Origin: Ruminococcus sp.
GTDB lineage: Bacteria > Bacillota > Clostridia > Oscillospirales > Ruminococcaceae
Direction: 5' to 3'
DNA length: 35,923 nucleotides
Assembly (NCBI GenBank): GCA_015066845.1
Contig: SVNO01000017.1
Span: 1-35,923, forward strand
Numbering within the stretch: position 1 is the first letter of the stretch; each line of letters opens with the position of its first letter. Under the pieces are notes generated by a model that was given only the letters and a program-made list of their open reading frames with translations, had not been told where the DNA came from and ran no database searches. The translations under genes were made by a program, and so were the position numbers. Of this stretch, positions 1 to 35,923 are shown one piece after another.

Positions 1-150
1 GGGGGAGGGGCTATTTTTCGGGGACTTCGCTGTACAGCCCGTCCCCTCTGCTTCACTTCGTTCAGCATCTCCCCACCCCGTGGGGAGTCACCCGAACCCC
101 TTGTGCGGAGCTATCGCTCCGCGTTTGTTTTTAGGTTTTTTGACAGACTG
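1..150 (+). repeat. Family A dispersed repeat, right part
   Basis: Partial copy cut by the window start. It contains a C-rich/G-rich stem, a CTCCCCAC/GTGGGGAG stem near 79-97 and a GCGGAGC-TATC-GCTCCGC stem followed by T-rich sequence, and ends with TTTTTTGACAGACTG at 150. A small hairpin (GACAGT, loop GCTT, ACTGTC, 152-167) follows directly. The same sequence recurs inverted at 3253-3474, and shorter versions lie at 18566-18726 and 35789 onward. No protein is encoded. Confidence 0.85.
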
Positions 151-213
151 GGACAGTGCTTACTGTCTGCTGCATCGTTCTCGTCAGGCTGAAAATCCGC
201 AGACATCCCCCTC

Positions 214-242
214 TTGACAATATACGCAGAATCCGCTATAAT
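214..242 (+). promoter_or_regulatory. Consensus sigma-A promoter for the GH26-like gene
   Basis: TTGACA at 214-219 and TATAAT at 237-242 with a 17-base spacer. Transcription would start near 249, which rules out the upstream in-frame TTG at 214 as a start codon and supports the ATG at 289. Confidence 0.85.
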
Positions 243-288
243 AAAACTATGCGATAAGCACAAAAAACCAGAAAAAGGATGGAATAAA

Positions 289-1719
289 ATGGATACTTTA
301 TACAGTGTACATATGGGGCAGGCAAAATGCGCCGTAGACCTTGGGGATGGCAGTGAACGCGGAGAATACGTCAATCAGGACTACATCCTTCACAAGCTTG
401 GCAGACCGCACAGGAGTATCAGCCTGATGTACTGTTATTACCCCTTGGACGAGGGCTTCCCCGAACGTGCAAGCGTTGTCCATGCGCGTCCGGATGTGCG
501 CTTTGCGTGGGATTATCCCTATGACGATTACTTCCCCTATAAAGGCGGACTCGGCGGCAGTACGCAGGATGAGCCATTCCGCCAGATGCGTGACATCCGC
601 GCACACGGGCAGGATGTGACGCTGACGCTGACCATCGATCCGCATGTGTCAGATGCACAGCTTGCGGCAATCGGGCAGGACTTGCGCCCGTTCGGCAGGG
701 TGTTCCTGCGCATCAACCATGAAGCAACCGGCGACTGGTTTTCATTCAACAAACGCTGTACCTATCAGGAGGTGGCAGATTTCTTCGTGCGCGCGAGCCG
801 TATCATCAAGGCAGAAGCCCCGAATGTGCAGACAATTATCTGCATTGACGGCGTGGAAAACATGGGCGACACGGAAATTACCTGCGAGAAAGAATTTGCA
901 CAGACCATTCCGGAAGCGGATATCTGGTCGGTGGACAAGTACATGGCATTGCATTGGGGCTGGCCCTATGATGTGGCAGAGCACGGCGGCACAAGTCATG
1001 TGCGCCACAAGGTACGCGACATCTACGCGCTGACGAAAGCAAGCTATGAACGCTACTGCGTCCTCAATGACGGTGTGCCCAAGCCCATGGTCATGTCTGA
1101 ATGCAACGCGGACGGCGATGTCACAGGTGCATATGAGCAGGCAGAGATGCTGGAGGAATTTTGCAGCATCCTCGAAACGGAGAATGCAGTGTGGTTTTCG
1201 GGCTTTACCATGTACCAGTTCCGCGACAGGGGCAGACTGGGACTGGAAATCGAGGACCCGAACAATCCGGATGTGGGCATTGCACAGCCGCTTCTGGAAA
1301 CCTACAAGCGCATCATTCACCGTTCGTATTTTCAGCCGGAAATGACGCAGGGCGAGCCGGTACAGCTTCCTGTCACACTGCGCTGGGGGCATTCGGAGGA
1401 TGCGGATGGCTTGGCAATTCCGCTGCATTTCGAGAAAAATCCGGTGTTCTGTGAGCTTACCTTTGAGGACGAGGGCAATTACATGCTGGAACTCAACGGC
1501 TTCTGGTTCTATCGTTCCCCGAACGCAAAGACGATCGACCTGATGTCCGCATTCTATCAAAAGCCCCTGACAGGCGAATGCGACCTGACGCTGAAAATTT
1601 TCGCACCGCCTGCCACGGGAGAAAACGACCTTTCCGCGCCCGATGGCATGTTCCAGTACCGCACGGAACTTACAAAGCTCCCCCATATCCGCATCCGATT
1701 TGCACCGGTGGAGGATTAG
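289..1719 (+). CDS. GH26-like (clan GH-A) glycoside hydrolase, cytosolic
   Basis: The 476-residue product has no signal peptide. Residues 137-152 contain RINHEATGDWF, which resembles the acid/base region of GH26 mannanases (R-x-x-HE-x-x-G-x-W-F). Glu271 in PMVMSE lies where the nucleophile of clan GH-A enzymes is expected, at the end of a strand. The last 120 or so residues look like a beta-sandwich. Seen: the motifs and their order. Known: GH26 enzymes cut beta-mannans and related glucans. Inferred: hydrolysis of an imported oligosaccharide in the cytosol. A GH39-like or other TIM-barrel hydrolase is possible. The ATG at 289 is chosen because it lies downstream of a consensus promoter and has AAGGATGG just upstream. 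The gene is monocistronic, followed 90 bases later by the metK promoter. Confidence 0.6.
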   Translation: MDTLYSVHMGQAKCAVDLGDGSERGEYVNQDYILHKLGRPHRSISLMYCYYPLDEGFPERASVVHARPDVRFAWDYPYDDYFPYKGGLGGSTQDEPFRQMRDIRAHGQDVTLTLTIDPHVSDAQLAAIGQDLRPFGRVFLRINHEATGDWFSFNKRCTYQEVADFFVRASRIIKAEAPNVQTIICIDGVENMGDTEITCEKEFAQTIPEADIWSVDKYMALHWGWPYDVAEHGGTSHVRHKVRDIYALTKASYERYCVLNDGVPKPMVMSECNADGDVTGAYEQAEMLEEFCSILETENAVWFSGFTMYQFRDRGRLGLEIEDPNNPDVGIAQPLLETYKRIIHRSYFQPEMTQGEPVQLPVTLRWGHSEDADGLAIPLHFEKNPVFCELTFEDEGNYMLELNGFWFYRSPNAKTIDLMSAFYQKPLTGECDLTLKIFAPPATGENDLSAPDGMFQYRTELTKLPHIRIRFAPVED

Positions 1720-1811
1720 AGCCTGTTCACATTAAAAATGCATACGCATCTTTTCGACATATTCGACAAATTCTTCAGGAACGAACACTGCATTTTGCCC
1801 AAAAATTTCCC

Positions 1812-1840
1812 TTGACAAGCAGGGGCGAATGTAGTATAAT
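1812..1840 (+). promoter_or_regulatory. Consensus sigma-A promoter of metK
   Basis: TTGACA at 1812-1817 and TATAAT at 1835-1840 with a 17-base spacer. It lies about 20 bases before the SAM-I riboswitch, so the riboswitch is the 5' leader of this transcript. The stretch 1720-1811 holds no gene. Confidence 0.9.
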
Positions 1841-1860
1841 AATAATGCAGTCATGCTGCA

Positions 1861-2008
1861 ACCTTATCAAGAGAGGCTGAGGAACAGGTCCTATGAAGCC
1901 CGGCAACCTTCCATATTGGAAAAGGTGCTAAATCCTGCGGTATTACCGAGAGATGAGGATTTCTGAAAAAAATCACGGCATTCGGTAACGAGTGCCGTTC
2001 TTTTTTGT
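1861..2008 (+). promoter_or_regulatory. SAM-I (S-box) riboswitch with expression platform
   Basis: The S-box core is clear: AGAGAGGCTGAGG, ATGAAGCCCGGCAACC and GGTGCTAAATCCTGC in order, closed by P1 (CCTTATC at 1862-1868 with GATGAGG at 1953-1959). P4 is very short (CGGT-ATT-ACCG). An antiterminator can form between TTACCGA at 1934-1940 and TCGGTAA at 1983-1989, which overlaps the 5' arm and loop of the terminator at 1976-1999. Bound SAM should stabilise P1 and P4, free the terminator and switch off metK. Confidence 0.95.
1976..2008 (+). terminator. Riboswitch-controlled intrinsic terminator
   Basis: ACGGCATTCG (1976-1985), loop GTAA, CGAGTGCCGT (1990-1999), with one G-T pair, then a T-rich run TCTTTTTT. 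It lies 36 bases before the metK start and is mutually exclusive with the antiterminator described for the riboswitch. Confidence 0.9.
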
Positions 2009-2044
2009 CATCTTTTGGAAAAATTTCAATCAGGAGGAATTATT

Positions 2045-3220
2045 ATGCAGAGAAGATTGTTTACATCCGAGTCCGTAACAGAAGGACATCCCGATAAAAT
2101 CTGCGACCAGATTTCTGACGCAGTACTTGACGCGATTCTTGCGCAGGACCCCATGGCGCGTGTGGCTTGCGAAACCGCATGTACAACGGGTATGGTGCTG
2201 TGCATGGGCGAAATTACCACAACCGCAAAGGTGGACATTGCAAAGATTGCACGTCAGGTCGTTGTGGAAATTGGCTATGACCGCGCAAAATTCGGTTTTG
2301 ATGGTCATACATGCAGTGTACTGACTGCCATTGATGAGCAGTCCCCCGACATTGCCATGGGCGTGAACCATTCCTATGACAGTACGGCGGATGCCAAGGA
2401 CACCGGTGCAGGCGACCAGGGTTTGATGTTCGGCTATGCCTGCAACGAAACACCGGAGCTGATGCCCATGCCCATTTCCCTCGCACACAAGCTGGCACTG
2501 CGCCTAACAGAGGTACGCAAAAACGGCACACTGCGCTATCTGCGTCCGGACGGCAAGTCGCAGGTAACAGTCGAATATGACGAGAACGACAAGCCTGTAC
2601 GCGTGGATGCCGTGGTGATTTCTTCCCAGCATTCCGCAGAAATTTCCATAGAACAGATTCGCGAGGACATCAAGGAACTGGTCATTGACCCTGTAATTCC
2701 GGCAGAACTGGTGGATGAGAATACCAAGATCTACATCAACCCCACCGGCAGATTTGTAGTCGGCGGTCCGCAGGGTGACAGTGGTCTGACAGGCAGAAAG
2801 ATCATCGTAGATACCTACGGCGGCTATTCCAGACATGGCGGCGGCGCATTCAGCGGCAAGGATCCGACGAAGGTTGACCGTTCCGCAGCATATGCAGCAC
2901 GTTACATTGCAAAGAACATTGTAGCGGCAGGTCTTGCAGAAAAGTGTGAGATTCAGCTTGCCTATGCCATCGGCGTAGCACGTCCGGTATCCGTTCTGGT
3001 GGATACATTCGGTACTGGCAAGGTATCCGATGAGAAGCTGTCAAAGGCAGTGGACAAGGTATTCGACCTGCGTCCGCAGGGCATTATTGAGATGCTCAGG
3101 CTCCGCCGTCCGCAGTACAGAAAACTGGCTGCATACGGACATTTCGGCAGAGAGAACATTGGTGTTATCTGGGAGAAAACCGACAAGACCGAGGAGCTGA
3201 AGGCTGCGGTTGCGGAATAA
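2045..3220 (+). CDS. metK: S-adenosylmethionine synthetase
   Basis: Methionine adenosyltransferase, 391 residues, the usual length. It makes SAM from methionine and ATP in the cytosol. Seen: GHPDK at residues 14-18 (ATP site), [12 protein letters not shown] in the middle domain, and [19 protein letters not shown] near residue 265, the metal and phosphate loop. The ATG at 2045 is preceded by AGGAGG at 2032-2037 with normal spacing. An in-frame TTG at 2015 lies between the riboswitch terminator and this site and is not needed. Regulation is by the SAM-I riboswitch immediately upstream. The gene is transcribed alone, with the terminator-type hairpin at 3227 just after it. Confidence 0.98.
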
Positions 3221-3226
3221 TTGACA

Positions 3227-3252
3227 AGAGGGCTTCCTTGATGAAGCCCTCT
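3227..3252 (+). terminator. metK terminator hairpin lacking its T-run
   Basis: AGAGGGCTTC, loop CTTGAT, AGAGGGCTTC complement (GAAGCCCTCT): a perfect 10-pair stem. The T-run expected after the stem is absent, because family A repeat sequence (CAGTCTGTCAAAAAA) begins at 3253. An identical 26-base hairpin at 5288-5313 keeps a T-rich tail. Confidence 0.7.
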
Positions 3253-3474
3253 CAGTCTGTCAAAAAACCTAAAAACAAATGCGGAGCGATAGCTCCGCAC
3301 AAGGGGTTCGGGTGACTCCCCACGGGGTGGGGAGATGCTGAACGAAGTGAAGCAGAGGGGACGGGCTGTACAGCGAAGTCCCCGAAAAATAGCCCCTCCC
3401 CTTTTGGGGGAGGGGTTGGGGTGGGGGCAGTTACAGGGGTGCCAACCCCCAAAAAAACCTTTTTCGACAAGCTG
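3253..3474 (-). repeat. Family A dispersed repeat, complete long form
   Basis: A 222-base copy. Its own left end (CAGCTTGTCGAAAAA on the minus strand) is at 3474 and its right end is at 3253. The ends form an imperfect inverted repeat (CAGCTTGTCGAAAAA against CAGTCTGTCAAAAAA). Inside are the same G/C-rich stems as in 1-150, including GCGGAGC-GATA-GCTCCGC. It lies between two unrelated terminator-like hairpins, 3227-3252 and 3476-3503. No coding capacity is evident. Confidence 0.85.
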
Positions 3475-3475
3475 A

Positions 3476-3510
3476 GCTCCCTATCACTAAAATGATAGGG
3501 AGCAATTTTT
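3476..3510 (+). terminator. Intrinsic terminator downstream of the repeat
   Basis: GCTCCCTATCA (3476-3486), six-base loop, TGATAGGGAGC (3493-3503), then AATTTTT. This is the first hairpin with a T-run downstream of metK and may be where metK transcription now stops. Confidence 0.7.
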
Positions 3511-3593
3511 ATAATGCAACATCAATAAGCTTCTGATTAATTCTGGTGAGTGTGTGAAAGTTTTTCTGTAAATAAGATATCCTAAGATAATTG

Positions 3594-3637
3594 ACGAGCT
3601 GTATGGCGGTAAGATTACCGTTGTCCAGCTCGTTTTG
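3594..3637 (+). other. Two-part hairpin in AT-rich intergenic DNA
   Basis: Outer arms ACGAGCTG (3594-3601) and CAGCTCGT (3626-3633) enclose CGGTAA/TTACCG (3607-3620), followed by TTTTG. It could be a weak plus-strand terminator. The rest of 3511-3720 shows no gene. Confidence 0.4.
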
Positions 3638-3720
3638 ACTATACCTAATTCCATTGATTTCGTCAAGAATTATGATAAATTGGTATATAATTATATTTCA
3701 GTATATCTGACTGAGACAAA

Positions 3721-4248
3721 TCACAGTTCCCTCACAGCGTCGGTCAATTGGCGGATATTCTCCTTGTTACAGTGGTATTCGGCTGCATCGTAAGCTTTCA
3801 GAAGATCATCCTCATTCTTAGTGCGGTTCTTCATTGATTTGAGTTTCATCTTCAGCAGGGACATCATTATCTTGTGCTTACCGTTGAGCTTATGGTAATC
3901 AAACCCTCCCCGCAGATAGAACATGGGGATGTTCTTCCGCATCTCGTCAGTGAAATTGTGACTCCAAACGGCTTCAAGATCTTCAGGATCTCCCGGGTTG
4001 GAGCCGGTCGCCCACACGAAGAGATGCTTGTCTTTGAGCTTATCGTAGTTCTTCTTGATCAGGTTGATGCCGTTTATCCCGACTGCGTAAAGGCCGCCTC
4101 CATAGATTATCGTGTCGTACGTCAGCAGGTTGTCAGAGGTTATTTCAGAGTATTCGCGAAGGTCGCAGGCGAGCTCTTCAGCTATCATTTCCGCATACGT
4201 TTTTGTGTAGCCATAAACGGAACGGTAAATTACGACGGTCTTATTCAT
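3721..4248 (-). CDS. Flavodoxin-domain protein
   Basis: The 175-residue cytosolic protein has a flavodoxin fold. The N-terminus VVIYRSVYGYTKTYAEMIAE gives the FMN phosphate loop after strand 1, followed by TYDTIIYGGGLY and a HLFVWATGSNP segment typical of flavodoxin-type quinone or menaquinone-dependent oxidoreductases. It probably carries FMN and transfers electrons or reduces quinones; the substrate is unknown. The start at 4248 is supported by GGAGGAGAA just upstream; a longer reading would run into the preceding gene without its own site. The gene overlaps the stop of the MarR gene by 8 bases (ATGAATAA), so translation is probably coupled and the pair is under MarR control. Confidence 0.8.
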   Translation of the reverse strand: MNKTVVIYRSVYGYTKTYAEMIAEELACDLREYSEITSDNLLTYDTIIYGGGLYAVGINGINLIKKNYDKLKDKHLFVWATGSNPGDPEDLEAVWSHNFTDEMRKNIPMFYLRGGFDYHKLNGKHKIMMSLLKMKLKSMKNRTKNEDDLLKAYDAAEYHCNKENIRQLTDAVREL

Positions 4249-4690
4249 TGATGTTCTCCTCCATTTTCTCAAGGGTCTTGAATGTTATCTCGATCTGCTT
4301 GTCGGAAATCCCGGTGAAAAGCATGTCGATGAAATCCACTTCTTTTTTCTGATACTTTTTGGCCAGGCTGTCTGCCTTATTTGTAAGACGGATACGCAGT
4401 TTTCGCGCGTCATCGCTGTCGGGCCTGATCTCCAGATAGCCTTTCTCTTCGAGCTTTCCGGCGATACTCTTCACATTTTGATGCGAGCACCCCATGATCT
4501 CCGACAGTTCATTTATTGTCGGCGCTCCGTTCTCGAAAAGACGCAGGCAGATCATGAGGAAAAACTGCTTGCAGGTAATCTCTTCGTAGAAGCGGTCGCC
4601 CACAGTCTGAAGGCGGTTACTCATCGCGAAGAAGTACCCGAAAAGGGCGAATCTTTTGTTCATTGAATTGATCATCTCACGAGGTTCCAT
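4241..4690 (-). CDS. MarR-family transcriptional regulator
   Basis: 149 residues, the usual MarR length. The winged-helix core is visible: INELSEIMGCSHQNVKSIAGKLEEKGYLEIRPDSDDARKL has the recognition helix and the wing with the D-x-R pattern, flanked by helical dimerisation segments at both ends. MarR proteins bind palindromes and release DNA when bound to a small ligand or oxidised. AAGGAG lies six bases before the ATG at 4690. It forms an operon with the overlapping flavodoxin gene. Two near-identical palindromes in its own promoter suggest autorepression, which would fit control by an electrophile or redox signal. That signal is inferred only. Confidence 0.88.
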   Translation of the reverse strand: MEPREMINSMNKRFALFGYFFAMSNRLQTVGDRFYEEITCKQFFLMICLRLFENGAPTINELSEIMGCSHQNVKSIAGKLEEKGYLEIRPDSDDARKLRIRLTNKADSLAKKYQKKEVDFIDMLFTGISDKQIEITFKTLEKMEENINE

Positions 4691-4706
4691 AAGTGTCTCC
4701 TTGAAA

Positions 4707-4744
4707 TATGTAACATATTACATAACAGTATAACATATTACATA
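4707..4744 (-). promoter_or_regulatory. Tandem MarR-type operators
   Basis: A perfect palindrome TATGTAA-CATA-TTACATA at 4707-4724 and a near copy at 4728-4744. The shared core TAACATATTACATAA recurs exactly 20 bases apart, about two helical turns. One copy covers the spacer and -10 of the marR promoter, the other the start region. Confidence 0.75.
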
Positions 4745-4755
4745 ATATTTGTCAA
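4727..4755 (-). promoter_or_regulatory. Promoter of the marR-flavodoxin operon
   Basis: Minus-strand TTGACA at 4755-4750, 17-base spacer, TATACT at 4732-4727. Both operator palindromes overlap it or lie just downstream. Confidence 0.85.
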
Positions 4756-4896
4756 GTCACGGACTGCGGAGAAATAATGTATAGTCTGATACAATTTCAA
4801 CAACTGTACTTTCAGAGGTTGTTATAATTACTTTGTCTGAGAGAGATTCTTTGGTTCAGAGAATAAACAGCATAATAAATCAAGGGGAGTGTAAAA

Positions 4897-5139
4897 ATGG
4901 CATCGAGTAAAGAATATTTGGATTTCATTTTAGAACAGCTTTCAGAGTTGGATGATATAACTTACAGGGCGATGATGGGAGAATACATCATCTATTATCG
5001 TGGAAAAGTTGTCGGTGGCATTTATGATGACCGTTTTCTTGTGAAGCCTGTAAAGTCTGCTGTGAAACCGCCTAATGCAAAGCGACCAAGCTTGTCGCTT
5101 GGTCACTTTGCATGGGTTTGTTTAAAATTTTTTGTCTAA
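4897..5139 (+). pseudogene. TfoX N-terminal-domain protein, 3'-truncated
   Basis: The first 54 or so residues (MASSKEYLDFILEQLS to FLVKPVKSA) match the start of TfoX_N-domain proteins, including the GEYIIYYRGK and GGIYDDR segments. The rest of the domain is missing: after about 5060 the frame runs into a 17-base-arm hairpin and repeat DNA, giving an unrelated 25-residue tail and a stop at 5139. A good ribosome site (AAGGGGAG) precedes the ATG, so a short product may still be made. Full-length relatives are about 100-115 residues. TfoX_N proteins of this size have no firmly known role in Firmicutes. The loss was probably caused by insertion or rearrangement at the repeat cluster. Confidence 0.7.
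5075..5113. other. Long hairpin at the tfoX truncation point
   Basis: Two 17-base arms (5075-5091 and 5097-5113) pair with a single mismatch around the loop TTGTC. T-rich sequence follows on the plus strand (TTTGTTTAAAATTTTTTG), so it may act as a terminator. It marks where homology to TfoX_N ends. Confidence 0.7.
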
Positions 5140-5163
5140 CTTTTTGGGGTCGGTTCATTTTTT

Positions 5164-5216
5164 GAGAGGGGGAGTTTTTTGCAAAAAACTCCCCCTACCT
5201 ATTCTCTTAGTATGCC
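5164..5216 (+). repeat. Family B palindromic repeat, copy 1
   Basis: GAGA, then a perfect 28-base palindrome (5168-5195: GGGGGAG arm, T6, GC, A6, CTCCCCC), then TACCTATTCTCTTAGTATGCC. Copy 2 is at 29479-29527. Further stems follow at 5217-5287 (GTGCCC/GGGCAC; GCTGCC...GGCAGC). No gene lies in 5140-5342. Confidence 0.75.
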
Positions 5217-5287
5217 TTTCTTTTGTGCCCTTGGGCACAAACACGCGCTGCCGCTTGCGCAAAGCGCAAAGGCAGCAAATCACAAGC

Positions 5288-5320
5288 AGAGGGCTTCCTT
5301 GATGAAGCCCTCTTTTCTTT
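5288..5320 (+). terminator. Hairpin with T-rich tail, twin of the metK hairpin
   Basis: The 26 bases at 5288-5313 are identical to the metK hairpin at 3227-3252, and here they are followed by TTTCTTT. On the minus strand, where the neighbouring gene ends at 5343, there is no T-run, so its orientation suits a plus-strand transcript. Confidence 0.6.
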
Positions 5321-5342
5321 GTATTTCGGGGATTTCCCCTGT

Positions 5343-7751
5343 TTATGCCAACACCATCCTTTTCAGAACCGCCAAATCAAACCCGTTCACGTTCCCATCC
5401 TCATGCAGCTGTGCCATAGCAAGCTGTGCGCCGGACAGGGACTTCTGTGCGAGAAGATACCGCTGGAGCAGAACAATATCTGCTACATTTACTTCACCAT
5501 TCAAATCCACATCCCCCCGCAGTACTGCCGCACCTGCAAGCACCTGACAAATCTCCGCAGTCTTGACCGTGCCGGCAGAATCCGTAATTTCTACGGAATA
5601 CAGACCTTTTTTCGCGCCGGTAATTGTCAGCGTTTCTCCCGTTTCTCCCTTGAGCAGTTCGCCGTCCAGATACCACTGGTAAGCCGGCTTGTCACAGGTA
5701 GTGCGCGCATTCAGTGTGAGCGATTCCGTTTCCGCAAGGTAAACCGTGCGCTTTGCCGAATATATGTTGAAATTCCCCTGCACCGTATATTCCGGCGCGG
5801 TAATGCTTGCCGCCTTTACCCAGCTGTTTGCCTCATCCTGAATCGTGACGCGGATGTTCTGCATGGTAACCCCCCGTTCCAGTCCCATCAGCTCGCCAAG
5901 CGGCAGCCGGAATTCTATTGTACTGCCGGAATTGCGCTGTACTACGCCATAGGGCATCCCCTGATTGTAATAGATAAAGCCGTTGCCCTGATAGTAGAGC
6001 CAGTAATTTTTGCCGTTGTCCTTGTTGTCAAAGCTCAGATTGAATACCGGCGCATCCGCCTTGTAGTCCAGCTCTGCCATGACATACAGGTACTTGTCGT
6101 CATTTGTCAGATACAGCGCATTTTCACCTTCCTGCGCATACCGGATGGCTTCTGCGCGTTCGGTCGCATTGCTGACTGCGCCATCCGTTGCTGCTGTGCC
6201 GTTGATGGTGTACATCTCCCCATCGGATGCCGGAAGTTCCTGTTCTGCGTTGATTTGCCGGAAACTGTCATCCGCGCGCGCGGCTGTATCGTCCGTTTCT
6301 GTGACAGTGAATGTGCCCAGATAATTTGCCCCCAGACCGGAATGCCATGTGCCCGTATTGGCAAATTTCACCGATCGCATGTGCATCTGGTCAAGCGTAT
6401 TGTCACCCGTGGAAAGCTTGAAATAGACGTTCCATTCTCCCGTTTCCAGACCGCCGGGGATGCGCAGCTGGAATTCCGGCTCTGCGGTGGTGCGTGAATA
6501 CCATGTCTTTGTGTTCACATCCACCTGCGTCCGGATGAAATTCCCGTCCTTTTCGAGCAGGATTTCGGGCTTTTGTGTCATAATGGGATTGGCAAAGCCG
6601 GTGTTTTCGATCTCTGCACGGACTGTCAGCACATCGCCCTGTTCCACCTGTGCGCTCAGGTCGCAGTCACGCACGACAAAGCGGTAGCCGATGTGGTCGC
6701 GCATGAATTTGTACACGGTCTGCCCGTAATACGCGCTGTTGTCCACATTGTCCACATCGTACTGCGCCCCGAACGTGTAGTCCTTGTAGAGCTGGTAGAT
6801 ATTGGAATTGATGTAGCTCAGGTGGGTTTTGTACATTTCCGGAATGGAATTCTGGGGGAGGTAGGTTTCGTACTGCATGGTAAATTCCAGATTGCCCGAA
6901 AATTCGCCGCCGAAATACGAGGTCAGGGCTTGTCTGCCCACCCAGCCGGTATCGCGTTCGCGGTTGTGGTAAGTGCCCAGATCAATGTCCGAGCCCATGT
7001 AGCCGTCATTGTACAGGCAGACGCGTGAAGCGTCACTGTCCGGTTCCGGCGTATAGGCGGCAAGGTCGTCCTCCGTGATGCCTGCCCATGTGGTAAAGGT
7101 CGGGGGAGTGCGGACGGTCACGGGGATGGGGGCAGGTACAGCGTCAAGAAGCAGGTCGAGCACACGCGCTTTTTGCTCAAAAGAGCAGAATTTTCCGCCC
7201 CAATGCTCACCCCATGAGCCGACAAAGCCGCTTTCCACAAAGGCAAGGATGTCCTTGTATTCCTCGAAAATACCGCTGTCCTTGATTTGCTGGATATGCG
7301 CTTCGATCTGGGCAAAGGTAGACGGTTCGGGGTCGAGCATTCCCACATCATCATAGCGGAAGCGCAGTGCAATGATGCAGCCATTTTTCCGGCAGTTGTC
7401 GAGAGTGACGCGGAGATTGCGGAAAAAGGTGTCATCGAGGTCGTAATCCTTTCCGGGGATATCATTCCCTTGGTCATCGGTTGTACCGTTGGAGCCGCTT
7501 GCAAATCCGCCGAGGTCCACGAGGATGAGCATGAGGCTGCCGGTCGGGTTGAAGATGGGTGTATCTCCGGGTGCAGCACTCATCCAGAGCGTAGAGGTAT
7601 AGCCTGCGCCGGGGTTGTTGATGGTTTCGGTGGATTCGGTGTAGTCGATGCCGGAATCCACAAGCGTTTCGCCGGCAGCGGTAATGGCAGGCATACCAGC
7701 CAGCCCGACCGCCGCAGCAAGGCAGAGTGCAAATGCTTTGGGTGCTTTCAT
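5343..7751 (-). CDS. Secreted DUF4874/DUF4832-like protein with dockerin
   Basis: 802 residues. A signal peptide (about 1-26, AALGLAG-type core ending in ITAAG) is followed by a DUF4874-like region (about 35-180; NNPGAGY, then ESGFVGSWGEHWGG), a DUF4832-like region (about 190-470), a DOMON/CBM9-like beta-sandwich (about 510-660), an Ig-like domain (about 665-740; YQWYLDGELL) and a type I dockerin (about 745-802). Dockerin loop 1 (DVDLNGEVNVAD) is canonical. Loop 2 starts with Gln/Leu instead of Asp (QLHEDGNVNGFD), so calcium binding there may be weak. Known: dockerins dock proteins to cohesins of cellulosomes or the cell surface. Inferred: a surface glycan-handling protein; catalytic activity is unproven. 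AGGAGG lies seven bases before the ATG. It is divergent from the NACHT gene. Confidence 0.8.
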   Translation of the reverse strand: MKAPKAFALCLAAAVGLAGMPAITAAGETLVDSGIDYTESTETINNPGAGYTSTLWMSAAPGDTPIFNPTGSLMLILVDLGGFASGSNGTTDDQGNDIPGKDYDLDDTFFRNLRVTLDNCRKNGCIIALRFRYDDVGMLDPEPSTFAQIEAHIQQIKDSGIFEEYKDILAFVESGFVGSWGEHWGGKFCSFEQKARVLDLLLDAVPAPIPVTVRTPPTFTTWAGITEDDLAAYTPEPDSDASRVCLYNDGYMGSDIDLGTYHNRERDTGWVGRQALTSYFGGEFSGNLEFTMQYETYLPQNSIPEMYKTHLSYINSNIYQLYKDYTFGAQYDVDNVDNSAYYGQTVYKFMRDHIGYRFVVRDCDLSAQVEQGDVLTVRAEIENTGFANPIMTQKPEILLEKDGNFIRTQVDVNTKTWYSRTTAEPEFQLRIPGGLETGEWNVYFKLSTGDNTLDQMHMRSVKFANTGTWHSGLGANYLGTFTVTETDDTAARADDSFRQINAEQELPASDGEMYTINGTAATDGAVSNATERAEAIRYAQEGENALYLTNDDKYLYVMAELDYKADAPVFNLSFDNKDNGKNYWLYYQGNGFIYYNQGMPYGVVQRNSGSTIEFRLPLGELMGLERGVTMQNIRVTIQDEANSWVKAASITAPEYTVQGNFNIYSAKRTVYLAETESLTLNARTTCDKPAYQWYLDGELLKGETGETLTITGAKKGLYSVEITDSAGTVKTAEICQVLAGAAVLRGDVDLNGEVNVADIVLLQRYLLAQKSLSGAQLAMAQLHEDGNVNGFDLAVLKRMVLA

Positions 7752-7774
7752 AAATAGAACCTCCTGTCATATTG

Positions 7775-7820
7775 GGGCACTACCGTACAGCTCCGCACCG
7801 TCCTTTATGCGGTATTGCCC
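7775..7820. repeat. Short inverted-repeat element (GGCANTACCG ends)
   Basis: GGGCACTACCG (7775-7785) and CGGTATTGCCC (7810-7820) pair with one mismatch. The same end sequence bounds 19844-19928, and GCGGTATTGCCCC occurs at 29542-29554. Here it lies in the untranslated leader of the dockerin gene. Confidence 0.5.
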
Positions 7821-7836
7821 TGAATCCGATAGTATG

Positions 7837-7845
7837 ATTGTAGCA
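7837..7845 (-). promoter_or_regulatory. Extended -10 promoter for the dockerin gene
   Basis: Minus-strand TGC-TACAAT (7845-7837) is an extended -10. No convincing -35 is seen. It would give a leader of roughly 80 bases carrying the inverted repeat at 7775-7820. Confidence 0.45.
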
Positions 7846-7907
7846 TATTTTGGGGGGAAATGATAGGGGGAATTTGTAAAGAATCGTATCTGAATGTACA
7901 ATGCACA

Positions 7908-7936
7908 TTGACACCCCTACTGAAACGTGGTATAAT
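7908..7936 (+). promoter_or_regulatory. Consensus promoter of the NACHT gene
   Basis: TTGACA at 7908-7913, 17-base spacer, TATAAT at 7931-7936. A vegetative, near-perfect promoter implies constant expression. No operator-like palindrome is seen around it. Confidence 0.88.
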
Positions 7937-7974
7937 GAGGATAGAAATATCTCGAAAAAGGAGGGATGGTGTCG

Positions 7975-10716
7975 ATGGGACGCAAAGAAAAAATTGCAGT
8001 TGCAAAAGCAATTGCAGCACTTTTTCAAATTCCAGCCGTGCCGGAGCTGATCGACCTTGAAAATGCACTATATAAAGCACTGACAGAACAGAGTGACCGT
8101 GAAAAATACAAAAGAAAATTATTGGAATCGCTTAAACAGCTTTCTCATAGTGAAAACCTCACAGACGCGCAGACCGATGCACTGAACAAAGCAATTGAAT
8201 GCCTGTTTAACGACATTGCTATTCTTGAATACTATCCGGATAATGCGGAGGGTTTGCTTGCCGAGCTGCAAACGCGCTTCAAGGAAGAAGATGGGGCTTT
8301 TCTCCATATCTGCGCGATAATTATCAATGCTTGCTTTGACAATATTTCACAAATACAGACTGCCGGTGCAATTGCTGCGCGTGGTGCTGTGCTGTCACAC
8401 GATGAGCATCAGGAACAGAATGCAGCACTGCAAAAACTGTTGGAACTCCTGCATGAAATACAGGATGCAGTGAAAACTCCCTTTACTCCCCCCACTTCCC
8501 CCACCCCCATATCCAACAACGACATTTACGAGAAACGATACAAAGCTCCCCTCTTTCTGGAAAGTGAAATCAAAGAAGAGGACAACAAAAGTGCAAGACT
8601 TCACAAGGTTTTTGTAGAACCGGCATTGTGCTCCCAAAGATGGGGTACTTTGCAGGATATGCTGCTCGACTGGATGGGCGAACCGGACGAGGATTCGGAT
8701 GAAGATACCATTGCAGACTATTCCATCCTCCTCCTCTATGGCAAAGCCGGTATCGGCAAGAGCAGCTATACCTCCAGAATCATTTCCGCGGTGGATGATG
8801 ACGGGAACAAGGTGTTCGGGGATTGCTGGCTTGCGCTGGAGCTGCGGCAGCATCATCTGGTATTTCATGCCCAGCACGCGTGGGATTCCATCAAGTATTG
8901 TTTTCAGTGTGAGAATGATGCGGCATATGCAAACCGCTGCCTCATTCTCGATGGTCTGGACGAGGTGCGTGTGCTCCATCCGGATTTTGATGCCGTCACA
9001 TTTCTCAACAGCTTACAGGAGGAAACCGCGCTCAAAATGTACAATATCAAAATCCTGATTACTTCCCGTGAGGGATATTTTGAGGACGATGAACTGTACA
9101 GCAGAAACCTGCGTACTGCCTATATTCAGTGGGGCGATGAACAGCTGGAAGAATGGTGCGGCAAATACTGTAACATTCACAAAATCCGTGAAGATTGGAA
9201 AGAGAAATTCCTTGCTGATTTCAGGGAGCTTGCGGAAGATGACAAACGCCGTGACATTTTCTGCATTCCGATGATTCTCTATCTCTGCTGTGTGCGTTCG
9301 ATCGAGATTGCCGAAAATAAAAGCGTGGTGGATATTTACGAAAAGGCATTCCGTGAAATCGGCAGCCGTAGACACCATACCTCCACCGCAATGCAGGAAT
9401 CGGACGAGCGCACATTTTCCGCCAACTGGGAATTCACCAAGGAGCTTGCGTACCGGATTTTTCTGGATGAAGAAGTGACCGTGTTGGGGGATGAGGGCAT
9501 CGGGGAAGCCAAAAAGAAAACCAAACTGAAATACCCCGAATGCGAACCGGAATTATCGCGATACTTTGCGATTTTCCCTTTTGCATCCGACACGGCAGAG
9601 GGCATGGAATTTGCCCACAAGACCGTGACGGAGTATTTTACGGCGGTCAAGCTCTATGAGGACTATTTCGAGGACTGCAATTCGCCGGAAAGCTTCTGGG
9701 AGAACGTATGGAGCGCATTCCGCTATAAAGATATGCCCGATGATGTGATAGCGATGCTTGTACAGCTCATCGAAAGCCGACAGGGGGAACATCTTGCAGC
9801 ATGGCGTGCATCATTCTTTGCCTGCTATTACGAGGGTGTCAAGCGGCAGTGTATCTGGATGTGCCTGAGTCCACCGGAATATGTGTGCAGGATGCTGTAT
9901 TCCCAGCTGCCGCATCAGGTTGGGCTGTCGTTTCGGAATCTGACGCGTCTGTTGTCGCGCTTGGGGTATGAGAATCGGGAGCGTAAGCCGGAGGATGCAG
10001 TGGATAAGGACTATGCTATGGGGCTTTCAGCACTTTTTCCGCGTGGCATAGTGATGGATGTCAGATGTGATGGCTGGAAGGGATTCCGGAACGTTAATTT
10101 GCGTGGTGCTGTTTTGATATATGCTCATTTGCATGATGCTGATTTGCGTGATGCTGATTTGCGTGGTGCTGATTTGCGTCATGCTCATTTGTGTGATGCT
10201 GATTTGCATGATGCTGATTTGCGTGATGCTGATTTGCATGAGGCTGATTTGAGTTTTGCTGATTTGCATGATGCTGATTTGCGTGATGCTGATTTGAGTT
10301 TTGCTGACTTGACGGATGCTGATTTGCGTGATGCATATTTGACGGATGCTGATTTGCGCCGTGCTGTTTTGATGGTTGCTGATTTGCGCCGTGCTTATTT
10401 GAATGATGCTGATTTGAGTGGTGCTGATTTGACGGATGCTGATTTGTGTGGTGCTCGTTTGTGTGGTGCTGATTTGCGTGATGCAAATTTGACGGAGGCT
10501 GATTTGACGGAGGCTGATTTGTGCCGTGCTGATTTGCGTGGTGCTTCCTGGTCATTCGGACAAGAGCTTCATGACATTCAACTGTACGACACCGACCTTC
10601 CCCAACTGGATGAAGCAATCGAAAAATACGGAATCCAATTGATTGAGCCCCGTGTCGTTTCCACAGAAACAGGAAAATACCTCCACTACAACCCCGAAAC
10701 CAACCGCGCCGAATAA
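7975..10716 (+). CDS. NACHT-type STAND NTPase with pentapeptide-repeat C-terminus
   Basis: 913 residues, no signal peptide. Residues 1-165 are all-helical and match no effector domain I recognise; a Pro-rich linker follows. The NACHT NTPase has Walker A GKAGIGKSS at 256-264, Walker B LILDGLDE at 323-330, the sensor ITSRE at 362-366 and the winged-helix signature FAHKTVTEYFTA near 546-557. Residues about 707-862 are some 30 tandem A(D/N)LXX pentapeptides, a predicted right-handed beta-helix, then a 55-residue cap. Known: STAND NTPases oligomerise when the C-terminal sensor meets a ligand, and bacterial NACHT proteins can protect against phage. Inferred: defence or stress sensor, the repeats serving as sensor. 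The ATG at 7975 is preferred because AAGGAGGG is 9 bases upstream; the ATG at 7966 touches that site. It is monocistronic, between two divergent or convergent dockerin genes. Confidence 0.88.
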   Translation: MGRKEKIAVAKAIAALFQIPAVPELIDLENALYKALTEQSDREKYKRKLLESLKQLSHSENLTDAQTDALNKAIECLFNDIAILEYYPDNAEGLLAELQTRFKEEDGAFLHICAIIINACFDNISQIQTAGAIAARGAVLSHDEHQEQNAALQKLLELLHEIQDAVKTPFTPPTSPTPISNNDIYEKRYKAPLFLESEIKEEDNKSARLHKVFVEPALCSQRWGTLQDMLLDWMGEPDEDSDEDTIADYSILLLYGKAGIGKSSYTSRIISAVDDDGNKVFGDCWLALELRQHHLVFHAQHAWDSIKYCFQCENDAAYANRCLILDGLDEVRVLHPDFDAVTFLNSLQEETALKMYNIKILITSREGYFEDDELYSRNLRTAYIQWGDEQLEEWCGKYCNIHKIREDWKEKFLADFRELAEDDKRRDIFCIPMILYLCCVRSIEIAENKSVVDIYEKAFREIGSRRHHTSTAMQESDERTFSANWEFTKELAYRIFLDEEVTVLGDEGIGEAKKKTKLKYPECEPELSRYFAIFPFASDTAEGMEFAHKTVTEYFTAVKLYEDYFEDCNSPESFWENVWSAFRYKDMPDDVIAMLVQLIESRQGEHLAAWRASFFACYYEGVKRQCIWMCLSPPEYVCRMLYSQLPHQVGLSFRNLTRLLSRLGYENRERKPEDAVDKDYAMGLSALFPRGIVMDVRCDGWKGFRNVNLRGAVLIYAHLHDADLRDADLRGADLRHAHLCDADLHDADLRDADLHEADLSFADLHDADLRDADLSFADLTDADLRDAYLTDADLRRAVLMVADLRRAYLNDADLSGADLTDADLCGARLCGADLRDANLTEADLTEADLCRADLRGASWSFGQELHDIQLYDTDLPQLDEAIEKYGIQLIEPRVVSTETGKYLHYNPETNRAE
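10096..10560 (+). repeat. Tandem 15-base pentapeptide-coding repeats
   Basis: About 30 in-frame 15-base units with consensus GATTTGCGTGATGCT. Codons are strikingly uniform (GAT, TTG, GCT) and differ from the flanking parts of the gene, which favour GCA/GCG and CTG/CTT. This suggests recent expansion by slippage or unequal recombination. Confidence 0.9.
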
Positions 10717-10723
10717 AACCCAA

Positions 10724-10752
10724 GCCGCCGGCTTTGTGCCGGCGGCTTTTTC
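10724..10752 (+). terminator. Terminator of the NACHT gene
   Basis: AGCCGCCGGC, loop TTTGT, GCCGGCGGCT, then TTTTT, starting 8 bases after the stop codon. The convergent peptidase gene ends at 10787; on its strand the tail is only GGGTTTTA, so use in that direction is weak. Confidence 0.9.
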
Positions 10753-10786
10753 AGGAGGAAATGTGCACAGCCGCAAATGGGCTTTG

Positions 10787-12985
10787 TTAATACGCCCCAT
10801 TCTCCGCTGCATACATCAGGATTGTCGCTGCATCCCCTGCATCTGCCACGCCGTTGTAGTTGAAATCGGCGCGGCAGAGCCAGTTTTCATCCGGAAGTGC
10901 AGGGGGATTGCCCGTGCCAACTGCGGCGGCATAGGTCAGAACTGCGGCTGCGTCCAGTGCGGTGTACTGTCCGTCCATGTCCACATCACCGTGAACCAAG
11001 GAAAGGTCAAAGGGTACAATGTGAATGCGGTAGGTCGATGCATTCATCCCCTCACCCGATGCCACCAGCTCCAGCGTGGTTTCACCATTGCAGGAAATGC
11101 GCTGTGTTTCGCCATTTGTGATGGGCTGTCCGTTACAGGTGAGAGTGGCATTGCTGAACAGCTTCAAATCCGCGCGCATGAGCTGCTCCAGATTGAATGC
11201 CTCGATTTCCGCTTCATACTCACGCTCCCCGACCTCGACAAAATCCGTGCCGTACAGCAGATAATCGCCGTTTTCAAATGCAAGCTGGAGCTTGATGTCG
11301 TACATCTCTGCTTCACGCACGGTATAGCTCTGCTCATAAACCGTGCCCTCCTCGCAGTATGCGGAAATCTTCATATCCTCTGTGAATGTAATGGGCTTTG
11401 TGTAGGGCTTGTACGCGCCGCCGTTCACGGCATAGTACACCTGTCTGCCGTCAGGATTCGTCAGCTCGATGGTATCACCGATGCACAGCGTATCGCTCAG
11501 TTTCGAGAACTGCACATTCGCCTTGCTCACGCTCAGCGCGGTGATACATGCCGCGCCGAAGTGCTCCGTCGTTTCATGCAGATATTCCAGACCATCGTCA
11601 TGCATCGCAGTAAAGGAATCCTTGATGTCCATGGAATAGGTGTCCACCCAGTTTTCACCGTCCAGACAGAGGAAGCTGCAATTCGGGGCATGGTCAGCGG
11701 GTATTGCATAATACTCCGTTGTGACACTGCCGTCCGGTGCGGTTTCTGTTGCCATGGTGTCATATTCAACGAAAACATGGCTTGCATAGGGGTCGCCGGT
11801 CTGTGTGACAACTACGGCATAGGTTTCGCCTGCTGCCACGGATACGGGAGCTGACAGCTCCGCGGTAATCTGTCCGACAGAGGAAATGCTGCCCTCTGCG
11901 GTCGCTGCAAGTGCACCGGAAGTGGGATCGAGAGGGTTTGTGAGATCCTTGTACACGGAAACGCTGTAGGCATCGTTGTCCCAGTCCGTGCGGAATGTGA
12001 CCGCAGTGACAAGGGTGTCCGTTTCTGCTGTGAACAGGTTCGCCATTGCGCCGGATTCATGCGCTGTATCGTCAGGCAATGTATAACCTATGCAAGTTCC
12101 GAGGTCGTAGCTGTGTACATCGTCATACAGCTGCGCCGGTACTGCGGAAAATCCCATTACATCGCAATTTTCCTGCTCATAGGAAATCCAGTAGTAGCCG
12201 TTGTCGCAGAATACGCTTGACCAGCTGCTCTTTGCAAGCCACGCGCCATCGCTGGAGGGCTGTTCCTTGAAATACTCTTTGGGGAAATTGTCATCCCAGC
12301 CGACAATGGTCACGGCATGGGGGGAGGATTGCTCGTCCACTATCTCTGCCGGAAGGTAATAGGAATTGTGCGTGTGATCCACATAAGCGTCATTGCTTGT
12401 ATAAGAATAGCAGAGTGCGCCGCCCTGATAGAGATACTCCTTGACGCGGCTGCACTGCTCTGCATAGTCCTCATCCTCCTGAAAAAGCGAGAACTGCACC
12501 ACATCCGTTATCAGATAATCGGATTCACCGTAGGGGTCAGTATCGGATTCCGAATCGTCAGATCCGAAAAAAACACCGTAGGGGAAGTTCGATTCCTTCG
12601 TCAGTCCCTTTCTGCGTGAAAGCAAATCCAGCGTAGCATCATAATTGTAACCGCCATCAAGGAATGTAAAGAAATCGCTGACATTACCATTCCGGTATTC
12701 GCTGAGGTAGCAGCTGTAGATGAGATACCATTCGGAAATATCCACCTGCGGGTCATAGGGAAGCAGGGATTGTTCCAGAGAGCCTGCCATGGCGTGTGCC
12801 CAGCATGTACCATAATCCCCTTGATCGCGCACGGGAGTGACCATTCTGCTGCCGCGCGGGTCGTAGGATGCAGGCAGGGCAGATTCTGCCGCTGCGGTGT
12901 GGATGGTCGTTTCTGTAAAGGTGGCTGTGCCAGTCAGCAGCATAGCAGCTGCGAGAATACCTGCTGTAAGTTTTACTGTTTTCAT
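10787..12985 (-). CDS. Secreted papain-like (C1A) cysteine peptidase with dockerin
   Basis: 732 residues. A signal peptide (about 1-33) is followed by a C1A peptidase domain (40-290): oxyanion Gln55 in VRDQG, nucleophile Cys61 in GTCWAH, His223 in SSPHAVTIVGW. The usual catalytic Asn of KNSW is replaced by Ser253 (KSSW). A lectin-like beta-sandwich often paired with bacterial C1A enzymes follows (about 305-420), then a chitobiase-C-like segment (about 490-555) and a dockerin (about 665-732) with loops DVDMDGQYTALD and DFNYNGVADAGD. Known: dockerin-bearing proteases occur in ruminococcal cellulosome systems. Inferred: a surface-docked protease, possibly of altered activity given the Asn-to-Ser change. 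GGAGGT lies before the ATG at 12985. Confidence 0.88.
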   Translation of the reverse strand: MKTVKLTAGILAAAMLLTGTATFTETTIHTAAAESALPASYDPRGSRMVTPVRDQGDYGTCWAHAMAGSLEQSLLPYDPQVDISEWYLIYSCYLSEYRNGNVSDFFTFLDGGYNYDATLDLLSRRKGLTKESNFPYGVFFGSDDSESDTDPYGESDYLITDVVQFSLFQEDEDYAEQCSRVKEYLYQGGALCYSYTSNDAYVDHTHNSYYLPAEIVDEQSSPHAVTIVGWDDNFPKEYFKEQPSSDGAWLAKSSWSSVFCDNGYYWISYEQENCDVMGFSAVPAQLYDDVHSYDLGTCIGYTLPDDTAHESGAMANLFTAETDTLVTAVTFRTDWDNDAYSVSVYKDLTNPLDPTSGALAATAEGSISSVGQITAELSAPVSVAAGETYAVVVTQTGDPYASHVFVEYDTMATETAPDGSVTTEYYAIPADHAPNCSFLCLDGENWVDTYSMDIKDSFTAMHDDGLEYLHETTEHFGAACITALSVSKANVQFSKLSDTLCIGDTIELTNPDGRQVYYAVNGGAYKPYTKPITFTEDMKISAYCEEGTVYEQSYTVREAEMYDIKLQLAFENGDYLLYGTDFVEVGEREYEAEIEAFNLEQLMRADLKLFSNATLTCNGQPITNGETQRISCNGETTLELVASGEGMNASTYRIHIVPFDLSLVHGDVDMDGQYTALDAAAVLTYAAAVGTGNPPALPDENWLCRADFNYNGVADAGDAATILMYAAENGAY

Positions 12986-13233
12986 TGTGTACCTCCAATA
13001 TTGCTGCAGCCTATCCGGAATTGCTGCCTGTGTTTTTTCGGGGGATTTTCCCCGTTCACAAAGTACATTCGGATGAGGAGGAGGAAATCGGACAAGAATT
13101 TGGAAAAAATTTTAAAAAAATTCAAAGCCGTCTGCTGCATACATGGACATTCGTTCCATCATGGAAAACGATTCATTCCAGAAACGGTAAAATGCATAAT
13201 GGACGTTTTCGATTTTTGTATAAGTTTCCATCG

Positions 13234-13271
13234 TTTCAGGTGTTGCCTGAAATGCGCAGATATGGTATAAT
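13234..13271 (+). promoter_or_regulatory. Extended -10 promoter of the alcohol dehydrogenase, with inverted repeat
   Basis: TTGCCT (13243-13248), 17-base spacer, TATAAT (13266-13271) with TGG just upstream (extended -10). A 7-5-7 inverted repeat TTTCAGG-TGTTG-CCTGAAA (13234-13252) covers the -35 and could be an operator. The 366-base gap 12986-13351 otherwise shows only AT-rich leader DNA for the divergent peptidase gene. Confidence 0.7.
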
Positions 13272-13351
13272 TGTATTATCAGGCGGACGCAGCTTCCGCG
13301 CTTCTGAATCCGGAACACGCACGTCCGCGCATTGCGAAAGGAAAGATGAAC

Positions 13352-14533
13352 ATGGATAATTTTACATTTCAAAGCCCCACAGAATTTGTATTTGGTAAGG
13401 ACACGGAAAACGATTGCGGTGCCTATGTCAAAAAATATGGCGGCAGCCGCGTACTCATTCACTACGGCTCCGGCTCGGTTGTCCGTTCGGGCTTGCTCGA
13501 CAGAGTGAAAGCCTCCCTCGATGCAGCCGGCATCTATTACGTCCTTCTCGGCGGTGTGCAGCCCAATCCGCGTGATACCCTGATTTATGAGGGCATTGCA
13601 CTGTGCCGCAAGGAACAGGTGGATTTCATTCTCTCCGTAGGCGGCGGTTCCTGCATTGACTCGGCAAAGGGCATTGCACTCGGCGTTCCCTATGACGGCG
13701 ATTTCTGGGATTTCTACGGCACAGGAAAGCCCGTAGAACAGGCACTTCCCATCGGTACGGTACTGACCATTGCCGCTGCTGGTTCGGAAGGCTCCGGCGC
13801 ATCGGTCGTGACAAAGGAGGAGGGAATGCTCAAGCGCGATACCGGCTCGGATTTGCTGCGCCCGCGATTCTCCATTCTCAATCCCGCACTGACGCAGACA
13901 CTTCCGGCATACCAGACAGCCTGCGGTGCAACGGATATTATGGCGCATGTTTTTGAACGCTATTTCACCAATACCAAGGAAGTGGAAATCACCGACAGAC
14001 TGTGCGAAGCGGTGCTGCTGACGATGATTAAGGAAACTCCCAGAGTCATTGCTGACCCTGATAATTACGAAGCGAGAGCCAACATCATGTGGGCAGGCAC
14101 GGTGGCGCACAACGATATCGTGGGCGTGGGCAGAAGTCAGGACTGGAACAGCCACGGCATTGAGCATGAGCTTTCGGGACTGTATGACTGTGCCCATGGC
14201 GCAGGACTTGCCGTTGTTATGCCGGCATGGATGGAATTTGTATGCAGCCACAATGTTCTGCGTTTTGCACAGATGGCAGTACGCATCTGGGGCTGTGAGA
14301 TGAATTTTGAAAATCCGGAGGACACCGCGCGCAAGGGCATTGCCTGCTTCCGCCGTTTCCTGCACGACATCGGAATGCCTGTTAATTTCGCAGAGCTTGG
14401 CGCGAAAGAGGAGGATATTCCTGTACTGGTGGAGAAATTCGGTCTTGGCGATGGCAAAACCGGCGGTTTTGTTGCCCTTTCTTCGGCAGATGTGGCAGAG
14501 ATTCTGCACATTGCCGCAAATGCGACAGTATAA
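13352..14533 (+). CDS. Iron-containing alcohol dehydrogenase (butanol dehydrogenase-like)
   Basis: 393 residues. It starts MDNFTFQSPTEFVFGK, the typical opening of NAD(P)H-dependent butanol dehydrogenases (BdhA/YugJ type). Seen: the nucleotide-binding loop VGGGSCIDSAKG, metal-ligand segments ATDIMAHVFE and the later HGIEHELSG and CAHGAGLA His residues. It interconverts aldehydes and alcohols in fermentation using a bound iron. The ATG at 13352 is chosen over the one at 13346 because the AAAGGA site then has normal spacing and the N-terminus matches the family. The epimerase gene follows after 12 bases, probably co-transcribed, ending at the terminator at 15576. Confidence 0.9.
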   Translation: MDNFTFQSPTEFVFGKDTENDCGAYVKKYGGSRVLIHYGSGSVVRSGLLDRVKASLDAAGIYYVLLGGVQPNPRDTLIYEGIALCRKEQVDFILSVGGGSCIDSAKGIALGVPYDGDFWDFYGTGKPVEQALPIGTVLTIAAAGSEGSGASVVTKEEGMLKRDTGSDLLRPRFSILNPALTQTLPAYQTACGATDIMAHVFERYFTNTKEVEITDRLCEAVLLTMIKETPRVIADPDNYEARANIMWAGTVAHNDIVGVGRSQDWNSHGIEHELSGLYDCAHGAGLAVVMPAWMEFVCSHNVLRFAQMAVRIWGCEMNFENPEDTARKGIACFRRFLHDIGMPVNFAELGAKEEDIPVLVEKFGLGDGKTGGFVALSSADVAEILHIAANATV

Positions 14534-14545
14534 GGGGGGATTTGC

Positions 14546-15571
14546 ATGAAAGCATTACTGATTGGCGGTACTGGCATTATCAGCATGGCAATCACCCGTC
14601 TGCTCGCGCAGATGCCGGACTGGGAGCTGTATCTGCTCAACCGCGGCACAAGAAGTGCAGAGCTGCCGGACAATGTGAAAGTCATTCAGGCAGATATCAG
14701 CAACGAAGCAGAAACCGCAAAGGCACTGGGCGATATGACCTTTGACGTGGTGGGAGAATTCATCGGTTTTGTACCGGAACAGCTTGAACGTGATTTCCGC
14801 CTGTTTCAGGGCAGAACGAAGCAGTATATTTTCATCAGCTCCGCGTCTGCTTATCAGAAACCACTGTCCGATTACAAAATCACCGAGAGCACACCGCTTG
14901 CCAATCCCTATTGGGAATACTCGCGCAACAAGATTGCCTGTGAGGAATACCTGATGCGGATGTACTGTGAAAACGGCTTCCCTGTGACGATTGTCCGTCC
15001 CAGCCATACTTATGACGAACGTTCCGTGCCGCTTGGCGTACACGGCAGCAAGGGCAGCTGGCAGGTGATCCGGAGAATGCTGGACGGCAAGCCCGTGATC
15101 ATCCATGGTGACGGCACATCCCTGTGGACAATGACGCACAACAGCGATTTTGCCAAGGGTTATGTAGGACTGATGGGCAATCTCCATGCCATCGGTGAAA
15201 CCTACCATATCACATCGGACGAGAGTCTGACGTGGAATCAGATTTACCAGAGCATTGCGGACGTACTGGGCGTACCGCTGAAAGCCTGCTATATACCGTC
15301 AGAATTTCTGTACAGCACAAGCGACTATGATTTTCTGGGCAGTCTGACAGGGGATAAATCCAATTCGGTGGTATTTGACAATTCCAAGCTCAAACGTGCA
15401 GTACCGTCTTTCCGTGCGGACATGCGGTTTGACATGGGCATCCGCAAGACCATCACGCATGTTCTGGCACATCCGGAACTGCAAGTGGAGGATCCGGAAT
15501 TTGACGCTTACTGTGACCGTGTGATTGCCGCAATGGAGAGTGCAAAAGCACAGGTTCGGGGGGAATCATAA
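14546..15571 (+). CDS. NAD-dependent epimerase/dehydratase (extended SDR)
   Basis: 341 residues. Rossmann fold with GGTGIIS at residues 7-13, a short-chain dehydrogenase core with ISSASAY and the catalytic YSRNK (Tyr-x-x-x-Lys), and a C-terminal substrate domain. The family acts on nucleotide sugars or other NAD-dependent substrates; the substrate cannot be read from sequence. The glycine pattern GxxGIIS and the RPSHTYDER segment place it in the same broad group as isoflavone-reductase-like or RNA-binding-type epimerases. A GGGGGGA ribosome site lies before the ATG, only 12 bases after the alcohol dehydrogenase, so the two are an operon, but no shared pathway is apparent. Confidence 0.82.
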   Translation: MKALLIGGTGIISMAITRLLAQMPDWELYLLNRGTRSAELPDNVKVIQADISNEAETAKALGDMTFDVVGEFIGFVPEQLERDFRLFQGRTKQYIFISSASAYQKPLSDYKITESTPLANPYWEYSRNKIACEEYLMRMYCENGFPVTIVRPSHTYDERSVPLGVHGSKGSWQVIRRMLDGKPVIIHGDGTSLWTMTHNSDFAKGYVGLMGNLHAIGETYHITSDESLTWNQIYQSIADVLGVPLKACYIPSEFLYSTSDYDFLGSLTGDKSNSVVFDNSKLKRAVPSFRADMRFDMGIRKTITHVLAHPELQVEDPEFDAYCDRVIAAMESAKAQVRGES

Positions 15572-15575
15572 AAAG

Positions 15576-15600
15576 AGGACGGCAGTGCGCCGTCCTTTTT
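15576..15600. terminator. Bidirectional terminator between epimerase and dapF
   Basis: AGGACGGC, loop AGTGC, GCCGTCCT, with TTTTT on the plus side and TCTTTTT on the minus side. It serves the two convergent transcripts. Confidence 0.9.
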
Positions 15601-15604
15601 ATTG

Positions 15605-16474
15605 TTATTCTGAAAGACAAAGCATTGACGGAATCCCCGAAATATCAATTTCTCCGTCATAGACATGCGTTGCAGGGCCGGTCATCATTACCGTACCATC
15701 GGACTGGTAAGTGATTTTCAAATCACCGCCGAGCAGATGCACTGTAATTTCCGTATCATGCTTGCAGAAGCCGTTGAGGACGGCTGCCACAACGCAGGCA
15801 CATGCACCAGTACCGCAGGCATAGGTTTCACCGCTGCCGCGTTCCCACACGCGCATGTTCAGTGTGGTTTCGTCAATGACCTGTAAAAATTCCGTGTTGA
15901 TGCGCTCCGGAAAGAGTGCATGATGCTCGAAATGCGGCCCGATTTGCTCCAGCGGAATGTCCTTGGGATCATTGCAGAATACGATGCAGTGGGGATTGCC
16001 CATGGAAACGCAGGTGACTGTATAGTCCTCGCCGTTCACGGAAATTGTCCTTGCAACAAAATCCTCCCCCTCAGCCAGTACCGGAATTTCTGCCGGTTTA
16101 AGGATGGCTTTGCCCATGTCCACTGTTGCTGCAACTGCCACGCCGTCATTGATTTCGAGGGTGATGTACTTGATGCCGGATTTGGTTTCCACGGAAAGCT
16201 CCGGTTTTGTGACAATGCCGTTGTCGTAGGCGAATTTCCCCACACAGCGGATACCGTTGCCGCACATCATGCCCTCCGAACCATCGGCATTGAACATGCG
16301 CATACGGCAGTCTGCGACCTCGGACGGCAGAATCATGATCATACCATCCGAACCAATGCCGCAGCGGCGGTCGCTGATGAATTTTGAAACGGCGTTCGGG
16401 TCACCGATGGTTTCTGTAAATCCGTTGACATAAACATAGTCGTTGCTGATTCCGTGCATTTTGCTGAATTTCAT
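15605..16474 (-). CDS. dapF: Diaminopimelate epimerase
   Basis: 289 residues, usual length. It converts LL- to meso-diaminopimelate for lysine and peptidoglycan synthesis, using two cysteines as acid and base. Seen: the N-terminal KMHGISNDYVYVNG, Cys71 in the MMCGNGIRC loop, and the second site ETYACGTGACA near residue 225. AAGGAG lies before the ATG. It follows hom on the same strand with an 81-base gap containing a decayed piece of repeat, so co-transcription is likely but not certain. Confidence 0.96.
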   Translation of the reverse strand: MKFSKMHGISNDYVYVNGFTETIGDPNAVSKFISDRRCGIGSDGMIMILPSEVADCRMRMFNADGSEGMMCGNGIRCVGKFAYDNGIVTKPELSVETKSGIKYITLEINDGVAVAATVDMGKAILKPAEIPVLAEGEDFVARTISVNGEDYTVTCVSMGNPHCIVFCNDPKDIPLEQIGPHFEHHALFPERINTEFLQVIDETTLNMRVWERGSGETYACGTGACACVVAAVLNGFCKHDTEITVHLLGGDLKITYQSDGTVMMTGPATHVYDGEIDISGIPSMLCLSE

Positions 16475-16528
16475 AGAAAACTCCTTTTATGTGAACAGGC
16501 TTTGGATGGTACGCAGTACCTTCGCAAT

Positions 16529-16549
16529 ATAGCCCCTCTCCCGTTGGGG
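16529..16549 (-). repeat. Relic of family A repeat
   Basis: Minus-strand sequence CCCCAACGGGAGAGGGGCTAT resembles the central stem of family A (CCAACGGGGGAGGGGCTAT) with changes. It lies between hom and dapF. Adjacent TGTGAACAGGCT (16490-16501) recurs inverted at 1720-1731. Confidence 0.5.
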
Positions 16550-16555
16550 ATTTAC

Positions 16556-17788
16556 TTATTCCAATACCGGATACTGTGCCAATACCTGCACACCCTTCTG
16601 TGCAAGTGCCTTGACTGCGGCTTCAACCTGTGCCGCATTCATTGCTGTGTTCACAATGCAAACAGTTTCATCGGCATCCGTGGAAATGGTCTGCTCGCCG
16701 ATTTCACCGAATACTTCCGTCAGCAGTGCAACGTCAGCTGCGGTTGTGCGGAAGTAACGCTTTGCTGCAAATGCAGAGAAATCCTCAATGAAATCGGTGT
16801 TTTCCGCACTCTCCCATGTCTGCGCTGTGATTGTGCCGTCGAGCTGGAACTGCTCGATCATGTCGCCCAGTACTGCGCTTGCAGTCGGGAATTTGCCTGC
16901 GCCGCGACCGTAGAACATCGAACGATCTGCGCCGTCCGTGTCCGTCATGACTGCATTGAATACATCGTTGACCTGTGAAAGCAGGTTGGTGTTCTTCACT
17001 GCCATCGGCATAACGCTCGGCAGGATTTTGCCGTTATCCAGCGATTTTACCTGCGCGATCAGCTTGATGGCATAGCCGAGCTGCTCGCACAGTGCCGTAT
17101 CTGCCAGCTCTACTTCGCGGATGCCCTTGGTGTAAACGGACTCCGGATAGACGTGCTTGCCGAATGCAAGAGAGGAGAGAATGCAGATTTTGCGGCAAGC
17201 GTCGTGACCATCCACATCCGCTGTCGGGTCCTTTTCTGCATAGCCCAGATCCTGCGCAAGCTTCAGCGCTGTGGCAAAATCCATATTGTCACAAATCATC
17301 TTGTTCAGGATGAAATTGGTTGTACCGTTGAGAATGCCGGCAACTGCGGAAAATTCGTTGGCTGCCAGACACTTGTGCATCGGACGGATAATCGGAATCG
17401 CGCCGCCTACACTTGCTTCAAAGAAGAAGTTGACATTGTGTGCCTTTGCGGTTTGCAGCAGAATATCGCCTTTTTTTGCAACAAGCTCCTTGTTGGAGGT
17501 GGAAACGCTCTTGCCTGCCTCCAGACATGCCTTGACAAAGGTGAATGCCGGCTCAACGCCGCCCATGCACTCTGCTACAACAGTGACATCCTTGTCCGCA
17601 AGGATTACATCAATATTCTTGACCACCTTATCCCCGTAGGGCTTATCCGGAAAATCACGAAGATCGAGGATGTAGCCAAGTCCGAGGGACTTGCCGCATC
17701 TCTTTTCGATGAGTGTCCGATTCTTTTCAAACAGCTCCACAACGCCGGAGCCTACTACGCCGCAGCCGAGTACTGCAAATTTTTCCAT
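16556..17788 (-). CDS. hom: Homoserine dehydrogenase
   Basis: 410 residues. It reduces aspartate semialdehyde to homoserine, the branch point to threonine and methionine. Seen: the nucleotide loop GCGVVGSGV at residues 8-16, the KELVAKKG and GGAIPIIRP active-site segments, and GTTNFILNKM followed by the catalytic AEKDPTADVDGHDACRK region. The C-terminal part (about 345-410) is ACT-like and may bind an amino-acid effector. The ATG at 17788 has AGGAGG 8 bases upstream; a longer reading begins inside the previous gene's end. It lies 44 bases after the ACT-domain gene and is presumably co-transcribed with it. Confidence 0.96.
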   Translation of the reverse strand: MEKFAVLGCGVVGSGVVELFEKNRTLIEKRCGKSLGLGYILDLRDFPDKPYGDKVVKNIDVILADKDVTVVAECMGGVEPAFTFVKACLEAGKSVSTSNKELVAKKGDILLQTAKAHNVNFFFEASVGGAIPIIRPMHKCLAANEFSAVAGILNGTTNFILNKMICDNMDFATALKLAQDLGYAEKDPTADVDGHDACRKICILSSLAFGKHVYPESVYTKGIREVELADTALCEQLGYAIKLIAQVKSLDNGKILPSVMPMAVKNTNLLSQVNDVFNAVMTDTDGADRSMFYGRGAGKFPTASAVLGDMIEQFQLDGTITAQTWESAENTDFIEDFSAFAAKRYFRTTAADVALLTEVFGEIGEQTISTDADETVCIVNTAMNAAQVEAAVKALAQKGVQVLAQYPVLE

Positions 17789-17832
17789 GGTTCTAACCTC
17801 CTGATTTTGCTGTATGCTACACGTTTGTATCA

Positions 17833-18276
17833 TTATTCTCCGGAGAGAATTCTGACATCCACCACGCCCTGCACCTTGCGCAGAACCGCGTCAAGCTGGC
17901 TGGGGGACTGCACATCGCCGTTGAGCCGCACCGAGAACGTCACAGAAGCGACGCCATCAATGGGGATATTCTGATTGACTGTCAGAATATTGGCATCCAC
18001 ATCATAGAGCGCGGCGAGCACACTGGACAGGACACCTGCTTCATCGCGCAGGACTGCCTGTAGATTGATGATGCGCTGTGTGATTTTATCCTCATAGGAA
18101 TACACACAATTCTTGTATTTATAGTATGCGCTGCGGGAAATTCCCACGCGCTTACAAGCCGCAGCGGAGCTTTTTTCCTCCCTGCCGGCAAGCAGCTTCT
18201 TGACCTCAAGTACCTTGCTGATGACCTCCGGCAGAACGGATGCATCAACCACGATCAATTGTGTGCGTTGTTCCAT
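17833..18276 (-). CDS. pheB: ACT-domain protein, PheB/UPF0735 type
   Basis: 147 residues. An N-terminal small helix-turn-helix (CKRVGISRSAYYKYKN, about 43-58) is followed by an ACT domain (about 70-145; LRDEAGVLSSVLAALYDVDANILTVNQNIP). This arrangement is that of PheB/UPF0735 proteins, which lie next to amino-acid genes in Firmicutes; the molecular role is not settled. The ATG at 18276 has AGGAGG just upstream. The location in front of hom suggests feedback or regulatory control of aspartate-family synthesis. The name pheB follows family usage; there is no link to phenylalanine genes here. Confidence 0.85.
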   Translation of the reverse strand: MEQRTQLIVVDASVLPEVISKVLEVKKLLAGREEKSSAAACKRVGISRSAYYKYKNCVYSYEDKITQRIINLQAVLRDEAGVLSSVLAALYDVDANILTVNQNIPIDGVASVTFSVRLNGDVQSPSQLDAVLRKVQGVVDVRILSGE

Positions 18277-18304
18277 GCGATTCCTCCTGATTGACGGCAG
18301 CACT

Positions 18305-18377
18305 GCACAAAGACCGCCTGCGGCGCAGTACGTCATCTTTGCTGCATTCTTTCAATCTGACGTACTGTTCTTTGTGC
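18305..18377 (-). promoter_or_regulatory. Nested inverted repeats in the pheB-hom leader
   Basis: Outer arms GCACAAAGA (18305-18313) and TCTTTGTGC (18369-18377); inner arms CAGTACGTCA (18326-18335) and TGACGTACTG (18358-18367), all perfect. On the minus strand this folds in the 5' leader of pheB. No T-box core or T-run is visible. It may be a regulatory structure or an element relic. Confidence 0.6.
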
Positions 18378-18407
18378 GCTGTTGCCTTACAAAACGTCCG
18401 TGTAGAA

Positions 18408-18460
18408 AATACAATTGTATTCGCTCTTTATACTATACCATGTTTTCACACTTTTGTCAA
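18408..18460 (-). promoter_or_regulatory. Promoter of pheB-hom with palindrome at the start site
   Basis: Minus-strand TTGACA (18460-18455), 17-base spacer, TATAGT (18437-18432). A perfect 14-base palindrome AATACAATTGTATT (18408-18421) lies just after the likely start and is a candidate repressor site. Confidence 0.82.
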
Positions 18461-18537
18461 GTCTAATTTCTTCTACGAAAAGTCGTGAAAGAGTGTGTAT
18501 ATTGCACAGTACCGTGCTGAGTGACGGAGCATAACAA

Positions 18538-18565
18538 GAAAGTTGCACCAAAACATGCAACTTTC
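18538..18565 (+). other. Hairpin, first copy of a 28-base direct repeat
   Basis: GAAAGTTGCA, loop CCAAAACA, TGCAACTTTC. The family A repeat starts directly at its foot. The second copy, differing by one loop base, follows the repeat at 18727-18754. Confidence 0.8.
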
Positions 18566-18726
18566 AGCTTGTCGAAAAAGTCTTTTTCTGGGGTTAGCAC
18601 CCCTGTAACTGCCCCCACCCCAACCCCTCCCCCAACGGGGGAGGGGCTATTTTTCGGGGACTTCGTCCCCGAACCCCTTGTGCGGAGCTATCGCTCCGCG
18701 TTTATATTTAGTTTTTTTGACAGACT
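18566..18726 (+). repeat. Family A dispersed repeat, short form
   Basis: From (C)AGCTTGTCGAAAAA to TTTTTTTGACAGACT(G), about 161 bases. Three stems are visible: CCCCTCCCCC/GGGGGAGGGG, TTCGGGGAC/GTCCCCGAA and GCGGAGC/GCTCCGC followed by T-rich DNA. The segment found in the long form at about 30-100 is missing. It is flanked by 28-base direct repeats, themselves hairpins. Confidence 0.85.
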
Positions 18727-18764
18727 GAAAGTTGCACCAAAACGTGCAACTTTCTCTGTTTTTT
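18727..18764 (+). terminator. Terminator hairpin, second copy, upstream of the holin
   Basis: GAAAGTTGCA, loop CCAAAACG, TGCAACTTTC, then TCTGTTTTTT. No plus-strand gene ends before it within 500 bases, so it would block read-through into the lysis genes or end a short RNA. Confidence 0.75.
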
Positions 18765-18783
18765 CCCCCTCTTATAAAGGGGG
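18765..18783 (+). promoter_or_regulatory. Hairpin occluding the holin ribosome site
   Basis: CCCCCT (18765-18770), loop CTTATAA, AGGGGG (18778-18783). The 3' arm is the ribosome-binding sequence of the holin ATG at 18791, so the site would be paired in the folded RNA. Confidence 0.6.
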
Positions 18784-18790
18784 TGAAAGA

Positions 18791-19210
18791 ATGGACTACA
18801 GAATCACTGCCTGCATTGCACTGTGCGGCGGCGTTTCTTCATGGCTGTTCGGCGGTTGGGATGCCGCATTGCAGGCACTGCTCGTCTTTATGACAGCGGA
18901 TTACCTGACCGGACTTATGACGGCTGGAATCTTTGGAAAATCGCGGAAAACGACAAACGGTGGGCTTTGCTCCGAGGTCGGGTTTCAGGGATTGGCGCGT
19001 AAATGCATGATGCTCCTGTTTGTGCTCCTTTCCCATCGGCTCGATACCATTCTGGGGACTGCCTGCATCCGTGACGGCGTATGTGTCGCATTTCTGGCAA
19101 ATGAATTGATCTCCATTATCGAAAATGCCGGTATTATGGGCGTTCCTGTGCCGGATGTGGTGAAAAATGCAATCGACCTGCTCAAACAGAAAGGGGAACA
19201 GGATGACTGA
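18791..19210 (+). CDS. Phage-type holin (toxin secretion/phage lysis family)
   Basis: 139 residues with three to four hydrophobic segments: near 8-20 and 25-47 (ALQALLVFMTADYLTGLMTAGI), around 68-82 and 95-115, and a charged C-terminus. The MTADYLTG and LANELISIIENAG motifs are those of the phage holin family 4 / toxin-secretion holins. Known: such holins open the membrane for an endolysin or release toxins, as with TcdE. The ATG at 18791 follows AAAGGGGG, which can be hidden in a hairpin. The stop overlaps the endolysin start by 8 bases. No other phage genes are present, so this is a stray lysis pair or a domesticated release module. Confidence 0.88.
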   Translation: MDYRITACIALCGGVSSWLFGGWDAALQALLVFMTADYLTGLMTAGIFGKSRKTTNGGLCSEVGFQGLARKCMMLLFVLLSHRLDTILGTACIRDGVCVAFLANELISIIENAGIMGVPVPDVVKNAIDLLKQKGEQDD

Positions 19211-19841
19211 ACAACAGAAGAATTTTATTGAAACTGTGGGGAAACTCGCACGTTCCTGCCGATATGCCGACAAAATCCTGCCGAGTGTGACCATCGCACA
19301 GGCAATTCTGGAATCAGGTTGGGGAAATTCCTCCCTGACTGTCAAGGCAAACGCACTGTTCGGTATTAAGGCTGGTAAAAACTGGAAAGGAAAAGTGTAT
19401 TCCTGCAAAACGCAGGAATGCTATGACGGGGTGAATTTCACAACGGAAACGGCTTGTTTTCGCGCTTATGCAAGCTGGGCGGAGAGTATCGCAGACCATG
19501 GCGCATTCCTTTGCAGATACACGCGCTACCGCCATGTGCTCGGACAGCGTGACTACCGCCTTGCCTGCGCCGCGCTGAAATCTGCCGGCTATGCGACAGA
19601 TCCTGCCTATGATGCAAAACTCATCACGCTTATCGAAAACTACGATTTGACGCGGTTTGACAGCTTCAGCGGCAATGCGGCAGCACCGGCAAAAGCATAC
19701 ACCATCCGGCGCGGCGACACGCTCACGAAGATCGCGGCGGCGCATTCCACAACAGTCGCGGCGATCGTGGAAAACAACCGCACACGCTACCCGTCCATGA
19801 CGAGGGATTATATTCAGGCTGGATGGACGATCCGCGTATAA
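19203..19841 (+). CDS. Endolysin: glucosaminidase (GH73-like) with LysM
   Basis: 212 residues, no signal peptide. An N-terminal glucosaminidase domain (about 5-150) contains AILESGWGNSS with the probable catalytic Glu37, plus ANALFGIK and FRAYASWAESIADH. A C-terminal LysM (about 163-211; YTIRRGDTLTKIAAAH) binds peptidoglycan. It would cut the glycan strand between N-acetylglucosamine and N-acetylmuramic acid. Without a signal peptide it needs the holin encoded just upstream, with which it overlaps by 8 bases; AAGGGG lies before its ATG. This is the usual order of a phage lysis cassette. Confidence 0.92.
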   Translation: MTEQQKNFIETVGKLARSCRYADKILPSVTIAQAILESGWGNSSLTVKANALFGIKAGKNWKGKVYSCKTQECYDGVNFTTETACFRAYASWAESIADHGAFLCRYTRYRHVLGQRDYRLACAALKSAGYATDPAYDAKLITLIENYDLTRFDSFSGNAAAPAKAYTIRRGDTLTKIAAAHSTTVAAIVENNRTRYPSMTRDYIQAGWTIRV

Positions 19842-19843
19842 AG

Positions 19844-19928
19844 GGCAATACTGCTATAAAAAAGGACTGCTGTGCACTGTTGCAGCAGTCCTTTTTTGCA
19901 GCACTGCGCTGAGCTGCGCAGTATTGCC
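19844..19928. repeat. Inverted-repeat element with internal bidirectional terminator
   Basis: Perfect 11-base ends GGCAATACTGC (19844-19854) and GCAGTATTGCC (19918-19928). Inside is a perfect 14-pair stem (A6GGACTGCT at 19858-19871 with AGCAGTCCT6 at 19884-19897) with T-runs in both directions. It fills the whole gap between the endolysin stop and the stop of the convergent membrane-protein gene. The end sequence recurs at 7775-7820. Confidence 0.75.
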
Positions 19929-20267
19929 TTAGAGTGACGCGTTTTCCTGCGGTTCTTCTGCATTGTGGTAGTTCCGCGTGAGCAGCTGCAGCCGTCTGTG
20001 CTCCTCGAACAATGTCTGTGCAACGGCAGTCAGCAGGATGAGCGTGGGAATGCCGATGATGAGCAGGGCAATCACGCAGGCGGTGCAGGATGAGAAGAAA
20101 TCCGCTGTCCAGAGCAGCAGGGCGGCAAGGAATAACGGCACAAGCAGAATCACCGTGAACACCAGCATGGCTGCGTAGGTGTGTCGGATGAGTCTGCGTT
20201 CTGCATGGTATTCCTCACAGGTCGGATGTACGGGAACAGGTCTGCGGTTTTCCTTGTTTCTTTCCAT
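19929..20267 (-). CDS. Small two-helix membrane protein, unknown function
   Basis: 112 residues. A polar, charged N-terminus (about 30 residues) is followed by two strongly hydrophobic segments (about 33-55, MLVFTVILLVPLFLAALLLW, and about 62-83) and a charged C-terminal tail. Both ends are probably cytosolic. I do not recognise the family. The ATG at 20267 has GGAGG 7 bases upstream; an ATG 6 bases earlier would be too close. It is separated from the HAD gene by 150 bases on the same strand. Its stop codon directly abuts the inverted-repeat element. Confidence 0.65.
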   Translation of the reverse strand: MERNKENRRPVPVHPTCEEYHAERRLIRHTYAAMLVFTVILLVPLFLAALLLWTADFFSSCTACVIALLIIGIPTLILLTAVAQTLFEEHRRLQLLTRNYHNAEEPQENASL

Positions 20268-20371
20268 TTCCATTCCTCCTTGCAGGTAGTACGCTTCGGG
20301 CAGGGGAGTTCCTGCCGTTCCTCTTACAATACTATTCTACCATAGTAGTTGTTCAGAAATTGTACTTCTGG

Positions 20372-20412
20372 GAAAAATGTGAAAAGGACTATCCCATAAC
20401 AGGAAAGTCCTT
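20372..20412 (-). terminator. Probable terminator of the NAD-salvage operon
   Basis: On the minus strand AAGGACT (20412-20406) pairs with AGTCCTT (20390-20384), followed by TTC and then ACATTTTT. It lies 14 bases after the HAD gene stop. Confidence 0.6.
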
Positions 20413-20425
20413 ATCTTCGATATTC

Positions 20426-21070
20426 TTACAGCATCGCCAGCAATTCCTCCGGCGATGATACGATGCACGTCGCACCGGCTGCCTGCAATTGCGCACGGTT
20501 GCGGAATCCCCAGTCTACGCAGACGCAGGAAAGCCCTGCATTTTCTGCCGTTTTCACGTCCACGTCAGAATCCCCGATGTAAACCGCCTCGGATTGCGCT
20601 ATGCCAAGCCGTTCCAGAATCTCATGCACCGCCTCCGGTGATGGCTTGCGCGGTACGCCGGCACGTTCCCCAAATGCGATGTCAAACAGTCCGTCAAAAT
20701 ACCGCTGCATCAGGGGCTGCACGGCAAAATCTGCCTTGTTGGAAAGCACTGCCGTGCGCATTCCGGCATTGCGCAGCGTTTGCAGCAATTCCGGAATACC
20801 GACATAGGCATGGGTCTTTTCAGCGCAGTGCGCGATGTAATATGCCGCGAAAATGCCGTGAACACGGTCAATTTCCATTTCCTCCGTACCCTCCGGCAGT
20901 GCGCGGCGAATCAGATTCCGGATGCCGTTTCCCACAAAACTGCGCACCTGGTCAATGGTGCGCGGCGGATAACCGCACTGCGTCAGGGCATAATTTGTCG
21001 CGTCCGTCAGATCCTCCAGTGTGTCCAGAATTGTCCCGTCCAAGTCGAAAATTGCAAGCTGATAGTGCAT
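20426..21070 (-). CDS. HAD-family phosphatase (phosphoglycolate phosphatase-like)
   Basis: 214 residues. HAD motif I FDLDGTILDT at residues 8-17 (nucleophile Asp9), a helical cap domain, motif II VLSNK near 110, motif III Lys in PRKPSPEAV, and motif IV YIGDSDVDV. This is the Gph-like subgroup of small-molecule phosphatases. Substrate is not readable. It is last in the nadR operon, 12 bases after pnuC, so a nucleotide such as NMN is an attractive guess. A repair role as a general phosphoglycolate phosphatase is equally possible. Confidence 0.85.
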   Translation of the reverse strand: MHYQLAIFDLDGTILDTLEDLTDATNYALTQCGYPPRTIDQVRSFVGNGIRNLIRRALPEGTEEMEIDRVHGIFAAYYIAHCAEKTHAYVGIPELLQTLRNAGMRTAVLSNKADFAVQPLMQRYFDGLFDIAFGERAGVPRKPSPEAVHEILERLGIAQSEAVYIGDSDVDVKTAENAGLSCVCVDWGFRNRAQLQAAGATCIVSSPEELLAML

Positions 21071-21082
21071 TGCACATACCTC

Positions 21083-21784
21083 CTATTCCTGTACCGTACG
21101 CTCCTTTGCAGCCGCGCGGCGCGTCCAGGTGACATAGCCGTACACCGCATTGAGCAGATAAAATGCCCACATTGCAGTCATAATGCCATCGCCCGTGCCC
21201 ATCCACATGACCACCGTCACCGCATCCACGATGATCCACAGCAGCCATTGCTCCCGATACCGCAGTACCATCAGGGCATTTGCAATCACGGAAAATGTTG
21301 TACTGGTGCTGTCAAGCCATGCCGCATTGCCGCCGAGTGCCGCCAGAAGCATCCGATAGCCCCAGATGGCAGCCGCAGACAGGAGCAGCAGAAAAACTGT
21401 GCTGCGCAGGGAGAGCCGCCGGCATTCCACAGCGTCCGCCTCGCCGTCCGCTGCGTGTTTTTTCCACAGATACAGCCCGATGAACTGCGTCGGCAGATAG
21501 TACAGCGCATTGAGCATGACTTCACCGTAGAATTTCATCATCCACGAAACGATGATGTATCCGATAATATTCACAAAGCCCCAGTAATACTGCGACCGTC
21601 TGCCGGCTGCGCACAAAACCACGCAGAAAATGCCGGCAATCGCTGCAATGGAACTGATGATAGTATACCATATCGTACTTTCTTTGTCAATCACCGCAAA
21701 ATAAATGGTAAATCCAATTACGCCCAATACCTCAAACCATTGGAATGGGGTCATGTAGGCAGCTATTTTTTTGAGTGTGTTCAT
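21083..21784 (-). CDS. pnuC: Nicotinamide riboside transporter
   Basis: 233 residues, about seven membrane helices. Seen: the PnuC signatures YYWGFVNIIGYIIVSW and MLNALYYLPTQFIGLYLWKK, with the conserved Trp/Asn pattern of the substrate pore. PnuC facilitates uptake of nicotinamide riboside, trapped inside by phosphorylation. It lies 13 bases after an unknown gene and shares an operon with nadR, which encodes exactly that kinase. GGAGGAT lies 7 bases before the ATG. Confidence 0.94.
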   Translation of the reverse strand: MNTLKKIAAYMTPFQWFEVLGVIGFTIYFAVIDKESTIWYTIISSIAAIAGIFCVVLCAAGRRSQYYWGFVNIIGYIIVSWMMKFYGEVMLNALYYLPTQFIGLYLWKKHAADGEADAVECRRLSLRSTVFLLLLSAAAIWGYRMLLAALGGNAAWLDSTSTTFSVIANALMVLRYREQWLLWIIVDAVTVVMWMGTGDGIMTAMWAFYLLNAVYGYVTWTRRAAAKERTVQE

Positions 21785-21797
21785 AGTGCATCCTCCG

Positions 21798-22343
21798 TTA
21801 TTCAGCCTTGTTTTCAGCCTTCTTCAGTTCAGGAAACAGCCAGTGACGCTCCTTCAGGTAGTAGCTCCGTACAAAAGTATCCTCGAATACATAGCGTTCC
21901 ATCAGTGCATCGCCCACCGCCGCAATTCTGTGACGCGCCGCGGCTTTGTCCTGCTTATTGTGATAATACGGCAGTCTTTTCATCAGTTTGACCAGCACTT
22001 CCATCAGCTTCTCGGCATATTCCTCCTCCAGCTGTTCCATTGCAAGTTCAAGCTTCTCGATTGTGGGGAGCAGAGGGCAATGGTCTTTCAGAAAATCCAG
22101 AGCATTGCCCAGTGCACGGATTCCATCTTTATCGCCGGCTGTGACCTTGCTCAGCCACTTCTGATATTCTTCGAGAGTCCATTGCTTTTCCAGTTCAGGA
22201 TTTTTGAATTTATGATAGCTGTTTACCAGCCCGTTCGGTACACTTCCCCGATTATTGCGAATATAGTAATTCCAGTCATACAGGTAAAAATGTCTTGCTT
22301 CCTCCAGTGTTTCGATTTCCATCATATCTCCGGTACGTTTCAT
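21798..22343 (-). CDS. Uncharacterised protein in the NAD-salvage operon
   Basis: 181 residues, soluble and rich in charged helices. I do not recognise it. Visible: an N-terminal YLYDWNYYIRNNRGSVPNGLVNSYHKFKNPELEKQW segment rich in aromatic residues, a long helical middle with heptad-like charges (LELAMEQLEEEYAEKLMEVLVKL), and a C-terminal YYLKERHWLFPEL. No nucleotide-binding loop or metal cluster is apparent. AGGAGG lies before the ATG, 15 bases after nadR and 13 before pnuC, so it is certainly co-transcribed. A role in pyridine-nucleotide uptake or processing is inferred from position only. Confidence 0.75.
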   Translation of the reverse strand: MKRTGDMMEIETLEEARHFYLYDWNYYIRNNRGSVPNGLVNSYHKFKNPELEKQWTLEEYQKWLSKVTAGDKDGIRALGNALDFLKDHCPLLPTIEKLELAMEQLEEEYAEKLMEVLVKLMKRLPYYHNKQDKAAARHRIAAVGDALMERYVFEDTFVRSYYLKERHWLFPELKKAENKAE

Positions 22344-22358
22344 AAGGCTTTCCTCCTG

Positions 22359-23369
22359 TCAGATGTTCAGCATTTCTCTCGTCAGTGCCGCCGCCTTGCG
22401 GAAGCGTTCGTCATAATCCCCGCGCACCTCCACGAATGCAAAGCCGTGCTTCCGATAGAGATTTTTGATTGTCGTGCTGTAATAATCCCGATTTTCTGCA
22501 ATAATTTCACTTCTGCCGCCGTCCTGTACGAATTTTACATCCGGCTCTAAGAACAATATCAGATCATAATCATTCAGCGATGCAATGGCATTAGCAAGCG
22601 CAATGTTTCTCTCCTTGTCCTTTCCCTCCAGAAATTCCAGAAAAAACCGTGTGATCAGGCAGTCCGTATCCTCAAACAGCACCATGCGGCTATGCTGGAT
22701 CGCCTCGCGTTCGCGCAGCTTGTGCGTCAGCAGAATATCCGTGAAATCCTCCGGCAGCATCATCAAATCCGTTCCCGAACGCTCGGACAGCTCGCGTCCG
22801 ACCTCCTCCAGATAATTGGTATTGAAATAGTGCGCCAGATTGACCGTCAGTGTGGATTTTCCCGTGCTCTCTGCACCGATGAGCAGTACCTTTTTGACAT
22901 AATGCGGCTTTACCACATCGGGGAGCAGATCCCAGTGGCGATAGGGGTTTTCCCGAATCTGTGTGGAAGAAATGCCGTTGCGCGGATAGATGACAAGCTG
23001 CGCCTCCGGATAACATTTCTCCCAGAAGCTGTCCTTGCCATAATCACTGCCGCAGAATACCACGTCAAATGGCGCACCGGCAAATTCCCTCACCTTCTGC
23101 GCGTCTGCAAACCAGCATTCCTCACAGTCATAGTCCGCCTTGGTTTCTGCATCGTCCTCCAGTACCATAATTTCCACATTGCCAATGTGCTTTGTCAGCT
23201 GGTAAATCCAGCGGTAACGCTTACGCACGTCAATTTCATTACGGTTCGTACCGTGGCTGATGACCACGATCAGCCGTTCACACTGGTTGGCACTGCGGAT
23301 GATGCATTCAACGTGCCCCTGATGCAGCGGATTGAAGCTGCCTCCATAAAGTCCAAGTCCGTATTTCAT
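22359..23369 (-). CDS. nadR: NadR-like NMN adenylyltransferase and nicotinamide riboside kinase
   Basis: 336 residues, two domains. Residues 1-150: nucleotidyltransferase with GGSFNPLHQGH at 9-19 and ISSTQIR at 133-139, the NMN adenylyltransferase motifs. Residues 158-336: P-loop kinase with GAESTGKST at 165-173, the ribosylnicotinamide kinase. Together they turn nicotinamide riboside into NAD. The N-terminal helix-turn-helix repressor of enterobacterial NadR is absent, so regulation must come from another protein. It is the first gene of the operon nadR, unknown, pnuC, HAD. AAGGAG lies before the ATG. Confidence 0.95.
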   Translation of the reverse strand: MKYGLGLYGGSFNPLHQGHVECIIRSANQCERLIVVISHGTNRNEIDVRKRYRWIYQLTKHIGNVEIMVLEDDAETKADYDCEECWFADAQKVREFAGAPFDVVFCGSDYGKDSFWEKCYPEAQLVIYPRNGISSTQIRENPYRHWDLLPDVVKPHYVKKVLLIGAESTGKSTLTVNLAHYFNTNYLEEVGRELSERSGTDLMMLPEDFTDILLTHKLREREAIQHSRMVLFEDTDCLITRFFLEFLEGKDKERNIALANAIASLNDYDLILFLEPDVKFVQDGGRSEIIAENRDYYSTTIKNLYRKHGFAFVEVRGDYDERFRKAAALTREMLNI

Positions 23370-23384
23370 TTTCGTACTCCTTTC

Positions 23385-23444
23385 ATAGTATGTGAAAACT
23401 ACTATCCATGTTTCTATTATAGTATATTTTCGATACTAAGTCAA
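23385..23444 (-). promoter_or_regulatory. nadR promoter with two operator palindromes
   Basis: Minus-strand TTGACT (23444-23439), 17-base spacer, TATAAT (23421-23416). Operator 2, TAGTAT-N7-ATACTA (23420-23438), fills the spacer exactly. Operator 1, ATAGTA-N9-TACTAT (23385-23405), lies just downstream of the start. Shared half-site TAGTAT suggests one repressor, possibly of NrtR or NiaR type; no such gene is in this window. Confidence 0.8.
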
Positions 23445-23515
23445 GGGGATTCTGCATATTTTGGAAATTTTAGTGAAATTCAATGAAAATTCCCATGAAA
23501 TTTGTGCAAAAACAC

Positions 23516-23544
23516 TTGAAAATGGGGGAGGGATATGGTATAAT
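23516..23544 (+). promoter_or_regulatory. Promoter of the alarmone synthetase gene
   Basis: TTGAAA (23516-23521), 17-base spacer, TATAAT (23539-23544) with TGG in front (extended -10). It places the start of translation at the ATG at 23579 and not at earlier in-frame ATGs. Confidence 0.85.
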
Positions 23545-23578
23545 GGAGAAAATACCCAATCAGAAAGCAGGTGCAGAC

Positions 23579-24253
23579 ATGGACGAACAGAATTTTTACC
23601 TTGACACCATCGGGCAGATTGTGCCGGCGCAGCGGGAGGAAGTCATCAACGCGTTCTATGAGTTTCTGGAGCTGGAGCATTTGTACGAATCCGCCGCAGA
23701 GCTTGTCAAGACACAGCTGAACATTTACGACAACGAATTCAGCATGAAATTTCAGCGCAACCCCATCCACAATATCAAAAGCCGCATCAAATCACCGCAG
23801 AGCATTGTCGGAAAGCTCCAGAAAAAGGGACATCCGGTATCTGCGAAATCCGCAGAGCAGCACCTGATGGACATTGCCGGTGTGCGCGTTATCTGCTATT
23901 ATGTGGATGATATTTACGCCATTGCCGAGCTTCTGACGCGGCATGATGAGTTTGAGCTGGTGAAAATCAAGGACTATATCAAGAATCCGAAGGCAAGCGG
24001 CTACCGGAGCTTCCACATGGTCATTACCGTGCCGGTGTACATGGCAACGACCAAGAAGCGCGTACCGGTGGAAATCCAGATTCGTACAATTGCAATGGAT
24101 TTCTGGGCTGCGCTTGAGCATCAGCTGCATTATAAGACGCGCTGTGAAGTGCCGCTGTCGCTGAAAGAGGAGCTGAAGGAATGCGCTGAAATCATCTCCC
24201 TGACCGATTTGCGGATGCAGGATATTTATCAGCAGATTCATGAATTAGATTAG
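23579..24253 (+). CDS. Small alarmone synthetase (RelQ-like GTP pyrophosphokinase)
   Basis: 224 residues. It contains only the RelA/SpoT synthetase domain: RIKSPQSIVGKLQKKG, DIAGVRVICYYVDD, KNPKASGYRSFH and VEIQIRTIAMDFWAALEHQLHYK carry the ATP and GTP contact residues. The hydrolase, TGS and ACT regions of long Rel are absent. It makes (p)ppGpp from GTP/GDP and ATP. The start at 23579 lies 35 bases after the -10; the ribosome site is weak (GCAGGTG). It is followed after 15 bases by a SUKH immunity-like gene. Whether it is a housekeeping RelQ or a toxic member cannot be decided; the motifs look RelQ-like. Confidence 0.93.
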   Translation: MDEQNFYLDTIGQIVPAQREEVINAFYEFLELEHLYESAAELVKTQLNIYDNEFSMKFQRNPIHNIKSRIKSPQSIVGKLQKKGHPVSAKSAEQHLMDIAGVRVICYYVDDIYAIAELLTRHDEFELVKIKDYIKNPKASGYRSFHMVITVPVYMATTKKRVPVEIQIRTIAMDFWAALEHQLHYKTRCEVPLSLKEELKECAEIISLTDLRMQDIYQQIHELD

Positions 24254-24268
24254 GGGAGATGGGAAGCA

Positions 24269-24823
24269 ATGAACAAGGAAACTTTCAGCAAACTGAGTGA
24301 GATTCTGGATTTGGAATTGGCTGATGATGAAGAACGGCTTTCTGCTGTACAGCTTCTGTTATTTCAACTCATGCACGGTGTAATTGTTCCTAAGGCTTAC
24401 AGGGACTATATGAAAAAATTCAGCAGTTGTTATGTCAAAGAGGATTATTATTTTCCCATGAAAGAAAAATCGCTGCTCACGCCGGATGATGGTATGGAAT
24501 TTATGGATATGTTCTATAACGTGGAACTTGCCGAAGTTGCACAAGATTTTTTTGAAGAATGGGGAAAGCAGGTTCTGCCAATCGGTGAGTGTTCCGGCGG
24601 CGATTATATCTGCATCGGATTAAAGGGAAAAAGGAAAGGCAAGATCTATCTGCTGTATCATGAAGATGAACAGAGGGAGGATGGTTTGTATCTCGCAGCT
24701 GATTCCTTTGATGAATTTGTGAAGAGTTTATGCCATATTCCGGGGAAATTAGAAGAAATATCTGGTGCTGTCACCAATGTGCAGTTAAGCGGAGATTTGT
24801 TCGATCACAAACAGAATGCATAA
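24269..24823 (+). CDS. SUKH (SMI1/KNR4)-domain protein
   Basis: 184 residues, soluble and acidic. The SUKH core is seen in VPKAYRDYMKKFSS, the LPIGECSGGDYICIGL turn (G-D-x-I-x-I pattern) and GKIYLLYHEDE followed by AADSFDEFVKSL. SUKH proteins are common immunity proteins against polymorphic toxins, and some are regulators. AGGGGAGA lies before the ATG, 15 bases after the alarmone synthetase, so the two are probably one transcript. No toxin gene is adjacent; it could be an orphan immunity gene or a partner of the synthetase. Confidence 0.75.
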   Translation: MNKETFSKLSEILDLELADDEERLSAVQLLLFQLMHGVIVPKAYRDYMKKFSSCYVKEDYYFPMKEKSLLTPDDGMEFMDMFYNVELAEVAQDFFEEWGKQVLPIGECSGGDYICIGLKGKRKGKIYLLYHEDEQREDGLYLAADSFDEFVKSLCHIPGKLEEISGAVTNVQLSGDLFDHKQNA

Positions 24824-24851
24824 CCCCTGACCACCGAAAGGAGAATTTCCC

Positions 24852-25061
24852 ATGAAACGCAAACCTGAAAAAAATTACAAGCTCCCGAAATATGCCGGTA
24901 TGGGGGAAAAGCTGGCACTCTTGCCCGAAGTGAGCGAAGCGAACGCAGAGGCAAGGCAAACCTCTGACGCCTTGCAAAGCGGTACAGAAATTTTTCCCAA
25001 ACCCCTTGCAATTCTGACAAAGTTCGTGTATAATAGAAGTAGCTGTTATCCGACAGCCTGA
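24852..25061 (+). CDS. Small basic ORF upstream of glyA, doubtful
   Basis: 69 codons. GAAAGGAG stands six bases before the ATG, which argues for translation. The N-terminus is basic ([15 protein letters not shown]). The C-terminal third overlaps the glyA promoter at 25006-25034, and a palindromic stretch (CCTCTGACGCC vicinity) lies in the middle. I recognise no family. It may be a leader peptide, a decayed gene or chance. Confidence 0.3.
25006..25034 (+). promoter_or_regulatory. Promoter of glyA
   Basis: TTGCAA (25006-25011), 17-base spacer, TATAAT (25029-25034). No riboswitch is visible in the 50-base leader. Confidence 0.75.
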
Positions 25062-25089
25062 AAATTCGAATACAAAGGAGAATCCACCT

Positions 25090-26346
25090 ATGTTTAACAA
25101 TCTCATCGACACCATTGGATATGTGGAAAGCGTTGACCCTGAGGTTGGCGCAGGTATGCAGAAGGAGCTTGCACGTCAGAGAAGAAATCTCGAACTGATC
25201 GCAAGCGAAAATATCGTTTCCCCCGCTGTTATGGCAGCAATGGGCAGCGTACTGACCAACAAGTATGCAGAGGGCTATCCGTCCAAGCGTTACTACGGCG
25301 GCTGCGAATGCGTTGACATCGTAGAGGAAATTGCCATCAAGAGAGCATGTGAGCTGTTCGGTGCAAAGTATGCCAATGTACAGCCCCATTCCGGCGCACA
25401 GGCAAATACTGCTGCATATTTCGCAGTACTCCAGCCCGGCGACACTGTTCTGGGCATGAGCCTTGCAGACGGCGGTCACCTGACACACGGTTCTCCTGTG
25501 AATCTGTCCGGTAAGTACTTCAACTTCGTTTCCTATGGTCTGGATGATGAAACAGAAACCATCAACTATGAAACCGTTTACAAGCTGGCTGTGAAGAACA
25601 AGCCCCGTCTGATCGTGGCAGGTGCTTCCGCATATCCGAGAGCCATTGATTTCAAGAAGCTCTCCGAAATCGCAAGAGCTGTCGGCGCACTGTTCATGGT
25701 GGATATGGCACATATCGCAGGTCTGGTTGCAGCCGGTCTGCATGAATCTCCGGTTCCGTATGCTGACATCGTCACCACAACCACCCACAAGACTCTGAGA
25801 GGTCCGAGAGGCGGTCTGATTCTGACCAATAACGAATATCTGGCAAAGAAAATCAACTCTGCAATCTTCCCCGGCACACAGGGCGGCCCTCTGATGCACA
25901 CCATCGCAGCTAAGGCTGTTTGCTTCGGTGAAGCACTCAAGCCGGAGTTCAAGGAATACCAGCAGAGAATCATCGAGAATGCGAATGCACTGGCAGAAGG
26001 TCTGGTAAAGCGCGGCTTCAATCTGGTATCCGGCGGTACGGACAACCACCTGATGCTCGTTGACCTGCGTCCGTTCAACATCACCGGCAAGGAGCTGGAA
26101 CACAGACTGGACGAGGTATACATCACTGTCAATAAGAATGCGATCCACAACGATCCGGAGAAGCCGTTTGTAACCAGCGGTATCAGAATCGGTACACCGG
26201 CTGTCACAACCAGAGGTCTGGGCGTTGAGGAAATGGAAATGATCGCTGAATACATCTACCTGTGCGCAACTGACTTCGAGAACAAGGCAGACGAGATCCG
26301 TGCAGGCGTGACTGCGATCTGTGAGAAGTATCCGCTGTATCAGTAA
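25090..26346 (+). CDS. glyA: Serine hydroxymethyltransferase
   Basis: 418 residues, the normal length. A PLP enzyme that interconverts serine and glycine with tetrahydrofolate and supplies one-carbon units. Seen: [13 protein letters not shown] at 35-48, [13 protein letters not shown] at 61-73, VDMAHIAGL at 204-212, and the PLP Lys234 in [20 protein letters not shown] lies before the ATG. Own promoter at 25006 and terminator at 26367; monocistronic. It supplies methyl groups for the pathway ending in metK, though the two genes are far apart here. Confidence 0.98.
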
Positions 26347-26366
26347 AATCTTATATGTTAAATGGG

Positions 26367-26394
26367 GGGCGGACGGTTTGTCCGCCCTTTGTTT
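26367..26394 (+). terminator. glyA terminator
   Basis: GGGCGGAC, loop GGTTT, GTCCGCCC, then TTTGTTTG, 20 bases after the stop codon. Confidence 0.88.
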
Positions 26395-26429
26395 GTCTAA
26401 ATATAGCTGTACTTATGGGGGCATGAACT

Positions 26430-26822
26430 ATGCGTTTGTCTGGCAAGAAAAAGAACAATGATTTTCTTGATGTGAAAATTGAGAAGCTTGTTGAATGGCA
26501 TGAGCCAAATGGAGAAGGCTGCATTGTATCCGACAGAATCACGAAAGACGGATTGAAAGTAGGATATATGTACCGTGAATCGCCGGATGATGGTGTGCCG
26601 GACAGCGGCTGGCGTTTCATGGCAGGTGATGAGGATGAAGCGTATATGAATGATGCGGACAATCACCATATTTTCTCCATCAATACAGTATGTAACTATG
26701 ACAGGGATATTATTCCGTATATCCATTCCGAAATCGGAAGTGTTTATATTCGCACCGGAAGCAATACATTTGAAGCCGATGACGGAAGTAAACCTATTTT
26801 TATTGAGAAACAGGATGGATAG
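26430..26822 (+). CDS. DUF2185 (Imm33-like) protein
   Basis: 130 residues, soluble and acidic. The DUF2185 signature is clear: GCIVSDRITKDGLKVGYMYRE, DSGWRFMAGDEDEAYM, and ISVNTV-like HHIFSINTVCNYDRDI. Some DUF2185 proteins serve as Imm33 immunity proteins in toxin loci, while others have no known role. The ribosome site is weak. It is 44 bases upstream of the GNAT gene. No toxin is adjacent. With the SUKH gene 2 kb upstream it makes two immunity-type genes on either side of glyA. Confidence 0.75.
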   Translation: MRLSGKKKNNDFLDVKIEKLVEWHEPNGEGCIVSDRITKDGLKVGYMYRESPDDGVPDSGWRFMAGDEDEAYMNDADNHHIFSINTVCNYDRDIIPYIHSEIGSVYIRTGSNTFEADDGSKPIFIEKQDG

Positions 26823-26866
26823 ATTCTGGTTGGAACTGTTGCGGAAATGTAAGAAAGCGAAAGAAT

Positions 26867-27337
26867 ATGATTACAATCAAGAGAGCCACGGAAGAGGATT
26901 TGAAAGAAATCCTCGCATTGCAGTATATTGCCTATCAAAGTGAGGCGGAATTATTCCAAAGTACGGATATTCCGCCGTTAAAACAGACTATCGGGGAAGT
27001 TTTAGAGGAATTTCATAAAGGCATCATCCTGAAAGCAATGGATGAAAACGGAAGCATTGTCGGTTCTGTAAGAGCATATTCCGAAAACGGAACAGCCCAC
27101 ATCGGCAAGCTGATGGTACATCCTGAAATGCAGAACAGGGGACTTGGTGCAAGGCTTCTTTCCGAAATCGAACAGCAGTATCCCAATCAGCGGTATGAAC
27201 TCTTCACCAGTACGAAAAGCATCCGCAATATCGGACTGTACCAGAAACTTGGATACACGATTTTGAAAGTAGAAACTGTTACAGAGGAATTGCAGTTTGT
27301 GTATCTGGAAAAGTGGAAAGCTGACGGATCGGTGTAA
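26867..27337 (+). CDS. GNAT-family N-acetyltransferase
   Basis: 156 residues. The GNAT fold is shown by IKRATEEDLKEILAL at the N-terminus, the strand HIGKLMVHPEMQNRGLGARLLSEIE containing the acetyl-CoA loop Q/RxxGxG/A (QNRGLGA), and NIGLYQKLGYTI near residue 122. It transfers an acetyl group to an amine of unknown identity. The ribosome site is poor, so translation may depend on the preceding gene. The membrane-protein gene follows after 27 bases. Confidence 0.88.
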   Translation: MITIKRATEEDLKEILALQYIAYQSEAELFQSTDIPPLKQTIGEVLEEFHKGIILKAMDENGSIVGSVRAYSENGTAHIGKLMVHPEMQNRGLGARLLSEIEQQYPNQRYELFTSTKSIRNIGLYQKLGYTILKVETVTEELQFVYLEKWKADGSV

Positions 27338-27364
27338 TTTACAATTATGGAGGTATCTGCACAG

Positions 27365-28009
27365 ATGAATGCAAGAGATCAAAGAGATTACGAGAAATTA
27401 CTGGCTGAACTGAAAGAACCACCCCAAGAGCAGCTTCAAAATGATTCTCGCAAATACATGCTTGACGATTCCACCTACATCGTCAAATTCGCCAACAGCT
27501 CATTCTGGAAATGTTTCCTGCAGGACATGTTCGGCGGTACGATGCTCTGGACCGCATTGACGATGTTTATTGATAAATCAAACTTTCTGTTGATTGTGAG
27601 CCTGCTCGTCATCATAGCCATCGTCGTATTCCTGAAAGAATTATCCAGAATCTACCGCCGCATCACATTCAACACAGCCACCGGAGAAATGACGTATCGC
27701 CGGCTGTTCCGCCCCACATGGAGATTCCGCAGGGAGGATATCACCTCCATGGAAGTCAAGCTCGACAACCAGTTAAGAAAGTACAGCCGTTTGCACATTT
27801 ATGTCGATAATCGCAAAATCCAGATCGGCATCGGACGCATCAACCAGACCGTGATGGAAAGCGGCAATCCCGGCGGCATCGACAAGTCGATCAGCAGCAA
27901 GTCCAATATTTTTGAATTGGTGGAGTTTCTGAACGTCTGGGAACGTGCGGCGATTACGGAGTGTTTCACTAGACGCGAAAACGGAATGACCGCAAATCAT
28001 CAAAACTGA
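27365..28009 (+). CDS. Membrane protein with PH-like C-terminal domain, unknown
   Basis: 214 residues. A soluble N-terminus (about 45) is followed by two hydrophobic segments (about 55-72 and 76-95, LLIVSLLVIIAIVVFL), then a beta-rich cytosolic domain (about 100-195) of YcxB/PH-like character (ITFNTATGEMTYRRLF...EDITSMEVKL). I cannot name it further. The ATG at 27365 has GGAGGT 10 bases upstream; the earlier ATG at 27347 overlaps that site. It is followed by rarA after 54 bases. Confidence 0.65.
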   Translation: MNARDQRDYEKLLAELKEPPQEQLQNDSRKYMLDDSTYIVKFANSSFWKCFLQDMFGGTMLWTALTMFIDKSNFLLIVSLLVIIAIVVFLKELSRIYRRITFNTATGEMTYRRLFRPTWRFRREDITSMEVKLDNQLRKYSRLHIYVDNRKIQIGIGRINQTVMESGNPGGIDKSISSKSNIFELVEFLNVWERAAITECFTRRENGMTANHQN

Positions 28010-28063
28010 TACATACAGTCATTTTCGGCTGTCCACATTCTCTGGAAGAAAGGAGCTGATACC

Positions 28064-29326
28064 ATGCCACTTGCCGATTCCATCCGACCAAAAACCCTTG
28101 ATGATGTTGTCGGACAGCAGCATTTGCTGGGAGAGGGAAAACCCCTGCGCCGCATCATCGAAAGCGGACGCATCCCCAATATGATCTTCTACGGCCCGTC
28201 CGGCATCGGGAAAACCACCCTTGCCAGCATCATCGCAAGCCGTACCAATATGACACTCCACATCCTCAACGGCACACAGGCAGGCGTGTCCGACATCAAA
28301 TCGGTCATTGCCGATGTGGGGACATTCGCCTCGATGAACGGCATCCTCTTGTACCTTGATGAAATTCAGTACCTCAACAAAAAACAGCAGCAGAGTCTGC
28401 TTTCCTATATCGAAAACGGCGATATTACGCTGATTGCATCCACCACCGAAAACCCCTATTTCGCCGTGTACAATGCCGTCATCAGCCGGAGCACGGTCTT
28501 TGAATTCAAGCCCGTGGAGGCTTCTGAAATGGAAAAGGCTGTCAACCGTGCATTCCGCATCCTACAGGAGGAGCAGGGACTTGCCCTGACCATTGAGGAG
28601 GGCGTGGCTGCCCATATTGCACAGGGCAGCGGCGGCGATGTGCGCAAGGCGATGAATGCAGCGGAGCTGTGTGCACTGTCGGCAGAACCGACTGCGGACG
28701 GGCTGTATGTGACGCTCGAAATCGCCAAAGCCCTCACACAGCGCAGCAATATGCGCTATGACCGTGACGGCGACGCGCATTATGACATTCTCTCGGCACT
28801 GCAAAAATCCATTCGCGGCAGCGATGAAAATGCCGCGCTCCATTATACGGCAAGGCTTTTGGAGGCAGGCGACCTGATTTCCCTGACAAGGCGGCTGCTC
28901 GTCATTGCCAGTGAGGACATCGGACTTGCCTATCCGCAGGCAATCAGCATTGTCAAGTCCTGCGTGGATTCTGCATTGCAGCTTGGACTCCCCGAAGCGA
29001 GAATCCCCCTTGCACAGGCAGTCATTCTCCTGTGCACTTCCCCGAAGTCCAATTCTGCCATCTGTGCCATTGATGCGGCACTGGAGGTGGTGCGTTCGGG
29101 GGATTACGGCGATATTCCGTCCCATCTCAAGGACGGGCATTATGGCGGAGCGCAGAAGCTTGGCAATGCCATCGGCTATCAGTATCCTCATGAATTTCCC
29201 AATCATTATGTGCAGCAGCAGTATCTCCCCGACAACATTGCCGACCATGTGTATTATCAGTTCGGTGATAACAAGCAGGAACAGGCTGCGTTGCTGTATC
29301 GGAGGAAGGTACAGGGGAAAGAATGA
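28064..29326 (+). CDS. rarA: Replication-associated recombination protein A
   Basis: 420 residues, full length. A clamp-loader-like AAA+ ATPase that acts at stalled forks. Seen: RPKTLDDVVGQQHLLG at 8-22, Walker A GPSGIGKTT at 44-52, Walker B LLYLDEIQ near 99-106, sensor GATTENP-like IASTTENPYF, and the C-terminal tetramerisation domain with YPHEFPNHYVQQQYLPD. AAAGGAG lies before the ATG. The hairpin at 29350 follows. Confidence 0.96.
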   Translation: MPLADSIRPKTLDDVVGQQHLLGEGKPLRRIIESGRIPNMIFYGPSGIGKTTLASIIASRTNMTLHILNGTQAGVSDIKSVIADVGTFASMNGILLYLDEIQYLNKKQQQSLLSYIENGDITLIASTTENPYFAVYNAVISRSTVFEFKPVEASEMEKAVNRAFRILQEEQGLALTIEEGVAAHIAQGSGGDVRKAMNAAELCALSAEPTADGLYVTLEIAKALTQRSNMRYDRDGDAHYDILSALQKSIRGSDENAALHYTARLLEAGDLISLTRRLLVIASEDIGLAYPQAISIVKSCVDSALQLGLPEARIPLAQAVILLCTSPKSNSAICAIDAALEVVRSGDYGDIPSHLKDGHYGGAQKLGNAIGYQYPHEFPNHYVQQQYLPDNIADHVYYQFGDNKQEQAALLYRRKVQGKE

Positions 29327-29349
29327 GAAAAATGCGATTTGCGTAAAAA

Positions 29350-29378
29350 AGGACGGCGTGAGCCGTCCTCAGCTTGTC
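29350..29378 (+). terminator. rarA terminator hairpin joined to a family A end
   Basis: AGGACGGC (29350-29357), loop GTGA, GCCGTCCT (29362-29369). Directly at its foot begins CAGCTTGTCGAAAAA, the left end of family A, but the following sequence is different (ends in other hairpins). It lacks a T-run at the foot. Confidence 0.65.
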
Positions 29379-29423
29379 GAAAAACGCTCCTCTTATGCCG
29401 GAGGCAATGGAAAAGTTTTTGGC

Positions 29424-29445
29424 CGAGCTTTTTTCAAAAAGCTCG
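29424..29445. other. Palindromic hairpin upstream of the response regulator
   Basis: CGAGCTTTTT, TC, AAAAAGCTCG. Part of a hairpin cluster occupying 29350-29530 between rarA and the two-component genes; no gene is present there. Confidence 0.6.
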
Positions 29446-29478
29446 TGCGCGAAATCTCTTTAAGCCGTCGCTTTTTTT

Positions 29479-29527
29479 GAGAGGGGCACTTTTTTGCAAA
29501 AAAGTGCCCCTACCTATTCTCTTAGTA
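29479..29527 (+). repeat. Family B palindromic repeat, copy 2
   Basis: GAGA, then the 28-base palindrome GGGGCAC-T6-GC-A6-GTGCCCC (29483-29510), then TACCTATTCTCTTAGTATGCC as at 5164-5216. Two positions in the stem differ from copy 1, each changed together with its partner. The inverted-repeat end GCGGTATTGCCCC follows at 29542-29554. Confidence 0.78.
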
Positions 29528-29578
29528 TGCCGCGCCTTTGTGCGGTATTGCCCCATTTTCAAACAGGAGGTCTTTTCT

Positions 29579-30262
29579 ATGAAACGGATTCTCATCATTG
29601 ATGACGATGTGGATTTATCCTTTATTATTTCCGAAATGCTCGAACAATACGGCTATGCGGTCATGACTGCTGAAAGCGGCGAGGAGGCGTTCGCGCTGCT
29701 GTCAAAAAACAGCTTTGACCTCATTCTCCTTGACATCAATCTGCCCGATACCACGGGATTGGAACTGTGCGCGGAGCTGCGGCGCGTGTCGCAGATTCCG
29801 GTGATTTTTGCAAGTGCGCGGACAAGCGAAACCGACCGCATCACCGGCTTTGACATCGGCGGTGACGATTACCTGCCCAAGCCCTATTCTATGAAAGAGC
29901 TGCTGTCAAGAGTCAATGCCCTCATCCGGCGCACCTATGGCTTTTCTGAACAGGAGGAAATTGTCAGTTTCGGTGATGTTACAGTCAATCTCACATCCCG
30001 TACCGTGACCAAGGGCGGTGCGCCCGTTTCCCTCTCCCTGCGTGAATTCGACCTGCTTGCCCATCTTTGCAGACATCCCGATACTGCCATCACCAAGGAC
30101 AAGCTCCTGTCCGAGGTCTGGGGTGCGTTTTCAGAGGTCGAGCCGTCAACGCTTACGGTACATATCCGCTGGCTGCGCGAAAAGCTGGAGGATGAACCGG
30201 CAAAACCGCAGTACATCAAAACCGTCTACAAGGTCGGCTATCTGCTGGAGGTGAAGGGATGA
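29579..30262 (+). CDS. OmpR-family response regulator
   Basis: 227 residues. Receiver domain: IIDDDVDLS (acidic pocket at 7-10), phosphorylated Asp52 in LILLDINLP, Lys101 in DDYLPKPYS. DNA-binding winged helix at about 130-225: LSLREFDLLAHLCRHP, then VDVHIRWLREKLE-type LTVHIRWLREKLE and IKTVYKVGYLLE. AGGAGG lies 8 bases before the ATG at 29579. It overlaps the kinase gene by 4 bases (ATGA). The neighbouring ABC exporter is the likely target. Confidence 0.95.
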   Translation: MKRILIIDDDVDLSFIISEMLEQYGYAVMTAESGEEAFALLSKNSFDLILLDINLPDTTGLELCAELRRVSQIPVIFASARTSETDRITGFDIGGDDYLPKPYSMKELLSRVNALIRRTYGFSEQEEIVSFGDVTVNLTSRTVTKGGAPVSLSLREFDLLAHLCRHPDTAITKDKLLSEVWGAFSEVEPSTLTVHIRWLREKLEDEPAKPQYIKTVYKVGYLLEVKG

Positions 30263-31377
30263 AACGCTATCTGTTCACTGCTGCCGTCCTGTGCATTGGT
30301 CTGCTTGCGGCGATAACTGCCCTGCTTGCCCATGATGCAGTTCGTCCGCCGGAGATGCAGTCCGGTCACTTCATTGTTGCCGTCAATGCCATCGAGCAGC
30401 AGCTGCAAAACGGCGATACCCAACAGGCGGCACAGACTGCCGCAGAGCTGAAAACGGCATTGGTGGAATACACGGAATACAGCAGCACCGGTTTTTTATG
30501 GGCAGTGTTCGGAGCATGTGCCATGATGATTCTGATCGTGCTGACATATGTCTGGTTTTCCATCCTGCGCCCCTTTCAGAAGCTTTCCAACTTTGCCGAG
30601 GAGATCGCAAGCGGTAATTTCAACCTGCCGCTGCAATACGAACGGACAAATTATTTTGGCAGTTTTACTGGGGCATTAGATTGTATGCGCCGTGAAATTT
30701 CCACTGCCCGTGCCTGCGAAAAGGAGGCAATTGAAAACAACAAGACCGTCATTGCCTCCCTTTCCCATGACATCAAAGCCCCCGTTTCCACCATCCGCGC
30801 CTATGCGGAGGGACTGGAGGCAGGTTTTGCGATGGATGCGGAGAAACGCGCGAAATATCTCAATGTCATCATGCGCAAGTGTGACGAGGTCGCAACGCTG
30901 ACCAATGACATGCTGCTGCATTCCATTTCCGACCTCGACCGGCTGAAAATGAATCCGGAATCCTTTGAACTTTGCAGCTTTATCCGCGAAACTGTGTCCG
31001 AGCTGCCGGCACGGGATGTCATCCGGCTGCATCTTCCGGACAGCGAGATTCCCATTCATGCCGATAAGAACCGTCTGACGCAGGTGTTCGAGAATATCAC
31101 CAGCAACGCGGCAAAATATGCGAAAACGGATGTGGACATTTCCGTTGCAGTGACCGCAGCCGGTACGGAACTGGTGTTCCGCGATTACGGCACGGGCGTA
31201 CCGGAGGAGGAAATCCCGTTCCTGTTCGATAAATTCTACCGCGGCAGCTGCATCCGGAACGAAAATGGTGCAGGACTTGGGCTGTATATTGTCAAGTATA
31301 TTGTCACACAGTCGGGGGGCGCGGTATTTGCAGAAAACCTGCCGGATGGATTTCAAATCAGAGTGGTATTGTCTTAA
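30259..31377 (+). CDS. Sensor histidine kinase
   Basis: 372 residues. Membrane helix 1 (about 5-24), an extracytoplasmic loop of about 50 residues, membrane helix 2 (about 79-103), HAMP (about 103-155), HisKA with phosphorylated His170 in IASLSHDIKAP, and HATPase with NITSNAAKYAK (N box), DYGTGVPEE (G1) and NGAGLGLYIVK (G2). It senses an envelope signal and phosphorylates the response regulator encoded just upstream. The extracytoplasmic loop is rich in Gln/Ala and predicted to be helical. There are four bases of overlap, so the two are translated together. Confidence 0.94.
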   Translation: MKRYLFTAAVLCIGLLAAITALLAHDAVRPPEMQSGHFIVAVNAIEQQLQNGDTQQAAQTAAELKTALVEYTEYSSTGFLWAVFGACAMMILIVLTYVWFSILRPFQKLSNFAEEIASGNFNLPLQYERTNYFGSFTGALDCMRREISTARACEKEAIENNKTVIASLSHDIKAPVSTIRAYAEGLEAGFAMDAEKRAKYLNVIMRKCDEVATLTNDMLLHSISDLDRLKMNPESFELCSFIRETVSELPARDVIRLHLPDSEIPIHADKNRLTQVFENITSNAAKYAKTDVDISVAVTAAGTELVFRDYGTGVPEEEIPFLFDKFYRGSCIRNENGAGLGLYIVKYIVTQSGGAVFAENLPDGFQIRVVLS

Positions 31378-31406
31378 TGACTCCTTAATAAGTTTTGCGG
31401 TATAAT
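31373..31406 (+). promoter_or_regulatory. ABC-operon promoter with tandem response-regulator-type site
   Basis: TATAAT at 31401-31406 without a good -35. Upstream is a direct repeat CTTAAT-N5-CTTAAT (31373-31378 and 31384-31389), 11 bases apart, in the place where OmpR-type activators bind. The site lies at the end of the kinase gene. Confidence 0.65.
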
Positions 31407-31449
31407 GATGATAAGAAAAAGGCACAGCCTGAACAGAAAGGTGAAAATG

Positions 31450-32211
31450 ATGAAAAATACAATTCTGACCGCAAAGGGACTTTGCAAGAGCTTTGCACAC
31501 AATGGTTTGCAGAATCACATCCTTACGAATCTCGATGTTTCCATTTACGAGGGGGATTTTACCGTTGTCATGGGCGCGTCCGGCTCCGGCAAATCCACAC
31601 TCCTCTACGCGCTCAGCGGTATGGACAGGGCAACGGGCGGCAGTGTCCTCTATGAGGAAAAGGACATTGTAAAACTGCCCGAAAAGAAACTCGCAGCTCT
31701 GCGCCACGGGGATTTCGGCTTCGTGTTCCAGCAGGTGCACTTGGTCAGCAATCTTTCCCTGTATGAGAACGTTGTCGTTTCCGGTTATCTGAACAAATCC
31801 GTTTCCGCGGACGCGGTCAACAAGCGCGCGGATGAACTGCTCTCGGCAATGGGACTTTCCGACATCAAGTCCAAACTCCCCTCCCAGTGCTCCGGTGGTG
31901 AACAGCAGCGATGCGCCATTGCAAGAGCTGTCATCAATCACCCCCGCCTCCTCTTTGCCGATGAACCGACCGGCGCACTCAACCGCAAGAATACCACCGA
32001 AGTGCTTAACCTGCTTACCGGATTGAATGAGGACGGACAGAGCATTCTCATGGTCACACATGACAGCCGTGCTGCACTGCGCGCAACGAGAATTCTCTAC
32101 CTTGCCGATGGTGCATTCATTGGGGAACTGGAATTGCCGCCGTACGAGCCCGAAATGGAAAAAAGCCGTGAAGCACAGGTTGGCGCATGGCTCTCCTCCA
32201 TGGAATGGTGA
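31450..32211 (+). CDS. ABC transporter ATP-binding protein (MacB/LolD type)
   Basis: 253 residues. Walker A GASGSGKST at 42-50, Q-loop FQQVHLV at 93-99, signature SGGEQQR at 148-154, Walker B LLFADEPTGAL at 167-177 and the H-loop VTHDS. The pattern is that of the LolD/MacB/BceA subgroup which drives FtsX-type permeases. The ATG at 31450 (or 31447) follows AAAGGTG. The permease gene starts 8 bases after its stop. It is probably driven from the promoter at 31401, under the adjoining two-component system. Substrate unknown: antimicrobial peptides, lipids or envelope components are the usual cargo. Confidence 0.95.
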   Translation: MKNTILTAKGLCKSFAHNGLQNHILTNLDVSIYEGDFTVVMGASGSGKSTLLYALSGMDRATGGSVLYEEKDIVKLPEKKLAALRHGDFGFVFQQVHLVSNLSLYENVVVSGYLNKSVSADAVNKRADELLSAMGLSDIKSKLPSQCSGGEQQRCAIARAVINHPRLLFADEPTGALNRKNTTEVLNLLTGLNEDGQSILMVTHDSRAALRATRILYLADGAFIGELELPPYEPEMEKSREAQVGAWLSSMEW

Positions 32212-32219
32212 GGTGCAGT

Positions 32220-34550
32220 ATGGAAATTTTCAAGCTTCTCAAAGCCAATATCCAGCATAAGAAAGGTGCATTCAAGAGCATTATTATGCTCATGACAATT
32301 ATTGTATTCTCCTTTTCGGGAACGGTCAGCAACAACGAGAACGTCAGACGTTCCCTTGCATATGCCCACAGCTACGCCAATACGCCCACGTTCAACATGC
32401 AGGGGCTGAAAGCGAAGATGCAGGATGTGACAGTGGACGACATTACCGCCCATCCCGATGTAACGGACGCGATGATAACGGATACCATCTTCGTTGAAAA
32501 TGCCGAACTTGACGGCAAAAAAATAACGCAGCTTCTGAGCTTCCACAAGGAATCAGAAGATATTTACCGCGTATTCAACAACAGCTGCACTGGTGCTGTG
32601 GCGCAGCCCGAACCGCTGAAAGCTGGGGAAATCTACCTCCCCTACACCATGTCAACCATCAACGGTGCCAAAATCGGCTCGGTGCTTGTGTTCGGAGAGG
32701 GGGACAATCGGGAGGAATTCGTCGTCAAGGGCTTTGTCGAGGAATGCTCCTATGGTTCCGCGTTCTGCGGGTTCCGGCGCGTCTTTATCAGCGACAGTGA
32801 ATTTGAACGGCTGTATGACAATACGGATATGATGTATTTCGCGCAGGCGTTGGACTTCAGCATCAACCTGAAAGAAGGTGCGGATTATGCAGAGGTGAAA
32901 AAAGAGCTGAATGATATGTGCGGTCTGGTTGACAAGAGCCATCTTTCCTTTTCCATGGAAGAAATGGATTATTACACCATGCTCTATTCCGAAACCGGCT
33001 CAAAAATCCTGTATGCATTCCTGATCCTCCTGCTGGTCATTGTTGTCATTTCCATCTGGCACAGCATTTCCACCTCCATTGAACTGGAATACACCAATCT
33101 CGGCATCCTCAAGGCGCAGGGCTTTACATCGGGAAAAATCCGGCTTGTGTACATTCTCCAATACCTGATTGCCGAATCCATCGGCGCGGTCATTGGCATT
33201 GTCCTTTCCATTCCTGCCCTGGGTGGGCTTGGCATCCTGTTCCAGAAGCTTACGGGAATTATCACTGTACCCAATATTGCCTTTCTCAAATGCGCTCTGA
33301 TGGCATTGGGAACTATCGCGCTGACGATGGTGTTTGTTGTACTGGTGACGGCAAAGATTGCGAAAATCTCCCCCGTCCGTGCCATTTCCGGCGGAAAATC
33401 GGAGGTGCATTTCGACAGCCTCCTCAATTTCCCCATCAAGGCAAAGCCCCTGTCCCTTTTCATGGGCATCCGTCAGTTTACCTCTCGCATGAAAAGCTAC
33501 GGTGGTTCGGTGCTTATCGTTACATTGCTCGTGTTTTTCATTGTCACCGTTTCGGTGTTTTCCCAGAAGATCACGCGTGACATTTTCGAGGACGGCGCAA
33601 TTTCAGCGCATATCACCGTTTACACAAATCAGGATTTCACACTCGACAAGATGGAGGAGATGGAGCAGGCAGTACTGGAGGTTGACGCTGGTGCAAAGGC
33701 TCTTTTCTCCCATACGGAATATCTCATGGTGGATGATATTGAGCTGCAGCTTTTGTCATACAACCATCCGGAGCTGCTGTTCCAGCCCATTGAAGGCAGG
33801 CTGCCGGTTTACGACAATGAAATTGTCGTGACGGATATTTCCGCAGAGATGCTGGGCAAGGACATCGGCGATACTGTCCTGCTGGGCGGTGAGGAAAGCA
33901 AAGAATTCCTCATTTCAGGCATTTTCCAGTGCTTTAACGACACGGGCAAGGCAGTGCTCGTCACCACCGAGGGCATGAGCCGCGTAAGCGCAAGCCGTCC
34001 CCTCCTTATCGTGGAGCTGTCGGATGTGGCATTGCTTTCCGACACAGAAGCGGCATTGCAGGAGAAACACGGCGCACTCATCAAGAATCTGGTGTGCGAA
34101 GAAGATGCAAACGCCTCGGATGGCATGGCGAATGCGCTGCAATCCATCTGTGATGTGCTGCTGTTTGTAGTTTACGCGATTTCGGTCATTTTCACGGCAG
34201 TGGTCATCAGCATGATATGCTCAAAGGCATTCATCAAGGAGCGTATAGACATCGGCATTCTCAAAGCGATGGGCTTTACATCCGGCACACTGCGGCTGCA
34301 ATTCGCGTTCCGGTTTCTGATTATCGCGATAATTGGCGCAATTCTTGGCGTCATTTCCTCCTGCTTCCTGACCAAGCCCCTGCTCGAATCCATCATGCGT
34401 CCGGTAGGATTGACGAAGATTAACGGCGGCATTACCCTGTTCGATACGCTTCTCCCGACCATTGTCATTTCCGCAAGCTTTTTCCTCTTTGCGTATATTA
34501 CGGCAAGAAAGACAAAGGCAGTTGAGGTCAGAGAGCTGATTTCGGAATAA
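32220..34550 (+). CDS. ABC transporter permease, FtsX/MacB type, two-module
   Basis: 776 residues. The layout is two repeats of one membrane helix, a large extracytoplasmic domain and three helices: helices near 18-37, 264-290, 318-345 and 360-380; then 425-450, and three near 648-675, 700-730 and 745-770. Both modules carry the FtsX-type segment LGILKAQGFTSGKIRL / IGILKAMGFTSGTLRL. The permease works with the ATPase encoded just upstream. This family uses mechanical force to move peptides or lipids rather than ordinary transport. GAGGTG lies before the ATG. The downstream lipoprotein gene has its own promoter. Confidence 0.92.
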   Translation: MEIFKLLKANIQHKKGAFKSIIMLMTIIVFSFSGTVSNNENVRRSLAYAHSYANTPTFNMQGLKAKMQDVTVDDITAHPDVTDAMITDTIFVENAELDGKKITQLLSFHKESEDIYRVFNNSCTGAVAQPEPLKAGEIYLPYTMSTINGAKIGSVLVFGEGDNREEFVVKGFVEECSYGSAFCGFRRVFISDSEFERLYDNTDMMYFAQALDFSINLKEGADYAEVKKELNDMCGLVDKSHLSFSMEEMDYYTMLYSETGSKILYAFLILLLVIVVISIWHSISTSIELEYTNLGILKAQGFTSGKIRLVYILQYLIAESIGAVIGIVLSIPALGGLGILFQKLTGIITVPNIAFLKCALMALGTIALTMVFVVLVTAKIAKISPVRAISGGKSEVHFDSLLNFPIKAKPLSLFMGIRQFTSRMKSYGGSVLIVTLLVFFIVTVSVFSQKITRDIFEDGAISAHITVYTNQDFTLDKMEEMEQAVLEVDAGAKALFSHTEYLMVDDIELQLLSYNHPELLFQPIEGRLPVYDNEIVVTDISAEMLGKDIGDTVLLGGEESKEFLISGIFQCFNDTGKAVLVTTEGMSRVSASRPLLIVELSDVALLSDTEAALQEKHGALIKNLVCEEDANASDGMANALQSICDVLLFVVYAISVIFTAVVISMICSKAFIKERIDIGILKAMGFTSGTLRLQFAFRFLIIAIIGAILGVISSCFLTKPLLESIMRPVGLTKINGGITLFDTLLPTIVISASFFLFAYITARKTKAVEVRELISE

Positions 34551-34666
34551 CGGAAGAAAGGACGGCAGTGTGCAGCATTATTGCGCGAAAAAGTGCACTT
34601 TTTTGCACAAAAAGCCTGCCAAACGCGTCTAATGATTAAGGAATGTTTACAGTGTTTGTCATTTTA

Positions 34667-34695
34667 TTGACAATGCCCGCGAAATATGGTATACT
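34667..34695 (+). promoter_or_regulatory. Promoter of the lipoprotein gene
   Basis: TTGACA (34667-34672), 17-base spacer, TATACT (34690-34695) with TGG ahead. Of 34551-34666, only a weak stem (GTGCA/TGCAC, 34593-34608) and a minus-strand TCCTTAAT (34642-34635), as in the site at 31382-31389, are notable. Confidence 0.85.
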
Positions 34696-34745
34696 GAATC
34701 TGTACTACATATAATAATACAGTAGCAGAGGAGGAACCTTCATTC

Positions 34746-35756
34746 ATGAGAACAAAGAAATTTGCCGTACTTGTACTGATGCTTGCTTCAGTTCTGACCG
34801 GCTGCGATAAACAGAACGTCAATTCTGAGCCGATGGCAACAGAAACAACAAAGGTCACGACACAGGCTGCAACAGAAGCAAAGGATAAGCAGTTCGTTGT
34901 AGAACCCAATGCCATCGAGGGACTCAAGTTCGTTGAGCACATCTATCCGCTTGGCAGCAAGTACCTGATGATTGGTGTCAATGAATTTGATGGCAGGTCG
35001 GCAGTGCTCTATGACCTGAAAACAAATACCGCAGAGCAGAAAACACTCAACCGTCTGAGCGAGGCAGGGGATATTCTCAAGGTCGTGCCGGGTGCGGATA
35101 ATACTGTGTATGTATTCTATTCGTTCGGTGAAGTCGGCGAGGAACGCTATGTGGAACAGTATGACGCGAACCTCAACATGATTGCCGAATCCGCCGTGGA
35201 AAGCATGGTCACTGTGGATGAATCCACAGGCGAAAGCGTGGATTATCCCACCATGCAGGTGGATGCACAGGGCAATCTGTACTTCCTTGGCTTCGATAAA
35301 GCAGGTTCTCACCGCGTCATGATTTTTGACAAGGATAAGCAGTACCTCGGCAGCGTCAGAGGGGATATGCTCGTAGGTGATGAACTGATTGCCGCAGCCG
35401 ATGGCAAGGTGTACCTGCTCTACCATGGCGCATCCAATCAGCTTTCCATGGCTGCTGTCAATCCCACGGAGCTGAAACTGGAAACAGTGGAGCTGCAGAA
35501 CAACTTCCCGATTTATCACAATGATACCATCAGCGGCACAAACGGCTATGATTTCTACTTCCTTGTACAGGACGCACTCTATGGCGTTCATGCAGCGGAG
35601 GGAAAATGTGAAGCCGTGATCGACTGGAGTTCAACCGTATTTGCCGGCTATGAAATCCGCGGCTGCTATGTACTCCCCGGCGGTGATTGCCTGATTGGCA
35701 ATACCGGTGAAGTGGATATGGAAAAGGGTACATGGAAGATGATTCAGAAAGACTAA
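34746..35756 (+). CDS. Lipoprotein with beta-propeller-like repeats, unknown
   Basis: 336 residues. A lipobox (VLTGC, lipidated Cys20) after a short signal peptide; a Thr/Ala-rich spacer to about 47; then a beta-rich domain with repeated strand pairs of the type GNLYFLGFD, GKVYLLYHG, YDFYFLVQD, a pattern seen in WD40-like or lipoprotein propellers. It would sit on the outer face of the membrane. Function unknown. It follows the ABC operon, has its own promoter, and may be the extracytoplasmic partner of the exporter or sensor; that is inference from position. AGGAGGA lies 10 bases before the ATG. Confidence 0.8.
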   Translation: MRTKKFAVLVLMLASVLTGCDKQNVNSEPMATETTKVTTQAATEAKDKQFVVEPNAIEGLKFVEHIYPLGSKYLMIGVNEFDGRSAVLYDLKTNTAEQKTLNRLSEAGDILKVVPGADNTVYVFYSFGEVGEERYVEQYDANLNMIAESAVESMVTVDESTGESVDYPTMQVDAQGNLYFLGFDKAGSHRVMIFDKDKQYLGSVRGDMLVGDELIAAADGKVYLLYHGASNQLSMAAVNPTELKLETVELQNNFPIYHNDTISGTNGYDFYFLVQDALYGVHAAEGKCEAVIDWSSTVFAGYEIRGCYVLPGGDCLIGNTGEVDMEKGTWKMIQKD

Positions 35757-35762
35757 TAGAAA

Positions 35763-35788
35763 GAGGGCTTGCAGAAATGCAAGCCCTC
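35763..35788 (+). terminator. Hairpin after the lipoprotein gene, joined to a repeat
   Basis: GAGGGCTTGCA, loop GAAA, TGCAAGCCCTC: an 11-pair stem. No T-run: family A sequence (AGCTTGTAGAAAAAG) starts at its foot. Confidence 0.75.
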
Positions 35789-35923
35789 AGCTTGTAGAAA
35801 AAGTCTTTTTCTGGGGTTAGCACCCCTGTAACTGCCCCCACCCCAACCCCTCCCCCAACGGGGGAGGGGCTATTTTTCGGGGACTTCGTCCCCGAACCCC
35901 TTGTGCGGAGCTATCGCTCCGCG
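35789..35923 (+). repeat. Family A dispersed repeat, left part
   Basis: It starts AGCTTGTAGAAAAAG and matches 18566 onward nearly base for base until the window ends inside the GCGGAGC/GCTCCGC stem. Same short form as at 18566-18726, same orientation as 1-150. Confidence 0.9.

Follow-up and report, generated by a model that had tools for sequence, protein, structure and literature searches.

A NACHT/STAND protein with a C-terminal pentapeptide array in Ruminococcus, probably a single-gene immune receptor from a rare family

Bacterial NACHT (bNACHT) proteins consist of an N-terminal effector, a central NACHT domain and a C-terminal sensor, and the core oligomerises upon trigger, according to the accessible part of PMC12169576. 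The bNACHT proteins named in that part bear SNaCT or NCH1 C-termini, and the word pentapeptide is absent from the text of the paper. The NACHT-pentapeptide architecture is already known in cyanobacteria, where the available text of PMC3501461 describes metacaspase-NACHT-pentapeptide-WD40 proteins. NACHT and pentapeptide domains are also listed in cyanobacterial caspase homologues (accessible parts of PMC2853523 and PMC7475262), and pentapeptide and STAND domains are listed in conflict systems (accessible parts of PMC7159879, PMC8195603 and PMC10853773). In the literature searched, i.e., titles and the starts of abstracts with subscription papers mostly outside, no NACHT, NLR or STAND receptor with a pentapeptide array is described as antiphage.

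Here, we describe a protein of this architecture in a stretch of 35,923 nucleotides from the gut bacterium Ruminococcus sp., hereafter the window. We suggest that it is probably a single-gene STAND (NLR-like) immune receptor, in which the pentapeptide beta-helix senses and the N-terminus acts. Like bNACHT02, 12, 25 and 32, as presented in the accessible part of PMC12169576, it is encoded by one gene and combines a NACHT core with a presumed N-terminal effector and a presumed C-terminal sensor. However, its C-terminus is made of pentapeptides, and there is no SNaCT- or NCH1-named family among the eight families listed for it or among 25 of the 62 for 16 members of its family. It shares the order NACHT then pentapeptides with the cyanobacterial proteins in the available text of PMC3501461 but has neither metacaspase nor WD40 in its Pfam list. 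Pentapeptide repeats and STAND NTPases also occur in the variable TRADD-N/VMAP conflict systems; there, these domains are alternative partners, and a NACHT-pentapeptide receptor is not described in the accessible text of PMC7159879 and PMC8195603. None of the 5027 PADLOC models gives a family for the protein at E <=1, so NACHT-pentapeptide genes are missed by the PADLOC library. The features of the locus are as follows.

7893..7909, no strand assigned: 17-bp near-palindrome AATGTACAATGCACATT (7 of 8 pairs), overlapping the -35 box, possible operator
7908..7936, + strand: sigma-70-type promoter TTGACA-17-TATAAT with TG preceding the -10 box, 12 of 12 consensus matches
7960..7965, + strand: ribosome-binding site GGAGGG, from the sequence; ATG 7975 lies 9 nt downstream
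7975..10716, + strand: NACHT/STAND-pentapeptide gene, 913 aa, intact (open reading frame, Pfam, alignment, core profile)
7975..8490, + strand: N-terminal module (residues 1-172), putative effector; matches no library model over cut-off
8740..8763, + strand: Walker A GKAGIGKS, residues 256-263; G256, G261 and K262 invariant in 16 proteins
8941..8964, + strand: Walker B, residues 323-330, with LDGLDE at residues 325-330; D326, G327, D329 and E330 invariant
9061..9069, + strand: TSR sensor motif, residues 363-365; T363 and R365 invariant
9610..9639, + strand: winged-helix-type motif FAHKTVTEYF, residues 546-555; F546 and H548 invariant
10093..10542, + strand: array of 30 unbroken pentapeptides, residues 707-856, presumed sensor beta-helix (Pfam, repeat analyses)
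10543..10716, + strand: C-terminal tail past the array, residues 857-913 and stop (alignment); YNPETNRAE is common to the same-genus relative G008
10722..10748, listed on the - strand only: G+C-rich hairpin between convergent genes

The open frame spans 7966-10716 (916 codons), and the position of the ribosome-binding site makes ATG 7975 the likely start, which gives the 913 aa of the original prediction. The strong promoter of that prediction is also confirmed; the region has seven promoter-like sites versus a mean of 4.2 weaker ones in shuffles. With the near-palindrome over its -35 box, this promoter could be subject to repression instead of being constitutive; the signal is weak, its score being equalled in 4.8% of 2000 Markov resamples (chance ~0.05). 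The hairpin past the stop codon is likely a terminator common to both convergent genes.

The NACHT core contains the motifs that characterise the STAND/NACHT clade, i.e., Walker A, an LDGLDE-type Walker B, TSR and a winged-helix motif with a histidine. All the motifs named in the original prediction are thus in place, with its SRE lying within TSRE (residues 363-366). The FAHKTVTEYF motif is presumably located in the winged helix, as in NLRs. Besides the residues marked above, P432 is invariant in the full-length alignment of 16 proteins, and 13 residues are invariant in the alignment of the 16 cores. In the window protein, the Pfam model NPHP3_N, a STAND-type NTPase model, is over its cut-off (E 2.9e-7, 31.3 bits versus 24.8), and NACHT is under its curated cut-off (E 0.0046, 17.2 bits versus 26.7); NACHT is matched at E <=1 by all 16 members scanned, at best with 7.4e-11. 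A profile built from the 16 core regions, with the array excluded, was searched against solved structures. Its best matches are NLRP3 (2.4e-8) and NLRC4 (4.3e-8), the latter spanning profile positions 9-377 of 510, and these matches back the assignment as a NACHT core.

Pentapeptide arrays fold as a beta-helix, which is also expected here. About 30 repeats had been predicted in the window protein, and exactly 30 are counted without a break; 29 of them begin with A, and all have L as their third residue. The Pfam Pentapeptide model matches with E 3e-52 (174 bits versus a cut-off of 20.2), and each of the 16 family proteins scanned has a match at E <=1. The array also matches pentapeptide proteins of solved structure (designed beta1, All3740); these two, like Qnr and MfpA, are stand-alone pentapeptide proteins, while the window array is joined to a NACHT core. 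At the DNA level, the array is a tandem repeat with a period of 15 bp, 29.9 copies and 75% matching, and its length varies from 13 to 41 repeats across 16 proteins. Varied length together with repeat DNA that could slip fits a recognition surface, and by analogy with the STAND class we presume that the array senses. In five relatives (L017, L018, L019, L020 and L021), a tail of the type FxPxxHxxIExDxxGxP is conserved after arrays of unequal length; it is perhaps a cap or a part of the sensor.

The array of the window protein is strongly acidic, with a net charge of -22 over 150 aa, i.e., -15 per 100 aa, but in 15 relatives the charge per 100 aa ranges from -11 to +5. It is therefore unlikely that one DNA-mimic principle governs the 16 arrays, and mimicry of DNA, which the original prediction had proposed as the sensing principle, is rejected as a trait of the family. 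The charge also bears on another reading, in which it is the array that acts, as a DNA mimic similar to Qnr or MfpA; held by the NACHT core, it would be exposed on activation and block gyrase or another DNA-binding protein, while the N-terminus senses. The acidity in the window and the matches to solved pentapeptide proteins are in its favour, and the fast divergence of the N-terminus, described below, would also suit a sensor at that end. However, the acidity is not kept in the relatives, the Qnr and MfpA models are far under their cut-offs on the window protein (43 and 47.8 bits versus 240 and 360), and sensing is C-terminal in the usual STAND layout, as given in the accessible part of PMC12169576. 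We find an acting array very improbable.

The N-terminal module, which by reading appears to be all-helical, is possibly a new effector. Nothing in Pfam, NCBIfam or PADLOC matches it over cut-off, a weak NCBIfam match being N_to_GlyXaaXaa (15.7 bits versus 40). Searching the N-terminal profile against PDB sequences returns designed bundles and coiled coils only, with a best E of 0.0072. A membrane-inserting helix is unsupported, as the most hydrophobic stretch of 19 residues scores 1.53, less than the 1.93 found in the protein's own core.

Across the family, the N-terminus changes in kind or past recognition above a common core. The N-termini of 14 of the 17 family proteins were compared in eight groups defined by core kinship, leaving out L014, L022 and L023 with their short N-termini. 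None of the 28 pairs of groups is detectably related (probabilities 0-0.7%, some of the profiles being weak ones of one or two sequences), whereas with the same method and groups (L023 replacing L030 in one) 27 of 28 pairs of cores reach 95.9-100% and one 33%. A common N-terminal domain thus finds no support. The difference can be large between close cores: L023 and L024 are 49.8% identical in the core and have N-termini of 48 and 211 aa, and of L019 and L020 (45.4%), only the former has a ribbon rich in cysteine together with a hydrophobic stretch rich in glycine. The window protein and its relative G008 are 52% identical in the core and 21% in the aligned N-termini.

BLAST at E 0.01 joins the N-termini of only three pairs (L018/L021, L017/L019 and L025/L027); it joins neither the window protein with G008 nor the second copy of the window genome, C62, with L028, although the cores in each of these pairs are sisters. 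A full-length BLAST alignment of G351 and C62 begins at residues 81 and 60, and together with the joined pairs this means that the helical N-termini may share a remote origin. As the N-terminus diverges fast even between sisters, exchange and rapid change are not separable for the long helical-looking ones, and fast divergence may account for much of the variety.

The family, which we call NACHT-PRP, consists of 17 distinct proteins including that of the window, each with a C-terminal array (degenerate in L022). Searches with the core only gave L017-L025, L027, L028 and matches in the genomes G385, G500 and G886; the window protein, C62 and G008 complete the set, and duplicates were merged by length and sequence (L016 with the G008 locus, L021 with G351 and L022 with G115). 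The second copy in the window genome, on contig C62 (L004, 7419-9929), has 836 aa, and G008 is a 44% relative of the window protein from the same genus. Several further candidates are not counted in the family. Weak profile matches (L026, L031-L034 and L065) have no array in their visible part, L032, L033, L034 and L065 being cut by the end of the locus. The distant match L064 has NACHT and a short pentapeptide run followed by a long further C-terminus, and a match in G005 is PriA-like by reading and not kin.

The family is rare. Within the genus, it is present in the window genome and in one of 36 others, many of them incomplete. Counting the own genome, the rates are 2 of 61 relatives, 3 of 297 genomes in the taxonomic family, 3 of 394 in the order (1e-10), 6 of 391 in the class (1e-8; two of the six are array-bearing) and 3 of 398 in the phylum (1e-12), all being lower bounds, as the larger searches scored up to three candidates per genome, and drawn from overlapping samples. 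For the C62 copy, the G008 protein is the sole array-bearing match in 60 other genomes, a first scan of genome contigs gave no match, and 72,556 plasmid and 50,697 phage records contain no family match. In the tree, where six inner branches are open and the deep branches weak, the window protein and G008 form a pair (100/100) inside a seven-member group (97/97) that spans four of the N-terminal groups. The C62 copy is the sister of the prophage-borne L028 (100/99).

The surroundings were read at 15 loci with flanks, with selected neighbours scanned; L022 and L070 are too short to judge. Six of the 15 have mobile or defence marks. A relaxase with NikA/MobC nearby is found at L018 and L069, the latter also with a tRNA-Leu adjoining the gene; L024 has ArdC; L027 has an anti-repressor, a tape measure protein and a primase. 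L028 (5704-10094, IMG/VR) is on a prophage-like contig with an endolysin and a holin directly upstream and a tail fibre, and the spot behind endolysin and holin is a usual place of prophage accessory genes. At L020, neighbours match the PADLOC models PDC-M62A (6e-73), PDC-M62B (1.5e-51) and PDC-S01 (1e-147), i.e., a cluster of defence candidates. The context of L023, with a GmrSD_N protein resembling that of L024, is doubtful, and no mark was seen at the other eight loci (window, C62, G008, L017, L019, L021, L025 and L071), the window gene, G008 and C62 having ordinary genes around them. A neighbour of L019 (3756-6473; PADLOC mad3, 1.2e-51) reads as a tandem ABC-transporter ATPase and is not counted as defence. 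Elsewhere, the C62 copy is divergent from adjoining WYL-domain genes, L071 adjoins a tRNA-Trp, and directly upstream of L017 (3553-7158) lies a protein of 1201 aa that neither Pfam nor PADLOC matches at E 0.01.

In the window itself, the gene stands between dockerin-type genes on the other strand: upstream, a DUF4832 dockerin-bearing protein (5343-7751), whose dockerin end has many matches in the genus, and downstream, a papain-like peptidase with a lectin-like domain and a dockerin marginally under cut-off (10787-12985). Of the 20 open reading frames scanned with Pfam, five are unmatched and the others are metabolic, dockerin, kinase, permease and repair-type genes; no mobile-element genes were seen among the 20. 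PADLOC matches of window neighbours were deemed generic: DndA (1.5e-6) is a serine hydroxymethyltransferase, IetA (5e-6) an MgsA-type ATPase and PDC-M43B (1.2e-5) a histidine kinase. Nineteen of 38 genomes of the genus, its own included, contain a near-full-length match of the DUF4832 neighbour, and the downstream neighbour has matches of just 29-38% outside its own copy. Four DUF4832 loci were examined as possible empty sites; none keeps the gene order around the window gene, so no insertion site can be demonstrated.

The defence context expected in the original prediction is thus found in part, at prophage and mobilizable loci and one defence-candidate locus among the relatives, but not around the window gene, which has housekeeping and dockerin genes and no defence island. 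At the same time, homologues do not sit in a fixed housekeeping context. None of the genes next to G008, the sole relative found in the genus, recurs in the window, and the same holds for the C62 and G351 loci, except for one match of dockerin length (56 aa) in G351. Rarity and marks at six of 15 loci, the outcome of the search for homologues and their neighbours that the prediction called for, are only suggestive of a role in defence.

STAND proteins also regulate transcription (MalT), to judge from sources seen in part, and the window gene could encode a host signalling or transcription regulator similar to MalT or AfsR, with an array that binds a host partner. Flanking host dockerin and housekeeping genes and the near-consensus promoter speak for such a regulator. 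Nevertheless, there is no helix-turn-helix family among the eight listed for the window protein or among 25 of the 62 for the 16 members, 35 of the 36 other genomes of the genus (many incomplete) have no match, and relatives reside on prophages and mobilizable elements. This makes a host regulator rather unlikely.

The same mobile contexts (L027, L028, L018 and L069), and the kinship of the C62 copy with a prophage copy, would also suit a gene by which mobile elements enforce addiction or exclusion (superinfection exclusion, plasmid competition), one copy of which is now left stranded in the window genome. This differs from the immune receptor in the beneficiary, not in the working. It is quite unlikely for the window gene, as this copy is intact, has a full-strength promoter and, as described, lies among scanned genes with none from an element. 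Returning to the immune receptor, the recurrence of relatives in prophages and mobile elements indicates that the window protein is probably a phage-sensing cell-defence protein.

We propose a mechanism modelled on the STAND class, which supplies the nucleotide switch, the oligomerisation, the sensing direction and the lethal output. At rest, a NACHT-PRP protein would be monomeric, its NACHT core loaded with ADP. The pentapeptide beta-helix, together with the tail, would bind a molecule derived from or altered by the invader. The bound core would then swap its nucleotide and oligomerise, which would gather the N-terminal modules. The gathered N-termini would kill or arrest the cell ahead of the spread of the phage or element, so that the output is probably cell death or arrest.

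One member of the family may have a different front end. In L023, from Lachnospiraceae, a small upstream gene (7457-7831) carries the SATVxATQNN motif that is also found in the N-terminus of the NACHT-pentapeptide gene (7842-9779). The two copies are identical at 12 of 19 positions (E 5e-5 in a single comparison chosen by eye; score 53 versus 50 for the best of 2000 shuffles). The two proteins are a candidate amyloid-like signalling pair, similar to the BASS/Bell amyloid NLRs in the accessible parts of PMC7889193 and PMC8086366 in that the N-terminal motif is common to a neighbour-encoded protein. However, the motif of the partner is C-terminal in Bell, according to the same parts of these papers, and N-terminal in the partner of L023. 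For the window gene, with its N-terminus of 172 aa and dockerin proteins on the other strand as neighbours, no BASS-type motif or partner was found by reading.

It can be speculated, with less confidence than the receptor role itself, that the family is an undescribed, mobile class of bacterial NLRs whose recognition surface is a pentapeptide beta-helix that can vary in length, in place of leucine-rich, TPR or WD40 repeats. Slippage of the repeat DNA would tune the sensing, and front ends of three or more kinds would plug into one core: long modules that look helical, a cysteine ribbon accompanied by a hydrophobic segment rich in glycine, and short amyloid-like motifs that go with a partner gene.

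Many pentapeptide-repeat proteins have no known role. If the family senses phage by its pentapeptides, this would be a new job for the repeat, and the single-gene receptor would be a tractable one. A further consequence would be that front-end variation above one core, in the style of NLRs, exists in gut Firmicutes and their prophages, together with a recognition surface that is able to change its length in steps of 15 bp.
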